DNA of 64,000 nucleotides from assembly GCA_945890485.1 (NCBI GenBank), contig CAMDCN010000004.1, forward strand, positions 186,001 through 250,000. Reading direction: 5' to 3'. The position numbers and the translations under genes are program-made. Numbering within the stretch: position 1 is the first letter of the stretch; every line of letters begins with the position of its first letter. A model generated the notes under the pieces. That model was not told the DNA's origin, did no database searches, and was given only the letters and a program-made list of their open reading frames with translations. The DNA is from Candidatus Sulfopaludibacter sp. SbA3 (GTDB lineage Bacteria; Acidobacteriota; Terriglobia; Bryobacterales; Bryobacteraceae). Below are positions 1-64,000 of the stretch, in pieces.

Positions 1-305
1 AGCTCGGGGCCTTCTCCGAGCACCAGTTCTGGGTGACGCCGTATCACCCCGGCGAGCGCTACGCCTCCGGCACCTATCCCACCAGTTCGAGCGCCGAAGA
101 GGGCCTGGCCGCCTGGACGCGGGCCAACCGGCCCATCGTCAATACGGACTTGGTCGGCTGGTATACCCTCGGCTTTCATCACATCCCCCGCGCGGAAGAT
201 TGGCCCGTTATGCCGACCATGTGGCACCACTTCCATATCCGGCCCTTTCATTTCTTCAAGGCAAACCCAGTGCTCGACCTGCCCAAGGAAGTGAACAAAC
301 ATTAA
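1..305 (+). CDS. Copper amine oxidase, C-terminal fragment (partial at window start)
   Basis: The reading frame is already open at base 3 and ends with TAA at 303-305, so only about the last 100 residues are present. They carry the end typical of copper-containing primary-amine oxidases: DLVGWYTLGFHHIPRAEDWP, then VMP, then PFHFFKANPVLDLP. In this family the segment holds a copper-ligand His and the conserved EDWPVMP motif; the topaquinone Tyr would lie upstream of the window. The enzyme oxidises primary amines to aldehydes with release of ammonia and H2O2. A GTG at 33 could be mistaken for a start, but the upstream in-frame residues fit the family. The GH15 gene follows 21 nt later in the same direction. 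Confidence 0.8.
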   Translation, partial: LGAFSEHQFWVTPYHPGERYASGTYPTSSSAEEGLAAWTRANRPIVNTDLVGWYTLGFHHIPRAEDWPVMPTMWHHFHIRPFHFFKANPVLDLPKEVNKH

Positions 306-326
306 CGCTGTGCGACGATAGGTGCA

Positions 327-2168
327 ATGACCGCTTCCCTGCCTCCCCATCGCCCCATCGAATCCTGCGGCATTATTGGCAATCTGCAATCCGTTGCCCT
401 CGTCTCCACCGACGGAGCGATCGACTGGTGCTGCCTGCCGCGCTTCGACTCGCCGAGCATCTTTGCTTCCATCCTGGATCGCCAGAAGGGCGGCTATTTC
501 CGCATAGCCGCCCATTCGGAAGGGCAGAATCGCCAGTTATACCTTCCCGAAACCAACGTGCTCATCACGCGATTCCCCCGCCCGGATGGCGTGGGCGAAG
601 TGCTGGATTTCATGCCGGTTCTGCCGGAGCAGCCCTCCAACGGCGAACTCGCTCCCAGCAAGATCGTCCGCATCGTGCGCGGCGTTCGCGGCACCATGCG
701 ATTCAACCTCGATTGTTTCCCCGCCTTTGACTACGCCCGCGTCCCCCACCGCGTGGAGATCCGCCGTTGGGGCGCCATCTTTCATAGCGAGGCTGGCCGC
801 ATCACGCTGGTCAGTTCGGCGCCGATCACGGTGGAAGACGGCCGCGCGACCGCCGATTTCACAGTGCACCCGAAGCAGTCCTACACCTTCGTCTTGCGTT
901 TCCACGAAGCGGCGGAAGGCGACCCCGGCGAGCCGGATCCCGTCGACGAATTGGCGCTTCTCGATGGCGCGGTGCAGTTCTGGCGTACTTGGGTCAATCG
1001 TTGCACCTATAAGGGCCGCTGGCGTGAACGCGTTGTCCGCTCCGCCCTGGCCCTGAAGCTGCTCACCTACCGCCCCACTGGCGCCATCGTCGCCGCGGCC
1101 ACCTGTAGCCTGCCCGAAGAGATCGGCGGTGTCCGCAACTGGGACTACCGCTATACCTGGATCCGTGACGCTGCCTTCACCGTCTACGCTTTTCTCCGCA
1201 TGGGTTTCACCGAAGAGGCCACGGCGTTCATCGGATGGCTCGAACAGCGCGCCAGTGAACAGGAACGTGTCAATGGCCCGCTCAACGTCATGTACGCCAT
1301 CGACGGTCGCCATGACTTGACTGAGACCCACCTGGACCACCTCGAAGGCTATCGCGGCTCCCTCCCGGTCCGCATAGGCAACGGCGCCTACAACCAGCTC
1401 CAACTCGATATTTACGGCGAGCTCATCGACTCGCTCTACCTCTACGACAAGTATGTCTCGCAGATCTCCTATAGCCTGTGGCGCCAGATTCGCCAGATGC
1501 TCGAGTGGGTTGCCGCCAACTGGGAGCAACCGGACGAGGGGATGTGGGAGGTCCGCAGTAGCCGCCAGCAATTCGTCTACTCGAAGCTCCAGTGCTGGGT
1601 CGCCCTCGATCGTGGACTCCGCCTCGCGACACGCCACAGCCTGCCGCTGAATCGCGCCCGGATTGAGACGGAGCGCGACCGCATCTTCGAATGGATCATG
1701 GCCCAGGGATGGGATCGCGAGCTCAAGTCCTTCGTCCAATCTGCCGGCTCAAAGACTCTCGACGCGGCGAATTTACTGATGCCGCTGGTCCACTTCATTT
1801 CGCCGACCGATCCCCGCATGTTGAGCACGCTCGACCGGACGATGGAGACGCTTGTCTCGGATAGTCTCGTCTACCGGTACCAACTCCATGGAGAGAACTT
1901 CACCGACGATGGGCTGTCCGGTGGCGAAGGTACGTTCAGCATGTGCACCTTCTGGCTGGTGGAGGCGCTCGCCCGCGCCGGGCGCCTGGAAGAGGCACGT
2001 TTCATCTTCGAGAAGATGTTGACGTACGCCAATCACCTCGGCCTGTATTCGGAAGAGATCAGCCCCACGGGCCAAGCTCTCGGCAACTTCCCTCAAGCGT
2101 TTACCCACCTCGGATTGGTCAGTGCCGCCATCAATCTCAATGACCGGCTCGACGGCATCACCCGCTGA
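327..2168 (+). CDS. Glycoside hydrolase family 15 protein (glucoamylase/trehalase-like)
   Basis: The 613-aa product starts with the N-terminal beta-sandwich signature of bacterial GH15 enzymes (IESCGIIGNLQSVALVS, then DGAIDWCCLPRFDSPS). The (alpha/alpha)6-barrel catalytic domain follows, with the hallmark NWDYRYTWIRDA near residues 268-279. The length is normal for the family. GH15 members hydrolyse terminal alpha-glucosidic bonds in starch-like polymers, or trehalose in one subgroup; the sequence alone does not choose between them. No signal peptide is visible, so it is probably cytoplasmic. The ATG is preceded by an AGGTG element. Confidence 0.85.
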   Translation: MTASLPPHRPIESCGIIGNLQSVALVSTDGAIDWCCLPRFDSPSIFASILDRQKGGYFRIAAHSEGQNRQLYLPETNVLITRFPRPDGVGEVLDFMPVLPEQPSNGELAPSKIVRIVRGVRGTMRFNLDCFPAFDYARVPHRVEIRRWGAIFHSEAGRITLVSSAPITVEDGRATADFTVHPKQSYTFVLRFHEAAEGDPGEPDPVDELALLDGAVQFWRTWVNRCTYKGRWRERVVRSALALKLLTYRPTGAIVAAATCSLPEEIGGVRNWDYRYTWIRDAAFTVYAFLRMGFTEEATAFIGWLEQRASEQERVNGPLNVMYAIDGRHDLTETHLDHLEGYRGSLPVRIGNGAYNQLQLDIYGELIDSLYLYDKYVSQISYSLWRQIRQMLEWVAANWEQPDEGMWEVRSSRQQFVYSKLQCWVALDRGLRLATRHSLPLNRARIETERDRIFEWIMAQGWDRELKSFVQSAGSKTLDAANLLMPLVHFISPTDPRMLSTLDRTMETLVSDSLVYRYQLHGENFTDDGLSGGEGTFSMCTFWLVEALARAGRLEEARFIFEKMLTYANHLGLYSEEISPTGQALGNFPQAFTHLGLVSAAINLNDRLDGITR

Positions 2169-2201
2169 TCCAATTCGCCGGCGGACTACGCCTTTGTAGG
2201 T

Positions 2202-2531
2202 ATGACGACCAATCATCGCCTCAACGGATTTCTGCTAGCTGGGGCCGGCTCGATGCTCACCTTGTGCTGCAGCGGTCTGCTGGGTTTGCTGACGATCAAC
2301 CTGTTTCGCGATCTCTCGCCGTCCGGCATTGGCCCGGTGACGGCGGCCTGCTCCTATCTACTCGGCTGCATCTTCCTGGCCTTGAGCATCGTCCTCGTCC
2401 GCACGGGAGTCCGGCAAATCAAATATCGGCGGCGCGACTTTGCGGTCGTCCACCTGACGCAGCAACTGATCCCCGCCATCGTCGGCCTCGGCGCCATTAC
2501 GCCGGTATTCTGCATTTTCTTGCATATCTGA
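2202..2531 (+). CDS. Small integral membrane protein, unknown function
   Basis: The 109-aa protein has about three hydrophobic segments: near residues 8-30 (LLAGAGSMLTLCCSGLLGLL), about 45-65 (ACSYLLGCIFLALSIVLV) and the C-terminus. A basic QIKYRRRDF stretch separates the last two. No family is recognised. The 124-aa gene 46 bp downstream has the same layout and a matching QIRHLRRD segment, so the two may be tandem paralogues. There is no clear Shine-Dalgarno. It ends with TGA at 2529-2531. Confidence 0.6.
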   Translation: MTTNHRLNGFLLAGAGSMLTLCCSGLLGLLTINLFRDLSPSGIGPVTAACSYLLGCIFLALSIVLVRTGVRQIKYRRRDFAVVHLTQQLIPAIVGLGAITPVFCIFLHI

Positions 2532-2576
2532 AGAGAATTCTGATCGAAACCCCGCGGCTTATCCGCCCGCTCTGGT

Positions 2577-2951
2577 ATGCCATCCTCCCGTCCGGTTCCG
2601 CCCCTCTCTCCTCGCCACGCCCGCGTTCTCGGCGGCATCATGGCGGTCTGCGGCATAATCCTGATTACGATGATGGGTGGCCTGCTGGTCTTGTTCGCGC
2701 AGGCATTCCTCGGGTACCCAACCATCCTGGGCGACATCGAGTTCACGGGCGGACCAATCATGGCCGGGTGTATCTTTGCGCTCTTCGCCGGGATTCTGGC
2801 CTTCGGCATTGCTGGGCTGTATGGCGGCATTTGGCAAATCCGCCATCTGCGGCGCGACCCCCGCATGTTCGCAGTCGCCCAATTCTCATTCACCGCGCTT
2901 ACTATCCTCGGCACCGTCGTATCGATCGTCGGCGTCCTATTGGACCGGTAA
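2577..2951 (+). CDS. Small integral membrane protein, unknown function (possible paralogue of the preceding gene)
   Basis: The 124-aa protein has a Pro-rich N-terminus followed by three hydrophobic helices (GGIMAVCGIILITMMGGLLV, the IMAGCIFALFAGILAFGIAG region, and the C-terminal TALTILGTVVSIVGVLL region). A basic QIRHLRRDPR segment lies between helices 2 and 3. The topology and this segment resemble the 109-aa protein just upstream, suggesting a tandem duplication. Function is unknown. The stop at 2949-2951 lies 8 nt before the CCA end of the convergent tRNA-Ser gene. Confidence 0.6.
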   Translation: MPSSRPVPPLSPRHARVLGGIMAVCGIILITMMGGLLVLFAQAFLGYPTILGDIEFTGGPIMAGCIFALFAGILAFGIAGLYGGIWQIRHLRRDPRMFAVAQFSFTALTILGTVVSIVGVLLDR

Positions 2952-2959
2952 GAGATCAT

Positions 2960-3048
2960 GGCGGAGAAGGCGGGATTCGAACCCGCGGTACCCTTTCGAG
3001 TACACACGCTTTCCAAGCGTGCGCCTTAAACCACTCGGCCACCTCTCC
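2960..3048 (-). tRNA. tRNA-Ser (anticodon GGA)
   Basis: Read on the minus strand, this 89-nt sequence folds as a class II tRNA. The 7-bp acceptor stem pairs GGAGAGG with CCTTCTCC-type bases including one G-U; the anticodon stem is CACGC/GCGTG with loop TTGGAAA; there is a long variable arm, a GGTTCGAATC T-arm and an encoded CCA. The GGA anticodon reads UCC/UCU serine codons. A TAGAAT box at 3060-3065 (minus strand) is a candidate -10 element. Confidence 0.95.
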
Positions 3049-3062
3049 GCAAAAACGAAATT

Positions 3063-3887
3063 CTAGTTTACCGCGTTCCGGTATAGGAAGTCACGCACTC
3101 GGAGATACCATTCCGCAGCTAATTCCTTCTGCCAGCTTTCGGCCGGCGCCGCGCACCACGCCTCTTTCTCCAATTGGATGCCGCCAGCCTTCAACGCCCC
3201 ATCAGCCGCCGCACCCATCTTCTTCGCTAGCGCGACATCCTGCAACATATTCCGATGCTGCAACAGCCGCACCGTGGCCTTCTCGGGTTTGAACTGGGCC
3301 GGCAACTGCCGGCAAAGGTAGTCTCGCCAAGGGCTGATCATTACCGCATCCGCCCGGGCCGCCACGGCCGGCTGACCCCAGAATCGCGGAGCAAACGCGG
3401 GTACGGTTGCCCATTGCACACGCACCTCCATCGGATACACAATCCACCGGTCGCCGACCCACACCTGCGGCTCCACCTTGATCCGCCGCACCGGCGACGC
3501 GCCATCCACCCACAGGTCCAACCAGTAGCTCCGGACCTCCGGCTTCTCACTCCGGCCCTTCACAGGCATCGCCACCTTGGTCAACTCGTCCGGAAACCCC
3601 GCCTCATCGTAACCCACCTGATACAACACCGCCCGCGCGGCGTTTTCCGGGTTCTGGCCGACTTCGAGATACCAGTCCACCCCGGCCGGCACCGAGATCG
3701 TGAGGAAATACGAGGCGTACGCATTGCGAGCCACCGCGGGAGACAGAATCTCCCGCGGCCGCTCTACTTTGTCGATGGCCACCACTTCGCCATCCGGGCC
3801 CGGACGTTGAAACTCGCTACGGACCCGCAGATCCTGTCCGAGCGCCAACGCCGCGCTGCCCAACGCTACTGTCAACCAACGCCGCAT
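3063..3887 (-). CDS. Secreted protein of unknown function, translationally coupled to rng
   Basis: The 274-aa product begins with a Sec signal peptide (MRRWLTVALGSAALALGQ), so it is likely exported. The mature part mixes beta-rich hydrophobic and charged stretches; no catalytic motif or family is recognised. The start at 3887 is favoured because its ATG overlaps the rng stop in a TGATG junction, the usual sign of translational coupling. A longer in-frame extension to 4148 lies entirely inside rng and is a shadow. Its place after mre-mrd-rng suggests an envelope role, but that is inference. Confidence 0.7.
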   Translation of the reverse strand: MRRWLTVALGSAALALGQDLRVRSEFQRPGPDGEVVAIDKVERPREILSPAVARNAYASYFLTISVPAGVDWYLEVGQNPENAARAVLYQVGYDEAGFPDELTKVAMPVKGRSEKPEVRSYWLDLWVDGASPVRRIKVEPQVWVGDRWIVYPMEVRVQWATVPAFAPRFWGQPAVAARADAVMISPWRDYLCRQLPAQFKPEKATVRLLQHRNMLQDVALAKKMGAAADGALKAGGIQLEKEAWCAAPAESWQKELAAEWYLRVRDFLYRNAVN

Positions 3888-6625
3888 CAGCCCAGATCGT
3901 ACTTCTCGATGTGCACCGCCGGATCGCCCTTCACGAGCACCGGCTTCTTGAAGATGCCCTCGAGCTCTTCGAGGTACTGATTCTTGTGCGACTTGAGCAC
4001 CTTGGCCACTTCGGGATGCACCCGCAGCATGACCTCCTTGCCATCCACAGCCCGCGACAGCTTCTGCGACTCGGCCAAAATCTCGCCGATCACCGTCTGC
4101 ACGCTCTTCACGGTTCCCGATCCCTCGCAGTACGTGCAAGGCATGCAAAGGCTGCGTTCGAGCGACTGCTTCACCCGCTTACGGGTAATCGCCACCAAGC
4201 CGAAATCGTTGAACTGCAGAATCTTATACGGCGCCCGGTCGACGCGCATCGCCTCTTCCAAGGCCTGCATCACCTTCTGCCGGTTCTTCCGCTCGTCCAT
4301 GTCGATGAAGTCGACCACGATGATGCCGCCCAGATCCCGTAAGCGGATCTGCCGGACGATCTCCTTCACCGCCTCCGTGTTGGTCTTCACAATCGTGTCT
4401 TCCAACCGGTTCGACTTGCCGACGTACTTGCCCGTATTAATATCGATCGCCACCAGCGCTTCCGTCTGGTTGATCACAATGTATCCGCCCGACTTCAGCC
4501 AAACCTTCGGCCGCAGCGCCTTTTCGAGCTCCGCGGTGATGTTGAACGTGTCGAAGATCGGCACCGGCCGCGTCCACAGTTTCACCTTGTTCACGAGAGC
4601 CGGCTGGAACCGCTGCACAAAGTTCACCGTGCTCTCGTACAACTCTTCATTGTCGAGCCAGATGGTCTTGTAGTCGGTCGTCAACTGATCGCGCAGCGTC
4701 CGCTGCACGATGTCGAGATCGTGATGCACCAGCAGCGGCGCCGGCCGCTTCTCCGCCTTCGACCGGATGTCCAGCCAAAGGTTGTAGAGGAAGTTCATGT
4801 CGGCGGCGAGTTCCTCTTCGCTCTGCCCTTCCCCAGCCGTCCGGATGATAAACCCGCCCGGCATCCCGGTGCGGTGCGTTTGCAAAATCCTCTTTAACCG
4901 CAGGCGCTCCTCGTCGGAGCCGATCTTCCGCGAGACGCCATTATGGTCCGTCGTCGGCATGTAGACACAGAAGCGTCCCGGTAAAGCGATGTGCGAGGTG
5001 ATGCGCGCACCCTTGGCCCCGATCGGTTCCTTCGAAATCTGCACCAGGATCTCCTGGCCCGGCTTCAGCAGGTCGGTGATCTGTGGCAGCGGAGGACGTT
5101 CCCGCCGGTCCCGGTCTCCGCCGCGGTCACCGCCACGATCGCCCGTGCGCTCGTTGCGTTCCGGGCGTTCCGCACGCTCGGTCCGCTCCGGACGTTCCCG
5201 CACTTCCACCGGCGCTGCGGCAGCTGCCACCACCGGCGGCGCGTTCGGATCTTCAATCTCGTTACCCCGCTCCCTCGGCCCGCGCCGGCGGCCGCGCGAA
5301 CGCCGGCCCCGCGCCTGGAACCGCGAGTTCCGATCCCGGTCCCGCAACGCCGCAGTCAGACTCTGCGGCTGCCGGGCCGGCTCCGGACCCTCGTCCTCGC
5401 CCTCAGCCAGAACTACCGGTTCGTCGCCGTCTTCGCTCTCGCCGTCTTCTTCTCCGTCCTCATCCAAGTCGATTTCGGCCAGGCCTTCCTCGGCGGCAAT
5501 AGCAGCCTCAGCCGCCGCCTGCGCCGCGTCGAGTTCGTCCTCTTCCTCTTCGATGTCGGCGTCGAGTTCTTCGCGCGCCTCTTCGATCGCCGCCTCTTCG
5601 TCGGCCTCCAACTCCTCTTCAATACTGTGCGCGATCTCGATGGGCGCTTCGGGCTCAGGTTCGGGTTCGGAGACCGCTACGACCGCTTCCACGAAGGGCG
5701 GCGGCTCGGGAATGGCTTCGGCTTCCGGAGTTTCGACGACGACTGCCTCGACCACGGGCTCCGGTTCAGGGGCAACCACGGCTTCAACCTGGGCTAACAC
5801 CTGCTCGACGATGGCTTCGTTCTGTAATTTCGCGGCGATCGGCTCCACCACCGCTTCGTGCGCAACGACTGGCGGCCGCACGGGCTGCTGCCGCCGGTAC
5901 TTCGCCAAGGACTCGCCCGGCAACACAATCGGTTCCACCAGCGAAGGCGCCCAGATCGAACCTGTCGACGGAGCTTCTACTTCCGGAGCCGCTTCGATTA
6001 CTTCCGGCTCGTCCTCCGCCTCACCGTCGACGGCTGGCGCCTCGTCCGCGCTCGCATACTTCGAGTCCGGCAGATTATTGCCTGGCCCCCGCTCCCGACG
6101 GCCACGCCGACGGCCACGGCGTCCGCGGCCGCGGTCCCGGTCACCGCCGCGATCTCCCCGCCGTGCTTCTTCGGTTCCCGGCGCCGCGCCATCTACCGCC
6201 ACGGCCTCTTCTTCGCCGTCTACGACTTCGTCCGCTAGCGGAGCCTCATCCAACACCGGCGCTGCCGCCACCGGCGCGATCGGCCGGCGCTCCCGATCGC
6301 GGTCGCGATCCCGGTCCCGGCGGCCACCACCGCCGCTGGGCCGCTCCCGCTCCGGCCGGGGCTCATCGCCGCCGACTTTGTCGAGGTCGTCGTGGTGCTC
6401 TTCAAAAAAGTCCGAGACGTAAAGAAAGGCGTCCCGCTCCAGGCCCAGGTCCACAAACGCCGATTGCATACCCGGCAGAACCCGGGTCACGCGGCCTTTA
6501 TGAATGCTCCCGGCCAGCGAATATTCGTTCGCTCGCTGGAAGTACAACTCTACTAATTGATCATCCTCAAGAATCGCCACCTTGGTTTCGTGGCGGTTCG
6601 ATGAAATCACTAACTCTTTGCTCAT
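3887..6625 (-). CDS. rng: Ribonuclease E/G family protein with a long acidic/Arg-rich insertion
   Basis: The 912-aa protein is an RNase E/G-type endoribonuclease of RNA processing and decay. The first about 85 residues begin an S1 domain (MSKELVISSNRHETK; GRVTRVLPGMQSAFVDLG). The S1 fold resumes near residue 512 (LLKPGQEILVQISKEPIGAKG). The DNase I-like catalytic region has VAIDINTGKYVGK and VVDFIDMDERKNRQK, which carry the metal-binding Asp residues. CMPCTYC is the zinc-link region. Residues about 88-510 are a low-complexity insertion of RDRDRD, acidic and Pro/Ala stretches, far longer than in E. coli RNase G. AGGAG precedes the ATG. The gene sits 169 bp after rodA in the mre order. Confidence 0.9.
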   Translation of the reverse strand: MSKELVISSNRHETKVAILEDDQLVELYFQRANEYSLAGSIHKGRVTRVLPGMQSAFVDLGLERDAFLYVSDFFEEHHDDLDKVGGDEPRPERERPSGGGGRRDRDRDRDRERRPIAPVAAAPVLDEAPLADEVVDGEEEAVAVDGAAPGTEEARRGDRGGDRDRGRGRRGRRRGRRERGPGNNLPDSKYASADEAPAVDGEAEDEPEVIEAAPEVEAPSTGSIWAPSLVEPIVLPGESLAKYRRQQPVRPPVVAHEAVVEPIAAKLQNEAIVEQVLAQVEAVVAPEPEPVVEAVVVETPEAEAIPEPPPFVEAVVAVSEPEPEPEAPIEIAHSIEEELEADEEAAIEEAREELDADIEEEEDELDAAQAAAEAAIAAEEGLAEIDLDEDGEEDGESEDGDEPVVLAEGEDEGPEPARQPQSLTAALRDRDRNSRFQARGRRSRGRRRGPRERGNEIEDPNAPPVVAAAAAPVEVRERPERTERAERPERNERTGDRGGDRGGDRDRRERPPLPQITDLLKPGQEILVQISKEPIGAKGARITSHIALPGRFCVYMPTTDHNGVSRKIGSDEERLRLKRILQTHRTGMPGGFIIRTAGEGQSEEELAADMNFLYNLWLDIRSKAEKRPAPLLVHHDLDIVQRTLRDQLTTDYKTIWLDNEELYESTVNFVQRFQPALVNKVKLWTRPVPIFDTFNITAELEKALRPKVWLKSGGYIVINQTEALVAIDINTGKYVGKSNRLEDTIVKTNTEAVKEIVRQIRLRDLGGIIVVDFIDMDERKNRQKVMQALEEAMRVDRAPYKILQFNDFGLVAITRKRVKQSLERSLCMPCTYCEGSGTVKSVQTVIGEILAESQKLSRAVDGKEVMLRVHPEVAKVLKSHKNQYLEELEGIFKKPVLVKGDPAVHIEKYDLG

Positions 6626-6794
6626 CGCTCACTCTCCTGACGGAGCAAGCGGCCAAACGGTACGGCGCAAGTAGGGCAAGAATGTCACGCGGGCGGCTAC
6701 AGAGCCGGCCCATGCGGAAGTTGAAACTCGAAATCAAATCTTGGTCTGTCCTCTACGCCGGAGCTGCGTCTGCCGCCGCTTCCAGTTCGATTCG

Positions 6795-7886
6795 TCAATT
6801 CACAAAACGCCGAAGCCGCACATTATGCACGAGCCCCAGCATCATAAAAACACTCAACATGCCGGATCCGCCGCTGCTCATGAAGGGAAGCGGAATGCCC
6901 GTCACAGGCATCCGGCCCACTACCATGCCAACGTTCACCAGCATGTGAAATAGCAATAACGCGCAGATTCCCATGCAGATATACATCCCCGCGCGGTCAG
7001 GCGAGGTCTGTGCATTCTGCACGATCTGCATCAACAACAGAAAATACAACCCTAAGACGACAACTACGCCGACAAATCCGTGCTCCTCAGCAAAGGCCGA
7101 GAAAATAAAGTCTGTGTGCGGTACCGGCAGGAACTGCAGTCTCGTCTGCGTCCCCTGCGTCACCCCTTTGCCCCACATGCCGCCGTTCCCAATCGCGATC
7201 TTCGATTGAATAATCTGATAGCCCTCGCCCTTCGGGTCGCGGCTCGGATCCAGGAACGTTTCAATACGGCTTTTCTGATAGTCCTTTAGCAGGAACCAAC
7301 TCGACGGAATCAGCACCGCCACCAGAACTCCCAAAATCAACGCGTACTGCCAGCGCAGCCCCGCGAGAAAAATGCCCGTGGCGAGAATCGGAAGGTAGGT
7401 GAGAGAGGTGCCCAAATCCGGCTGCTTCATTACCAGTAACATTGGTAACCCGACCAAACCGATCAGCTTCAACAGATCGCGCCAGTGAAGGACGTCTGTC
7501 TTCAGCTCCGTTAGGAACCGGGCCACCATCAGAACTACGACAATCTTAGCGAATTCTGAGACCTGCAGGAGTACACCCCCCGGCAGTGCTATCCAGCGCC
7601 TCGCCCCGAACACTTTCGTCCCAATCACAAACGTCAACAACAACAGCACCACCACCCCGATGTACAGCACCGGAACCTGCCCCAACAACGTGTGGTAGTC
7701 GATCGAACTGATGAGCCACATCAGCAGCAGCCCCAGCACAATCCACACCATCTGCTTCCACCACGCGTTATGGAACTTCGTCCCCTGGGTCGCACTGAAG
7801 ATCTGCAAGACACCCAGCCCGCAGATGAACAGCGACAGCAGCAGTAGCGCCCAATCCAAATCCCGGAGTGTACGGTACGAAGCCAT
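6795..7886 (-). CDS. rodA: Rod-shape peptidoglycan glycosyltransferase RodA (SEDS family)
   Basis: The 363-aa polytopic membrane protein is of the SEDS family. It polymerises lipid II glycan strands with its partner PBP2 in the elongasome. Diagnostic features are about ten transmembrane helices, GARRWIALPGG, KQPDLGTSL and the C-terminal GIPLPFMSSGGSGML signature. The ATG shares its A with the stop of mrdA (overlap at 7886), so the two partners are translationally coupled. It is the last gene of the mreB-mreC-mreD-mrdA-rodA order. Confidence 0.95.
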   Translation of the reverse strand: MASYRTLRDLDWALLLLSLFICGLGVLQIFSATQGTKFHNAWWKQMVWIVLGLLLMWLISSIDYHTLLGQVPVLYIGVVVLLLLTFVIGTKVFGARRWIALPGGVLLQVSEFAKIVVVLMVARFLTELKTDVLHWRDLLKLIGLVGLPMLLVMKQPDLGTSLTYLPILATGIFLAGLRWQYALILGVLVAVLIPSSWFLLKDYQKSRIETFLDPSRDPKGEGYQIIQSKIAIGNGGMWGKGVTQGTQTRLQFLPVPHTDFIFSAFAEEHGFVGVVVVLGLYFLLLMQIVQNAQTSPDRAGMYICMGICALLLFHMLVNVGMVVGRMPVTGIPLPFMSSGGSGMLSVFMMLGLVHNVRLRRFVN

Positions 7887-9769
7887 TAATTTACCGCGAA
7901 CCCCTTTGGGCCCAAAGGCGCCATCGCGAGCGTCGGCGCCCGCTGGACGTTCCGCGCCTTCTTATCGAAATATACCTTCATCACATCCCGCACCATGGGC
8001 CCGGCCAGGTTCCCGTGCTCGCCATTCTCAAAAAGAGCAGCCACGACAATCTCCGGGTTCGTCCGCGGCGCAAACCCCACGAACCAGGCGTTATCGCGCA
8101 AATCCTTCGCGACCACCGAGCCCCGGGCCCGCACGTCGTATCCATACAACTGCGCCGTCCCTGTCTTGCCGCAAACCTCAATACCGGGGATCCGCGCGAC
8201 TCCGCCCGTCCCACCCAAATTCACGACCCCATACATCCCATAAACCACGCTGCCCACGTGTCCGGGATCGACGGCCAAAGTATGGACCTCCCGCTTATTC
8301 GGATCTTTCACCAAATGCGGCCGCGTCCAGATGCCGCCGTTGGCTATGCCGCCAATCATCACCGCCAACTGAATGGGCGTCACATTCACGTACCCTTGCC
8401 CAATTCCCACGTTCACCGTATCGCCGCCCATCCACTTCTGCCGCAGCGTCCGCGCCTTCCACTTCGAAGACGGCATCAGCCCTTTACCCTCAAATGGCAG
8501 GTCGATCCCCGTCTCCTTTCCCAATCCCAACTGGTCCCCATATTCGAAGATCTTATCAATCCCCATCAGATTCGCCGTGTTGTAGAAAAACACGTCGCAG
8601 CTCTGCTGCATCGCCCGCTGCAGGTTCACTGTCCCGTGGCCGCCCCGCGCGTGACAGCGGAAGTAGCGTCCGTAAAACTGAATGCCACCGCTGCACTGGA
8701 AGGTCGTCTTCTCATCGATCACCCCGGCCTCTAACCCGGCGAGCGCGACCAAGGGCTTGAACGTCGAACCCGGCGAGAAGTTCGATTGGATCGCCCGGTT
8801 GAACATGGGCTTGTCCGGATTCAGAACGATGTCATCCCAATCCTTCCGCCGGATGCGCCCGGCGAACTTATTCGGATCATACGCCGGGCGGCTCACCATC
8901 GCGAGCACCTCACCGGTCCGCACATCCAACGCCACTACCGCTCCCTTGCGTCCCTCCAGCGTCATCTCCGCCACAATCTGCAGATCGAGATCGATCGACA
9001 ACTGCAGACTCCGTCCCGGAATCGCATCCTTGTATCCGATCACTTCCCGCTCATTGCCCTTGGAGTCCACGACCGACTGCCGCTCCCCGTCGGTGCCCAT
9101 GAGAATGTCGTTGTATTGCCGTTCAATGCCTGCCTTCCCAATCACGTCGCCTTGGTTGTACTTGGCGAAATCCGGCAGGTCGAGTTCGCCCTCCGTCACT
9201 TCGCCGACGTACCCAATCACGTGCGCCAGCAGGTTGTCCTTCGGATAAAGACGGTGCTGCACGTGCGCGAGCTCCAACTCCGGAAACGTATCGGGGTCGT
9301 TGTGGCTCTCCACGAACGCGATCTCGGCCGGGGTCAGTTCTTCCTTGATGACGATCGCCCGGTACTTCGGCACGGTCTTCCACCGCCGCAACCGGCCCAC
9401 CAGGTCCTCAAGATCGAGATTCAGCCCTTCGGCGATCGCCGGCAAGTGCTCGTCTTTCAAATTTTCACGGGACAGAATCACTGAAAACGACGAGTGATTG
9501 TCCACAATCACGCGCCCCTCCCGATCGAGAATCTTGCCACGCGCGGCCAACATCGGCGTCGATTTTATGCGATTCCGGTCCGCCGCCTCCGTGTAGATGG
9601 CGTTCTCTTGCACCTGCAAGTTCCAGAATCCCGACAAGATAAATAGGAATACCGCGACAATCGCGTACTGGAAAAACGCAATCCGTCCGGCAGCGAAGGT
9701 CGTGTCATCGCGTAGTACGGCCGGGTCTAATTTCTCGGGTTGAGTTGGATCGTGCAGATGCTGCGACAC
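7886..9769 (-). CDS. mrdA: Penicillin-binding protein 2 (peptidoglycan D,D-transpeptidase MrdA)
   Basis: The 627-aa class B PBP has one N-terminal membrane anchor (residues about 30-50, FFQYAIVAVFLFILSGFW), a dimerisation domain and a transpeptidase domain. All three active-site motifs are visible: SPGSTFKP (SxxK), QSCDVFF (SxN-equivalent position, here SCD) and CGKTGTAQ (KTG). It cross-links lateral-wall peptidoglycan with RodA. The start is GTG at 9769. The upstream gap to mreD is 36 nt. Confidence 0.95.
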   Translation of the reverse strand: MSQHLHDPTQPEKLDPAVLRDDTTFAAGRIAFFQYAIVAVFLFILSGFWNLQVQENAIYTEAADRNRIKSTPMLAARGKILDREGRVIVDNHSSFSVILSRENLKDEHLPAIAEGLNLDLEDLVGRLRRWKTVPKYRAIVIKEELTPAEIAFVESHNDPDTFPELELAHVQHRLYPKDNLLAHVIGYVGEVTEGELDLPDFAKYNQGDVIGKAGIERQYNDILMGTDGERQSVVDSKGNEREVIGYKDAIPGRSLQLSIDLDLQIVAEMTLEGRKGAVVALDVRTGEVLAMVSRPAYDPNKFAGRIRRKDWDDIVLNPDKPMFNRAIQSNFSPGSTFKPLVALAGLEAGVIDEKTTFQCSGGIQFYGRYFRCHARGGHGTVNLQRAMQQSCDVFFYNTANLMGIDKIFEYGDQLGLGKETGIDLPFEGKGLMPSSKWKARTLRQKWMGGDTVNVGIGQGYVNVTPIQLAVMIGGIANGGIWTRPHLVKDPNKREVHTLAVDPGHVGSVVYGMYGVVNLGGTGGVARIPGIEVCGKTGTAQLYGYDVRARGSVVAKDLRDNAWFVGFAPRTNPEIVVAALFENGEHGNLAGPMVRDVMKVYFDKKARNVQRAPTLAMAPLGPKGFAVN

Positions 9770-9805
9770 GCGGGGGAGAGACTCTCTTCCTAGTCTACTG
9801 GCAAA

Positions 9806-10339
9806 CTATGTCCGCTCGCGCAAACGATCCAGGATCAAAAACAATGGAACCGCCACCAAGGCGTTAAACGCTCCAAAAAGTAACGTCTGCAACAAATCGA
9901 AAGTGATGTTCTGCCCCAGCAGCGCACGGCCCAAAACCCACAAAAAGAACTGGTGGAAGAAGAAAAAGAAGAAGCTCAGTACCAGCCGGACGGTGATGTT
10001 CTGGACGTCAAAGCGGAGGCTCACCGACGCCGCGAAATACCCCACTAGCGTCTTCACAATTCCAAAGACTCCGATGTAGTGGTTCGACATCGAGTCCTGT
10101 ACCAGCCCGATGGCCGCCCCGATCAATGTACAGGTCACCGGTTCCCGCCGCATGAGCGAGAAGTATACGGTCACCAGCAGCGGCAACTCCAGGTACGACA
10201 AGTGCCGGAAGAACAACGGAATGTTCACCTGGAACAGAATCGCCAGCAGCGGCACCACCACGAACCAGTACGGCCGGTAACGGGAGATCTTGCTCCGCCG
10301 GGGATTGTCGATCAGAATCTGGTTGCTGAGTTCCGACAT
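9806..10339 (-). CDS. mreD: Rod-shape determining protein MreD
   Basis: The 177-aa multi-spanning protein has a hydrophilic N-terminus (MSELSNQILIDNPRR), then about five transmembrane helices and a very Phe-rich helix (LVLSFFFFFFHQFFLWVL). Size and position after mreC fit MreD, the inner-membrane partner of MreC/MreB. The ATG at 10339 lies 4 nt after the mreC stop; a longer open frame to 10516 runs inside mreC and is not credible. Confidence 0.9.
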   Translation of the reverse strand: MSELSNQILIDNPRRSKISRYRPYWFVVVPLLAILFQVNIPLFFRHLSYLELPLLVTVYFSLMRREPVTCTLIGAAIGLVQDSMSNHYIGVFGIVKTLVGYFAASVSLRFDVQNITVRLVLSFFFFFFHQFFLWVLGRALLGQNITFDLLQTLLFGAFNALVAVPLFLILDRLRERT

Positions 10340-10343
10340 GGCG

Positions 10344-11483
10344 TTACGGCTGTGCCGCCTGCGGGGTCGAAGGGGCCGGCTGCGGCTTAGCCTCCGGCGG
10401 CTTAACCGGCGGCACGAACAGCGGTTGGACGGGACGCGATACCTGGGCGGGGTCCATATTGAAGTTTGGCAGACGCGAACCCGCGTTGCCGAACTGTACT
10501 CCTTGCACCTCGCCAATCCTCCGAATCTTCTCCCTCAACCGGTCCGCATCGGTCGAGAGCGCCGGCAAACCGTCCTGCGTGGTGGCGCCCGCTGCCACTG
10601 GCTTTGCCGCCTCCGCCGGAGGCGGCGTGAGGGAGAACACCGGTCCCTCTGGAGGCATCTGCCCCTCCGGAATCGCGGTATGCACGCCTTCTAGCACCAC
10701 CAGGACCTCTTCCAAACCTCGCATCAGGCCGCTCGGATCCAGATAGATTTCCTTAAACGCCAAGCCGGTCTTCACGACCTTCGCCTGGCCCGCCGGCAGC
10801 CCTTTCGGGAAAACACGATCATCGCCCGAGGTGAAGAACCACTCCCCTTCCTCCACCTTCACTTCGTTCTGTACCCAGTCCACCTGCACCTGACTCCGCC
10901 CAAGCCCCTTCAGCGTTCCCGGCACGCGGTTTTTCTGTGAGATCACCCCGGCGGCGAACGTCGGGTCGGTAATGAGCAGCACCTGCGCAGCCCCCGGGAA
11001 CACAAAGGTGACTTTGCCGACAATGCCATCCGGCGTAATTACCGGCATCCCGCGTTGGACCCCGTCGTTCTTCCCCCGGTCGATGAACACTACCTTGGAA
11101 TTCGCCCCCGTCCCCGTGCCAATTACCCGCGCCGCCACCGTCCGGCTCCGGCTGCGCTCTTGAAACACGGCCAACGATTTGGCCCGGTCCGCTGTCGCCA
11201 ATTCGGTCTTCAGGAACTGGTTCTCCAGCTTCAACCGGTCCAACTCTGCTTGTAACCGCGCGTTTTCCTGGTTCACGCCAAACAGGACGAAGTACTGCTC
11301 CACCACACCGATGGTCCCGGAGCGCAAGGCCTCGAGACCTTTGGCTAATGGAGAAACAGCCGTCACCGTCCACATTCGGAGCAGCGTCACGTCCTGATTT
11401 GTCCGCACTTGAAAGGCCAGCAAGATCAGTTGCGCGGCTACCACCACGACAAGCACGGCCAAATTGCGGTACCGGCTGAACAT
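10344..11483 (-). CDS. mreC: Rod-shape determining protein MreC
   Basis: The 379-aa bitopic protein has one N-terminal membrane helix (NLAVLVVVVAAQLILLAFQ). A coiled coil follows (NQENARLQAELDRLKLENQF), then two beta-domains typical of MreC (ARVIGTG; GKNDGVQRGMPVITPDGIVG). The last about 80 residues are Pro/Ala-rich and appear disordered; they extend beyond many homologues. MreC links cytoplasmic MreB to periplasmic PBP2. It lies 21 nt after mreB. Confidence 0.93.
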   Translation of the reverse strand: MFSRYRNLAVLVVVVAAQLILLAFQVRTNQDVTLLRMWTVTAVSPLAKGLEALRSGTIGVVEQYFVLFGVNQENARLQAELDRLKLENQFLKTELATADRAKSLAVFQERSRSRTVAARVIGTGTGANSKVVFIDRGKNDGVQRGMPVITPDGIVGKVTFVFPGAAQVLLITDPTFAAGVISQKNRVPGTLKGLGRSQVQVDWVQNEVKVEEGEWFFTSGDDRVFPKGLPAGQAKVVKTGLAFKEIYLDPSGLMRGLEEVLVVLEGVHTAIPEGQMPPEGPVFSLTPPPAEAAKPVAAGATTQDGLPALSTDADRLREKIRRIGEVQGVQFGNAGSRLPNFNMDPAQVSRPVQPLFVPPVKPPEAKPQPAPSTPQAAQP

Positions 11484-11504
11484 ACAAAAATCGGGGCGGA
11501 TTCG

Positions 11505-12530
11505 TTATTCGATCGCGATTCGGCGCAACAACTTGAAATCGGTCAACATCTTACCAGTCCCCAGCACCACGCTGGCGAGCGGATCCTCGGCAATCGAAAC
11601 CGGCAGGCCTGTCTCTTCCCGAATCCGTTTATCCAAATTCTTCAACATCGCGCCCCCACCGGACAGAACGATGCCGCGGTCGCTGATATCTGCCGAAAGC
11701 TCTGGCGGCGTGCGTTCGAGCGCCACGCGGATGGCATTCATGATGGTCGCCACGCACTCGGACAAGCTCTCACGAATTTCCGTATCGTCAATGGTGATCG
11801 TCTTCGGCACGCCTTCAATCAGGTTCCGGCCCTTGATCTCCATCGTCAACGGCTTCTCGAGCGGATACGCCGAACCGACCGTCATCTTGATCTGTTCCGC
11901 GGTGCGCTCGCCGATCAGCAGGTTGTACTTGCGCTTCAGGTACTGCATGATGGCGTCGTCCATTTCATTGCCCGCCACGCGAACCGACCGCGAGTACACG
12001 ATGCCGGAGAGTGAAATCACGGCGACGTCCGTCGTACCGCCACCAATGTCGACGACCATGTTGCCCGAAGGCTCCGTAATCGGCAAGCCGGCGCCAATCG
12101 CCGCCACCATCGCCTGCTCCACCAGAAACACTTCCGACGCCTTAGCGCGGTAGGCGCTATCAATTACGGCTCGCTTTTCGACCTGCGTGATCTCGCTCGG
12201 TACGCCGATTACGATCCGCGGATGCACCAGCATTTTCCGCCCGTGCGCCTTTTGAATAAAGTAATTGAGCATCCGCTCCGTCACTTTGAAGTCGGCAATC
12301 ACGCCGTCCTTCATCGGACGAATCGCCACGATATTGCCCGGCGTCCGGCCAAGCATCTCCTTGGCCTCCTTGCCGACGGCTTCGACCTCGCCATTGTTCT
12401 TGTTGATGGCGACGATAGAGGGTTCATTAACAACAATTCCCTTGCCCTTGGCGAAGACCAACGTGTTGGCCGTTCCGAGGTCGATGGCAAGGTCCGAAGA
12501 AAAAAGGCTAAACAGGGAACGCAGATTCAT
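11505..12530 (-). CDS. mreB: Rod-shape determining actin homologue MreB
   Basis: The 341-aa actin-fold ATPase polymerises under the membrane and guides lateral wall synthesis. It shows DLGTANTLVFAKGKGIVVNEP (phosphate 1), VVDIGGGTTDVAVISL (phosphate 2) and LSGGGAMLKNLDKRI (adenosine-binding). An amphipathic N-terminal MNLRSLFSLFSSD is visible. It heads the mre/mrd cluster, so the promoter is expected in 12531-12596 or upstream of the putative metalloprotease gene. Confidence 0.97.
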   Translation of the reverse strand: MNLRSLFSLFSSDLAIDLGTANTLVFAKGKGIVVNEPSIVAINKNNGEVEAVGKEAKEMLGRTPGNIVAIRPMKDGVIADFKVTERMLNYFIQKAHGRKMLVHPRIVIGVPSEITQVEKRAVIDSAYRAKASEVFLVEQAMVAAIGAGLPITEPSGNMVVDIGGGTTDVAVISLSGIVYSRSVRVAGNEMDDAIMQYLKRKYNLLIGERTAEQIKMTVGSAYPLEKPLTMEIKGRNLIEGVPKTITIDDTEIRESLSECVATIMNAIRVALERTPPELSADISDRGIVLSGGGAMLKNLDKRIREETGLPVSIAEDPLASVVLGTGKMLTDFKLLRRIAIE

Positions 12531-12596
12531 GTAAAACGCTAGCCTCAGGGTAGCATAGGGGTCTCTTTCTTTTCAGTAAATTACGGGGGAAATCGC

Positions 12597-13391
12597 TTAA
12601 CCAACCGACAAAGCCAACCGTTTCAGCCGTCCAAACACGAACTCCAGCGCCGCCCGGTGCCCCCCCGGTTCCACCACCTCCACCTTCCGCAGGTGCTCAG
12701 TAATCTCCTCGGCCGCCGGTACAATGGCCGGAAACCGTCGCCGCAACGCCGCGAGAAATGAGTCCCGCTTCGGCCAGTCCCCCGCCCCGAGCGCGACATC
12801 CACCCACATCGCCGCCTGACCCAGGGTCTGGCACCGGCTCACCCCCGTCGCCGCCCCCGGCTCCGCATCCATCTGCCGCAACGCCGCCTCCAACGCGGCG
12901 AACCATGGCGGTTTCCACTGAACTCCCCGGCGCTCCATCTCGTCCCGGATCAAAATATGCTGCACCGCGTCCAGCGCATGCACGCTCAGGCACGCGGCCT
13001 CCCCTCCGGTGTACGCGGGCGCCGGATACCGTTTTGCTTTCAACCAGATATGGCCAAACTCATGGGCGATCACCACCTCCTCGGCCGCCCCCGTACCCGC
13101 CAGCAGCGGGTTGATCAGCACGAAGCTCACCCGCCCCTCCGTACCGACATAGTTCACCGTCATCGCCTGCGCCCCGCGGTATTGCGAAACGAACCCAACC
13201 TGATCCGTGTACGTCGCCAACAGCTCCCGCCGAGGCGTCTCCGGCGGCAAGGTCAAAACGGTCGTCTGCGCGTTTGCCGGTAGCCGCAGCAGCACGACCG
13301 CGATTTTCCCCACCTCTTGAATTGACCGTTGCCACTCGGCCATCGCCGGCGACAACACAACTCCGCAAACCAGAAATAGTGCCCAACCCAT
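12597..13391 (-). CDS. Secreted putative metalloprotease with a HEFGH motif
   Basis: The 264-aa product has an N-terminal Sec signal (MGWALFLVCGVVLSPAMAEW). The only motif that stands out is VVIAHEFGHIWLKAKRYP around residue 110: HExxH of a gluzincin/metzincin-type zinc site, here HEFGH. A downstream third ligand cannot be named with certainty. No specific peptidase family is recognised. Minus-strand GAGGAG abuts the ATG with no spacer, so the exact start is uncertain. It runs in the mreB direction 66 bp upstream of it and is divergent from the beta-propeller lipoprotein gene with a gap of only 23 bp. Confidence 0.65.
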   Translation of the reverse strand: MGWALFLVCGVVLSPAMAEWQRSIQEVGKIAVVLLRLPANAQTTVLTLPPETPRRELLATYTDQVGFVSQYRGAQAMTVNYVGTEGRVSFVLINPLLAGTGAAEEVVIAHEFGHIWLKAKRYPAPAYTGGEAACLSVHALDAVQHILIRDEMERRGVQWKPPWFAALEAALRQMDAEPGAATGVSRCQTLGQAAMWVDVALGAGDWPKRDSFLAALRRRFPAIVPAAEEITEHLRKVEVVEPGGHRAALEFVFGRLKRLALSVG

Positions 13392-13402
13392 CTCCTCTTT
13401 AT

Positions 13403-13408
13403 TACACT
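13403..13408 (+). promoter_or_regulatory. Candidate -10 box (TACACT) for a leaderless lipoprotein mRNA
   Basis: TACACT sits 6 nt before the TTG start at 13415, inside a 23-bp divergent gap. No Shine-Dalgarno precedes the TTG. The spacing is what a leaderless transcript would need. No -35 element was identified. Confidence 0.35.
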
Positions 13409-13414
13409 ACAGGC

Positions 13415-14524
13415 TTGATCTCCCGACGACATCTCCTGGCCTCCCCCCTCGCGCTCGCCGCCTGCAAAAAGGAGAAAGCCAATGGTTTCGACGGCTATGC
13501 GTTCGTCGCCAATCAGGAGGGCCAAGCCGTCGCGGCCGTCGACCTCACCGCCTTCGTTGTCGCCAAACACATCCGCATCGACGGCCAGCCCAAATCGGTG
13601 CTCGCCCATCCCACCCGCGACGCTATCTACGCACTCGGAACCGGCAACGGCGCGATCTATGAGATCGATCCGGCCCAACTCGCCTTCCGCCGCAAAGTCA
13701 CCGTCTCCTCCGACCTGCTCGACCTCCAGCTCACCGACACCGGCGAACTCTGGGCTCTCAGCCGGGCTCCCCGGCGCCTCCTACTGCTCGACCCCACCAA
13801 CCTCCGCCCCATTCGTCAGGTCCCACTCCCCGCGGAGCCTGTTTCGCTCGCCCTGGCCCAGCGGGAACCCTGGGCCCTCGTGCTTTATGAGGATCATCCG
13901 CCGACCCTCATCCAACGCGGCGAAGGCCGCCATGTCGCTAAGTTCGAGCTTCCCCACCGCCCCACCCTTGCCACGTTCCAAGGCAATGGCAAAGCCATCA
14001 TTTTCGGAGCCCGCGAAGCCCAGGCTCTCTCGATTTACGAGCTTCCCAGCCGGCAACTCATCACGCACCTGCCCCTGGCGTTGAAGCCCGAGCGTTTTTG
14101 CCTCAAGGCTGACGGCGGGCAACTCTTCATCACCGGCCAAGGCCTCGACGCCGTCGTTGTCGTCTATCCCTACCGCGGCGAAGTCGCCGAAACCGTCCTC
14201 GCCGGACGCGCCCCCGGCGCGATGACCGTGGCCTCCACCCCGGACGTCGACTTCCTTTTCGTCGCCAGCCCTTCCCGCAACGACGTCAGCATCCTCGACA
14301 TCGTCACCCACAAAACCGTCGCCGTCGTCAGCGTCGGCCAGGACCCTTCCTTCCTTACCGTTACCCCCGACAATCAGTACGTCCTCGTCCTCAACCGCAC
14401 CAGCGGCGACATGGCCGTTCTGCGCTTGAAATCCATCGTCCCGAACCGAAACAAAACGGCCCCGCTATTCACTATGATTCCAGTGGGTTCCCGGCCTGTT
14501 CATGCCGTTGTTCGCTCCGTCTGA
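13415..14524 (+). CDS. Beta-propeller (YVTN-like) lipoprotein
   Basis: The 369-aa product read from TTG at 13415 begins with a twin-Arg/lipoprotein-type leader (ISRRHLLASPLALAACKKEK) and a clear lipobox ending in LAAC. The rest is repeated beta-propeller blades (YAFVANQEGQAVAAVDL; FVASPSRNDVSILDIVTHKT; TPDNQYVLVLNR) like those of YVTN/cytochrome-D1-type surface proteins. A longer open frame starting at 13274 overlaps the divergent gene and loses the signal peptide, so it was rejected. The substrate or partner is unknown. Confidence 0.75.
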   Translation: MISRRHLLASPLALAACKKEKANGFDGYAFVANQEGQAVAAVDLTAFVVAKHIRIDGQPKSVLAHPTRDAIYALGTGNGAIYEIDPAQLAFRRKVTVSSDLLDLQLTDTGELWALSRAPRRLLLLDPTNLRPIRQVPLPAEPVSLALAQREPWALVLYEDHPPTLIQRGEGRHVAKFELPHRPTLATFQGNGKAIIFGAREAQALSIYELPSRQLITHLPLALKPERFCLKADGGQLFITGQGLDAVVVVYPYRGEVAETVLAGRAPGAMTVASTPDVDFLFVASPSRNDVSILDIVTHKTVAVVSVGQDPSFLTVTPDNQYVLVLNRTSGDMAVLRLKSIVPNRNKTAPLFTMIPVGSRPVHAVVRSV

Positions 14525-14560
14525 CACTTTTTCCCGCAATTCTCCGCGCTAGGTATTGAG

Positions 14561-15664
14561 ATGAGACTTCTCGCTGCACTGATTCTCCTCGCCTCGTTCG
14601 CCGCCGCGCAGGGCGTCGATTTCACTGGCGCCTACGCGAACAGCGAAATGCGGCTTCAACTCCGCCGCTCCGCACTCGGGATACTGATTGGCTCGATCGA
14701 GATCAAAGGCCAGCAACTCCCCGTTAAAGCGACGGTCGATGGAGCCGGGCTCAAAGGATCGTTTGAGGCGGGTGGTCAGCTTTTTCCCTTCACGGCTACG
14801 GTTTCCGGCTCCCAACTTCGTCTCATCAGCGAAGGACACGAGTATCTGCTCGCGCGTGCCTCCGCCTCCGGATCGGCCACTGGCCCAACCCACCGCCACG
14901 CCAACGGTTTTTCCGTCCAGCCCCCCGCCGGCTGGTCCGCCACGGACAAGGATCAGGGCGTTCTCATGAAGCCCCCAGGCGCTGCCGCCGAAGAGGTCTA
15001 CTTTGCCCTCGTCCAGGAAGGCTACACCCCGCAGGAAGAGACCGCCTCCGTCCGCCAACTCAGCGAAGCCTTTCTCAAAAACACCACGTCGGTCCGCCGG
15101 GCAGGCGACCGCGAAGCCTTTTCCGGCGGTTCGGCCTACCATTGGGAGGTCATCAACCCCCAAACGCGGCAACTGGTCGCCCTCTCGATCTACGTCGTCC
15201 CCAATGGCTCACGAGCCAACGTGATCATCGCCGCCGGACCGGCTGAAAACGTCCGTGCGCAGCAACCCGCTCTCATCCCGGTTGCGCAGTCCATCCGCTA
15301 CCAGCCCCCGCCTCCCGGCGTGCTGTCGGGGGTAACCCGCCCCTGGGATCAAAAGCTCCGCGGCAAAGTCGTCCGCCAGTTCTGGGCGAGCCAAGGGATG
15401 TCGAGCGATAAGAAACATTATCTGAATGCCGACGGTTCCTACGCGTTCTGGAGCAGCAGCATGGTCAGCGTCGATGTCCCTGGTGCCAGCGCCGGCAGCT
15501 TCGGCAAAGACAATCAACGCGGGCGCTGGAGCATCATCGAACGCGCGGGCGCGCCGTATTTGCAGGTGACCTATAACAGCGGAGAGTCGAAGGTCTTCGC
15601 CATCACTCAGGACTCGACCAACTGGTATCTCAATGGCGAAAAGGCCTTCGCCGTAGAGCGATAG
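14561..15664 (+). CDS. Secreted protein of unknown function
   Basis: The 367-aa product has a Sec signal peptide (MRLLAALILLASFAAAQG). A beta-rich N-terminal segment to about residue 105 (DFTGAYANSEMRLQLRR; GSIEIKGQQLP) resembles small lipocalin-like repeats. A central part begins GFSVQPPAGWSATDKDQG, and a C-terminal part has YLNADGSYAFWSS and GRWSIIERAGAPYLQVTYNS. The last segment looks like a small beta-barrel read-out domain. No catalytic residues are evident and no family is assigned. It lies between two other exported-protein genes in the same direction. Confidence 0.7.
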   Translation: MRLLAALILLASFAAAQGVDFTGAYANSEMRLQLRRSALGILIGSIEIKGQQLPVKATVDGAGLKGSFEAGGQLFPFTATVSGSQLRLISEGHEYLLARASASGSATGPTHRHANGFSVQPPAGWSATDKDQGVLMKPPGAAAEEVYFALVQEGYTPQEETASVRQLSEAFLKNTTSVRRAGDREAFSGGSAYHWEVINPQTRQLVALSIYVVPNGSRANVIIAAGPAENVRAQQPALIPVAQSIRYQPPPPGVLSGVTRPWDQKLRGKVVRQFWASQGMSSDKKHYLNADGSYAFWSSSMVSVDVPGASAGSFGKDNQRGRWSIIERAGAPYLQVTYNSGESKVFAITQDSTNWYLNGEKAFAVER

Positions 15665-15666
15665 GG

Positions 15667-15674
15667 AAAGGAGG
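15667..15674 (+). promoter_or_regulatory. Strong Shine-Dalgarno fixing the 15684 start
   Basis: AAAGGAGG lies 9 nt before the ATG at 15684 and settles that start. It contrasts with several genes in the window that have no recognisable ribosome-binding site. Confidence 0.8.
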
Positions 15675-15683
15675 ACAACGCCG

Positions 15684-16607
15684 ATGCTCACGAGACGCTC
15701 CGCGTTAACTCTGCCGTTCGCCGGTCGGTTGCTCGCGTCGCCCCGTGCCGCCCAGAGTGTGTTTCGCCTGGAAGATCGGTTGCCGCCGGACTATCAGGGC
15801 TTCGCCGTGACCCATGCGATGGAGGTGACGCCACACGGTCTGTGGTTCCTGATCAGTCCTCCCCGGACGCTGAACCCGCCGCAGGCGCTTCTGCTGACCG
15901 ATTTTGACGGCACGCGCAAGGCCTTTGCGCCACTCCCGAAGCAGGTCGAGCCGCACGGGCTCCAAGTAGACTCCGCCGGCAATGTCTATGCTTGGAAGGT
16001 TTTTCTGTCCCCCAACGTCAGCCGATCTGAAATCTATCAACTCTCCCCTCAATTGGAGCTCACCCGCTCGACGTCGGTGGAAGAGCAAATCATCGGAATC
16101 GTCCTGAACAACGACCGACTGATGCGGATCGGGAAATCGGCGATCACGGACGTCCGCTCCGGCGAAACGGCCGTCCCATTCGACACCTCCGCCTTCGGAT
16201 ACGGAAGCGCCTGCACAACGTCCAGCGGCAAAGCGATGTTCCAAATGCAGGGCCCCCAACCGCAAGTGACGCTGGTCGACTTTGCTGCCGCTCAAGTCCG
16301 CACTATGCGGCTGGAAGCGCCGGAACTTGGCAAGGGCGGTAGGCCGTTTCTGGACGCTGCGTTGGGTAGCGACGAGCAAATAGCGGTCGTCGCCTCTCGC
16401 CAGAAGGCTGCCCTGGGGGCCCTGGTGCTTAGGTTCAATCTGGACGGGGAGCTACTCACACGTACCCGGTATGCGCTCCCGCAACGCACCGAAGATGCAA
16501 TCGCTGACAATCCGGAAGGCTTTCTGTTTCCTGGCCTGATCCGGCGTTACAACAATCTGCTGTATCTCGCTGATCGGGCGGGTCAGGTCTGCCGATATGC
16601 CTCGTAA
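15684..16607 (+). CDS. Exported protein of unknown function with a beta-propeller-like pattern
   Basis: The 307-aa protein has a leader with a twin-arginine feel (MLTRRSALTLPFAGRLLASP). It then has repeated Trp/Tyr/Asp-containing beta segments (VEPHGLQVDSAGNVYAWKVF; LLYLADRAGQVCRYAS at the end) that look like NHL/six-blade propeller strands. No enzymatic motif is recognised. It follows the preceding secreted protein after 19 nt with an excellent ribosome-binding site, so both are likely co-transcribed. Confidence 0.65.
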   Translation: MLTRRSALTLPFAGRLLASPRAAQSVFRLEDRLPPDYQGFAVTHAMEVTPHGLWFLISPPRTLNPPQALLLTDFDGTRKAFAPLPKQVEPHGLQVDSAGNVYAWKVFLSPNVSRSEIYQLSPQLELTRSTSVEEQIIGIVLNNDRLMRIGKSAITDVRSGETAVPFDTSAFGYGSACTTSSGKAMFQMQGPQPQVTLVDFAAAQVRTMRLEAPELGKGGRPFLDAALGSDEQIAVVASRQKAALGALVLRFNLDGELLTRTRYALPQRTEDAIADNPEGFLFPGLIRRYNNLLYLADRAGQVCRYAS

Positions 16608-16665
16608 GCCCGGCAACGCAACTGGTATCGTTAGGTTAAAGCGCATCCACCATAGAGCCATCGTC

Positions 16666-18120
16666 ATGAAATCCTTCGCTCTCCTCCTCCTCTGCCTCCC
16701 TCTCGCCGCGCAGCCACCCCAGCGTGACCTGAAGTTCGAAGCGCCCAAAAAGCTCGCTCTCGTCATTGGCAACAGCGCCTATCCCAAATGGCCTCTTCGT
16801 AATCCTTCCAACGACGCCCGCGCCGTCTCGCAAGCCCTTACTGAAGTCGGATTTGCCACGACGACGGCCCTCGATGTCAGCCTTCCCAATCTTGATCGCA
16901 CCGTCTCCACCTTTGTCACCAAAGTCAGGCAGGGCGACGTCGTAGCCTTTTATTACGCCGGCCACGGGATCCAACTGGAAGGCGAGAACTATCTGGTCCC
17001 CGTTGATTTCGACGCCAAGGACGAAGTCGACGCCAAGTACGCTGCCTATGCGGCCTCCCGTATCCAGGAACGCATTGAAAAGGCTGGCGCCCGCGTCACT
17101 CTCGTTGTACTCGACGCCTGTCGCAACAACCCCTTCGCCGCCAGCCGCACCGTTGGGGGTGGACTCGCCGCCATGGGCACCGGCAAAGGCACGCTGATCG
17201 CGTTCGCCACCGCCCCCGGCAAGACCGCTGACGACAATCCCAAAGGCAACAACGGCCTCTTTACGACGCATCTGATCACCGCGCTGAAAGAACCGGGCCT
17301 TACGCTTGACCAAGTCTTCAACCGGGTCCGCGAACGCGTCCACAACGCCTCCGGCGGCCGTCAGGTCCCCTGGACCGTATCGAGCGTCATCGGCGACGTC
17401 TATCTCCGCCCCGGCGCCGCCGGGGCAGCGCCCGCCCAGCCGGCCCAACCCGCCGCCGAACCCGTTGCCGTCGCGCCGCCCCCGGTGCAGAATCCGTTGT
17501 CCCGCATCATGGCCAACTCGGTAGCGCCTAACAACACCGCCCCAGCTCCGGCCCCCCGCCAGAACATCCCCGATATCGCCGCCGGCAACGCCGCCTACCA
17601 ACGTGGCGACACCCAGCAGGCCGCCACCATTGCGCAGGCGATACTCCGCCTCGAACCCAATCATCGAGACGCTCTGCTGCTGCTCTCCTACGTCCACTTC
17701 CGGAATCAACGCTGGGAGTTGTTCGTTCCTACCTCTGTCCAGGCCCTCCGCGCGGGAGCCACGCTTCCATTCAGTCTTGGGCACCACCACACGCTGACCG
17801 GCGCCCACGCAGCCAGCCTCACTGTATCCCGCAACCAAATTCAGTTTCAAAACACCGGCGGGAACTGCAGCAGCAAGAATCTGACGGCTCCCTTCTCCAG
17901 CCTCCAGTCCGCCCAGCCCACCACGAGCAACCAGGGCGTTCCGTTTCTGAACCTGAAAATCACCGACGAGAAAGGCAAGGTTCAAAACTTCAATTTCGTC
18001 GACCCCACAACGCAGGTCCGGGCCAACCCGGATGGCCTGCCAATTCTCGTCAGCCCGCCCCGTGCCCCGCAATTCGTCCAAGCCATTGCGGCGATCTTGA
18101 ATCAGGCGAGACAGCAGTAG
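16666..18120 (+). CDS. Secreted caspase-like (peptidase C14) protein with C-terminal TPR-like region
   Basis: The 484-aa protein has a short Sec signal (MKSFALLLLCLPLAAQ). A caspase-fold domain follows to about residue 250: KLALVIGNSAYPKWPLRNP at the start, VVAFYYAGHGIQ with the catalytic His, and LVVLDACRNNPF with the catalytic Cys. Both dyad residues are intact. A Pro/Ala-rich linker follows (about 255-320), then a TPR-like pair (NAAYQRGDTQQAATIAQAIL; LEPNHRDALLLLSYVHF) and an unassigned C-terminal domain. Bacterial caspase homologues cleave after Arg/Lys or Asp depending on subgroup; the substrate is unknown. The 16597 start would put the ATG inside the previous gene and mask the signal peptide, so 16666 is preferred. 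Confidence 0.85.
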   Translation: MKSFALLLLCLPLAAQPPQRDLKFEAPKKLALVIGNSAYPKWPLRNPSNDARAVSQALTEVGFATTTALDVSLPNLDRTVSTFVTKVRQGDVVAFYYAGHGIQLEGENYLVPVDFDAKDEVDAKYAAYAASRIQERIEKAGARVTLVVLDACRNNPFAASRTVGGGLAAMGTGKGTLIAFATAPGKTADDNPKGNNGLFTTHLITALKEPGLTLDQVFNRVRERVHNASGGRQVPWTVSSVIGDVYLRPGAAGAAPAQPAQPAAEPVAVAPPPVQNPLSRIMANSVAPNNTAPAPAPRQNIPDIAAGNAAYQRGDTQQAATIAQAILRLEPNHRDALLLLSYVHFRNQRWELFVPTSVQALRAGATLPFSLGHHHTLTGAHAASLTVSRNQIQFQNTGGNCSSKNLTAPFSSLQSAQPTTSNQGVPFLNLKITDEKGKVQNFNFVDPTTQVRANPDGLPILVSPPRAPQFVQAIAAILNQARQQ

Positions 18121-18136
18121 CGAAGTTTGCTATTCT
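18108..18136 (+). promoter_or_regulatory. Candidate promoter of the histidine operon
   Basis: GAGACA (18108-18113) and TATTCT (18131-18136) are separated by 17 nt and match four and five of six consensus positions of a housekeeping promoter. The -35 overlaps the end of the caspase gene. The predicted start site falls within a few bases of the hisL ATG at 18145, and no Shine-Dalgarno precedes it, so the leader peptide mRNA may be leaderless. Confidence 0.5.
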
Positions 18137-18144
18137 ACGAATTC

Positions 18145-18213
18145 ATGCGTTTCACGCACCACAGCCTGCATCCTCACCATAGCCATACGGCGCATGGGCA
18201 GGCTGGGCTGTAG
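18145..18213 (+). CDS. hisL: his operon leader peptide HisL (7 His in 22 residues)
   Basis: A 22-codon ORF (ATG at 18145, TAG at 18211-18213) has His at codons 5, 6, 9, 11, 12, 14 and 17. It begins MRFTHHSLHPHH. It lies directly upstream of a terminator hairpin and hisI. Such a density of His codons is diagnostic of a ribosome-mediated attenuation leader: slow translation under histidine starvation stalls the ribosome on the His codons. It is too short for ordinary gene calls. The next three features describe the RNA helices it controls. Confidence 0.9.
   Translation: MRFTHHSLHPHHSHTAHGQAGL
18162..18205 (+). promoter_or_regulatory. his attenuator, pause/protector helix (1:2)
   Basis: CAGCCTGC (18162-18169) is perfectly complementary to GCAGGCTG (18198-18205), giving an 8-bp stem. 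Its 5' arm lies over leader codons 6-9 and its loop contains the remaining His codons. A ribosome stalled on the His codons would cover the 5' arm and release the 3' arm. Confidence 0.75.
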
Positions 18214-18260
18214 CTTCGAGATTCTCTCTCCAAAAGCTTCGATGACTTCCTCACCAGCCC
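18201..18260 (+). promoter_or_regulatory. his attenuator, antiterminator helix (2:3)
   Basis: GGGCTG (18205-18210) can pair with CAGCCC (18255-18260), or in a shifted register GGCTGG (18201-18206) with CCAGCC (18254-18259). Either uses the 3' arm of helix 1:2 and the 5' arm of the terminator, so the three helices are mutually exclusive, as required for attenuation. Confidence 0.7.
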
Positions 18261-18283
18261 GCCGCGAAAACGGCGGGCTTTTT
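18256..18283 (+). terminator. his attenuator, intrinsic terminator (3:4)
   Basis: AGCCCGCCG (18256-18264) pairs with CGGCGGGCT (18271-18279) across the six-base loop CGAAAA, giving a perfect 9-bp GC-rich stem followed by a T-run. The terminator ends 4 nt before the hisI ATG, so the hairpin may also shield hisI translation initiation. Confidence 0.92.
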
Positions 18284-18287
18284 ATTT

Positions 18288-18662
18288 ATGGACCTAGACT
18301 TTAAAAAATCGGACGGCCTCGTTACCGCCGTCATCCAGCACTACGAAACCAAGCGGATTCTCATGGTCGGCTACATGAACGAGGAATCGTTCCGCCTCAC
18401 CGTCGAGAGAGGCTACGCCATTTTCTTCTCCCGCAGCCGCCAGAAACTCTGGCTCAAGGGCGAATCCTCCGGCCATAAACTCCTCGTCAAGTCCATCCAG
18501 ACCGACTGCGACAAAGACGCCGTGCTCGTCCTCGTCGATCCTGTCGGCCCCGGCGTCTGCCACGAAGGCTACGAAAGCTGCTTCTTCCGCACGCTGACCG
18601 ACGGCGAATGGCAAGTCACCGAAAACCAAACCTACGATCCGAAGGCTGTCTATGACAAGTAA
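18288..18662 (+). CDS. hisI: Phosphoribosyl-AMP cyclohydrolase HisI
   Basis: The 124-aa stand-alone cyclohydrolase opens the adenine ring of PR-AMP (third step of histidine synthesis). Family signatures include [37 protein letters not shown] and the metal-binding [11 protein letters not shown] and [15 protein letters not shown] regions with their Cys residues. There is no C-terminal HisE (PR-ATP pyrophosphatase) domain. No ribosome-binding site is obvious between the attenuator hairpin and the ATG. It overlaps hisG by 11 nt. Confidence 0.96.
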
Positions 18663-19530
18663 CAAGCTCAAACTCGGCATCCCCAAAGGGAGCCTCGAAA
18701 ACGCAACCATCGACCTGTTCCGCCGCGCCGGCTTCAATATCTCGGTTTCGAGCCGCAGTTACTTTCCGTCCATCGACGATCCCGAAATCGAGTGCATGCT
18801 CATCCGCGCGCAGGAGATGGCGCGCTATGTGGAAGATGGAATCCTCGACGCCGGCCTGACGGGCCTCGACTGGGTGAAGGAATCGGAAGCCGATGTCGAA
18901 ACGGTGGCCGACCTGATCTATTCGAAAGCCAGCTTCGGCAAGGTACGCTGGGTCCTCGCGGTACCCGAGTCCTCACCCGTGCAATCGGTGAAGGATCTCG
19001 AAGGCAAGATCATCGCGACCGAACTCGTCCAGTTCACGAAGAACTATCTGAAGGCCAACGGCGTGACAGCCAAGGTCGAGTTCTCCTGGGGCGCGACGGA
19101 GGTGAAGCCTCCCGTGTTGGCCGACGCCATCGTCGAAGTGACTGAAACCGGCTCCTCGCTGCGAGCGAACAAACTCCGCATCGTCGAAGAGCTGATGAGC
19201 TCGAATACCCAGCTCATCGCCAACAAGACCTCCTGGGCCAACTCCTGGAAGAATCAGAAGCTCTCCGACATCCGCGTCCTCCTCGACGGCGCCATCGCCG
19301 CCCTCGGCAAGGTCGGCCTGATGCTCAACGTTCGCCGCGCCGACCTCGAAAAAGTACTGGCCACGCTCCCAGCGCTGAAGAACCCGACCATCTCGCAGCT
19401 CAGCGACTCGGAGTGGGTCGCCGTCAATACGATTCTTGACGAGATCACTGTGCGCAACCTGATTCCCCGGCTTAAAGCCGCCGGCGCGCAGGGGATTGTC
19501 GAGTACCCATTGAATAAGATCGTGATGTAA
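18652..19530 (+). CDS. hisG: ATP phosphoribosyltransferase HisG (long form)
   Basis: The 292-aa enzyme joins ATP and PRPP in the committed step. [20 protein letters not shown] opens the periplasmic-binding-protein-like fold; [10 protein letters not shown] and [17 protein letters not shown] are family motifs. The length of about 290 residues and a C-terminal ferredoxin-like segment (after about residue 215) mark the hexameric long form that is feedback-inhibited by histidine and needs no HisZ. The start overlaps the end of hisI. Confidence 0.96.
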
Positions 19531-19541
19531 GGCGGACCGAA

Positions 19542-20786
19542 ATGATCAAAATAGTCGACGCGGGTCAAGTTACTAAGATACTGTCGCGGAAAGCGGCAAA
19601 GCTTGGCGAAGCGGAAGCCATCGTCAAGCCCATGCTCGAAGCCGTGAAGAAGCGCGGCGACGCGGCCGTCCTCGAATACGCCCGGCACTTCGATAAGCTT
19701 GAGCGGAAGTCACTTCGGGTAGCGGAGGACGAACTGTCGACCGCCGCCGCCGGTCTTTCGTCCGAGTTCAAGGCGGCTGTTAAAACAGCGTCGGCCAACA
19801 TTCGCGCCTACGCCAAACTCCAGCTTCCCGTCGCCAAATCCGTCACCGTCTCCCCCGGCCTAAAGCTCGGGCAGATTGTCCGTCCGCTCGATACGGTCGC
19901 TGCCTACATCCCCGCCGGCCGCTATCCCCTGCCCTCCACGCTGCTGATGACCGTCATCCCGGCCCAGGTCGCCGGGGTGCCAAACATCTGCATCACCACA
20001 CCCCGCGTCGTACCCGAAATCTTCGGCACGGCGTCGCTGTTGAAAGTCCCCAACGTGTTCCAGATCGGCGGCGCACAGGCCATCGCGGCATTCGCCTACG
20101 GCACCAAAACCATCCCCCGTGCCGATCGCATCGTCGGCCCCGGCAACATCTACGTCGCCGCTGCGAAGAAGCTGCTGGCGGGCGAAGTTGGCATCGACTT
20201 TATCGCCGGACCCACGGAGATTCTGATGATTGCCGAAGACGGTAACCCCGCATGGATCGCCGCCGACATGCTGGCCCAGGCCGAGCACGATACCGACGCT
20301 TCGGCCGTGCTGCTCACGACGTCGAAACTGCTCGCTCTCGCTGTGCAAAGCGAAATCGAAAAGCAGTTGGAGACGCTGCTCACTTCGAAGACAGCCCGCG
20401 TCGCGATCGACAAGAACTCCGCCATCATTCTCATAGAGTCCGTCGACCAAGCCATCGAAGTCGCCAACCGGTTTGCCCCGGAACATCTCTCCATCCCGTC
20501 GGCCTCGTGGCTGAAGCAGATCCGCCACGCCGGCAGCGTCTTCATCGGGCCGCACAGCCCCGAAGCCGCGGGCGATTATGCCAGCGGGCCGAATCATGTT
20601 CTGCCGACGAGCGGCGCTGCCCGTCTGCGTGGCGGCCTCTCCGCGGCTGACTATGTCAAAGTGATCTCGACCCAGGAGCTGAGCGCCTCCGCGCTCAAGA
20701 AGCTCACCCCTTCCGTTACCACTCTTGCCCGCGCCGAGGGCCTTGAAGCCCACGCCCGCTCCGTGGAGGTCCGCAGTGCCAAGTAG
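19542..20786 (+). CDS. hisD: Histidinol dehydrogenase HisD
   Basis: The 414-aa zinc enzyme oxidises L-histidinol to L-histidine in two NAD-dependent steps. Visible motifs are YIPAGRYPLPSTLLMTVIPA, the GPGNIYVAAAKKLL and AGPTEILMIAEDGN stretches, and the C-terminal SGPNHVLPTSGAARLRGGLS region with active-site His residues. It begins 11 nt after hisG and overlaps hisC by 11 nt. Confidence 0.97.
   Translation: MIKIVDAGQVTKILSRKAAKLGEAEAIVKPMLEAVKKRGDAAVLEYARHFDKLERKSLRVAEDELSTAAAGLSSEFKAAVKTASANIRAYAKLQLPVAKSVTVSPGLKLGQIVRPLDTVAAYIPAGRYPLPSTLLMTVIPAQVAGVPNICITTPRVVPEIFGTASLLKVPNVFQIGGAQAIAAFAYGTKTIPRADRIVGPGNIYVAAAKKLLAGEVGIDFIAGPTEILMIAEDGNPAWIAADMLAQAEHDTDASAVLLTTSKLLALAVQSEIEKQLETLLTSKTARVAIDKNSAIILIESVDQAIEVANRFAPEHLSIPSASWLKQIRHAGSVFIGPHSPEAAGDYASGPNHVLPTSGAARLRGGLSAADYVKVISTQELSASALKKLTPSVTTLARAEGLEAHARSVEVRSAK
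20764..20768 (+). promoter_or_regulatory. Ribosome-binding site deciding the hisC start
   Basis: GGAGG lies 7 nt before the GTG at 20776, inside the end of hisD. It supports GTG 20776 over the upstream in-frame ATG at 20725. Confidence 0.7.
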
Positions 20787-21846
20787 TCCGAAGCTCCGAC
20801 CGCGGCCAGCGGTCGAAAAGATGGCGCCGTACCATCCGCCCACCGGCGGCCGAGGCGACAAGCTGCGCCTGGATTTCAACGAAAACACCATCGGCTGCTC
20901 GGAACAGGTAACCCAGTTCCTCGTCGAGCACTTAGTCGAAAACGATCTCGCCGTTTACCCGGAATACAACGAGGCCCGCAAGGAACTCGCCGCGTATTTC
21001 AAGGTCGGCGAGAACGAGTTCGCCCTCACCAACGGCACCGACGAGGCCATTCAGGTTCTCATCAACACGTATGTCGATGACGACGACGAAGTGCTGATCC
21101 TGAAGCCGGCCTACGCGATGTATAAGTTCTACGCCGAGGTAGCCGGGGCCCAGGTTCGGGAGATCTCATACCGGCCCGGCACACTGGCCTTCCCCCTGCA
21201 GGAGCTCCTCGGCGCCATCCAGCCGACGACGAAAGCCATCCTGATTTCGAACCCGAACAACCCCACCGGCACGGGCGTCGATCTCGATGGTGTCGTCCGC
21301 ATCCTGAAACGCGCGCCGCACGCCGCCGTCCTCATCGACGAAGCCTACTACGAGTTTTCCGGCGTAACCGCGCTGGGCATGCTGAAGGATTACCCCAACC
21401 TTTTCGTCTCCCGGACGTTCTCCAAGGTCTACGGGATGGCCGCCCTCCGCATCGGTTGCCTGTTCACACAGGCCGCCAACGTCGATTGGCTTCGCAAAGC
21501 GCAAAGCCCCTACTCGGTCAACTCGCTCGCCGTACTCGCCGCCCGCGCGGCCATCCGCGATCCGCAGTTCATTGAACGCTACGTCGGCGAAGTCCTTGCT
21601 GCTCGTGAGCTGCTCTACGTCGGCCTCGAAAAACTCAATATTCCGTACATCAAGAGTCAGGGAAACTTCGTCCTGACCCAGATGGGCGACCGCGCCATCG
21701 AAATCCGCGATGGCCTGCGCGACCGCGGCGTCCTGGTGCGCGACCGTAGCTATGAGATCCCCGGTTGCGTCCGCATCACCGTCGGCACCCGCCCGCAAAT
21801 GCGCATCTTACTCAAGGAGTTGGAAGATCTGTGGCGCAAGAAATGA
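20776..21846 (+). CDS. hisC: Histidinol-phosphate aminotransferase HisC
   Basis: The 356-aa fold-type I PLP enzyme converts imidazole-acetol phosphate to histidinol phosphate with glutamate. Motifs: RLDFNENTIG near the N-terminus, SNPNNPTGTGVDL, DEAYYEFSG, and SRTFSKVYGMAALRIG with the PLP-binding Lys. The GTG start is chosen from its Shine-Dalgarno and overlaps hisD. The stop overlaps the start region of the HAD gene. Confidence 0.95.
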   Translation: MPSSPKLRPRPAVEKMAPYHPPTGGRGDKLRLDFNENTIGCSEQVTQFLVEHLVENDLAVYPEYNEARKELAAYFKVGENEFALTNGTDEAIQVLINTYVDDDDEVLILKPAYAMYKFYAEVAGAQVREISYRPGTLAFPLQELLGAIQPTTKAILISNPNNPTGTGVDLDGVVRILKRAPHAAVLIDEAYYEFSGVTALGMLKDYPNLFVSRTFSKVYGMAALRIGCLFTQAANVDWLRKAQSPYSVNSLAVLAARAAIRDPQFIERYVGEVLAARELLYVGLEKLNIPYIKSQGNFVLTQMGDRAIEIRDGLRDRGVLVRDRSYEIPGCVRITVGTRPQMRILLKELEDLWRKK

Positions 21847-22496
21847 TCATTTTTGACATGGACGGCGTGCTCGTCGATGTCACCGAATCCTACCGCGAAA
21901 CCATCGTACGTACGGTGCAGCACTTCACCGGCCAGACCATCGAGCGCAGCCTGATTCAGCAGTATAAGAACGCCGGCGGCTGGAACAACGATTGGCAGCT
22001 TTCGCAGAAAATCGCGGCCGATCTCGGTGTCGCCATCGACTATCCCGTCGTTGTCGAGCACTTTCAAAAGATCTTCTTCGGCGATGGCGACGGCGGGCTG
22101 ATGGCGCGCGAACAATGGATCGCCCGACCCGGCATCCTTGAAAGCCTTGCCACTCGTTACGCGTTTTCGATCTTCACCGGCCGCGAACGCGCCGAAGCGC
22201 AGATGACGCTGGACCGCTTCGCCCAAGGTCTTACCTTCGCCCCCATCGTCGGCGCCGACGACGTGCAGTACGGCAAGCCGGATCCAGAAGGCATGCTGCA
22301 AATCATGGCGTCTTTCCCTGGCCACGGTTTCGTCTACATCGGGGACACTGTTGACGACGCCCGCAGCGCGAAGCTCGCTGGGGTGCCGTTCATCGGCATT
22401 GGCCACGGCGACACGGGCGCGCTGCTCCTTACAGAAGGAGCCCAAGCCCTCATCCCCAGTATTAATGACCTTGAAGGAGCTCTGGCCACCCTATGA
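21831..22496 (+). CDS. HAD-superfamily phosphatase, candidate histidinol-phosphate phosphatase
   Basis: The 221-aa subfamily IA HAD hydrolase has all four motifs: FDMDGVLVD (I), FTGR (II), YGKPDPEG with the catalytic Lys (III) and [16 protein letters not shown] (IV). A helical cap lies between I and II. It resembles the TIGR01548-type HAD group. It sits between hisC and hisB with overlaps on both sides, exactly where the dephosphorylation of histidinol phosphate needs an enzyme, and no HisN or bifunctional HisB is present. That function is inferred from position. GTG 21831 has upstream GGAAG/AAGGAG; ATG 21843 (ATGA overlap with hisC) is an alternative start. Confidence 0.85.
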
Positions 22497-23095
22497 GAAC
22501 CGCCACCGTTGAGCGCATCACCAAAGAAACTCAGATTCGCGGAAAACTGAAGATTGAAGGCAAGGGCCGCTACCAGATCTCCACCGGCATCCGGTTCTTC
22601 GACCACATGTTGGAGCTGTTTACCAAGCACGGCGGCTTCGACCTGGAACTCACTGCGACGGGCGACCTCGACGTCGACCAACACCATACGGTGGAAGACG
22701 TTGGCATCGCGCTCGGGCAGTTGTTCGCCCAGGCTCTCGGAGACCGCAAAGGGATCAACCGGGCCGGCTACTTCGTGATGCCGATGGATGAGACGCTCTC
22801 GGTCGTCGCCATTGATCTTGGCGGCCGCCCCGCGCTCGTCTACACCGACTTAGTGAAGGTCCGCCTGGTCGGCGACTTACAGACGGAGTTAGTCCACGAC
22901 TTCTTCGATGGCTTTGCCGTCCATGCCGGCGCCAACGTCCATTGCAAGGTGCTCTATGGCCGCAGCAACCATCACAAGCTCGAAAGCATCTTTAAGTGCT
23001 TCGCCCGCGCCATGAAGTTCGCGACGTCGAAAGACGCCCGCCTTAAGGACCAGCTCCCTTCCACGAAGGGACTCCTCGAAGGAACCAAAGCATGA
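22493..23095 (+). CDS. hisB: Imidazoleglycerol-phosphate dehydratase HisB
   Basis: The 200-aa monofunctional dehydratase converts IGP to imidazole-acetol phosphate. Paired metal-binding motifs HHTVEDVG (about residue 62) and HHKLESIFK (about residue 160) are intact, and the start [16 protein letters not shown] is typical. No phosphatase domain is fused, unlike E. coli HisB. ATGA overlaps occur with the HAD gene upstream and hisH downstream. Confidence 0.97.
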
Positions 23096-23691
23096 GCAAA
23101 GTAGTCGTCTTCGACTATGGCGCCGGCAATCTCCGCAGCGTCCTGAACACCCTCGGCGCCATTGGAGCGCAGTATGAGCTGGTCGACGACGCCGAAGGCC
23201 TCGCCTCCGCCGAGAAGATCATCCTCCCCGGGGTGGGCCATTTTGGGCAGATGGTTCGGACGTTGGACGCGATGCGTGTGCGCAAGCCGCTGCTGATGCG
23301 GATCGCCGATGGCGTTCCCTTCCTCGGCATCTGCCTGGGTCTGCAGGCGCTGTTTGAGGAAAGTGAAGAGGCGCCGGATCTGCAGGGCCTCGGCCTGTTC
23401 GCCGGCAAGGTGAAGCGCTTCCCGGATGACGCCCGCGTGCCCCACATGGGCTGGAACGAACTGGAGGTGAAGGCCGGTTCCCGCCTCCTCCGCAATCTCC
23501 CCGAGCGGCCCTATCTCTACTTCGCGCATAGTTACTATGTGCCCGCCCATGAGTACGCCGCGGCCACCTGTATCTACTCAGAACCCTTCACCGCCGTCCT
23601 CGAGCATGAGAACGTTTACGGCGTCCAGTTCCACCCTGAAAAATCCGGAGCCCTGGGGTTACAAATTGTTAAAAACTTCGTGGACCTTTGA
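23092..23691 (+). CDS. hisH: Imidazole glycerol phosphate synthase, glutaminase subunit HisH
   Basis: The 199-aa class I glutamine amidotransferase supplies ammonia to HisF. The nucleophile lies in [17 protein letters not shown] and the catalytic His/Glu in [21 protein letters not shown]-type residues open the protein. It overlaps hisB by ATGA and ends 4 nt before hisF. Confidence 0.96.
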
Positions 23692-23695
23692 TACC

Positions 23696-24460
23696 ATGCT
23701 GGCCAAACGCATCATCCCCTGTCTCGACGTCACCGCCGGCCGGGTCGTCAAGGGCATCAACTTCGTCAACCTCAAGGACGCTGGCGACCCTGTCGAACTC
23801 TCCGAGCGCTATAACGCGCAGGGCGCCGATGAGCTCGTCTTCCTCGACATCACGGCCTCCTCAGACGAGCGCAACACCATGGTTGACGTCGTCGCCCGCA
23901 CCGCGCAGAAGGTCTTCATTCCGCTGACGGTTGGCGGGGGCATCCGCTCTGTCGTCGATGCACGAAAGAACCTGATGGCCGGTGCCGATAAGGTCAGCGT
24001 CAACACGGCCGCCGTCCGCAACCCGAACCTGATTACCCTGCTGTCGAATGAGTTCGGCGCTCAAGCCGTTGTGCTGGCGATCGACGCCCGCCGCCGCCCC
24101 GGCGGTGGATGGAACGTCTTCACGAAAGGCGGCCGCGTCGATGAAGGCATCGACGCCGTGGCTTGGGCCGCGAAAGGTATGGAGCTCGGCGCGGGCGAAA
24201 TCCTGCTGACGTCCATGGATACCGACGGCGTGCAGGACGGCTTCGACTGCGAACTCACCGCAGCCGTTTCCCGCGCAACGCGCATCCCCGTCATCGCCAG
24301 CGGCGGCGCCGGGAAGCCCGAACATTTCTTGAAAGTTTTGACCGAAGGAGAGGCCGACGCCGCTCTCGCCGCTAGTATCTTCCACTTTGGCACTTACACC
24401 GTCGACGACCTCAAAGAGTTTCTCGACAAGCGCGGCATTGTCGTCCGGAGAACCAAGTGA
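23696..24460 (+). CDS. hisF: Imidazole glycerol phosphate synthase, cyclase subunit HisF
   Basis: The 254-aa TIM barrel begins [20 protein letters not shown]. The catalytic Asp residues lie in the CLDV and [14 protein letters not shown] segments, and two phosphate-binding loops ([15 protein letters not shown]) are present. With HisH it makes IGP and AICAR from PRFAR and glutamine. The ATG at 23696 is preferred over an upstream extension inside hisH. It overlaps hisA as GTGA. Confidence 0.97.
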
Positions 24461-25158
24461 TTCTACCCTGCATTGACCTCATGGACGGCAAGGTCGTCCA
24501 ACTCGTCCAAGGAAAAGAGAAGGCCCTCGAAGGGGACGCCCCAGAGATTATGCTCCAGAAGTTCGCGGGCTTCCCGGAGATCCAGGTTATCGACCTCGAT
24601 GCCGCACTCGGCAAAGGCGAAAACGATGCAATCGTCGAAGCCCTGTGCGCGAAGGCCCGCTGCCGCGTCGGCGGCGGCGTCCGCACGCCGGAGCGCGCCG
24701 AGAAGCTCGTTGAGCAGGGCGCCCACCGGGTGATCGTCGGCACCTCCGCTTTCCGCGCGGACGGCCCCAACCATGCGCTGCTTTCTGAGATCGTCGCCGC
24801 CGTCGGCCCGGAAAAAATCCTGATCGCCATGGATTCCAAGGGCGGCAAGATCACCGTCAAGGGCTGGACGGAGTCCATTAACTTCACCGCCGAAGAGTTA
24901 GTGACTCAACTGGAACCGTACTGCAGCGGCTTCCTCTGCACTTATGTTGATAAAGAGGGCATGATGCAAGGCACGGACCTCGATTGGTTCCGCCGCCTTC
25001 GCACGGCCATGAGCCCTTCGCACGAACTGACGGCCGCGGGCGGCGTCACGACGCTAGACGACGTCCGCGCCCTGCAATCCATGAACGTCCACGCCGCTCT
25101 CGGCATGGCCATCTATACCGGTCGCCTCTCGCTCGACGACCTCCGCAAAATGCTCTAG
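24457..25158 (+). CDS. hisA: Phosphoribosylformimino-5-aminoimidazole carboxamide ribotide isomerase HisA
   Basis: The 233-aa TIM-barrel isomerase (ProFAR to PRFAR) begins at a GTG that overlaps the hisF stop. Signatures are [20 protein letters not shown] with the first catalytic Asp, [19 protein letters not shown], and a second-half [19 protein letters not shown] phosphate loop. It is slightly divergent in the middle of the barrel compared with proteobacterial HisA. Confidence 0.93.
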
Positions 25159-25167
25159 GAATCAAAA

Positions 25168-26472
25168 ATGTCTTCCCGCCTCGTCTGCTTCAACTCCGCC
25201 TGCCGCGCCGAATACGCCTCTACCGAAGTCCTCTACGCCTGCACGAAGTGCGGCGGCCTGCTCGAAGCCAAAATCGACTATGACCGCGCCGCCGCCGCCG
25301 GCTGGAAGAAGCTTTGGCGCGAACGCCGCATGTCGAACGCTCCGCTTGATGCTTCGGGCGTGTGGCGCTACCGCGAGATGCTCGACCTGTTTGACGGTTT
25401 CGAACACGTCGTTACGCTGCGCGAAGGCAACACCCCGTTGCTGCCGGGCGCGAAGGCCGCGGCGTACGCCGGGCTCGATCACGTCGTCTTCAAGCACCAG
25501 GGCTTCAACCCCACCGGCAGCTTTAAGGACAACGGCATGACCTGCGGCGCCACGCAGGCCAAGCGCCTTGGCCTGAAGCGCGTTGCGTGCGTCTCCACCG
25601 GCAACACGTCGGCCTCCATGGCGGCCTACGCCGCCACCTCCGGCCTCGATCCCATCATCTTCATCCCCAACGGCAACATCGCTTTCGGCAAGCTCTCCCA
25701 GGCGCTCGACTATGGCGCGAAGACGCTGCAGGTGGAAGCCAACTTCGATCAGATTCTCGCCCTCGTCCGCGTCCTCGCCGACCGGCTCGGCATCTATCTG
25801 CTGAATTCGGTCAACCCCTTCCGAATCGAAGGCCAGAAGTCGATTGTCATTGAAATGCTCGATCAGCGCGATTGGAAGGTCCCGGATTGGATCGTGCTTC
25901 CCGGCGGGAACCTGGGCAACGTCAGCGCGTTTGGCAAGGGCCTTCGCGAGTTACTGGACTTAGGCCTGATCGACAAACTGCCCCGCCTCGCGGTCGTCCA
26001 GGCCGCGGGCTCGGCGCCGTTTTACGATTACGTCCGCCAGGATGACAAGGCGCACTTCCCTACGGTGAAGAAGCCGGAGACCCTGGCGACGGCCATCAAG
26101 ATCGGCGACCCGGTCAGCTACCCCAAGGCGCTCCTCGAGATCGAGACTTCGGGCGGCTCGGTGGAACGCGCGTCCGAGCAGGAGATCGCCGACGCCAAAG
26201 CCATCATCGGCGCTTGCGGTATCGGCTGCGAGCCAGCCTCCGCCGCCACGCTCGCCGGGATCAAGAAGCTCGTGGCCGCCGGCACGATGCGGGCGGACGC
26301 GGACGTCGTGGCCGTCCTGACGGGCAACGTCCTGAAGGACCCCGACTACATCTACCACTATCACACCGGCGTCCTGAAGGGCCCGCATGGCGAGCCCATC
26401 ACGTCCACCTTCGGCAACAAGCCCACGGTCGTTCCCAACGACCCGGACGCGATTGCCGCCCTGCTCGGTTAG
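25168..26472 (+). CDS. thrC: Threonine synthase
   Basis: The 434-aa PLP enzyme makes threonine from O-phosphohomoserine. It has an N-terminal zinc-ribbon-like segment with four Cys (CFNSACRAEYAS; LYACTKCGGLL). The PLP Lys is in GFNPTGSFKDNGMTCGA and the phosphate-binding loop in STGNTSASMAAYAA. It starts 9 nt after hisA with AGGAA upstream, so it looks like the last gene of the histidine operon. Its stop overlaps the convergent M28 peptidase stop by 4 nt. Confidence 0.93.
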   Translation: MSSRLVCFNSACRAEYASTEVLYACTKCGGLLEAKIDYDRAAAAGWKKLWRERRMSNAPLDASGVWRYREMLDLFDGFEHVVTLREGNTPLLPGAKAAAYAGLDHVVFKHQGFNPTGSFKDNGMTCGATQAKRLGLKRVACVSTGNTSASMAAYAATSGLDPIIFIPNGNIAFGKLSQALDYGAKTLQVEANFDQILALVRVLADRLGIYLLNSVNPFRIEGQKSIVIEMLDQRDWKVPDWIVLPGGNLGNVSAFGKGLRELLDLGLIDKLPRLAVVQAAGSAPFYDYVRQDDKAHFPTVKKPETLATAIKIGDPVSYPKALLEIETSGGSVERASEQEIADAKAIIGACGIGCEPASAATLAGIKKLVAAGTMRADADVVAVLTGNVLKDPDYIYHYHTGVLKGPHGEPITSTFGNKPTVVPNDPDAIAALLG

Positions 26473-28508
26473 TGCTTCAACTTCGCCGCCGCCGCGGTAA
26501 TGGCGGCGGCGTAATTCTCCATCACCTGCGCGAAGACTTTCGCCTGCGCCACGGCCTGCGCTCGCTGGCCGAGCTCTAAGCTTTCCCGCACCCCAGCGAT
26601 TGTCTTGGCGCCGTAACCCGTATATTGCCCCGGCGCGGAAACCGAGTTCTTGTACCACGGCCGTCCCGGTAACCCGTCCGGCAGCAGGAGCGCCCGCTCG
26701 GTCAAATAAACCTCCCGGGTGCCGCTCTTCGCCCCGGCGTATTCGGTTTCGAAGCGCTTCGCCGCGGCATCTAACTTGTCGAGGCTCGCCAAGACATTGG
26801 GCAGCCCGACGTTCTTATCCGCCGCTAACTTATCCACTTCGCCCCAGTACTTACGAATCGTCGCGGCCGCGCGGGTGAACTCAAACGGCACAATCGACGC
26901 CTCGCTCATGCGCACCATCGACATCGCGGCCACCTGCGCCAGCGCTTTTCCGTACACGAACTCCCCGTCGGAAAACCGCTTGTACCAAGCGAAGGAATCA
27001 AAGATAGAGTGGTAGACGCCGCCCCCGCCCGAAGCGGCGCTCGAAAAGCCGAAGTTCACCCCCGCGATCCCCGCGTGGTGAACGAACCCAACGTAGTCCG
27101 ACCCCGAACCGAGCGGCCCCGGCTGAAACGGTTTCTGGACTTTCAACATATGATTCAGCACACTGTCGCCCGTCACCGGATCCTTCGCGTCCCGGGAAAC
27201 CTGCTCTAGGAACAAGTTCAACGACGGCGTGGCGCCAAGCCCCAACACGCCCTTTCCGTTCGTGTCGCTATTGAAGTAGGCCACCGCCTTTTCCTTCAAC
27301 TCCGGCAGGTGTTTCTCCACCCACTCGGTCGATCCAATCAGCCCGAATTCCTCGGCATCCCACAGGGCGAACACGATCGTCCGCTGCGGACGCCAGCCGG
27401 TCTTGTACATCTCACCGAACGCTCGCGCCGTTTCGAGTACCGCCGCCGTGCCGGAGATTGGGTCGTTGGCGCCGTTCACCCACGCATCATGATGGTTCCC
27501 GTACAACACCCACTCGTCCGGATATACGCTGCCGCGAATCGTGGCGATCACGTTGTGCACCGGCCGGGTGCCCCAGTCGTGGGTCAACTTCAGCCGTACC
27601 GGCGTCGCGCCCGGGCCCAGCTTATACGTAATTGGCAAGGCCCCGCGCCAGTTCTCCGGCCCCAGCGGCCCGCCCAATGCTTCGAGGAGCGGCTTGGCGT
27701 CGCCATAGGAGATCGGCATCACCGGGATCGGCATCAGCGTCTTCGACTCTTTCAACGTCAGCCGCTTCGCCCCGCCCGGCTCCGACGCGAACCCCGGCGA
27801 CAGCGGGTCGCCGACGTGGATCGACATATCCATCACGCTGCCCCGTTGCACCCCGTACTCACAGCGATAGGCGCCGGCGGGATACACGTCGCCGCGGAAG
27901 TACCCATCGTCCTTTGGGTCGGAGTAGATCAGGCACGCCAAGGCGCCATTTTCGGCCGCCACCTTTGGCTTCACGCCGCGCCAGGACTGGCCATACCGGG
28001 CGATCACGATCTTCCCGCGAACGTCCACGCCCTGCTTCTTCAGATACTCGTAGTCCTCCGGCACGCCGTAGTTGACATAGACCAGCGGCGCGGTAACATC
28101 GCCATCCGCCGAGTAAGCATTGTAAGTCGGCAGTTGATTCTTGTCGGTCGAGTCCGGATCCTCGGCAAAGTTCGGCTCGGACAGCCGGGCCGTGAACTTG
28201 CCCATGCTCAGCACGCGGTCTTTCGGATAGGGCAGCAGCGCCTCAAACGTCTCGATCTTAGCTTCCAGACCCGCCGCGCGCAGTTGGCTGAGGGCGTACT
28301 CCGCCACCTTCCGCGACGCCGGCGACCCGGCATGGTGCGGTTCGCTCGCCATGGCCTTCATGTGCGCTTCAATGCGGCGCGCATCGGGCAGCGCCAGCAG
28401 CTTCGCCTCCAAGGCCCGCTGTTTCGCGGCCGCCTCCTCGGAGAAACCGCGAATCGGCCCCTGCGCGAACGCAGCGGCGGCAAACAGCAAAGCTAGGGTT
28501 AGTTTCAT
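26469..28508 (-). CDS. Secreted M28 zinc carboxypeptidase (glutamate carboxypeptidase II-like)
   Basis: The 679-aa exported protein (signal MKLTLALLFAAAAFAQG) has the PSMA/GCPII layout: an M28 domain split by a PA domain (LVYVNYGVPEDYEYLKKQ), then a transferrin-receptor-like dimerisation domain near the C-terminus. Zinc-ligand segments are NHHDAWVNGANDPISGTA, WDAEEFGLIGSTEWVEKH, NSDTNGKG and YHSIFDSFAW. It probably trims C-terminal residues from peptides in the periplasm or outside. The start overlaps the dsbD stop. Confidence 0.88.
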   Translation of the reverse strand: MKLTLALLFAAAAFAQGPIRGFSEEAAAKQRALEAKLLALPDARRIEAHMKAMASEPHHAGSPASRKVAEYALSQLRAAGLEAKIETFEALLPYPKDRVLSMGKFTARLSEPNFAEDPDSTDKNQLPTYNAYSADGDVTAPLVYVNYGVPEDYEYLKKQGVDVRGKIVIARYGQSWRGVKPKVAAENGALACLIYSDPKDDGYFRGDVYPAGAYRCEYGVQRGSVMDMSIHVGDPLSPGFASEPGGAKRLTLKESKTLMPIPVMPISYGDAKPLLEALGGPLGPENWRGALPITYKLGPGATPVRLKLTHDWGTRPVHNVIATIRGSVYPDEWVLYGNHHDAWVNGANDPISGTAAVLETARAFGEMYKTGWRPQRTIVFALWDAEEFGLIGSTEWVEKHLPELKEKAVAYFNSDTNGKGVLGLGATPSLNLFLEQVSRDAKDPVTGDSVLNHMLKVQKPFQPGPLGSGSDYVGFVHHAGIAGVNFGFSSAASGGGGVYHSIFDSFAWYKRFSDGEFVYGKALAQVAAMSMVRMSEASIVPFEFTRAAATIRKYWGEVDKLAADKNVGLPNVLASLDKLDAAAKRFETEYAGAKSGTREVYLTERALLLPDGLPGRPWYKNSVSAPGQYTGYGAKTIAGVRESLELGQRAQAVAQAKVFAQVMENYAAAITAAAAKLKH

Positions 28509-30316
28509 GGCGCCAGGAATTTCAAAAACTCTTTCGGGTCCTTCGTCAAACCGGGGAAGGCTCGCACCGTCTTTTCGTCAGCATCCAGGATGACGTAGTA
28601 CGGGATGGCGACCGTAGCGAAGCGCGACTCCTGCACCTTCTGATTCTCCTCAGAGGCCGCGTCCGTACCGTCGGTATACAGTTCCACCAGAATATACTTG
28701 CCGAGCGCCGCTGCAATCTCGGGCAGCGGGAACATATTGGCTTTCATCCAGTGGCAATTCGTACAGGCATAGCCTGTAAAATTCACAAAAACCTGTTTTC
28801 CTTCGGCCTTGGCCTGCGCCAACGCACCGGCCAGATCGTTCTTCTTCCAGGGCTGCGCGGCATAGCCGCCCCCGCCTCCGCCGCCACTCGTCCGCTTCGC
28901 CAGCGGCACATAGGCGTCGAGTTCGCCCAGCGAAGCGCCCGTCATTCCGGGCCACAGACTCAGCGAAAAGCTCAACAGGAAGACGCCGAGCAGCAGCCGC
29001 GGAATCGTAACGTCCTGCTCCGGCTTTATACCTTCGAGACGCAGCCAGCCGAGCAGATACGCCGCCGGAGCCGCGAACAGGATCATCCATCCGGCCAGGA
29101 ACCGCTCGCGCGTCAGGATGTCCAACTGCCACACCGCGTCCACGTTCGACAGGTACTTCAGCATGGCGGCCAGGATCAGGAAAGCCATCACCACTTTCAC
29201 CCGCATCATCCAAACGCCGCTGCGTGGAAGCTTTTTGAGATACGAGGGGAACAGCGCCAGTACGAAGAACGGCGTGGCCAACCCGGAGGCAAATGCAGCC
29301 ATCCCGAGAATCGGTTGCAGCTTGTCGCCCTGCACGGAAGCCGCCAGCAGCGTCCCCACGAACGGCCCGACGCAAGCGAAGGACGTGAGCGAGAACGTCA
29401 GCCCCATCAATAACGAACCCAGATACCCGCCACCCTCGGACGCTTGGTTCAGCTTCGTCAATAGGCTCGAAGGCAGCATGATTTCGAAGGCTCCGAGCAT
29501 CGACAGAGCGAAGGCGAAGAACACCGCCGCGATGCCGAGGTTCACATACGGATTCGCGCTCAACTGCACCACCGCAAACGGCCCTAGCGCTGCCGACAAA
29601 ACGAAGCCAAGGCTCGTGAACAGCACGATAATCCCCAGACAGAACACCACCGCCTGGCCGAACGAACCTTTTTTATCGCCCTGCCCAATGAAGTAGGACA
29701 AAGTGAACGGAATCATCGGGAACACGCAGGGCGTGAAAACGGCCGCCAAGCCCAGCCCGAACGCAATCAACAGGAAGCTCGAAAGGTCTTGCGGCGCCGG
29801 GGCGGCCGGCGCGGGCGCTGCAGGAGCCGCGGCCGGAGCAGAAGCCACCGCCGAAACGAACCCATCCGGAATGCCAGACTCCACCGCGCCCACGGTCAGC
29901 ACCACGGGAAATGTCCGGCGCCGAGGCGGCAAACACAGCTTGTCATTGCACGCACTCGACCGGATCCCCAACTCCAGATCCTTCACCTGCTCCCCCAGCA
30001 CTCCGTCGAGGTAGAAAACAGCCGTCCCCTCGTAGCTCTCTGTCGTTGCCCCCGCGACGGCGTCGAACTTAGCTTCCACCTTCTGCTGCAGCGTCTGCTT
30101 CGCTTCGAAAGGCGCCGTAAACTTCGTGGCCGTCGCGGTCACCGGCGAGGTCACCGAATACAGGTGCCACCCTGGCTCAATCACCGCCGCCACTTTCATC
30201 CGGACCGCGGCCCCGGCTTCGGCCTTCGCCGCCGTGGCGGTGACGGTCCACTGCACCGGAGTCGGAGTCTGCCCCCAGAGCGAGGCGGCAACCAGAAAAA
30301 GCCAAAAAGAGCGCAT
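28505..30316 (-). CDS. dsbD: Thiol:disulfide interchange protein DsbD
   Basis: The 603-aa inner-membrane reductase moves electrons from cytoplasmic thioredoxin to the periplasm. Order: signal peptide, N-terminal alpha domain to about residue 140 (EPGWHLYSVT), a Pro/Ala linker, an eight-helix CcdA-like domain with two conserved Cys (VFTPCVFPMIPFTLSYFIGQ; TSFACVGPFVGTL), and a C-terminal thioredoxin domain with active site YACTNCHWMK. AAGGG lies upstream of the ATG. It overlaps the M28 gene start. Confidence 0.92.
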   Translation of the reverse strand: MRSFWLFLVAASLWGQTPTPVQWTVTATAAKAEAGAAVRMKVAAVIEPGWHLYSVTSPVTATATKFTAPFEAKQTLQQKVEAKFDAVAGATTESYEGTAVFYLDGVLGEQVKDLELGIRSSACNDKLCLPPRRRTFPVVLTVGAVESGIPDGFVSAVASAPAAAPAAPAPAAPAPQDLSSFLLIAFGLGLAAVFTPCVFPMIPFTLSYFIGQGDKKGSFGQAVVFCLGIIVLFTSLGFVLSAALGPFAVVQLSANPYVNLGIAAVFFAFALSMLGAFEIMLPSSLLTKLNQASEGGGYLGSLLMGLTFSLTSFACVGPFVGTLLAASVQGDKLQPILGMAAFASGLATPFFVLALFPSYLKKLPRSGVWMMRVKVVMAFLILAAMLKYLSNVDAVWQLDILTRERFLAGWMILFAAPAAYLLGWLRLEGIKPEQDVTIPRLLLGVFLLSFSLSLWPGMTGASLGELDAYVPLAKRTSGGGGGGGYAAQPWKKNDLAGALAQAKAEGKQVFVNFTGYACTNCHWMKANMFPLPEIAAALGKYILVELYTDGTDAASEENQKVQESRFATVAIPYYVILDADEKTVRAFPGLTKDPKEFLKFLAP

Positions 30317-30365
30317 GATTTCCCTTCGTTATTCTCTCATGCCGAGTTACGGTATGATCCAACCC

Positions 30366-31505
30366 ATGGCACTCAATATGCTCGGCGCATACGGCGAGTG
30401 GGCCGCTTCCACCGTTCCGGACCCGCCCCGCCTCTCCTTCCGTCAGCCCGTTTTCACCGACATTAACTCCTGGCGCCCCGTTGCCCGCGCCCGCTTCCAC
30501 GAATCCATCGTCTCCCCTGCCCCGCCGGCCTCGCCGCGGCCCATCATCGAGCATCAGATGGAGTTTGACGGCCTCCACATCGAGCACCTCAAGTGGCAAC
30601 TTCCCTACGGACCGCCCACGGAAGCCCTCGTCCTCAAGCCCGCCAAAGCCACCGGCAAGCTTCCCGGCATCGTCGGCCTCCACGACCACGGCGGCAACAA
30701 GTACTTTGGCCTCCGCAAGATCACCAGGATCTCGAAAGACCCCCATCCCCTCGTGATCCGCCACCAGGATCACTACTACGGAGGGACCGCGTGGGCGAAC
30801 GAACTCGCCCGTCGCGGCTACGTCGTCGTCATTCACGATACCTTTACCTTTGGCTCCCGCCGCGTTCGCTGGGGCGACGTTCCCGGCAACATTCGGAACA
30901 ATATGGTGGAGGCCAATCCGGAGTCGGAAGAGGAGATCGTCAAGTACAACAACTGGGCGGGCGGCCATGAACACTTAGTCGCCAAGAGCCTCTTCTCCGC
31001 CGGACTCACCTGGCCCGGGGCTTTTGTTTACGACGACCAACGCGCCCTTGACTATCTCGCCTCGCGGCCCGATGTGGACGCGACCCGCATCGGCTGCGCC
31101 GGCCTCTCCGGCGGCGGGCTCCGGACGGTGATGCTTACCGGCGCCGACGAGCGCATCCGCTGCTCCTGCTGCGTCGGCATGATGACCACCTGGCGCGACT
31201 ACATCCTCAATAAGTGCTACACGCACACCTGGATGTGCTACGTCCCGGGTCTCCCGAAAGACCTCGACTACCCCGAAATTCTTGGTCTCGCCGCTCCCAA
31301 TCCCGTCCTGGTCTTGAACAACAGCCAGGACTCGCTATTCACCCTTCCGGAAATGCAGCGGGCGGACCAGATCCTCACCGACGTCTACAAAAAGGCTGGC
31401 GCCGCCGACAGGTACAAAGCGAACTTCTATCCCGGCCCGCACAAGTTCGACCGCGATATGCAGAAAGACGCCTTTGCCTGGTTCGACCGCTGGCTGAAAA
31501 GCTAA
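30366..31505 (+). CDS. Alpha/beta hydrolase (dienelactone hydrolase/acetyl-xylan-esterase-like)
   Basis: The about 379-aa hydrolase has the nucleophile elbow GCAGLSGGGLRTVMLTG, an oxyanion-type LHDHGGNKYFGLRK region, and NNSQDSLFTL and YPGPHKFDRD segments supplying Asp and His. No signal peptide is evident. In-frame ATGs occur at 30315, 30339, 30354 and 30366; 30366 is chosen because TATGAT (30353-30358) lies 7 nt before it and no Shine-Dalgarno supports any of them. It is convergent with the DUF3299-like gene, overlapping by 4 nt. Substrate unknown. Confidence 0.75.
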   Translation: MALNMLGAYGEWAASTVPDPPRLSFRQPVFTDINSWRPVARARFHESIVSPAPPASPRPIIEHQMEFDGLHIEHLKWQLPYGPPTEALVLKPAKATGKLPGIVGLHDHGGNKYFGLRKITRISKDPHPLVIRHQDHYYGGTAWANELARRGYVVVIHDTFTFGSRRVRWGDVPGNIRNNMVEANPESEEEIVKYNNWAGGHEHLVAKSLFSAGLTWPGAFVYDDQRALDYLASRPDVDATRIGCAGLSGGGLRTVMLTGADERIRCSCCVGMMTTWRDYILNKCYTHTWMCYVPGLPKDLDYPEILGLAAPNPVLVLNNSQDSLFTLPEMQRADQILTDVYKKAGAADRYKANFYPGPHKFDRDMQKDAFAWFDRWLKS

Positions 31506-32032
31506 CCCCGGCGCTCCACTTTCACAGCGGCCAGCTTAAACCCCGCCTGGCCATACGGACTGTCCGTCGAGCCGATTTCGAGGCGTCCGCTCACCCACAC
31601 GCTGTAGATGGTCTCCACCTTCGCCGGGCGCCCGGTCGACATCGTCGCATAGACGATCTGGTTCGCCGGCGGCGCCGGGGTGTGCACACAAGCCCCCGCC
31701 GTCGGCACCACCAAAAACTCCACCGCTTCTTCGAATCCATCGTCGAACGGCACCATGTAGCCGGCGATCTTCACATCCGTCCCGGCGACGAGCTCCAACA
31801 AGGGGTTGGCCTGACCCGTCCGCGTATCCAGCCCTCGCAGCATCGCCCACGTGATTTCGGCAAACCCCTTGTCCCCGCCCGCTGCGGCAGTTTCCAGCGG
31901 CTCGGCCGGCACAGCCCGTGGCACATGGATCTTCCGCGGGCCCGCTTCTTCTTCGACGGGGACGGCCTTGAACTTCGGTCCACAACCCGCCAGACCGCCG
32001 GCCGCCGCCGCTAAAAATGCTCGCCTCCGCAT
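31502..32032 (-). CDS. DUF3299-like lipoprotein
   Basis: The 176-aa product has a twin-Arg/lipoprotein leader (MRRRAFLAAAAGGLAGCGPK). Its core segment IAGYMVPFDDGFEEAVEFLV followed by GACVHTPAPPANQIVYA is the pattern I associate with DUF3299 proteins; the family name is from recall. DUF3299 members are exported proteins of unknown function. TAGGAT lies 6 nt before the ATG on the minus strand, which may reflect a leaderless mRNA. It is divergent from the metallophosphoesterase by 36 bp. Confidence 0.7.
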   Translation of the reverse strand: MRRRAFLAAAAGGLAGCGPKFKAVPVEEEAGPRKIHVPRAVPAEPLETAAAGGDKGFAEITWAMLRGLDTRTGQANPLLELVAGTDVKIAGYMVPFDDGFEEAVEFLVVPTAGACVHTPAPPANQIVYATMSTGRPAKVETIYSVWVSGRLEIGSTDSPYGQAGFKLAAVKVERRG

Positions 32033-32068
32033 AGCCCTATCCTATCGCCTGATACCCTGGAAAGCACC

Positions 32069-33535
32069 ATGCGATTTCTCCTTTTGCTGGCGGCCATCAC
32101 GCTGTCCTGCGGCCAGTCCCCCCTCCTCGTCAAGCCGTATCTGCAACTTGGCGACAACCCTGCCGACGCCACCCGCATGACCGTCGTCTTCCATTCGCCC
32201 ACGCCAGGGAAGTTCACCGTCACCGGACCAAATGGCAAAGCCATCCCCGCCCTGGAGCAAAAGGTCGCCGCCACCTCCATCTCCGAACATTCCATCTACT
32301 CCGCCGAACTCACGGGCCTCAAGCCCGGCGCGGAGTTCGCCTACGCCGTCGCCCTAAACGGCCAAACCCTTTTCCAATCGAAAGGCCTCGCCCGCAAATC
32401 CGCCTCGCAGTCCTCCCGCACCGTCATCTTCGGCGACAGCGGCCAGGACAACACGCCCCAGCGCGAAATCGCATGGCAAACCGCACAAGCCAAGCCAGAC
32501 ATGGTCTTCATCGTCGGCGACGTCGTCTATAGCCGCGGCCTTGTCTCGGAATATCGGAAGAAGCTCTACCCGGTTTACAACGCCGATACCGACACCCCCA
32601 ATGGCGTCAGCCTGATGCGCTCTCGGCTATTCACTGTCGTCCCTGGCAACCATGACACCGTCACCACGGATACCACCAAATACCCCGACGGTCAGGCCTA
32701 TTATCTGTACTGGAAGCAGCCCTCCAACGGCCCGTCCCTCGGGGACAAGCACCAACCACTTCTGCAAGGCGACTATGCCGCCACGTTCAAATCCAGCGCC
32801 GGCCCGGCCTTTCCCAACGCCGCCAACTACTCCTTCGACTACGGCAACGCCCATTGGACCATGCTCGACGGCAACGATTACGTCGACTGGCAGGAACCCG
32901 CGCTGCAAAAATGGATCGCCGACGACCTCGCCAAAGCCGGAAAAGCCACGTGGCGCTTCATCGGCTTCCACCAACCCGGCTTCAACTCCTCCAAAGCCCA
33001 TTTCTCGCAGCAGCAGCTCCGCTGGCTGGCGCCCATCTTTGAACAAGGCGGGGTCGACATCGTCTTCAGCGGCCACGTACACAACTACCAACGGTCATAT
33101 CCCTTAACATTCGCCCCCTCCGGCCCCGGCGCCAAGAAGGGCGAAGTGGAAGGCGCCTTGAACCTCGATAAGGCTTATGCCGAAAAGGGCAAACCCAATG
33201 GCGTCATCTACATCGTCAGCGGCGCCGGCGGCGCTGGCCTTTACAACCCCGAGCAGGACCAGGACCGCACAACTTGGCAGCCATTTACGAAGCTCTTCGT
33301 ATCGAGGACCCACAGCTTCTCCATCCTCGACCTGGATGGCACAAACCTCCTTTTCCGCCAACTCGACGGGAAAGGCCAGGAACTCGACCGGTTCGAAATC
33401 AAGAAACAGACCACCAAAAACCAAGGGCCCCGCTATCACCCGGGGCCACTGGACATGTCCGGCGGGAGTGCCGCCGTGATGTTTTGGGGAGAATCAGGCT
33501 CGATGGCATCGCAATGCCGCGAATCCTGTGTTTGA
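32069..33535 (+). CDS. Secreted purple acid phosphatase-like metallophosphoesterase
   Basis: The 488-aa protein has a signal peptide (MRFLLLLAAITLSCGQ), an N-terminal fibronectin-III-like domain (LVKPYLQLGDNPADATRMTV), then a calcineurin-type phosphoesterase domain. Metal motifs are FGDSGQDN, VGDVVYSRG, VPGNHDTV and SGHVHNYQRSYP, the set expected of purple acid phosphatases. It would release phosphate from organic esters outside the cytoplasm. GGAAAG lies upstream of the ATG. The last about 40 residues (after KKQTTKNQGP) are not family-like and may be read-through into non-coding DNA. Confidence 0.87.
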   Translation: MRFLLLLAAITLSCGQSPLLVKPYLQLGDNPADATRMTVVFHSPTPGKFTVTGPNGKAIPALEQKVAATSISEHSIYSAELTGLKPGAEFAYAVALNGQTLFQSKGLARKSASQSSRTVIFGDSGQDNTPQREIAWQTAQAKPDMVFIVGDVVYSRGLVSEYRKKLYPVYNADTDTPNGVSLMRSRLFTVVPGNHDTVTTDTTKYPDGQAYYLYWKQPSNGPSLGDKHQPLLQGDYAATFKSSAGPAFPNAANYSFDYGNAHWTMLDGNDYVDWQEPALQKWIADDLAKAGKATWRFIGFHQPGFNSSKAHFSQQQLRWLAPIFEQGGVDIVFSGHVHNYQRSYPLTFAPSGPGAKKGEVEGALNLDKAYAEKGKPNGVIYIVSGAGGAGLYNPEQDQDRTTWQPFTKLFVSRTHSFSILDLDGTNLLFRQLDGKGQELDRFEIKKQTTKNQGPRYHPGPLDMSGGSAAVMFWGESGSMASQCRESCV

Positions 33536-33568
33536 TTGGATGTTACGGCGCTGCGCCCTAAGAGTCAA

Positions 33569-33592
33569 GTAAAAAATCCAACGATTTTTTAC
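33569..33592. terminator. AT-rich perfect hairpin between convergent genes (possible bidirectional terminator)
   Basis: GTAAAAAATC (33569-33578) and GATTTTTTAC (33583-33592) form a perfect 10-bp stem with loop CAAC. It lies 34 nt after the phosphatase stop and faces the convergent gene. Both strands offer a T-run in the stem, but the helix is far weaker than a usual terminator. Confidence 0.45.
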
Positions 33593-33641
33593 GCCAATAA
33601 CTTCTTTGCAATCAATAACTTGCAGACGCTCTCGCGACGAC

Positions 33642-33659
33642 GATTTTCTGTGGAAAATC
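33642..33659. repeat. Second AT-rich inverted repeat in the same gap
   Basis: GATTTTC (33642-33648) and GAAAATC (33653-33659) are separated by TGTG. It lies 50 bp after the first hairpin and is unexplained by coding sequence. A CAATAACTT direct repeat sits between the two. Confidence 0.4.
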
Positions 33660-33718
33660 TGTGCAAATCCAGTTGAAATCGACCCGGTTTCCGCTCAAAC
33701 TACAGAAACTAGGGCCAG

Positions 33719-34759
33719 TTACGGCTGTTTCGGACCCTCGTCTTCGAGCGAAAGCGACACGAGCGCCTCTTCCCGTGGACGGATATTCCCGAAGCCACCA
33801 CCTGTGGCAACCCGGATCCCCGCAAACAACAATCCGGCCAGCGTCGCCAAGCCGATCAGAATCCCAATTAGCTTCACGATCGCCAGAATCATGTCCCCGA
33901 CGTTCTGCTGCTGCGCCGGAGCCGCATTCGAGTTCAACGTCACGGTGGCCTCGTACTGCACTTGGGAAAGCACCCGCTGGGCGGCGTCCGCGTTGGGGGC
34001 TTTCGTCACCACCCCGATCAGTGGACCGCTCCGTGACGCCGTCAGCCCCGGCAGCGCCTGAAACGCCGCAATCTGCTTCTGGGCAATCTGGTGATTCGGA
34101 TAGGAGAACACAACCAGGTCCACGGCTCCGTCCCTGTCCGCAAACCGTCCCGCAATCCCCTCAGTGTCAAACTGAAAAGCCACCACCGACGGCGGTACCT
34201 GCGGCGCAAACTTCTCGAGACTCGCTGGCCCCGTAATGTAGCGCTCCGAATTCAACGCGCGCGCCTCTTTCGGCAGGAAACCCATCAAAGCCGGAAGCGC
34301 CGCATTCTCAAATCTCGGCAGACTCAACACCACCTGATGGACCGTCTCCTCATCCGGCAGATATCCATCAAAACGAAGGACATAGTTGCCATACGCGAGC
34401 AGCGTTTGACCACCGGACTTTACAGCTACCTTTGTCGCCGCCTCCGTCGTCGGTTTGGCGTCCGCCGGCCGCAAAATCTGCCACACCGCCAGAGCGGCCG
34501 TCGAATCCCGCAGGCGCCACGCCGAAACCGTAAAGCTCTTCACCGGCCCGGTGACGCCCTTTTCATTCGGGCGCCCCTTACCTTCGTAAACCGCCGTCTC
34601 GCCTTCCTGGAAGCCGTACTCCCGCCACAAACCCGGATCCGGAGCCGTCAAAGGCGTCGCCGATTTCCTGGCATGCAGTTCCAACCCCTCCGGCAGCAAA
34701 GCCGCCGACAGAGGCATCACCGCGCAAAACAGAGCCGCTATTCGTTGATTCCGTGACAT
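33719..34759 (-). CDS. DUF6599-like envelope protein
   Basis: The 346-aa protein has a signal peptide or anchor ([20 protein letters not shown]). The next segments, [20 protein letters not shown] and [20 protein letters not shown], match my recollection of DUF6599. A transmembrane helix lies near residues 295-325 ([20 protein letters not shown]), followed by a short charged tail. Function unknown. The ATG at 34759 overlaps secA by 22 nt; an upstream ATG at 34792 is less likely because it lies in the conserved SEC-C tail of secA. Confidence 0.7.
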
Positions 34760-37647
34760 TTTTTGTATTTTTTGCCGCTTCCGCAGAAACACGGATCGTT
34801 ACGGCCCACTTTCTTAGACGCCACGACCGGCATTTGTGGTGCCGAAGGAGCGGAACCACCCAAAAACTGCAACTCGGCCAGTTCCTTCTCCTTCTTTTTC
34901 TCGATCTTCCGCGTAAACTCCGTAATCGACGCCCGCGCCGCTTTCTGATCGACAGGCGCCGGCTCCGGCGGTCCGGCGGCTACCATCTCGCCACCCTCCC
35001 CTTCCGGATCCTCGGGTTCCCCGTGGAACCGCGTCCCCAGCCCGTCATCCTCGGCTACCTGCATGAAGAAGAGATACCGCAGCGTCTCGTCCTCAATGCG
35101 GTCCATCATGTCCTGGAACAGGGTGAACGACTCTTTCTTGTATTCGAGCAGCGGATCCTTCTGCCCGTAGGCCCGCATCCCGATGCCTTCCTTCAAGTGG
35201 TCCATCGACAACAAGTGGTCTTTCCACTGGTTATCGATCACATTCAGCATGATGATCCGTTCGGCCTCCCGGATATAATCCGGCCCGATCATAGCCTCTT
35301 TCTGCTCGTAGCGGGCTTTGAGTAAATCGAAGATACTGTCTTCAATCTCCTCGCGGCTCATCTGCGGATAGTCCGAAGTATCGATTGTTACCCCGAAGCG
35401 CGTCAGGATGTCGGATTCCAACCCCGACAAGTCCCATTCGTCCACGCGCGCCTTTTCGGGAATCCGCGCCACGGCCAGCGTTTCCACCAGGCCTTTCGAC
35501 ATTTCGAAGACCCGCTCCCGCTGCTCCACGCCTTCGAGCAAGCCGCGCCGCATGCCGTAGACGGCATTGCGCTGCTTGTTCATGATGTCGTCGTACTCCA
35601 GCACGTGCTTCCGGCTCGCGAAGTTCTGCGCTTCCACAGCCTTCTGCGCTGCCGCAATTCGCCGCGTGATCAGCTTCGATTCAATCGGCACATCTTCTTC
35701 CATGCCCAGCCGCAGCATAAGATTCTGCATTCGCTCGCCGCCGAAAATCCGCAGCAGGTCGTCTTGCAGAGAAAGGAAGAACTTCGACGCGCCCGGGTCG
35801 CCCTGCCGGCCCGCGCGGCCGCGCAACTGGTTATCAATACGCCGCGATTCATGCCGCTCGGTGCCAACGACAATCAAACCGCCCGCCGCTACGACCTTAT
35901 CGTGCTCTTCGTCGCAAACAGCCTTGTGCTTCTGGAAGATTTCGGTCCACTGCGGCATCGGCACGCGATAGTTCCGCGCGCCACGCTGGAAGTAATAGAA
36001 GTCCCGGTCGGCCACCAGGCCACCCGCGCCCTCCGGCATCGACTCCAGATAGCCCTTCTTCAGACACTCTTCCTGCGCCAGGAAGTCCGGATTGCCGCCC
36101 AGCAGAATGTCCGTACCACGGCCCGCCATGTTGGTGGAAACCGTAACGGCGGCGTACCGCCCCGCCTGCGCGATGATGAACGCTTCCCGCTCGTGGTTCT
36201 TAGCGTTCAGGACCTCATGCTTCACGCCGAGCCGGGTCAGAATCGTCGACAACCGCTCCGACTTGGTCACCGAAATCGTGCCGACCAGCACCGGCTGGCC
36301 CTTGGCGTTGCACTCCTGAATCTCTTTGGCCGCGTTCCGGAACTTCTCTTCCTCGGTCCGGTAGACGATGTCATTGAACTCGATCCGCTTCATCGGCCGG
36401 TTCGGCGGCACGGGCGAAACGTCGAGCTTGTAGGTTTTGCCGAATTCAGCCGCTTCTGTATCGGCCGTACCCGTCATGCCCGAAAGCTTCTTGTACATGC
36501 GGAAGTAGTTCTGGAACGTGATGGACGCCAGCGTCTGCGTCTCGCGTTGAATCTTCACGCCTTCTTTGGCTTCGATGGCCTGATGCAGCCCGTCGCTCCA
36601 ACGCCGTCCCGGCATAATGCGACCGGTGAACTCGTCGACAATAACGACTTCCTGCTCGCCGTCGTCGCCCGGCCGGACCAGATAATCCTTGTCCCGGTGG
36701 AACAGCACGTGCGCTTTCAAGCCCTGCTGTACGTGGTGATTTACTTCAATGTTCGAAGGGTCATAGAGATTGCCGCAGTTCAGCAACCGCTCGACTTTCA
36801 GCACGCCTTCTTCAGTCAGCGCTACACCGCGGTGCTTTTCGTCAACCGTGTAGTCGCCGGTAAAGTACTTCTCTCCCGGCTCCTTGCCCTCAATCACCTC
36901 GCCCCGAATCAGCTTCGGGATGATCTGATTAATCCGGTAATACTTGTCGGTCGACTCCTCTGACGGACCCGAGATAATCAACGGCGTCCGCGCCTCGTCG
37001 ATCAGAATCGAGTCGACTTCGTCGACGATCGCGTAGTGGTGCGGCCGCTGCACACAGTCCGTGATCCGAAACTTCATGTTGTCGCGCAGGTAGTCGAACC
37101 CGAACTCGTTGTTCGTGCCGTAGGTGATGTCGCAGGCATAGGCCGCCTTGCGCTCGGCATCGTCGAGGTCGTGCACGATACAGCCTACGGTCAGGCCCAG
37201 AAACTTGTACACGCGACCCATCCATTCCGAGTCGCGCCGCGCCAGATAATCGTTCACGGTGACAACGTGAACGCCCTTTCCTTCGAGCGCGTTCAGATAG
37301 CAAGCCAGCGTCGCCACCAGCGTTTTGCCCTCACCGGTCCGCATTTCGGCGATTTTGCCCTGGTGCAAAATCACGCCGCCGATCAACTGAACGTCGTAGT
37401 GACGCATGTTCAGAACCCGGCGTCCAGCCTCGCGAACCGTCGCGAAAGCCTCCACCAAAATATCGTCGAGCGTCGCGCCCTGCTCGAGTTTGTTCTTAAA
37501 TTCGGCGGTTTTGCCCGAAAGCTCGGCGTCGGAAAGTTTTTCAAAGGATGGGGCGAATTCGTTGATGGCAGCGATCACGGGCTTGAGCTGTTTCAGCTCA
37601 CGTTCGGATTTCGTGCCGAAAATCTTCGCTAGCAGAGCGTTAATCAT
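34738..37647 (-). CDS. secA: Preprotein translocase ATPase SecA
   Basis: The 969-aa Sec motor has a typical N-terminus ([20 protein letters not shown]). It has Walker A in [20 protein letters not shown], Walker B in [16 protein letters not shown], the NMAGRGTDI helicase motif, and a C-terminal zinc-binding SEC-C segment ([17 protein letters not shown]). The ATG at 37647 matches the family start; ten more in-frame codons to 37677 are not conserved. It is the likely driver of export for the many signal-peptide proteins here. Confidence 0.97.
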
Positions 37648-37695
37648 AGGAAGGCAATTGTAGGTACGGCTCACCAAACGGCAGAGTCCGCCTAA

Positions 37696-37724
37696 ATTCT
37701 AGTTTACCGCTCAAGAAAGCTAAA
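37696..37724 (-). promoter_or_regulatory. Candidate secA promoter
   Basis: On the minus strand TTTAGC and TAGAAT are 17 nt apart, 49 nt before the secA ATG. The 17-nt stretch holding TAGAAT (GCGGTAAACTAGAATTT) recurs exactly upstream of tRNA-Ser at 3059-3075. The -35 match is weak. Confidence 0.35.
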
Positions 37725-37763
37725 TGCGGGCCGATAACGCAAAACAAGAGGTAGACGAAAAAA

Positions 37764-38471
37764 ATGGATTTTCTGAATGGTGCGTGGCTCAACCGGGTCT
37801 GTGATCCCGCCGAAATGACGCTGGGCGCAGCCGTCGCCCAGGCCCTGCTCGCCGCCCGTTCTCACCCTGAAGTCGTGGACGTGCTCCTCACCCGTCTGCG
37901 AGTTGAGTCCGAGCCCGGCGTTGTCGACCGTCTCCTCGAACTCCTCGGCGCTGTCACGCCCGCCCAGCGTATCAGCGACGTTCTCCAGCCCTACATCAAC
38001 TCCGACACGCCGCGCATCCGCTCGAAAGCCCTCAAGCTCTACGCCTGCGCCACGGGCGACGCCCAATGGGCCATGCAGTTCCTCGGCCACAGCGACTCCC
38101 GCTTCACGGCCAACGTCGTCGAAGCCCTCTGGGGCGCCAAGTCCACCCCAGAGCTCAAAGAGTTCTTCTGGGCCGCCTCTGGCAGTCCTAACGGCCGCGT
38201 CGCCGGCAACGCCGTCGTCGGCCTCTTCCATTTGGGCGACCCCGGCGCCATCGATGTCCTCCGCCGCCTCGCCCGCGACGAATCCGCCGACGTCCGGGCC
38301 TCCGCCGCCTGGGTCATCGGAACCGTCGGCTGGATCGAAGGCATGGACATCGCGGTTGAAATGATGAAAGACCCCAATCCGAAGGTCCAACGCAACGCCA
38401 TTCAAGTCGTTCGCCGCCTACAGTCTCTCGCGGGGACGGCAAACCGCGCTGCGACCAGTCTTCCCCGCTAG
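37764..38471 (+). CDS. HEAT-repeat protein
   Basis: The 235-aa protein is built of helical HEAT-like repeats of about 30-35 residues (for example PRIRSKALKLYACA, GRVAGNAVVGLFHLGDPGAI, DVRASAAWVIGTVGW, PKVQRNAIQVVRRLQ). Such proteins are scaffolds for protein binding; no enzymatic motif is present and there is no signal peptide. AGAGGT precedes the ATG. It is divergent from secA and convergent with the FkbM gene (4-nt overlap). Confidence 0.75.
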   Translation: MDFLNGAWLNRVCDPAEMTLGAAVAQALLAARSHPEVVDVLLTRLRVESEPGVVDRLLELLGAVTPAQRISDVLQPYINSDTPRIRSKALKLYACATGDAQWAMQFLGHSDSRFTANVVEALWGAKSTPELKEFFWAASGSPNGRVAGNAVVGLFHLGDPGAIDVLRRLARDESADVRASAAWVIGTVGWIEGMDIAVEMMKDPNPKVQRNAIQVVRRLQSLAGTANRAATSLPR

Positions 38472-39277
38472 TCGCGCCAAGCCACGAACAGGCGCGGATT
38501 CTCTGGCCGCACCCGCACTTGCAACCCCCACGGCTTCAGGTCGGCGGCCACCGCGCCTCCATCGTAATCCCCGTGCAGTTCGCCGACGATGGCGTCCACC
38601 CGCGCCAACCACCCGCAATTCTCCCGAAACAACTGCTTCTCCGCTCCTTCTACGTCCATTTTTAGCAAGCCAATCCGGTCCCATCCCAATTCGGCCAAAA
38701 TCCCCTCCACCGTTCGCCCCGCCACCAGACACACCCCCGGGCCGCCGCTCCGCAAACCCGGCACGACCGAGTGCGCCCCCGAAACCGCACTCAACTGTAA
38801 TTCCACCGGTCCTTCTACTGCCGTCAACGCCGCCCCGTACACGGCCGCCTCCAAGCCGTTCGCCGCCAGCGTTCCTCGAAGTGCCCGCAAATTCTGAGGC
38901 TCCGGCTCCACCACCGCCAATCGCGCTCCCGGATATCGCCGCGCCATCGCCACCGCCGCATACCCGCAGTTGGCCCCCGCGTCCAAAATCGTCCCCGGTG
39001 CTCCTTCCGGCCACGGGTACTCCGACTCCATCACCACCTGGACGAGGCAAATCAAATCGTCCGACCGCAACCGCACCGGCGCCAACATCCGCCGCCCCTC
39101 CCACGCAACCTGCACCGTCACCACGCCCCCGGGCGCCAAGGCCGGCATCCGCCACCGCAGCGTATAAGCGAACTGCGCCCACATTAGTTTCATCCGATCC
39201 AACCAAGTCGCCCCATACGCACTACGCTTCTTCAAGTCCTGCAGGAACTGTCCCAACTGCAACGCGCCCGCTTTCAT
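38468..39277 (-). CDS. FkbM-family methyltransferase
   Basis: The 269-aa protein has the SAM-binding GTILDAGANCGYAAVAMARR motif, LAVVEPEPQNLRAL and the FkbM-typical IGLLKMDVEGAEKQLF. Family members methylate sugars or small molecules, often in polysaccharide or secondary-metabolite clusters. The ATG at 39277 overlaps the stop of the glycosyltransferase upstream (ATGA), so the three-gene unit 41153-38468 looks co-translated. An open extension to 39622 lies inside the glycosyltransferase gene. Confidence 0.85.
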   Translation of the reverse strand: MKAGALQLGQFLQDLKKRSAYGATWLDRMKLMWAQFAYTLRWRMPALAPGGVVTVQVAWEGRRMLAPVRLRSDDLICLVQVVMESEYPWPEGAPGTILDAGANCGYAAVAMARRYPGARLAVVEPEPQNLRALRGTLAANGLEAAVYGAALTAVEGPVELQLSAVSGAHSVVPGLRSGGPGVCLVAGRTVEGILAELGWDRIGLLKMDVEGAEKQLFRENCGWLARVDAIVGELHGDYDGGAVAADLKPWGLQVRVRPENPRLFVAWRD

Positions 39278-40206
39278 CCGGCCCTCCGAATCCCCATCAT
39301 CCAACGCGCCAGTCGACGCTGCCCGCCCGCTGGCAACACCACCAGACTCACCACCGCCCCCAACTGCCACCATGTCCGCCCGTCTGCCAACAGCCATCCC
39401 GGAGCCCATCGAATGCCTTCCACTAACAGCCGCAGCGCCTCTCCGCCGCGCCCCCCTTCGTAGGCCGACACCGACGCCACGCGCCGCGCATTCGCCTCCG
39501 CCCGCGTCCGGTACGGCGCCACCGCCGCCGTATCCAGCCTCTCCACCTTCGCCAGAATCTCCTCCCAGGCCCGCAAAAACTTGGCGACGTTCGCCGTCAC
39601 TTGCCCCGCCCGTCGCCGGCATACCGTATCCACCGTTTCGATCCCCAGCAACCCGCCGGGATAGCGCAGCGCCAAACGCAGCCAGAACTCATGGTCCGAG
39701 CCCTGTGTCAACTCCTCATCAAAGCCGCCCAACTCTGCAAAAACTCGCCGCCGCAAGATGATTCCCGGAGTCGGAATCGTATCCTCCATCAGCAGTTCCC
39801 CAAATGTCGGCCGCCCCGCCCGGCCGAACGGAACCCGTCCCAGCGGGCTCCCCGCCGCGTCCACAAACCGTGCTCGCGCAAACACCCCCACTGTCGACTC
39901 ATCACTCGCCGCCAACCGTCCACCCAACGCCCCAGCCAACCAATAGTCATCGGCATCGAGAAACGCCACCCACTCCCCCCGCACCTCCGCCAATCCCCGG
40001 TTCCGCGCCGCGGCCACCCCCCGGTTTTCCGTCCGGATCACCCGCGCCCCCGCCTCCGCCGCTTCGGCCCCGGTGGCGTCCGTGGAGCCATCGTCCACTA
40101 CGAGCACCTCGCAAACCTCCGGCTGGGCCAGTGCCGATCGCACTGCGTCCCCAACCATCCCTGCGGCCTGGTACGCGGCAATCACGACGCTGATCCGCTT
40201 CAACAA
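39274..40206 (-). CDS. Family 2 glycosyltransferase
   Basis: The 310-aa GT-A enzyme has ISVVIAAYQAAGMVGDAVRS at the N-terminus, VLVVDDGSTDATGAEAAEAG and the metal-binding VAFLDADDYWLAGA, plus the acceptor-side GSDHEFWLRLALRYP. It transfers a sugar from a nucleotide donor; the acceptor is unknown. It overlaps the next glycosyltransferase by 7 nt and the FkbM gene by 4 nt. Confidence 0.88.
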   Translation of the reverse strand: MLKRISVVIAAYQAAGMVGDAVRSALAQPEVCEVLVVDDGSTDATGAEAAEAGARVIRTENRGVAAARNRGLAEVRGEWVAFLDADDYWLAGALGGRLAASDESTVGVFARARFVDAAGSPLGRVPFGRAGRPTFGELLMEDTIPTPGIILRRRVFAELGGFDEELTQGSDHEFWLRLALRYPGGLLGIETVDTVCRRRAGQVTANVAKFLRAWEEILAKVERLDTAAVAPYRTRAEANARRVASVSAYEGGRGGEALRLLVEGIRWAPGWLLADGRTWWQLGAVVSLVVLPAGGQRRLARWMMGIRRAG

Positions 40207-41153
40207 CGCCGGGCCTGCCGTTCTAACGTCTCAAACAATTTCCCCGGCAGCACCGCCTTCGCCACCAAGCCCCCCGCCACCAGATAGTTCCGCCGTTCCA
40301 CCATAAACCGTCCTGGCGCCTTTCCGAAACCTTCCCACAGCAGCTGCCATGCCGTCCTCAACTCTCCGGCCTCTAACGCCAAATACGCAAAATAGCGCTG
40401 CATATTCATGGCGCCGATGGGTCCTACTGCTTCCACCATCTCCGGTGACCGCTGCTGCGCCCGCTGCAGCACCCAGCTCCAACCGGCCGACATGGTCCGC
40501 CACTTGCTCGTGATCTGTCCGTTCCGCCGCCGGTAGAGCACCAGAATCTCCGGCACGCAGCGCACGTTTCTCCCCCGTCCGTGCGCCACGCGAAGCCAGT
40601 AATCGTAGTCGTAGCACGCCCCTGTATCGGTTCTGAACTCCCCCACCCGCTCCACCGTCGACCGCCGCAGCATCACCGCCGAACCGTTCGCACAGTAGTT
40701 CTCCACCAGTAGTTCCGCCTCCCCTAGCGGCACCCGCGCCGGTCGCGACGTCGGCCCCAGGTCCGTCCCCGCCTCGTCCACCATCCGCGACAGCCCAAAA
40801 GTCATTTCACAATCCGGCTGCTCCCGCATCACGGCCAGATGCCGCTCCAGATTCCGCGGCGTCCACAAGTCGTCGCCATCCAGAAACGACACAAACTCGC
40901 CCCGCGCCTGTGACATGCCGAAATTAGCCGCCCCCGCCGCCCCGCGGCGCGCCCCGCGGAAGAGCTTCACTCGCGCATCCTGAACGGCCTCCACCCGACT
41001 CACCGTGTCGTCCGTCGATCCGTCGTCCACCACCAGCAACTCGAAGTCCGCCTCGGTTTGCGCCAAGACAGAGCGAATCGCAGCTTCGATATAAGGGCCT
41101 ACATTATAGGCAGTCGTGATAACGGAAACCAACAAACCCTCAGTTTCTCCCAT
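40200..41153 (-). CDS. Family 2 glycosyltransferase
   Basis: The 317-aa GT-A enzyme is similar in layout to its neighbour: VSVITTAYNVGPYIEAAIRS, LLVVDDGSTDDTVSRVEAVQ, FVSFLDGDDLWTPRNL and CYDYDYWLRVAHGRG. Together with the second glycosyltransferase and FkbM it forms a small glycan-decoration unit. The start is 26 bp from the divergent 141-aa gene. Confidence 0.88.
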   Translation of the reverse strand: MGETEGLLVSVITTAYNVGPYIEAAIRSVLAQTEADFELLVVDDGSTDDTVSRVEAVQDARVKLFRGARRGAAGAANFGMSQARGEFVSFLDGDDLWTPRNLERHLAVMREQPDCEMTFGLSRMVDEAGTDLGPTSRPARVPLGEAELLVENYCANGSAVMLRRSTVERVGEFRTDTGACYDYDYWLRVAHGRGRNVRCVPEILVLYRRRNGQITSKWRTMSAGWSWVLQRAQQRSPEMVEAVGPIGAMNMQRYFAYLALEAGELRTAWQLLWEGFGKAPGRFMVERRNYLVAGGLVAKAVLPGKLFETLERQARRC

Positions 41154-41179
41154 CCCGGACCGATACGCAAAATAGAACG

Positions 41180-41605
41180 ATGTCGCCCCTCTCCAGCATC
41201 TCGAACCGCTCTTCTGGCGTCTCCACAGTGGCTGCCCGCAGCCGCGAGTCCACAGCCGCGAAGCTGACGGTCACCACCGCCGAGGGTGATAAGGTAACAC
41301 TTTCCTTCCAGCAAGACACCCGCGCCAGCTTCTCGGCCGGCGCCGCCTACGGCCCCAACGGCCGCGCGGCGGCGGCCCGCTCGAGCTATCAACAAAAAAC
41401 GGAGGTGGCTGTCCGCGTCGAAGGGGACCTCTCGGATGCGGAACTCAAGGACATCACCGATCTCATAGGCCAACTCGCTCAACCAGCCGATCCCAAGGCG
41501 CCAACCTCCAGCGCCTCGCTCGATACCCTGCAAAGCTTCGAATTCGCTTACCGCCGGCGCACGGAAGTCGACTTCCGCGCCTCGCAGTATTCAATTGAAG
41601 CTTAA
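41180..41605 (+). CDS. Hypothetical protein
   Basis: The 141-aa protein has a Ser-rich N-terminus (MSPLSSISNRSSGVS), a beta-hairpin-like segment (KLTVTTAEGDKVTLSFQQDT) and a C-terminal helix (DLSDAELKDITDLIGQLAQP). There is no signal peptide and no known family. It is divergent from the glycosyltransferase unit and convergent (4-nt overlap) with the hydrolase gene. CAAAAT 6 nt before the ATG is a weak -10 candidate. Confidence 0.6.
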   Translation: MSPLSSISNRSSGVSTVAARSRESTAAKLTVTTAEGDKVTLSFQQDTRASFSAGAAYGPNGRAAAARSSYQQKTEVAVRVEGDLSDAELKDITDLIGQLAQPADPKAPTSSASLDTLQSFEFAYRRRTEVDFRASQYSIEA

Positions 41606-43341
41606 GGCCACCGCAGTTGCTGATGTAAAAACGCAAATGTCCCTACGCCCCAAATCTGGTGCGGCCCCTGAAAATACTCAATCGTTGTGCGCTCTCCCAA
41701 ATTCCAATTCGCGTACAACCGGCGCACCTTGGCGTATTCATAGCTCACCCACTCATCAATCCCCACCCCGTCCGCATGTCCCCGCTCCACCATAAACGCA
41801 CGCGGAGCCATCAGCGCCGCGAGTTCGAAGTGGCCGAACGTGTTCCCTTGGTTGAAATCGAACATCTCGTATTCCTGCGTGAATAGATAGCTGAATGGAA
41901 CCTCATTCGATGCGATCTTCCACGTCCACTCATTGAAATTGCCGGAACAAATCACCACCTTGTACCTCGGCTCCACCGGCGGCACCAACATCGCCGTCCG
42001 TCCGCCATAGCTCAGCCCATAGAACCCGATCCGCTCCCCGTCCACCATCGCCAGGTTCTCCAGCCAATCGAGCGTCGCCTTGTGCTGCGCCACGATAAAC
42101 GAATACAGCGTTAATCCCAGTGGATTTGCTTTCCGCTGCAGCCGCCGGAAACGGTCGCCATGAATGTAGGGATTCTGCGGCGCATAGACGATGAATCCCC
42201 GCTCCACCAATCGCGCCGCGAATCGCCCGTACACCTGCGCCGCCTTCGCGTCCGGCGGCTGGATCAGATCCTGCGGCCGCCCCTCCAGCCCGTGCTGCGC
42301 CACCACTAACGGTCGCCGTTCCCCCGGTTTCATCCCTTTCGGCACCAATAAGATTCCGTAGCCGAAAACTTCTCCCGCCACCGGGATCGTAACCTCCCAA
42401 CCCGTATAGTCCACGGCGTCGTAGAGCCGCCGCGTCTCCACCCGTCCTCCGGCCTCACCCGCAATCTGCCCGATCCCCTCATTGATGTAACGCTCCAAGT
42501 ACGGTCCTTTGGTCCGTTCCCAAGCCGCCGGCGAAGACAGATCGGCCTTCGCCCACCAAGCCGCCCGCCGCTTCTCCGCCCCGCGGAGCATCTTCTGGCA
42601 GAACTGCACTATCTGCTGGAAGTGCGCCTCGGAAGCCACCAGCCCACTCTCTTTCCCTGCCCCCACCCACTTAACCCGTGCCGAGTCCAATTCCCCGGCG
42701 CCCTTCCACACATTCCGCCAAACTGGTCCCGCATCCGGCAGCGAACCCACACGTCCTTCTTGAATCCGCCCATCCAGATAAGTGCTATAGAGCGCCACCA
42801 CCGCTCCCTCTCCCTGGCCGCTCACGGTCACCGGCAGCCCTCGCGCTACGCAGTAGTCCACAGCCGCCAGCACCATCTGCACCTCAAAGCCCAGCACATG
42901 CCGACCCAGCGGATAGGCCATCCGGTATACGTACTCCCGCCGCGCATGGCGCCCCTTTCCCACCGGGTCCAAGCCCAGCAACGCCGGCTGAAAAATCAGT
43001 TCCCCTTCCCTCGCCGCCTTCACCTCTTCCATGGCAATCCAGCATCGGGTTGCCTTCCCAGCCGGCTGCCAGACCACGCCCTCGGCATCCATTCCCTCCA
43101 ACACCGGCCATTTCCCCGCCCGCAATTCCGTGAAAGGAACCCGCGCGTCCACTGCCCCAATCAACTCCCGCATCCGCTCCGGCCCCGGAGCCTTCCGCCC
43201 CACCGCCGCCCGGTCCAGGTAGCGGTCCATTCCCTCCAACATCGCCAGGCTCAGGTCCCCACTTCGCTCGAGCGCGGCCGTCCCCGGAAACGGCTGAGCC
43301 CCCAGCCCACAGACGAAGCAAAACCAAGCCAAAACGCGCAT
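41602..43341 (-). CDS. Secreted alpha/beta hydrolase
   Basis: The 579-aa exported hydrolase (signal MRVLAWFCFVCGLGAQ) has the nucleophile elbow GFYGLSYGGRTAMLVPP, PLVVAQHGLEGRPQDL near the oxyanion loop, and a late HQIWG segment supplying His. The first about 250 residues are a helical domain without recognised family. The fold resembles the dienelactone hydrolase/acetyl-xylan-esterase group; substrate unknown. It is 4 nt from the PepSY-like gene, so possibly co-transcribed. Confidence 0.75.
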   Translation of the reverse strand: MRVLAWFCFVCGLGAQPFPGTAALERSGDLSLAMLEGMDRYLDRAAVGRKAPGPERMRELIGAVDARVPFTELRAGKWPVLEGMDAEGVVWQPAGKATRCWIAMEEVKAAREGELIFQPALLGLDPVGKGRHARREYVYRMAYPLGRHVLGFEVQMVLAAVDYCVARGLPVTVSGQGEGAVVALYSTYLDGRIQEGRVGSLPDAGPVWRNVWKGAGELDSARVKWVGAGKESGLVASEAHFQQIVQFCQKMLRGAEKRRAAWWAKADLSSPAAWERTKGPYLERYINEGIGQIAGEAGGRVETRRLYDAVDYTGWEVTIPVAGEVFGYGILLVPKGMKPGERRPLVVAQHGLEGRPQDLIQPPDAKAAQVYGRFAARLVERGFIVYAPQNPYIHGDRFRRLQRKANPLGLTLYSFIVAQHKATLDWLENLAMVDGERIGFYGLSYGGRTAMLVPPVEPRYKVVICSGNFNEWTWKIASNEVPFSYLFTQEYEMFDFNQGNTFGHFELAALMAPRAFMVERGHADGVGIDEWVSYEYAKVRRLYANWNLGERTTIEYFQGPHQIWGVGTFAFLHQQLRWP

Positions 43342-43345
43342 CAGC

Positions 43346-43927
43346 CTAAGCTACACGCATCGCCACCATCGTGCCAATCCCCCACACTAAACTAATCGCC
43401 AGCATTACAATCCCCAGCTTGCGCTCCTTCTTCCGCACGAACCATAGGTACAAACCCGTGGCTCCCAATAAGAGCAAACCAAACGAAACAATCCCCACCA
43501 GCCACCCGTAGACATTCACCCAGCTATCCTCGTGCCATAGTCCCGCTGAAGTGTGCAGCCGGTTCATCATCCCCGCGAAGCCCCATCGGCTCGTCTTCAT
43601 CTGCGCCGCCCCGGTCGCCTCGTCATACCGGACGCTATGGTTCACACCCGGCTTCGTCAAAAGGAACTGCGTCACCCCGTCCTTCTGCCGGATCTGCGCC
43701 AAGTCTCCCTCGAGCTTCAACCCCGTCCGCAGCGCCAGCGCCGCATCCCGCGGAGCCAGCCCCGGAGCCAACTGCGTCTTCCACTCCACTGATACCGGCT
43801 TCGTATCCGCCCACGTCGGATGCGCAAACTGCAACGAACTCCATCCGTACATCAACACGAACAGCATGGAAAACAGTCCTGCCGTCAAATGGACGTCCCG
43901 CAATATCGGATACAGCTTCCGCTTCAT
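43346..43927 (-). CDS. PepSY-associated membrane protein (small)
   Basis: The 193-aa protein has an N-terminal helix (DVHLTAGLFSMLFVLMYGWS), a periplasmic PepSY-like part (APRDAALALRTGLKLEGDLA; VRYDEATGAAQMKTSRWG), a second helix pair (LVGIVSFGLLLLGATGLYLW) and a C-terminal helix. The HxxxGL-type first helix is typical of PepSY-TM proteins in iron-related loci. It overlaps the next gene by ATGA, and both appear to be two halves of a PepSY-TM arrangement. Confidence 0.7.
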   Translation of the reverse strand: MKRKLYPILRDVHLTAGLFSMLFVLMYGWSSLQFAHPTWADTKPVSVEWKTQLAPGLAPRDAALALRTGLKLEGDLAQIRQKDGVTQFLLTKPGVNHSVRYDEATGAAQMKTSRWGFAGMMNRLHTSAGLWHEDSWVNVYGWLVGIVSFGLLLLGATGLYLWFVRKKERKLGIVMLAISLVWGIGTMVAMRVA

Positions 43928-44520
43928 TGCATCCTCCAGTAAATCGCCAAAAACGCCACCGTCCCCAACACCGCCGCCACCAGCGCGCCTTTATGGGTCA
44001 GGCGCAGCGTCCACCAAAGCAGGATCCCCGTAAGCACCATCCCCAGCAAGCTCCACACCGCCAGCTCGTTGTACCAGACCCACGCGCGCACCCGCCAATC
44101 AGGCGACGGATTCCGTATGGTCGTCGCGTGAATCCGGTTCAGGTACTCGAGAACGTCGATGCGCGTCTCCTCAAAGCTCAGCTTGTCCTCATGCACCACC
44201 ACCCGCGTCAACCCGTTGACCTGATAGAAATCGAGCAGCAATTTCCCGTCCGGCGTATGCCGTAAGAACTGCTTCGCAATCGGGTTCGCCAGCGCCGGCG
44301 CGAACTCCTTCCGGATCTTTTCCCCTAACGCCGCATCGTCCAGGTCTTTCGGCGCAACGAACGGCACGTCCCATCGTTTCGCCTCGGGCCGCGCCCGCTC
44401 CTCCCATTTCGGCGCCATGGTAGCGTACACCCCAATCACGCCGAATACGCACAAGCTCGAAAAGCTCAACAGACTCAGATAAATGTGAACTTGCTGAATC
44501 AACGCCCGCATAAGGTTCAT
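43924..44520 (-). CDS. PepSY-associated membrane protein
   Basis: The 198-aa protein has an N-terminal membrane helix (VHIYLSLLSFSSLCVFGVIG), a periplasmic PepSY-type region (LGEKIRKEFAPALANPIAKQ; VNGLTRVVVHEDKLSFEETR), a second helix (LAVWSLLGMVLTGILLWWTL) and a last C-terminal one. ATGs at 44520 and 44511 are both possible; the open frame further to 44568 would overlap the Lrp gene. Function unknown. Confidence 0.7.
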   Translation of the reverse strand: MNLMRALIQQVHIYLSLLSFSSLCVFGVIGVYATMAPKWEERARPEAKRWDVPFVAPKDLDDAALGEKIRKEFAPALANPIAKQFLRHTPDGKLLLDFYQVNGLTRVVVHEDKLSFEETRIDVLEYLNRIHATTIRNPSPDWRVRAWVWYNELAVWSLLGMVLTGILLWWTLRLTHKGALVAAVLGTVAFLAIYWRMQ

Positions 44521-44554
44521 GGATGCCCACCAGCATCCCACGAATGCTCTCTTT

Positions 44555-45025
44555 TTAGCCGCCCGCAAACGGCGGCAGTACGGGGGTTGCCTTCACAGTC
44601 CCCAACGCTACCGTTGTCCGCGTCCGCACAATCCCCGCTAGGCTCTTCAGCCGCTCACTCAGGAATCCATCTAACGCCCGTGGACTCGCCGTCACCACTT
44701 TCAACAGGTAGTCGTCGTCACCCGCCACATGGTGGCACTCCAACACCTCGGCAAATGCCGTGACCTTCTTCAAAAACGGAGCCCGGTACCGAGGATGCCC
44801 CAGCGTCACGAACACGAACGCCGTCATCGCGAGCCCTACCGCCTCCGGCTCCACCAGCACCGTGAATCCCTTCACGACGCCCCTCGCCTCCAGCGCCCGT
44901 ACATGCGCTGTCACCGACGGGGCCGATACGCCCAGCTCCGCTGCCAACTCCGCCCAGCTCATCCGCCCGTTCGCGGCGAGCAGGGTCAACAGTTTCGTAT
45001 CGAACTCAGAAATCTCTTCTGGCAT
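44555..45025 (-). CDS. Lrp/AsnC-family transcriptional regulator
   Basis: The 156-aa protein has an N-terminal winged helix-turn-helix (FDTKLLTLLAANGRMSWAEL, then AELGVSAPSVTAHVRALEAR) and a C-terminal RAM ligand-binding domain (CHHVAGDDDYLLKVVT). These proteins sense amino acids and often regulate a neighbouring gene and themselves. ATG 45025 is chosen because TATTAT (minus strand, 45038-45033) lies 7 nt before it; ATG 45034 would fall inside that box. The effector is unknown. Confidence 0.88.
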   Translation of the reverse strand: MPEEISEFDTKLLTLLAANGRMSWAELAAELGVSAPSVTAHVRALEARGVVKGFTVLVEPEAVGLAMTAFVFVTLGHPRYRAPFLKKVTAFAEVLECHHVAGDDDYLLKVVTASPRALDGFLSERLKSLAGIVRTRTTVALGTVKATPVLPPFAGG

Positions 45026-45031
45026 TTGATT

Positions 45032-45038
45032 CATAATA
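45032..45038. promoter_or_regulatory. Overlapping divergent -10 boxes (Lrp gene and 138-aa gene)
   Basis: The seven bases CATAATA read as CATAAT on plus, 6 nt before ATG 45044, and as TATTAT on minus, 7 nt before ATG 45025. The two divergent promoters would therefore share one melting region, and both mRNAs would be leaderless. An Lrp-type protein bound here could control both. Confidence 0.4.
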
Positions 45039-45043
45039 CAGAA

Positions 45044-45460
45044 ATGCTTTCCGCTTTAGAATCTGAATCCGCACTCGCGGCATTCCTTGCAGCCTTCTCC
45101 GCGACCACCCTCCCGAAAGAGCAGTGGACCCACGCCGCCCACGTCACCGTCGCCGCCGCCTGGATACACGAAAACTCCGCCACCGCCCTCGACCGTCTCC
45201 GCCCCGCCATTCGCGAATACAATGCCGCCACCGGCGGCCTGAACACCGAAACCTCCGGCTATCACGAAACCCTCACCCGATTCTGGGTCCTCCGCATCAC
45301 CGAAACCCTCCCGCAAGAAAAAAGCCGCCTCGAAGCCGTCCGCGACGCTGTCGCTCGCTACGGCCCGCAAAGCGGCCTGTTTCGCCGGTACTACAGCTTC
45401 GACGTCGTCAATTCGGTAGACGCGCGCCGCGAGTGGATCGCCCCGGATCTATTGGGGTAG
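45044..45460 (+). CDS. Hypothetical protein, divergent from the Lrp regulator
   Basis: The 138-aa all-alpha protein has AFSATTLPKEQWTHAAHVTV, ALDRLRPAIREYNAATGGLN and ETSGYHETLTRFWVLRITET. His, Trp and Tyr residues are regularly spaced, but no family is recognised. There is no signal peptide. Its 3' end overlaps the convergent NTF2-like gene by 12 nt. The divergent layout makes it a candidate target of the Lrp/AsnC protein. Confidence 0.65.
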   Translation: MLSALESESALAAFLAAFSATTLPKEQWTHAAHVTVAAAWIHENSATALDRLRPAIREYNAATGGLNTETSGYHETLTRFWVLRITETLPQEKSRLEAVRDAVARYGPQSGLFRRYYSFDVVNSVDARREWIAPDLLG

Positions 45461-45865
45461 CTTTAGGGATTGGTGGCTCACCAACTGCCACTGCGCGCCC
45501 TTTTTCGCAAACACGTGCGTAAACGCCAAGTGCGCCTTTCCCGGCTTGCCATCCGTCACGAACTCCACGTGCGCATCGGCGTTCACCACCGCCGCCGTCC
45601 CGTAGACTCGGGCCTTCACGTTGCCATACTTCACGGAAACATACTTCTGCTTCCCGCTTCGCATCGACTCAATGTAGCCAGCCTTCGTCTCCACCAGTCC
45701 CGTCGAATGCAGGTAGTGCAGGTCGTCGGCCAGCACCTTGCCGAGCAGCGCAAAGTTGTTTTTCGTAATCCCGGCGGCCCAATCCTGTTCGGCCTTTTTC
45801 ACATCGTCTTCGGCGCCAGCAAACGCGGCGGCAGCCAGCAGCAAGGTAGCTAGAAAAAATCGCAT
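45449..45865 (-). CDS. Secreted NTF2-like (DUF4440-type) protein
   Basis: The 138-aa product has a signal peptide (MRFFLATLLLAAAAFAGA) and an NTF2/SnoaL-type fold signature: VKKAEQDWAAGITKNNFALL, LADDLHYLHSTGLVETKAGY, then AFTHVFAKKGAQWQLVSHQS. The cone-shaped fold binds small ligands; no catalytic function can be named. The ATG at 45865 keeps the signal peptide. It is 7 nt after anmK in the same direction. Confidence 0.8.
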   Translation of the reverse strand: MRFFLATLLLAAAAFAGAEDDVKKAEQDWAAGITKNNFALLGKVLADDLHYLHSTGLVETKAGYIESMRSGKQKYVSVKYGNVKARVYGTAAVVNADAHVEFVTDGKPGKAHLAFTHVFAKKGAQWQLVSHQSLKLPQ

Positions 45866-45872
45866 ATGGGCA

Positions 45873-46922
45873 TTATGGCGTGATTTGCCCCAGCACAACA
45901 GCATGGTGCGCCCCGGTTGCCGACGGCAGGTTCCCCGGCTTCCGCAGCCACGTCTGCCGCGCCAGCATCGCGAAGGCCACCGCCTCTTTCGCCATCACGG
46001 GAATGCCCCACTCCGCCGTCGTCGTCACCCGGGTCCCGGGCAACAATGCGATCAGATGGGACATGATCATCGGGTTCAGCGTCCCGCCCCCGGCCGCGAT
46101 CAGTTCGTCGGTGCCGGCCGGGATCGCCTGCGCAATCGAAGCCGCGGTGAACACCGTCGCCGTCGCGAGCAGGTCCTCGAGCGGTAGCTGCGTAGCCAAC
46201 AACTCCGCGACAAACTCCCGGCCGTACTGTTCTCGCCCGCAACTCTTCGGAGGCTTCTTCGAAAAGTAGGGTGCCTTCAGCAAATCGCCCAACAGCGCCC
46301 GATTCACATTCCCCCGCAGTGCCAGCTTAGCCCCCCGGTCGTAGCTGAGCTTGCCCTTGGAGACCACCCACGCCAACTGGTCCATCACCATATTCCCCGG
46401 CCCGGTATCAAACGCGATCGCGTTCGCCCCCGGCCGCAGGACCGTGATGTTCGCGATCCCCCCAATATTCAGCGCCACCCGCGTCAACTTCTTATGGCGG
46501 AACAAAAGATCATCCACAAACGGAACCAGCGGAGCCCCCTGCCCTCCCGCCGCCATATCGCGCGGCCGGAAATTCGATACCACCGGTTTCCCTGTCCGCT
46601 CAGCCAACACCTGCGCCTCGCCCAATTGCAGCGTGCATCCTTTTTCATGGAACACCGTCTGCCCATGGCATCCGATCAAGTCGATCGGTGTCGTGAGCTT
46701 CGCCACTGCCTTTGCATACAACTCCGCCAATCGGAAGTTCCAGCGCGCAATCTCCGCCGTATGCGTCGCTGCATTCGAAATCGAATGCAGCCCCTCGCGC
46801 ACGGCAGTGCTATATAGCACCTCTCGGTGCTCCAGCAGCGACCATCCGCCCTTGGCAAACTCCACCACCGCCAGGCTGATCCCGTCGAGCGAGGTCCCGC
46901 TCATGATTCCGCAAACCCGCAT
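45873..46922 (-). CDS. anmK: Anhydro-N-acetylmuramic acid kinase AnmK
   Basis: The 349-aa kinase recycles peptidoglycan by converting anhMurNAc to MurNAc-6-phosphate. VCGIMSGTSLDGISLAVVEF opens the ATPase fold; IGCHGQTVFHEK, ALNIGGIANITVLRP and FDTGPGNMVMDQLAW are family motifs. The ATG overlaps the mutS stop as TAATG, so its translation is coupled to mutS. Confidence 0.95.
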   Translation of the reverse strand: MRVCGIMSGTSLDGISLAVVEFAKGGWSLLEHREVLYSTAVREGLHSISNAATHTAEIARWNFRLAELYAKAVAKLTTPIDLIGCHGQTVFHEKGCTLQLGEAQVLAERTGKPVVSNFRPRDMAAGGQGAPLVPFVDDLLFRHKKLTRVALNIGGIANITVLRPGANAIAFDTGPGNMVMDQLAWVVSKGKLSYDRGAKLALRGNVNRALLGDLLKAPYFSKKPPKSCGREQYGREFVAELLATQLPLEDLLATATVFTAASIAQAIPAGTDELIAAGGGTLNPMIMSHLIALLPGTRVTTTAEWGIPVMAKEAVAFAMLARQTWLRKPGNLPSATGAHHAVVLGQITP

Positions 46923-49450
46923 TAGCCCAACTCCTTCTGCAGCGTCGCCAGAATCTGCAGCGCTTCAATCGGCCGCAACTCGTCCAGCTTCAACGCCCGG
47001 ATCCGCGCCGCCAAGTCCCCTGTCACCGGCTCGAACAGCCGTATCTGCAAAGGAGCCTGCCGCGGCGGGGCCACGACGGTCTCCTCGGTCTGCTCATGCA
47101 GCGCAAGAATCTCCCGCGCGCGTTCAATCACCGTCGAAGGTAGCGCCGCCAGACGCGCTACTTCGATACCGTAGCTCTTATCCGCCGCCCCGGGTTCCAC
47201 TCGGCGAAGGAAAATGATCTGGTCGCCGGCCTCTTTCACAGAGACGTGCAGGTTGCAGACGCCTCGCATCCTTTCTGCCAGCACGGTTAGCTCATGGTAA
47301 TGCGTCGCGAACAAGGTCCGCGCCCCGATCCGTTCGTGGACGTGCTCGACGACGGCCCACGCCAGCGCCAAGCCATCGTAGGTCGCCGTACCCCGGCCAA
47401 TCTCGTCCAGGATGATCAGACTATTCTTCGTCGCGGTATTGAGGATGACGGCCGTCTCCGTCATCTCCACCATAAAGGTGCTCCGGCCCCTCGCCAGATT
47501 GTCCGCCGCGCCAATGCGTGTGAACACCCGGTCCACCACCGGCAGCGTCGCCGACTGCGCCGGTACGAACGAACCCAACTGCGCCAAGATCGAAATCAAC
47601 GCGGTCTGGCGCAAATACGTCGATTTTCCGCCCATATTCGGGCCCGTGATGATTCCCAGAAACTCGCCCTGCGTGTTCAGCGAAACGTCATTAGGAATGA
47701 ACCGCTGCGCGTCCCGCTCGGCCAGCTTCTCAATCACCGGATGCCGCCCGCCCACAATCCGCAGCTCTCCACTCTCGGTAAACTGCGGCCGTACATACCG
47801 GTTTTGCGCCGCTACCTGCGCCAAACCCGCCGTCAAATCCAGCTCCGCTACCGCGTTCGCGGCCAGCCGGATCCGCTCGGCCTGCGTCGCCGCAAAGGTC
47901 CGCACGGCCGTGAACAGTTCGCGCTCGATCGTTAGAATCTTGTCTTCGGCGTCAAGGATCTTGCTTTCAAGCTCCTTCAACTCTGGGGTCGTGAACCGCT
48001 CGGCATTCACGAGCGTCTGCTTCCGGTCGTAGTCCGCCGGCACCCGATCCATGTTCGACTTCGAGATCTCGATGTAGTAGCCGAATACGTTATTGAAGCG
48101 AACCTTCAGCGACGAGATTCCCGTCCGCCCGCGCTCCCGCGTCTCGATCCCGGCGATGTACTGCTTCGAGTTGCGGCTAATGTCCCGCAATTGGTCCAGG
48201 TCGGACGAAATGCCGTCGCGGATCGTACCGCCGTCGGTCAGGTTCAGTGGCGGCTCTTCGGCAATGGTCGTCAGTATCCGGTCCCGGACTTCGGCCACTT
48301 CGTCGAACCGCGGTTCCCCCAGCAATTGGTTCAGCGCTGGGATCTTCCCCAGGGATGATCCTAACGCGTACATCTCCCGCGGGCTCGCCGTCCCCAGCGT
48401 CACCTTCGCCAGCAGCCGCTCCAAATCCAAAATCGAACCCAGCACCTGACGCAGCCCCGTCCGCAGAATCGTGTCCTGCAGCAACTTCTCCACCGAGTCC
48501 AGCCGCTCTTCAATCTCTGTCAGCTGCACCGACGGCCGCAGCAAACGCCGCCGCAGCAACCGCCCGCCCATCCCAGTCATCGTCTCGTCCAGCACGTGGA
48601 CCAGCGTCGACTCTTTCGCCTCGCCCGCGAACAACGGCTCCACCAGTTCCAGGTTTCGCACCGTCACCGCGTCCAGCACCATCGTCTCGTTCCGGTCAAA
48701 AAAGGCTGGCCGATCCAGATGCGTCAGCGATGCCCGTTGCGTGTCCCGCAGATAATGCAGCACCGCCCCCGCCGCACCGGTGGCCAGGGGCTTTTCCGCC
48801 AGTCCACAGCCATCGAGCGACAGCAGCCCGAAGTGCTCCCGCAGCGTCCGCGTGGCGTAGTCGCTATCAAACACCCAGGCATCGATATCCGTCCGCCCCC
48901 GCAGCCCCGGCCACTCGACGCCCGCCGGCGCCAACACCTCGCGCACGTTCAAGCTTTCCAGTTGTGGCCCAACCTCTTCGAGCGGCAACTCCGTCGATCG
49001 GAACTCGCCCGTCGAGACATCGACGTATGCCAGCCCCACCCGGTTGGCCTTCTTCACGACCGCCGCCAGGTAGTTGTTCTCCCGGCTCCGCAGCATGTTC
49101 GCGTCCGTCGCCGTGCCCGGCGTCACGATCCGCGTGATCTCGCGCCGGACGATCTTCTTGCCCGGGCTCGGCGCCTCCATCTGCTCACAGATGGCCACGC
49201 GATAGCCCTTGGCGATCAACCGGGCGAGATAGCCATCGGCGGCGTGATACGGCACCCCGGCCATCGGAATCGGCTGCTCGGCGTCCTTGTTCCGGGAGGT
49301 GAGCGTGATCTCCAGTTCGCGCGCCGCGATGACGGCATCGTCCATGAACAACTCGTAGAAGTCGCCCATGCGGAAGAAGAGCAGGGCCCCTGGCACCTGC
49401 TCCTTCACGCTGTGATACTGCCGCATCAGCGGCGTAGGTTCAGCCGCCAT
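46922..49450 (-). CDS. mutS: DNA mismatch repair protein MutS
   Basis: The 842-aa mismatch-recognition ATPase has the N-terminal mismatch-binding FFRMGDFYELFMDDA (Phe-x-Glu wedge region). Domains II-IV are of normal length, followed by the ABC ATPase with Walker A in GPNMGGKSTYLRQ, the TFMVEMTETAVIL signature and DEIGRGTATYDG. It ends with a short MutL/dimer tail. It starts 2 nt after the dehydrogenase stop. Confidence 0.97.
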   Translation of the reverse strand: MAAEPTPLMRQYHSVKEQVPGALLFFRMGDFYELFMDDAVIAARELEITLTSRNKDAEQPIPMAGVPYHAADGYLARLIAKGYRVAICEQMEAPSPGKKIVRREITRIVTPGTATDANMLRSRENNYLAAVVKKANRVGLAYVDVSTGEFRSTELPLEEVGPQLESLNVREVLAPAGVEWPGLRGRTDIDAWVFDSDYATRTLREHFGLLSLDGCGLAEKPLATGAAGAVLHYLRDTQRASLTHLDRPAFFDRNETMVLDAVTVRNLELVEPLFAGEAKESTLVHVLDETMTGMGGRLLRRRLLRPSVQLTEIEERLDSVEKLLQDTILRTGLRQVLGSILDLERLLAKVTLGTASPREMYALGSSLGKIPALNQLLGEPRFDEVAEVRDRILTTIAEEPPLNLTDGGTIRDGISSDLDQLRDISRNSKQYIAGIETRERGRTGISSLKVRFNNVFGYYIEISKSNMDRVPADYDRKQTLVNAERFTTPELKELESKILDAEDKILTIERELFTAVRTFAATQAERIRLAANAVAELDLTAGLAQVAAQNRYVRPQFTESGELRIVGGRHPVIEKLAERDAQRFIPNDVSLNTQGEFLGIITGPNMGGKSTYLRQTALISILAQLGSFVPAQSATLPVVDRVFTRIGAADNLARGRSTFMVEMTETAVILNTATKNSLIILDEIGRGTATYDGLALAWAVVEHVHERIGARTLFATHYHELTVLAERMRGVCNLHVSVKEAGDQIIFLRRVEPGAADKSYGIEVARLAALPSTVIERAREILALHEQTEETVVAPPRQAPLQIRLFEPVTGDLAARIRALKLDELRPIEALQILATLQKELG

Positions 49451-49452
49451 GC

Positions 49453-50718
49453 TTACGCGTAAATACCCCGCAGCTTAATCGCGAAGGCCACGCGGTCCAG
49501 CGCGAGCATGTAGGCTGCGGTGCGGTTGTCGACGTTGTGATCGCGGGAATATTTGGAGACGTCGCGGAAACTTTCGACCATGATTTCTTCGAGCCGATCG
49601 TTCACCAGTTGCTCATTCCAGAAGTAGCCTTGACGGTCCTGCACCCATTCGAAGTACGACACCGTCACGCCGCCGGCATTAGCGAGAATGTCCGGAATCA
49701 CGAAGACGCCGCGGTCCCGCAGGATGGCATCGGCCAGCGCCGTCGTCGGACCGTTGGCGCCTTCGCAGAGGATCTTGCAGTTGATCTTTGGCGCGGTCTC
49801 TTGCGTAATCACGTTTTCTTTGGCGGCAGGGAGCAGCACGTCGCAATCGAGGTACAGCGCTTCGGGTGCCGTCAGGTTCGTCGATTCCGGGAAGTCGAGA
49901 ATCGAGCCGGTCGACCGCTTGTGCTTCAAAAGCCCTTCAACATCCAGGCCGTTCTCGTTGTAGACGGCGCCGTCGGTTTCGATGACGGCGATCACTTTGA
50001 TGCCTTCCTTCGCCATCAACCGGGCAGCCATGCCGCCGACGTTGCCAAAGCCCTGAATGACAACGCGGGCCTTCGTCGGAGGAATATGGAAGTTCTTCAA
50101 CGCTTCCTTCGAGACAAACAAACAGCCTCGCCCCGTCGCCTCGGGCCGGCCGCGCGATCCACCCAAGTTCAAAGGCTTTCCGGTCACGACCGCCGTCGTG
50201 GTCTCCCGGCGATGCATTGAATAGGTGTCCATGATCCAAGCCATGGTCCGCTCGTTCGTATTCATGTCCGGTGCCGGGACGTCTTTCTCCGGTCCGATGA
50301 TGTCGATAATAGCCGACGTATACCGCCGGGTGACTCGTTCGAGTTCGATCTCGGACATGATGGATGGGTTGCAGATGACGCCGCCCTTGCCGCCACCATA
50401 GGGAAGGTTGACCACGGCGCACTTCCAAGTCATCCAAGACGCCAGCGCCCGCACTTCGTCCAGCGTGACGTCCGGCGCATAGCGAATGCCGCCCTTGGCC
50501 GGGCCGCGAGCGATGGAATGTTGCACGCGATAGCCGGTAAAGACTTCGATTTGGCCATCGTCCAACACAACAGGAATCGAGACGGTCAACTCTTTCGCGG
50601 GGCTCTTCAGAACCTTGCGGATGCCCGGATCGAGCGCCAGACGCTCGGCGGCGTCGTTGAATCGGATCTCGGCATTACGCCATGGGTTGAACTCGTCAGA
50701 AGAATGGTCAGGGAGCAT
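49453..50718 (-). CDS. gdhA: Glutamate (Glu/Leu/Phe/Val) dehydrogenase
   Basis: The 421-aa hexameric-type dehydrogenase converts glutamate and 2-oxoglutarate. It has [39 protein letters not shown] with the catalytic Lys, the Rossmann [16 protein letters not shown], and [14 protein letters not shown] near the C-terminus. The cofactor cannot be told with certainty. GAGG is placed 5 nt before the ATG. It is the first gene of gdhA-mutS-anmK-NTF2-like on the minus strand. Confidence 0.93.
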
Positions 50719-50729
50719 AGGTCCTCGGG

Positions 50730-50797
50730 TCGATTTTCGGAGGGCTTCGGCCTCTTATTATGGCATTGGTTCCCTGGCTCCTCCTTTCCCGCTTGGC
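50730..50797 (+). repeat. Copy A of a start-region repeat with a UUCG hairpin
   Basis: This stretch matches 52224-52292 closely across about 68 bp, from TCGAT through a cUUCGg hairpin (50740-50754) to the first dozen codons. The hairpin pairs GAG-GC with GCCTC around the UUCG loop, with one bulged G. It lies between gdhA and the DUF2341 gene. Confidence 0.7.
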
Positions 50798-50822
50798 GGC
50801 CGTTGGGTCGCTCATCGCCATG
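50760..50822 (+). pseudogene. Truncated 5' end of a paralogue of the 1036-aa secreted protein
   Basis: ATG 50760 begins MALVPWLLLSRLAAVGS, a signal peptide resembling MALVLRLLPLLVGSALLA of the protein at 52254. The similarity ends after about 20 codons, and from 50823 the DNA is the 3' end of the DUF2341 gene on the other strand. The simplest reading is a truncated copy. The frame stays open to 51107 only as antisense of that gene. Confidence 0.55.
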
Positions 50823-52052
50823 TCAGGCCTCGCAGCCAAGCAATCCCTGGGCCTGCGCCACCGCGGCCAGAAGCGACTGCGCACTCGCTGCCGAGAGCTT
50901 ACCCGACTTCAGCAGAGCCTGCACCTGATTGATAAAGGCCCGAAGCTGGTTGCAGGCGGCCTTGGAGTTTCCTTTGTTCACGCTAGCCATAGCAGCGTTG
51001 AGCTTGGCATTCAGAGCGTTTCCGTTTCCGAAGTCCAAAAGGCCAGTCGATACCAGTTCCTGAACCGAGGTAACCAAACCTGCCAACAGTTGCGACGGAT
51101 CTGCTGACGTGACGCATGTAGGGTCCGCAAACCCCTCGAATTCGGGATCCATTTTGCGGACGAACACGTAGTCGACCACCATCGTGGCATTGCCCCAGGT
51201 TCGCATCCAGAATCGGCCGATCGATCCGGTCAGGTCACTACCGTCGAGCCGATAGCGGTTGGCGACGTTGGAGATGCTGAACAGGGCGGAACGATTGCAG
51301 ACCAGCGTCTCGTAGTCATGCCAGTTGTTGTCTGCCGAGACGAAGTCGTGATAGATCGGAGCGGGAAACCCGATGCCGAAATACTGGCCATAGTTCTGGA
51401 TCCCCGTGATCACGACACCGAGGTCCGGGTACACTAGCGAGGCGTAGATGTCGGCCCAGCCAGCGTCCCGTTTTGCTCGCGCGCCGAATGCGATCGGCAC
51501 GGCGAAGGTGGCCGACAAAGGCCCATAGACGCCCTCCCCAGAGTTGATGGCGTCACCCACCATGGTTAGGTTTCCTCCGCCAACAGTGATGTCCGGGCCG
51601 CTGCCGCCACTGCCCGCCGGGTCGAACTGAATGGACCATTTGGCAGTGTCCAAACTGGAGCCGTCGAATCCGTCAAAGAAGATAAAGGTCGCATTGCCAT
51701 CGGATCCGCTGAGTGCTGCAAAATCGCCATAGCTGATTTGAATGGTGTTCGAGCCTGGATTCAGAGTCGGTACTTTGACCCAGAGCGTGGTTTGGGTCGT
51801 ATTGCACCCTGTTTGGAGCCAATAGCTCAAGAGAGCGCCGCTCAAACTGGCAAACCGGATGTCATCGCAGTCCGGCTGCATTCTTGCTAATGCCACCAAC
51901 TGAGCGGTGTTGACGACGACCCTGACCTGGTAATTGGTTAACGGTTCAGTCCCAGGGTGAATGATGTTGAGCGGTTCCTGGTATGGATTCGCGGCCTCAG
52001 CGGATAGCGCGGTACACGCCAAAATCAAACTGGCAATTTGTTCTCGCTTCAT
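50823..52052 (-). CDS. Secreted DUF2341-domain protein with a C-terminal FIMAH-like repeat
   Basis: The 409-aa protein has a signal peptide (MKREQIASLILACTALSAEA). A DUF2341 domain follows (PLTNYQVRVVVNTAQLVALA; CDDIRFASLSGALLSYWLQT), then a concanavalin-like beta-sandwich region (TFIFFDGFDGSSLDTAKWSI) and a C-terminal helical FIMAH-like unit (LNAKLNAAMASVNKGNSKAA; LRAFINQVQALLKSGKLSAA). It probably binds carbohydrate or surface material. GGAG lies 8 nt before the ATG at 52052; the open frame to 52136 lacks a signal peptide. Confidence 0.8.
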   Translation of the reverse strand: MKREQIASLILACTALSAEAANPYQEPLNIIHPGTEPLTNYQVRVVVNTAQLVALARMQPDCDDIRFASLSGALLSYWLQTGCNTTQTTLWVKVPTLNPGSNTIQISYGDFAALSGSDGNATFIFFDGFDGSSLDTAKWSIQFDPAGSGGSGPDITVGGGNLTMVGDAINSGEGVYGPLSATFAVPIAFGARAKRDAGWADIYASLVYPDLGVVITGIQNYGQYFGIGFPAPIYHDFVSADNNWHDYETLVCNRSALFSISNVANRYRLDGSDLTGSIGRFWMRTWGNATMVVDYVFVRKMDPEFEGFADPTCVTSADPSQLLAGLVTSVQELVSTGLLDFGNGNALNAKLNAAMASVNKGNSKAACNQLRAFINQVQALLKSGKLSAASAQSLLAAVAQAQGLLGCEA

Positions 52053-52223
52053 GCTGAACTCCGGTGCAATCCGATGCCCAGAATTAAGCCCCTTTCTGCG
52101 TAGGGATCTGTGTGCGATCTGAGGAGGACCACCCACACGTCAGGGAAACTTGGCCCAATTGTGGCTGATTTGAGCCTAGGCGGCCCCGGGCATCAACTGC
52201 CAACCGGAGCATGGGTGCGCAGG

Positions 52224-52292
52224 TCGATATACTGAGGGCTTCGGCCTTCCATTATGGCATTGGTTCTACGACTCCTCCCCCTCCTGGTTGGC
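52224..52292 (+). repeat. Copy B of the start-region repeat with a UUCG hairpin
   Basis: This copy holds TATACT (52228-52233, a possible -10). A six-pair hairpin follows (GAGGGC 52234-52239, loop UUCG, GCCTTC 52244-52249), then the ATG at 52254. The structure is kept between the copies although the loop-distal bases differ, which hints at a role in the mRNA leader. Confidence 0.65.
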
Positions 52293-55200
52293 AGCGCGCT
52301 GCTCGCCCTCGCTCAGCCGGCGATCACTCCCGCCGCGGCTACTCTTCCGAACGGCACGACAGGACAGGCCTACGCCTACGCCTTCGGCGCTACCGGCGGA
52401 ATTGCGCCTTACACGTTTCAGGTTGTTGGCGGGAGCTTGCCCTTTGGCGTCACTCTCGCCAGTGGCGGGCTACTGAGCGGCACCCCTTCGACCGCCTTCA
52501 ATGGATCGTTCAGTATTGAAGTTCGCGATGCGGCCAACGCCACATCAACGCGGACATTTAACCTTCGGATCTTTAGCCAGCTCACGATCGTCACGGTCGG
52601 TTTTCAGTCCACGCCGTTCGGCGCCAGTTTCAGCCAGTGCCTCGCTGCCCAAGGTGGCACCATCGTCGACGGCGCCTCGAATGGTACATGGAACATCGTT
52701 AGCGGTTCCCTGCCTCCTGGCATCACGCTCGTTAACCAATCGCCGAACTGCGGCCCCTTGGGCAATCGCAGCGCGGAGCTTACCGGCATCCCGACGGCCG
52801 TTGGCTCATTCGTTTTCACACTGCAGGTCAACGACACCGTTGGCCAGATTGCTCAGCGGCAATATGCCTTTAACGTCCTGACGACCGGGCCGATCGTAGT
52901 CACGCCGACGCAGCTCTCCTTCACCTGCCAGGTCGGCGGCCTTTGCTCCACGGGCGCGGTCGGTGTCAACATCAACTCCGGCGGCGGCGGGACCATCACC
53001 GGCCTGACGATCGCGGTGGTCAGCGCTGGCGGGAACTGGCTGCGGGTCACCAACCTCAACACCAGTACCACCCCGGCGGCACTCCAGGTGTTCGTCGACC
53101 CGGCCCTCGTCACCACGGCCGGCACCTTCCAAGGCAGCATCACCGTTAGCGCCAATGCCACCCCTTCGGTCACGATTCCCGTTACGCTCAACGCTATCGG
53201 CCAGGTCACCCTCTCCGTCTCGGCCTCGCAGTTGAATTTCACGCTGCCCGGTCCTGGTCAAACGCCTCCCGCGCAGACCTTTACTGTGTCGAGCAGCGGG
53301 CCCAGCGAAGTCCCGTTCACCGCGACGGCCATCTCGGGCTTTCCGTATGTTCTCGTCAGCCAGAGCAGCGACCGGACCCCCGCGGTGGTGACCGTCGCCC
53401 TCAACATCACCGGCCTACCGCTTGGCTTGACGACTGGTATGGTGCAGATCACGGCGAACGCGACCAACTCGCCGATCAACGTTCCTGTCAATATCAACCC
53501 GAACGTCCAGAGCACGTTGCAGGTCTTCCCGGCGCAACTGGCCTTCAACTATGCCACCGGTAGTCCGTCTCCGCAGGCGCAGGCATTCAACGTATCGAGC
53601 AACAATCCGGGACTTCAGTTCACCACCACGCAGTCCGCGGGTACGCCTTGGCTGGTCGTCGCGAACGCCGCCACCCAGACTCCGGGACAAGTCGTCATCG
53701 CCGTCAACCCTGTCGGCTTGGCTCCCGGCACGCGCAGCGGCATCGTCACCGTGACACCTGTCGGCGGAGGCGGCTCGGTCCAAGTCCCGGTCACATTCAC
53801 GATCACGACAGCCATCTCAAATCTTATACTCAGCCCGCCGACCCTCAACTTCAACTTCCAGATTGGAGGCGGAGCGCCCCAGGAGCAGACGATCGCCGTT
53901 AACAGCAGCCGGCTCGACGCGCCGCTCGCCTTCACGGCGGCGATCAGTTCGGCGACCGGCGCCTCCTGGCTCCGAATCAGTTCGACGACCGGCACGACGC
54001 CCGGATTCTTTAACGTCGGCCTGAACGTCCAAAACCTCGGCGAGGGGACCTACAACGCGACGATCGTCGTCCAGGCTGAAGGCGCAGGGAACAACCCGCA
54101 GACCGTCCCCGTGACACTTACCGTCGCCCGGCAGTTCTCGTTTACAGCGAGCCCGAACTCGCTCAACTTTACAGGGGTGATTGGCAGCGCGCCGCAGACG
54201 CAGGCCGTACAGCTCACCGCGCTCAGCCCGCCGCTCGGTTTCGTTGCGACCTCTTCGAGTGCATGGCTTTCCGTCAGTCCGAACGGCGGCAGTGCGCCGG
54301 CCACGCTGGGCATCGCGGTGAACCCGCAAGGCTTGGGACCGGGAACTTATCAAGGCAATATCCAAATCACGTCCACGATCACGGGGGCTCAAACGCTGAC
54401 CATCCCGGTGACGTTGACCTTGACGTCCAACTCCCAACTCCGGGTGGCGCCGACGGCCCTGACATTTAGTTCGAATGAGGGCACGGCGCCTGCGGCGCAG
54501 AACCTGCAATTGACCTCGTCGACCACGCCGATTCCCTATACTCTCCAGACGAATCAACCGTGGCTGGGCCTATCGCAAACCGGCGGCACGACGCCGGGCA
54601 GTCCGCTGGTGACCATTCTGCCTGCGGGTCTCACCGTCGGAACCTATCGCGGCGAGATCCGGGTCACCACCTCCGAGCCTGGCAACGTGCCGATCTTGGT
54701 GCCCGTGACCTACACGGTGACCGCGGCCCCGCGGATTCCGCAGATCCGGGCGATCACCAATGCGGCCAGCTTCCTGATCACCAACATGTCTCCGCTGATG
54801 ATCTTCACCATTTTCGGAGACAACCTCGAGGCCGAAGGAGGCCGTCTTTTGATCGACGGCGTTCCCGCCCAACTGCTGTACACCAGCCCGAACCAGTGGA
54901 CCGGCATCGCGCCGGCCTCTATCGCCAACCAGCCAAGGGTCAGCGTTCAACCCGAAGTGAACGGCACCCTGGGCAACGCTGTCCCGGTTGCCGTCGTACC
55001 GGCAGCTCCGGCTATCTTTACGATGGACGCGAGCGGCCGCGGCCAGGCGGCGGCGCTGAACCAGAGCGGCGAACTGAACACTGCGCTCTCCCCTGCCACG
55101 CCAGGATCCATCGTCGTGTTCTATGTCGCTGGCGCCGGGGCGCTGGCTGAGGACGCAACCACTCTGGTCTCACCCTTGCAGGTGGAGATCGACGGGCAGA

Positions 55201-55364
55201 ACGCCGAAATCCTCTACGCCGGTCAAGCGCCGGGGCAGGTGCTCGGACTGACTCAGGTCAACGCCCGCGTCCCCACCGGGGTTCGCAGCGGAGCGATCCC
55301 GGTGGTGGTGCGTAGCGGTGGTTTCGGCAGCACGGGGAACGTGACGATCGAGATCCAGCCCTAA
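52254..55364 (+). CDS. Large secreted protein: Ig-like (He_PIG), BACON-like repeats and TIGR03437 C-terminal domain
   Basis: The 1036-aa protein has a signal peptide (MALVLRLLPLLVGSALLALA). Two putative-Ig (He_PIG) domains lie at about 22-210 (GGIAPYTFQVVGGSLPFGVT). About six BACON-like repeats of 90-105 residues fill about 212-830, each opening with an S-x-L-x-F strand (LSVSASQLNFTLPG; LQVFPAQLAFNYATG; LILSPPTLNFNFQIG). A C-terminal domain (about 835-1036) begins PQIRAITNAASFLI, as in TIGR03437 of Solibacter. It is likely displayed outside the cell for binding or adhesion. No catalytic motif is seen. Confidence 0.85.
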   Translation: MALVLRLLPLLVGSALLALAQPAITPAAATLPNGTTGQAYAYAFGATGGIAPYTFQVVGGSLPFGVTLASGGLLSGTPSTAFNGSFSIEVRDAANATSTRTFNLRIFSQLTIVTVGFQSTPFGASFSQCLAAQGGTIVDGASNGTWNIVSGSLPPGITLVNQSPNCGPLGNRSAELTGIPTAVGSFVFTLQVNDTVGQIAQRQYAFNVLTTGPIVVTPTQLSFTCQVGGLCSTGAVGVNINSGGGGTITGLTIAVVSAGGNWLRVTNLNTSTTPAALQVFVDPALVTTAGTFQGSITVSANATPSVTIPVTLNAIGQVTLSVSASQLNFTLPGPGQTPPAQTFTVSSSGPSEVPFTATAISGFPYVLVSQSSDRTPAVVTVALNITGLPLGLTTGMVQITANATNSPINVPVNINPNVQSTLQVFPAQLAFNYATGSPSPQAQAFNVSSNNPGLQFTTTQSAGTPWLVVANAATQTPGQVVIAVNPVGLAPGTRSGIVTVTPVGGGGSVQVPVTFTITTAISNLILSPPTLNFNFQIGGGAPQEQTIAVNSSRLDAPLAFTAAISSATGASWLRISSTTGTTPGFFNVGLNVQNLGEGTYNATIVVQAEGAGNNPQTVPVTLTVARQFSFTASPNSLNFTGVIGSAPQTQAVQLTALSPPLGFVATSSSAWLSVSPNGGSAPATLGIAVNPQGLGPGTYQGNIQITSTITGAQTLTIPVTLTLTSNSQLRVAPTALTFSSNEGTAPAAQNLQLTSSTTPIPYTLQTNQPWLGLSQTGGTTPGSPLVTILPAGLTVGTYRGEIRVTTSEPGNVPILVPVTYTVTAAPRIPQIRAITNAASFLITNMSPLMIFTIFGDNLEAEGGRLLIDGVPAQLLYTSPNQWTGIAPASIANQPRVSVQPEVNGTLGNAVPVAVVPAAPAIFTMDASGRGQAAALNQSGELNTALSPATPGSIVVFYVAGAGALAEDATTLVSPLQVEIDGQNAEILYAGQAPGQVLGLTQVNARVPTGVRSGAIPVVVRSGGFGSTGNVTIEIQP

Positions 55365-55921
55365 AGTTTGGTTAGGAAGTAGGCGTGCACCCGGGGATCT
55401 GCCGTGAGCTCCGGGTGGAACGTCGCGACCAGGTGGCGGCCCTGCTCGGCGAGAACGGGGTCGTTGTTGTAGGTCGCGAGGACCTTCACGTCGGGGCCGA
55501 CGGAGCGGATGATGGGGGCGCGGATGAACACGGCCTCTAGGTCACCGAGTTCGGACGGGAGAGTGACGACGCGGGAGTCTAGCTGACGGCCGTAGGCGTT
55601 GCGCTGGACCCCGATATCCATGAGTCCGAGCGACTCCTGCTCCGGGGAGGTGACGTGCGTGGCGAGGAGAATCGCCCCGGCGCAGGTCCCGAAGATCGGC
55701 TTGGTCTGGCCGAAGGCTTTCAGGGGTTCGAACAGGCCCTCGCGATGGAGCAGCTTGAGCATGGTGGTGCTTTCGCCGCCCGGCAGGACGAGGCCATCGG
55801 TCGCTTCGAGCTCAGCGACGGTGCGGACTTCGACGGCGTGCGCGCCCGCGGATTCGAGGGCGCGCACATGCCGTTCGTAGTCACCTTGCAGGGCGAGAAC
55901 GCCGACGGTCTTACCAGCCAC
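55361..55921 (-). CDS. pdxT: Pyridoxal 5'-phosphate synthase, glutaminase subunit PdxT
   Basis: The 186-aa class I glutaminase releases ammonia from glutamine for PdxS. It has [20 protein letters not shown], the oxyanion/nucleophile region [14 protein letters not shown] and the C-terminal [14 protein letters not shown] with catalytic His and Glu. It overlaps pdxS by 11 nt and the convergent giant protein by 4 nt. Confidence 0.95.
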
Positions 55922-56801
55922 GGGTCTGCATCAGCTCGCCCTCGGCGATCTTCGAGATTTCGAGGCCGACCATCGCCTTGGATTCGCCAATCTCTTCGCA
56001 GGCTTCCATGACCTTGACGGGATCTTTGTAGTAAGTCGTCGCCTTGACGACGGCCTTGGCGAAGACTTCGGGGTTTTCGGACTTGAAGATGCCGGAGCCG
56101 ACGAAGACAGCCTCGGCGCCGAGTTGCATGACGAGCGCCGCGTCGGCGGGGGTCGCGATGCCACCGGCCGAGAAGTTCGGGACCGGGAGACGGCCATTCT
56201 TGGCAACCCATTCGATCAACTCAAACGGCGCCTGGTGCTTCTTGGCTTCGGCCATCAACTCTTCCGGGCCGAGGACGGTGAGCTGGCGCATCTCTTTGAC
56301 GATGGTCCGCATGTGGCGGACGGCTTCGACGATGTTGCCGGAGCCGGCTTCGCCTTTGGTGCGGATCATGGCAGCGCCTTCGCCGATGCGGCGGAGCGCT
56401 TCACCGAGGTTGCGGGCGCCGCAGACGAAGGGGACTTTGAAGTCGCGCTTGTCGATGTGGTTCTCCTCGTCGGCCGGGGTGAGGACTTCGGACTCGTCGA
56501 TGTAGTCGACCGCGAGAGCTTCGAGGACACGGGCCTCGACGAAGTGGCCGATACGGGCCTTGGCCATCACTGGGATGGACACGGCTTCCATGATGCCGCG
56601 GATGAGGCTGATGTGGGACATGCGAGCAACTCCGCCGTCGCGGCGGATATCGCTGGGGACGCGTTCGAGCGCCATGACGGCGCAGGCGCCGGCGCGCTCG
56701 GCGATGATGGCCTGTTCGGGGGTGACGACGTCCATGATGACGCCGCCTTTCAGCATTTCGGCCAGGCCTACCTTGAGGCGGTATTCTTCGTTCAGGATCA
56801 T
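55911..56801 (-). CDS. pdxS: Pyridoxal 5'-phosphate synthase, lyase subunit PdxS
   Basis: The 296-aa TIM barrel makes PLP from ribose 5-phosphate, glyceraldehyde 3-phosphate and ammonia. Visible signatures are [40 protein letters not shown] with the Schiff-base Lys, and [20 protein letters not shown]. It is highly conserved through its length. It lies 26 nt after pdxR on the same strand. Confidence 0.97.
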
Positions 56802-56827
56802 GGGTTTACTCCTTTAAACTTCTAGAT

Positions 56828-58261
56828 TCAAACCAGGGCCGTTTCCGGCTCATAAATGGGAACTCGGGGTTCAGCGCAGACGCGGCCGAGGAGGCGCAGG
56901 CCCTCTTCGATGTCGCGGGGTTCGAGGCCGGCGAAGCTGAGGCGCAGCGAGTGGGGCGCCGGGGTGTTCACGGCGAAGACGCTGCCGGGAAGATAGCTGA
57001 CACCGCGACGGACGGCCTCGTCGAGAAGCGCGGCGGCGTCAAGCGGGGCGGGCAGTTCGACCCAGAGGTTCATGCCGCCTTCGGGACGGGTGAAGCGAGA
57101 GCCGGGGGGCAGATGCTCGGCGCATGCGCGGAGGACGGCGGCGAGGCGGGCCGCGCCGGACGAGCAAATCTGGCGGCGATGGGACTCGAGACGGCCGGAC
57201 TGGGCGAAGCGGAGCAGGACAGCCTGCGAAAGCTGGTCGGTATGGAGGTCGCACCACTGGCGGATCTCGATGAGGCGGGCGATGGCGGGCCGGGGGCCGA
57301 TGATCCAGCCGACTCGGAGGCCGGGAAAGGCCGCTTTCGAAAAGCTCTTGAGGACCAGGACGTTGCCATGGGGGTCGAGTTGCTTCAAGGCGGGCAGGGG
57401 CTCGCCGGTGTAGCGGAGGTCGGAGTAGATGTCGTTTTCGATGAGTAGGCAGCCGGCTTGATGGGCGAGGTCGACGACGCGCCGGCGGGCGGCGAGGGGC
57501 ATGGTGGAACCGGTCGGATTCTGGAAAGAGGGGGTGAGGACGAGGGCGCGGGGGCGCCGGGTGGCGAGTAGGTGTTCGAGGGCATCGAGGTCGACACCGG
57601 TGCTCGTTACAGGCACAGAGAGAGAGGGCTGGGGGAAGACGTTGCGGATGCCGGCATAGACCGGGTCTTCGATGGCGACGGGACCGGGACGGTCGGCGGC
57701 GATGAGGCGCTGGACGAGGTCGAGGGCTTGTTGGCAGCCGGAAGTGATGAGGATGTCGTCGCCGGGGGCGGCCATGCCGGAGAGGCGAGCCTGTTCGAGG
57801 AGATATTGCCGGAGGGGCGTATAGCCTTGGGGCGAGCCGAGTTGGAGAATCTGCGAGACGTGGGGGGAGTCGAGAACTTCGAGGCAGGACTGGCGGAAGG
57901 CTTCCACGGGGAAGAGATCCGCGGCGGGCCGTGAGGTGGTGAAACTGATGGCGGCGGCGGGATATGGCCCTGGATTGGCCTGGATTGGCTCAGGAAGATT
58001 GGCCCGAACGAAACTGCCTTTGCCGACGTGGCCCGAGAGAAGATGGTCTTCGTCGAGCAGCGCATATGCGGCGGAGACAGTGGCACGATTCAATCCGAGA
58101 TATTGGGCCAGCTCGCGGGTGGCGGGGAGGCGTTCGCCGGATTTCAGGCGACCGGACGCAATGCCGGCTCGCAGCCATGCGGCGAGTTGCCGATAGAGCG
58201 GGTCGGTGGAATTGGCATCCAATTCCGGCTTGGGGAGAGCGTCCAGCACCATCCAAAGCAT
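56828..58261 (-). CDS. pdxR: MocR/PdxR-type regulator (GntR HTH fused to an aminotransferase-like domain)
   Basis: The 477-aa protein has a GntR winged helix-turn-helix (LYRQLAAWLRAGIASGRLKS; LPATRELAQYLGLNRATVSA). A fold-type I aminotransferase-like domain binds PLP (TSGCQQALDLVQRLI; TPSFQNPTGSTM; LKSFSKAAFPGLRVG with the Lys). Adjacency to pdxST marks it as a PdxR, which senses PLP and controls pdxST. Here it is co-directional and upstream of pdxS, not divergent. ATG 58261 or 58252 is the likely start; an extension to 58942 comes from a decayed upstream gene. Confidence 0.9.
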   Translation of the reverse strand: MLWMVLDALPKPELDANSTDPLYRQLAAWLRAGIASGRLKSGERLPATRELAQYLGLNRATVSAAYALLDEDHLLSGHVGKGSFVRANLPEPIQANPGPYPAAAISFTTSRPAADLFPVEAFRQSCLEVLDSPHVSQILQLGSPQGYTPLRQYLLEQARLSGMAAPGDDILITSGCQQALDLVQRLIAADRPGPVAIEDPVYAGIRNVFPQPSLSVPVTSTGVDLDALEHLLATRRPRALVLTPSFQNPTGSTMPLAARRRVVDLAHQAGCLLIENDIYSDLRYTGEPLPALKQLDPHGNVLVLKSFSKAAFPGLRVGWIIGPRPAIARLIEIRQWCDLHTDQLSQAVLLRFAQSGRLESHRRQICSSGAARLAAVLRACAEHLPPGSRFTRPEGGMNLWVELPAPLDAAALLDEAVRRGVSYLPGSVFAVNTPAPHSLRLSFAGLEPRDIEEGLRLLGRVCAEPRVPIYEPETALV

Positions 58262-58355
58262 ACCACGTCGCAAGCCAAGGCGGTCCAATCCGACGAAAAA
58301 TCGAGCGGCACCCCGGCACCATAGTTCTGGCCTCCCCTTCCAGGGCGCGGTGCAG

Positions 58356-58533
58356 CGGTTGGCTAGCAAACGGTTGGCTTTGGTCGTTCGGCGGTGAGGC
58401 GAATTCCTCTGTTGCCTCATTAGGAACACCGAGTGGAGCACCGGCAGCCATTGTCTTCGCAGCCTGCTCCACGGCACGGCGCGGGCCCCGAACAACGGTG
58501 AAGTTCCAGCCGGTAAGCGGTTGGCTTTGGTCG
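58356..58533. repeat. Short direct repeats (CGGTTGGCT family) upstream of pdxR
   Basis: CGGTTGGCTTTGGTCG occurs at 58371-58386 and 58518-58533, and its first nine bases also at 58356-58364. The 58262-58539 gap between pdxR and the pseudogene holds no convincing gene. The repeats could be operator-like or debris of the decaying gene. Confidence 0.5.
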
Positions 58534-58539
58534 ATTGCG

Positions 58540-59185
58540 CTTCTGCTCTATTCTTAATCAAATCATTCGGTTGGAGCTTCTGATCCGGCGGCGGAGTTCG
58601 TGTCTCCAGCACGGAGGCCGCTTGCGTGGGCCCAAGAACCTGGGCTTGGCGGGTCAATGGCGTTTTGGGCAGCGGCTCCCACTTCCGGAGCATTTCGAGC
58701 TCGCGATAGGTCATAGCCCTGGCTCGCAGAATAGCCAACTCCTCGCGACGGAACTCCTTGATCATCCTGGCTTCGATGCCGACGCGAAAGCCGTTCATCG
58801 AATCGAGGTCGCCGAGGGGAATTTCGGATGCGCCAACGTGAGCCATTTGGCTGGCTTGCATGAGGCACCCTTCGTTGAAGGCCCGTTCGGTGCGTTGGAG
58901 CCGCAGCTGGCGCCATGGCAGATCGGCGAGGCGTCGCGACATTCCGAGCTCGACTTAGTCCCGAGCTGGACTTTGTAGGAGGTGTTGGCGACGACACTTT
59001 GGTAGATTTTGGGGCATTCCGCCGGATTGATCGATGACCCCCGAGCGTTGCCCGTGTTTGAGGCCATTCAGGCGGACGACCATCTTTCCGGCAAGGGATT
59101 TGGGGCCGGAGCTCTTCTTGGCGTTTTCGCAAGTGATTTCGGAGCACCGCGCATTGCGCTCTTCGCTGATCAGTTCTTTGGACAT
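58540..59185 (-). pseudogene. Frameshifted remnant of an NGLKHG-type hypothetical protein
   Basis: From ATG 59185, with GGAGGAG at 59200-59194 placed 8 nt before it, the sequence reads MSKELISEERNARCSEI, then KKSSGPKSLAGK and NGLKHGQRS. This N-terminus is common in Bryobacter/Solibacter hypothetical proteins. The frame then drifts and stops at 58955. Family-like residues continue in another frame (IYQSVVANTSYKVQLG) and a third (SRRLADLPWRQLRLQRTERA). At least two frameshifts therefore break the gene. The third frame stays open into pdxR. Confidence 0.6.
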
Positions 59186-59373
59186 GCGATTTTCTCCTCC
59201 GATGGCTCCGAGTAAAAAAGCGAACGCCCGGCCGGTAAAAGCAGGGCGTTCGGAAATTCGCACCGGGAGATAGTTTGAACGTATCAGCCGGTGGGGAGAG
59301 ACGAGGGGACCTGATGCCTGCAACCGATTGATTTCAGGATAGATAAATTTTCACACGTACGGCAATGGGGATT

Positions 59374-59829
59374 TCACAGGGTAAATATGGTGACGGGGGC
59401 AGCACTTCCGCCGAGGGAGTGATAGAAATCGAGGGCGTGTTGGTCTTCGTTGTCGGCGGGAACCCATAGGGTATCGATTCCTTCGGAGGAGGCCGCATGG
59501 CGGAGGTGGGTGACGAGGCGGCGGCCGATGCCTTGGCGTTGGAAATTGGGATGGACGGCGATGTCGTAGAGGAAGATTTCCGACGATTCGGAGGTGATTT
59601 TGGGGAGCGTGAAGGCGGTGAGGCCGCCGGCGAGGAGGTCATCGGTGAAAGCGGCGATGGCCCAGAAGTCGGCGCGGGCGAGGAGGCGCTGGAGGTAGCG
59701 GCTGGAGAGCGGGGTCGCCTGGTTTTCGAAGATCTCGGCGAGGAGGAGGAAGAGTTGGCGGGCGAGGGTTTCGTCGGAGGCTTGGAGGCGGATGGTGCGG
59801 ATGGCGAGGTCTGGCGGCATGGGGCCCAT
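59374..59829 (-). CDS. GNAT acetyltransferase resembling AAC(3)-I
   Basis: The 151-aa GNAT protein has FWAIAAFTDDLLAGGLTAFT, LPKITSESSEIFLYDIAVHP and the acetyl-CoA loop RQGIGRRLVTHLRHAA. The pattern AAF-x-GL-A-LPK-SE-YD-AV-RRQGI parallels aminoglycoside 3-N-acetyltransferase I. The true acceptor cannot be told; many relatives do not confer resistance. ATG 59829 or 59820 is the start. The opposite-strand and offset open frames are shadows. Confidence 0.8.
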   Translation of the reverse strand: MGPMPPDLAIRTIRLQASDETLARQLFLLLAEIFENQATPLSSRYLQRLLARADFWAIAAFTDDLLAGGLTAFTLPKITSESSEIFLYDIAVHPNFQRQGIGRRLVTHLRHAASSEGIDTLWVPADNEDQHALDFYHSLGGSAAPVTIFTL

Positions 59830-60393
59830 TTTAGCGGCCCAGGGTTTGCGCTTTCGGCGTAATGTTGTTGCCAGATCAGCGGCAGTTCAATGTTCCGCAT
59901 CCGCCCCGTCGTCGTATTGCTGACATATGCTTGTCGGCCTACCTGCGTCAGGTTGTCGTCGGAGATTCAGCGGAATTCGCCGCAAGCTGACTAGGCCATG
60001 AGGGGAACTAGACGATGAAACTCCAACCCAAACGCATACTGGAAGCGAGGCCACAGCGGTCCTGGACACGGGATGACTTGGCCTCGTTAGCGGCGTTAGA
60101 TCTGAACGTTCGGGACCTCGGCACTCAGGAGAATCCCCTGAAGTCCTGTCGAGAGTGCGGCTCGAACAAGGAAGACTGGCCGCAACTTCTTTCAACCAGA
60201 CCTTATCATCTTTCAACCAGACCTTATCATCGCCCCTGGCGCTGCCCATCACGGCATGTCAGTCGCAACCGGCGACCGCAACCAGTTCGACAAGGCTCGC
60301 GCGAACTGGGTTGCACTACGCCGGTGTGCGTCTTCGGCCGGGTTGAGCGAGGGATGAACGGCCGTCCTCTAGGTCGAATCTCCGATACGCCGT
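59830..60393. other. Gene-poor stretch with a tandem duplication
   Basis: No convincing gene is seen. An open frame from 60015 (plus, 145 codons, GAGGGG upstream) has only about 55 natural-looking residues before becoming Arg/Pro-rich. A perfect 21-bp tandem duplication at 60190-60231 interrupts it. Base composition is patchier than in flanking genes. It may be decayed coding DNA. Confidence 0.4.
60190..60231. repeat. Perfect 21-bp tandem duplication
   Basis: The 21-base unit beginning TTTCAACCAGACC occurs twice without a gap (60190-60210, 60211-60231). The unit length is a multiple of three, so it would keep any reading frame. Confidence 0.9.
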
Positions 60394-60711
60394 CTACCGT
60401 GCGACTGTGCGCCGTACACGCTTCAGGCCAGTTTCGGAGGCGACCCTTTTGAAGCAGGAACGGCAAATCCAGATGTACGTTCGATCGGTGTCTTCCGCAT
60501 AGTAGGCATGCCGGAAGCACCCGCGTTTGGCATGTTCAGCCTTCTCGTTAGGAAACAGTTCCCGATGATTGCAGATGCACGCCGAGCAAAAGATGCAGTG
60601 GTCGTGCCCGCCCTCGCCTGGGTTCTCCAGATTTTCCCACCGCGTCCAGATGAACGGGATTCCGGACAAACTTCGTGCGATGCTGAGCCATGGCGATGGG
60701 ACCTCGGCCAT
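60394..60711 (-). CDS. Cys/His-rich small protein (putative zinc-binding)
   Basis: The about 105-aa protein has a central GGHDHCIFCSACICNHRELF followed about 20 residues later by TYIWICRSCFKRV. This HDHCxFC...WICxxCF arrangement recurs in small bacterial hypothetical proteins and suggests one zinc site built from Cys and His. The start is uncertain: ATG 60711 is given, GTG 60741 is an alternative. The C-terminal tail is basic. It stands alone between low-density stretches. Confidence 0.55.
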   Translation of the reverse strand: MAEVPSPWLSIARSLSGIPFIWTRWENLENPGEGGHDHCIFCSACICNHRELFPNEKAEHAKRGCFRHAYYAEDTDRTYIWICRSCFKRVASETGLKRVRRTVAR

Positions 60712-61435
60712 GGATCTTGCGTCTCGTCTCAGGCACTCCACGCTTCATTTTAGCAATCAGACGACGTTCCACGGGGTACCGACGCCAGCAGGGAACATCG
60801 GCCGAATGTGTCGCGCGATGGAAGAACCAGGAGGGGGCAACGGGGTCTAATGAAGCCATCTCACGCTCTATTGGAACCTGGGCCGGAACGCGAAGGAAGC
60901 GATGACACCAGATAGGCACATGCAGCCCGGAGGAGTTGGGGAAGCATAATCTCGGCGTTTGCCTTCAGATTGTTAGGGCCGAGGTGGCGGTCGATCCTGA
61001 CTCGGCGGCGCGGGAACTTTCTTTGGCCTCCCTGCTGGCCGTTGCGCGGCATGACGGTGTATTCGTCGAGGTGGGTGCAATCAAAAGAATCCGTCCCTCC
61101 TACACAGCCAAAGTTGCAAAACGAAGCCAACACCCTTTCCCATTGGTGACGCCGGAGCTTGGCTATGTCGCGGTTCATGCCGACCATCAATCGTCCCGCA
61201 TCACCCTCGCCCTGGTGGCGGGCCATCTGGGGCCACTCTTCGCAACGACCTTCAATCCCCGCATGCGGTCCACGCTCGGCAAGGCCGGGTTTGTCGAGGC
61301 GGGACGGGGCTGGGGCGGCAAGAGCGGCGCGCTCTCGGTCTAAGGTTACGATATGAGCCGCCCCCATTTTCTTCTTTGATAGACGATAAAGTATGATTTC
61401 GACTGTGAAACGCCGGGCAGAGAGGCTGGGTTGAT
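60712..61435. other. Gene-poor stretch, nature unclear
   Basis: Open frames exist on both strands: 60936-61343 on plus (135 codons) and 60861-61682 on minus (273 codons). Neither has a recognisable family, a convincing ribosome-binding site or natural composition. I could not decide whether one is a gene. A TATGAT box at 61392-61397 lies upstream of the small 63-aa ORF. Confidence 0.35.
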
Positions 61436-61627
61436 ATGCACACAAAAGAGAGACTGAAAGCCGCACTGGACAAAATCTGGCGCGCCGCGAGGCAAGGCCC
61501 GGAGAAACGATTGGAGAGCGACATCGACCGAGCGGCGAACAAGTATCTTCCCCCCGAGATGCACTCACTGAATACGGTTCAGAAAGTGGCCGACTGGATT
61601 GAGCGAAATGGCGGCGATCGTGCCTGA
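61436..61627 (+). CDS. Small hypothetical protein
   Basis: The 63-aa helical, charged protein begins MHTKERLKAALDKIW and ends VADWIERNGGDRA. It has a GAGAGG Shine-Dalgarno about 10 nt before the ATG and TATGAT about 40 nt upstream. Composition looks natural, but no family is known. Confidence 0.5.
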   Translation: MHTKERLKAALDKIWRAARQGPEKRLESDIDRAANKYLPPEMHSLNTVQKVADWIERNGGDRA

Positions 61628-61793
61628 CCTGGATCTCCGCTAAGATGCCGGCTCCAGCGCTCATTCTGGTCGCCGGTAGCAACGCCCGCTTCGCTCCAGT
61701 CCCGCCGAGAACGCTATCGAGAAGTAACGCCAGTCGTCATACTCTTCTCTCTCCCCTCTCCAATGGTCATGCTCTGAGCGCTCTTTAACAGCA

Positions 61794-62150
61794 TCATCCT
61801 GCGGTGGGAAATTCATACTCGTCACGAATCGCGCTGGACAAGGCGACCACTCGATACTCTCGCGGCGGAAGGGATGTGAACGCAAAGTTTGCTCCCTCAG
61901 ATCGTCGGAATAGGCGATTGCCAGCGAAGTCCACCGGAGTGATCTGCACTTCGAATAGGCACAGACTTGTATCGGGTTTGGCGCAATTGAACCAAGCTCC
62001 CCGGCGGAGAGAAGCCCTGGGATGCCAGGGAAGAAGCGACCAGCACATACCGGAATGCACGGTTTCCTGGGGCGGACTTGCGGTATTCCTCGGGAGCTGG
62101 GGTCCAGGTGCCCTCGAAACTGGCAACCGAGCTGGAATCGTTGAGCGCAC
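61794..62150 (-). pseudogene. Possible remnant of a carboxypeptidase-regulatory-like protein
   Basis: On the minus strand, the last about 50 codons read CLFEVQITPVDFAGNRLFRR, FAFTSLPPREYRVVAL. This resembles the closing strand of carboxypeptidase-regulatory-like repeats (LPPGxYRVxA) common in Solibacter-type proteins. No credible start exists, and neighbouring frames carry further fragments (FRYVLVASSLASQG). This suggests a decayed gene spanning roughly 61750-62160. Confidence 0.35.
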
Positions 62151-62182
62151 GGCGGATTCGCTTTAGCTGGTATGCTCGGCGC

Positions 62183-62290
62183 ATGGCCAAGCCGGATACT
62201 CCGAATTTCTCCCCCATCGCCCGCGTCATCTTCGGCGTTATCGCGCTCGTCGTGATCGTAGCGTTGGTCCGCTACCTGGGATACGTTTGA
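62183..62290 (+). CDS. 35-aa single-span membrane protein
   Basis: MAKPDTPNFSPIARVIFGVI begins a 35-aa product with one hydrophobic helix (VIFGVIALVVIVALV) and a short YLGYV tail. TATGCT at 62171-62176 lies exactly 6 nt before the ATG and no Shine-Dalgarno is present, as for other possible leaderless genes here. Small size makes chance possible. Confidence 0.45.
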   Translation: MAKPDTPNFSPIARVIFGVIALVVIVALVRYLGYV

Positions 62291-62309
62291 GAGCACGGAT
62301 GGAGGGGGA

Positions 62310-62334
62310 CGCATCGCGCGCTCCTCGCGATGCG
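62310..62334 (+). promoter_or_regulatory. Perfect 9-bp hairpin in the leader region of the GGDEF-EAL gene
   Basis: CGCATCGCG (62310-62318) pairs with CGCGATGCG (62326-62334) around the loop CGCTCCT. No T-run follows, so it is not an intrinsic terminator. Downstream, GGCCC and GGGCC blocks could add a second helix. It lies about 185 nt before the GGDEF-EAL start. I do not recognise a known riboswitch. Confidence 0.45.
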
Positions 62335-62518
62335 AATAGGCTAAGCGCACGGGCCCTCCGAACTCCGTCGCGGAACATGCAATGCGGGGTTGGTGGGCCA
62401 AGTCTGACGCGCCGGAGCAAGGGACTGGCGAACCGTTCAGCGCTCAGATCCGGGCGCCTGCAAGGCGGACGACGGCATTTTCTAAAGCTCCCGGACTCTT
62501 GTCCGAAGAGACAGGGGA

Positions 62519-64000
62519 ATGGCCACCGCGAACCGAATCGAAAACCAGACTGAGATCCCGGCGCTGGCACTGCTAGCGGCGTTGAACCAACTGGACCAAG
62601 GACTGATTCTTTATGACGCCGGCGGCAAACTGCTGCACATCTCCGAACGGGCGCAGGAATTGCTGGAGGTGGGGGATGCCCGGCCGGGTGAGGGAGCGAC
62701 CGAGTTGGAAGTCCTCTTGCGGTCCGCGAAACGAGCGGGGGCGAACTGGGCGGAGGCGCTGCGCTATCTGACGACGAAGGAGGCACGGCAGGAAAACGCC
62801 GGGCTAGAAGGCGGTGGGCTGCGATTCCGCTGGAAGGAGGTCTCTGATGGGAATCGGGTGGCCTTCATCGAAAATGTTTCCGGAGAGGCGGCGGAGAGCA
62901 AGAGCGAGGAAGATTTCCTGACGGGATTGGCGTCACGGGCGAGATTTGAAGCTGAGATTGAGTCAGCGATGGCAGGTGGCGCCGCGGTTTCGGCGATGTT
63001 TATCGATCTGGATCACTTCAAAGCGGTGAACGATACCCTGGGGCACGCGGCGGGGGACATGCTCCTTAAGCGGGTGGGACAACGTCTGAAGGCATCGATC
63101 CGGACCGGGGATCTGGCGGCGCGGTTTGGCGGTGACGAGTTCGCTTTGCTCATTCGGGCCAACGCCACGGCGGACGACCTTACGGGAATGGCGAATCGAA
63201 TCATTGAAGTGATGCGGCGGAGCTTCCTGATTGAGGGCGAGTTGACGCACGTGGGCGCGAGCATCGGGATTGCGAGAATGCCGGCCGATGGGAGCGACGC
63301 GCGGGAACTGCTACGGGCGGCGGATCTGGCGCTGTACGAATCCAAGGCGGCAGGCGGTGGGCGGGCGACGTTCTTCGAAAAGACGCTCCTCGAAAGGGAA
63401 CAGGTCCGGCGAAACGGGGAGATGGACGTGCGGCGGGCCTTGGCGCTCCGGCAGTTCGAATTGCACTATCAGCCGCAGTTGGATGCGTCGGGAAAGCTGG
63501 TCTGCTTTGAGGCACTCATTCGCTGGAGGCATCCCGAGCGTGGCTTGATTCCGCCGCTTGCATTCCTTCCCATCGTGGAAAAGGTGGGCATGATGGGCCA
63601 GGTGGGCGAGTGGGTGCTGCGGACGGCATGCGCGGAGGCGATGAAGTGGCCGGACGATATCTGTATCGCGGTGAATGTGGCTCCCTCCCAGTTGGGAAAC
63701 AAGCAGTTTGTAGAGCGGGTGCGACAGATCCTGGAGGCGACTGGACTTCCGGGTTGCCGGCTGGAGTTGGAGATTACGGAAGAGTCGCTGGCGGGGGATC
63801 CGGCTGCCGTGAAGGGGATGTTGGACGAGTTGCGGACGTTGGGAATCAGTCTGGCGATTGACGATTTCGGCACCGGGTATGCGTCGATGAGTCAGTTGGC
63901 GATGTTTCCTTTCGACAAGATCAAGATCGATAAGTCGTTGGCTGGAGCGGATCCTCGTGAGCGAGCCTTAGTGAAGGCGATTACGCAGTTGGGCGACGAC
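62519..64000 (+). CDS. PAS-GGDEF-EAL protein, c-di-GMP turnover (partial at window end)
   Basis: At least 494 residues are present; the gene continues past the window. A PAS-like N-terminus (LNQLDQGLILYDAGGKLLHI) is followed by a GGDEF domain with intact RFGGDEF near residue 200. An RTGD I-site lies five residues before it, indicating product inhibition. An EAL domain follows (FEALIRWRHPERG near 330; DDFGTGYASMS near 447). Both synthesis and breakdown of c-di-GMP are possible. There is no transmembrane segment, so the sensor is likely cytoplasmic. AGGGG is very near the ATG. Confidence 0.9.
   Translation, partial: MATANRIENQTEIPALALLAALNQLDQGLILYDAGGKLLHISERAQELLEVGDARPGEGATELEVLLRSAKRAGANWAEALRYLTTKEARQENAGLEGGGLRFRWKEVSDGNRVAFIENVSGEAAESKSEEDFLTGLASRARFEAEIESAMAGGAAVSAMFIDLDHFKAVNDTLGHAAGDMLLKRVGQRLKASIRTGDLAARFGGDEFALLIRANATADDLTGMANRIIEVMRRSFLIEGELTHVGASIGIARMPADGSDARELLRAADLALYESKAAGGGRATFFEKTLLEREQVRRNGEMDVRRALALRQFELHYQPQLDASGKLVCFEALIRWRHPERGLIPPLAFLPIVEKVGMMGQVGEWVLRTACAEAMKWPDDICIAVNVAPSQLGNKQFVERVRQILEATGLPGCRLELEITEESLAGDPAAVKGMLDELRTLGISLAIDDFGTGYASMSQLAMFPFDKIKIDKSLAGADPRERALVKAITQLGDD

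Follow-up and report, generated by a model that had tools for sequence, protein, structure and literature searches.

The histidine biosynthesis operon of the window, which is the whole 64,000-nucleotide stretch of DNA from the soil bacterium Candidatus Sulfopaludibacter sp. SbA3 that was analysed, is very probably governed by a ribosome-mediated transcription attenuator with a probably leaderless leader gene. This reading draws on a His-rich short ORF, a promoter-like spacing in front of it, mutually exclusive helices behind it and the recurrence of all these parts in related genomes, as seen in sequence and folding computations, from which we infer the start site, the stalling of the ribosome and the response to histidine. 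RNA polymerase would start at the leader ATG or within about 2 nt of it, as judged from the position of the -10-like element, and the transcript would open with the His-rich ORF, on whose 5' AUG the ribosome would load without a Shine-Dalgarno (SD) site. With charged tRNA-His scarce, the ribosome would stall on the early His codons and leave 18197–18206 free, and this segment would pair with 18254–18263 before the 3' arm of the terminator is made, giving read-through into hisI; with histidine ample, the ribosome would reach the stop codon at 18211–18213 and cover 18197–18206, upon which the hairpin at 18256–18279 would form and transcription would end about 140 nt in. The features concerned are as follows.

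18108–18113, plus strand: candidate -35 element GAGACA, 17 nt before the -10 element, proposed from sequence
18128–18136, plus strand: extended -10-like element TGCTATTCT, hexamer at 18131–18136, ending 8 nt before the leader ATG
18145–18213, plus strand: leader peptide ORF MRFTHHSLHPHHSHTAHGQAGL, 22 codons and TAG, seven His codons, probably leaderless
18162–18169, plus strand: candidate pause helix, strand 1 (5') CAGCCTGC, weakly conserved
18197–18206, plus strand: putative antiterminator, 5' arm GGCAGGCTGG
18198–18205, plus strand: candidate pause helix, strand 2 (3') GCAGGCTG, within the antiterminator 5' arm
18254–18263, plus strand: putative antiterminator, 3' arm CCAGCCCGCC, overlapping the terminator 5' arm
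18256–18279, plus strand: intrinsic terminator hairpin AGCCCGCCG-CGAAAA-CGGCGGGCT, 9 bp
18280–18287, plus strand: T tract TTTTATTT, adjoining the hisI ATG
18288–18662, plus strand: hisI, phosphoribosyl-AMP cyclohydrolase, first structural gene (PRK00051.1 above cut-off; PF01502)
18652–19530, plus strand: hisG with HisG C-terminal domain (profile match)
19542–20786, plus strand: hisD (profile match)
20725–21846, plus strand: hisC, start codon uncertain (profile match)
21765–22496, plus strand: HAD-family hydrolase, start uncertain (best match TIGR01548, below its cut-off; Pfam)
22493–23095, plus strand: hisB (profile match)
23092–23691, plus strand: hisH (profile match)
23537–24460, plus strand: hisF, ORF as listed, the HisF match starting at residue 54 (profile match)
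24457–25158, plus strand: hisA (best match TIGR00007, below its cut-off)

The operon runs in the order hisI-hisG-hisD-hisC-HAD-hisB-hisH-hisF-hisA (18288–25158), the gene names being backed by NCBIfam and Pfam, and the HAD-family hydrolase could, as a guess, be a histidinol-phosphate phosphatase. Threonine synthase (thrC, 25168–26472) follows directly after hisA; it may share the his transcript and hence stand under the His attenuator. The gene upstream of the leader (16597–18120) encodes a caspase-domain (Peptidase_C14) protein with TPR repeats.

The 22-codon ORF with seven His codons that the earlier note had described was confirmed at 18145–18213, as was its GC-rich 9-bp terminator with a T-run, which lies between the leader ORF and hisI at 18256–18279 with its tail at 18280–18287. 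This hairpin is the longest and most GC-rich of the eight terminator-like sites in 16500–26800; these sites are not above the number in shuffles (10.1), so that the hairpin alone proves nothing and it is the arrangement as a whole that makes the case. Folding of the 143-nt leader gave -56.4 kcal/mol, a value reached by 0 of 200 shuffles (z -4.96); folded separately, the terminator stretch gave z -2.80 (0 of 200 shuffles as low) and that of the antiterminator z -2.08 (7 of 200). On both strands of the whole window, a His-rich short ORF followed by a terminator was found only at this leader, the second His-rich short ORF (about 210–305) having no terminator after it. The His-rich leader and terminator before hisI are real and more than chance.

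Conservation was assessed in 163 hisI loci, made up of 30 of the 59 matches in 61 same-family genomes, 80 named loci out of 577 relatives, and 53 loci from class and phylum samples, where hisI was found in 113 of 121 and 75 of 119 genomes, respectively; after removal of 14 duplicates and two that were too short, 147 unique usable regions were retained. With a leader ORF taken as a short ORF with at least four His codons and 15% His, the upstream regions of hisI held a His-rich short ORF in 127 cases, a terminator in 119 and both in 114, the loci being partly related and not independent. The leader ORF was present in 27/30 of the same-family loci (L001–L030), 63/67 of the named loci, 19/21 of the class sample and 18/29 of the phylum sample; it was absent by these criteria from 20 of the 147, with two near-misses of three His codons each (L004 and L117). 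Among 40 further, longer regions, six of which re-sample genomes already counted, 21 carry a leader near hisI, starting 131–314 nt before it (three of these without a terminator by the scan), and 19 do not. Comparison of the loci therefore shows the putative attenuator to be widely conserved within Acidobacteriota.

The candidate -10 elements recur as well. The window element reads TGC-TATTCT followed by 8 nt and the ATG, TATTCT being an imperfect -10, and the candidate -35 in close relatives is GAGACA or GCGACA. When the best match to TATAAT of the form TAnnnT was taken in the 60 nt before each leader (often TGnTATACT), the hexamer ended 7–10 nt before the leader start in 108/127 loci, compared with 3.9% of shuffles, and in 0/124 control windows located 100–160 nt upstream; by set, the counts were 25/27 (L001–L030), 56/63 (named), 16/19 (class) and 11/18 (phylum). 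Because this position is kept in so many loci, the leader ORF is probably leaderless. Transcription would be expected to start at 18143–18146, a segment with a single purine, the A of the leader ATG. In the window's own genome, the pattern TGnTATnCT-N7-10-ATG occurs 30 times, compared with six for the reversed pattern, and 23 of the 30 ATGs open at least 80 codons, a count in which ORF length is uncontrolled and some ATGs may be internal; this enrichment of the extended -10 at 7–10 nt before ATG (loci L226–L255) points to leaderless transcripts being common in this genome. Leaderless genes were predicted at 13.3% on average in three Acidobacteria, according to the consulted part of PMC3160421. 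It is improbable that the leader ORF is instead translated from a leadered transcript starting further upstream, with the promoter-like spacing not its start: the imperfect TATTCT would suit such a start, and a consensus promoter scan with a threshold of 9/12 matches does not list the leader promoter (8/12 matches), but the constant -10 position, held in most of the phylum sample too, and the enrichment of such promoters in the same genome argue against it. The lack of an SD-like motif before the leader (0/127 loci, compared with 2.6% in shuffles) is uninformative on this choice and gives no argument for a leaderless start, since chance gives about as much and E. coli hisL has none by the same test.

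The pairing partners were compared in nine close-relative loci, the window included, with HisI 83–100% identical. The antiterminator suggested in the earlier note, GGGCTG (18205–18210) with CAGCCC (18255–18260), is present in its letters but intact only in the window among the nine and broken in all eight relatives, and was rejected in favour of the conserved pairing of 18197–18206 with 18254–18263. In the window, the latter comprises nine pairs plus a single A-C mismatch; it is kept in 9/9 close relatives, with one end pair lost in three and the mismatch turned into G-C in two of the nine. The 8-bp helix of 18162–18169 with 18198–18205, also named there, is present, but it is intact in just 3/9 of these loci (window counted), with 7/8 pairs in the other six. 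Ribosome-free antiterminator pairing reached 0.57 with the natural 5' part and 0.70 with a shuffled one over 114 leaders, a modest suppression. In a 34-row alignment, with rows picked for the antiterminator arm, paired cells amounted to 98.2% for the terminator and 85.9% for the main antiterminator helix; when the partners were slid, pairing fell to 32–50% in the terminator and, for the antiterminator structure taken whole, from 75.8% to 35–47%. Compensatory changes in this alignment were hardly above column shuffles and covariation was weak, and the helices are thus favoured by conserved complementarity and not by strong covariation. Of the two signs of conservation in relatives that the earlier note had named as a test, the His-codon enrichment was found in 127/147 loci, and the covariation was weak.

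The switch was assessed by folding as the probability that the terminator 5' arm is paired upstream before its 3' arm exists, with the ribosome footprint taken as 13 nt. Over 114 leaders, the median antiterminator pairing probability was 0.78 at the best His stall versus 0.15 with the ribosome at the stop codon, and the E. coli his control gave 0.58 and 0.06, respectively. The pairing falls by at least 0.3 in 105/114 leaders and by less than 0.3 in 9/114; in the folding of L043 and L045, the assigned terminator is not formed even with the ribosome at the stop. When the DNA between a stall at the middle His codon and the terminator was shuffled (30 shuffles per leader, 114 leaders), the mean pairing was 0.76 for real and 0.53 for shuffled leaders and the switch amplitude 0.56 and 0.15; 62/114 leaders were matched by at most 3/30 shuffles, and the window leader, matched by 4/30, was not outstanding. 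The arm-to-arm duplex energy was reached by at most 5/100 shuffles in 51/114 leaders and by at most one in 23. In the window, pairing values were 0.78–0.85 with the ribosome at His codons 5 to 14, 0.44 at codon 17 and 0.28 at the stop; codon 17 is unlikely to be a control codon, because none of the eight close relatives has His there. As computed, the antiterminator excludes the terminator and depends on the position of the ribosome. Three mutually exclusive helices had been claimed for this leader, of which the opposition of terminator and antiterminator holds in folding, while the pause helix is weak and the antiterminator has changed register. With ORF and terminator together in 114/147 loci and folding that depends on ribosome position, a ribosome-mediated his attenuator, as originally proposed, is the best reading.

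There is little likelihood that attenuation acts mainly on translation, with the hairpin hiding the hisI start region instead of or besides ending transcription. The T tract adjoins the hisI ATG in the window and an SD-like motif precedes only 18/127 hisI genes, which would fit hiding of this kind, but an intrinsic terminator requires just such a GC-rich stem with a T tract after it, and the distance from the end of the stem to hisI varies between 3 and 95 nt across relatives, a range that a start-hiding hairpin would tolerate poorly. No SD-like motif was seen before hisI in window positions 18271–18288, where its ATG abuts the T tract. That the hairpin is the terminator of the caspase-domain gene and the His ORF a chance frame is very improbable, for although this gene ends only about 135 nt before the hairpin and terminator-like sites of this stretch are no commoner than in shuffles, it was met only in close relatives among the loci searched, so that the terminator is not simply its own, the ORF and terminator recur before hisI in 114/147 loci, and a promoter-like element stands between gene and hairpin.

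The transcription attenuator proposed here resembles known systems in part. An Rfam scan of the window gave no T-box or other leader family at gathering score. Neither His_leader (which we take to be the enterobacterial family RF00514) nor the T-box leader (presumably RF00230) was among the 13 matches obtained at E up to 10 in 18000–18420. The weak matches to other families obtained at this relaxed threshold, the strongest scoring 20.4 bits where the cut-off is 50 and Trp_leader scoring 15.3 bits, mostly overlap the terminator and were rejected as chance. The earlier note had left the choice between wide conservation and independent origin; the conservation is wide within Acidobacteriota, and shared descent with the enterobacterial his leader is unsupported, given the missing His_leader match. 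E. coli hisL (NC_000913.3, L165) is similar in having a His-rich leader ORF before the his operon, a terminator and a competing antiterminator, and its folding test goes the same way. It differs in carrying seven His codons in a row, whereas the His codons here are spread; in an antiterminator that is fully suppressed in ribosome-free folding (0.01), compared with the modest effect over the 114 leaders; in an operon that begins with hisG and not hisI; and in having no -10-like hexamer near the ATG (the best match in 60 nt lies 54 nt away), whereas the ORF here looks leaderless. The consulted passages of PMC9413887 describe His attenuators in Firmicutes (Bacillus cereus group, Peptostreptococcaceae and Erysipelotrichales) that are alike in having a His leader peptide, terminator and antiterminator before his genes, but which belong to another phylum and have three to five consecutive His codons; a leaderless start is not mentioned in those passages. 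Leader ORFs at the transcript 5' end, according to the portions consulted, are described before an amino-acid gene for trpL in S. meliloti (PMC7298713) and for leuL, trpL, ilvL, metL and thrL in S. lividans (PMC8079986); these concern other amino acids and phyla, and their 5' ends come from transcript data, whereas the 5' end here is deduced. A 2010 paper, in the part consulted, gave leader peptide systems as known only in Proteobacteria, Actinobacteria and, newly, Firmicutes (PMC2965389). In the literature searched (titles, abstract starts and passages), no his attenuator was reported in Acidobacteriota, the likeliest prior surveys, Lopatovskaya et al. 2010 and Vitreschak et al. 2004, lying outside that scope. 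Both His attenuators and leaderless leader peptides have precedents, and their combination is new within the literature searched; it suggests that ribosome loading in a his attenuator can take place at the very first codon to be transcribed.

Similar leaders before hisI were also observed in other phyla, in Chthoniobacterales (L084, L090 and L093), Fimbriimonadaceae (L103 and L108) and Acidimicrobiia (Ferrithrix and Acidimicrobiaceae; L099, L101, L105 and L109), so that some Verrucomicrobiota, Armatimonadota and Actinomycetota hold a Bryobacteraceae-type hisI-hisG together with a His leader. Samples were drawn from the class of the L093 genome, the phylum of the L103 genome and the class of the L105 genome, using the best 30 of 51, 48 and 38 matching genomes; leaders, counted only where they precede hisI, occurred in 1, 1 and 2 of 30 loci, one in each sample being the starting genome. 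Beyond these, the leader was found in 0, 0 and 1 of 29, the single case (L317) having a hisI like that of L105. In a HisG tree of 62 rows, built by a quick method with SH-aLRT support only, all ten non-acidobacterial leader rows fall inside the Bryobacteraceae fork (97), and the well-supported branches force at least three changes. In the HisI tree, the nine sampled rows again group in this region, less strongly supported (90), and the region also takes in L162 and L215 of another acidobacterial family on a long branch, with L105 set apart. Binning error is unlikely for Fimbriimonadaceae, whose two loci are on long contigs, L108 on one of 2.76 Mb titled chromosome and L103 on one of 2.83 Mb; contamination is possible in the remaining recipient cases, which are all MAG contigs. 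Horizontal transfer of the operon with its attenuator is the simplest reading and a probable one, and its direction is deduced from the nesting of the recipients inside Bryobacteraceae. A leaderless start in the recipients is borne out only in part, with a -10-like hexamer 7–10 nt before the start in 4/9 leaders. It can be proposed tentatively, at slightly under even confidence, that the leaderless his attenuator is old in Acidobacteriota and forms a portable cassette, which travelled together with hisI-hisG on at least three occasions, to Chthoniobacterales, Fimbriimonadaceae and Acidimicrobiia, and has stayed functional in these hosts; its requirements, limited to a 5' AUG, a ribosome and an intrinsic terminator and including no host-specific protein, would explain this, and the low share of recipients with the hexamer in place lowers this reading. 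The distribution suggests that an attenuator can move between phyla along with its operon, and such a transfer would offer a natural way of testing the extent to which transcription-translation coupling is conserved.

Scans away from hisI and of other operons gave the background of the search. The reverse strands of the 40 longer regions had no His ORF with a terminator, and the forward strands away from hisI had three more His-rich ORFs (L172, L177 and L202), of which that of L202, 4.6 kb from hisI, has a weak terminator-like site taken as chance; these three are the false-positive level of the scan. In other Acidobacteriota, two further His ORFs were located far from hisI, about 6.5 and 7.4 kb upstream of it, that of L215 without a terminator by the scan and that of L219 with one. 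Attenuation in general was tried at trpE, where, in 19 loci, a Trp-rich ORF followed by a terminator-like site amounted to one GTG frame without a -10. The Terriglobia families f3, f7 and f8 (L189–L199) had no leader near hisI in 11 regions reaching up to about 6 kb upstream (one about 1 kb), and none in six longer upstream stretches, where one His-rich ORF without a terminator was seen (L206). These families have a different hisI type, as if their his operon had been replaced. Apparent losses of the leader were observed in three of the loci: in L010 and L062, the terminator core lies 24 nt after the -10-like element and leaves no room for a leader ORF, whereas L041 lacks the leader and has a broken T tract; all three look like natural losses.
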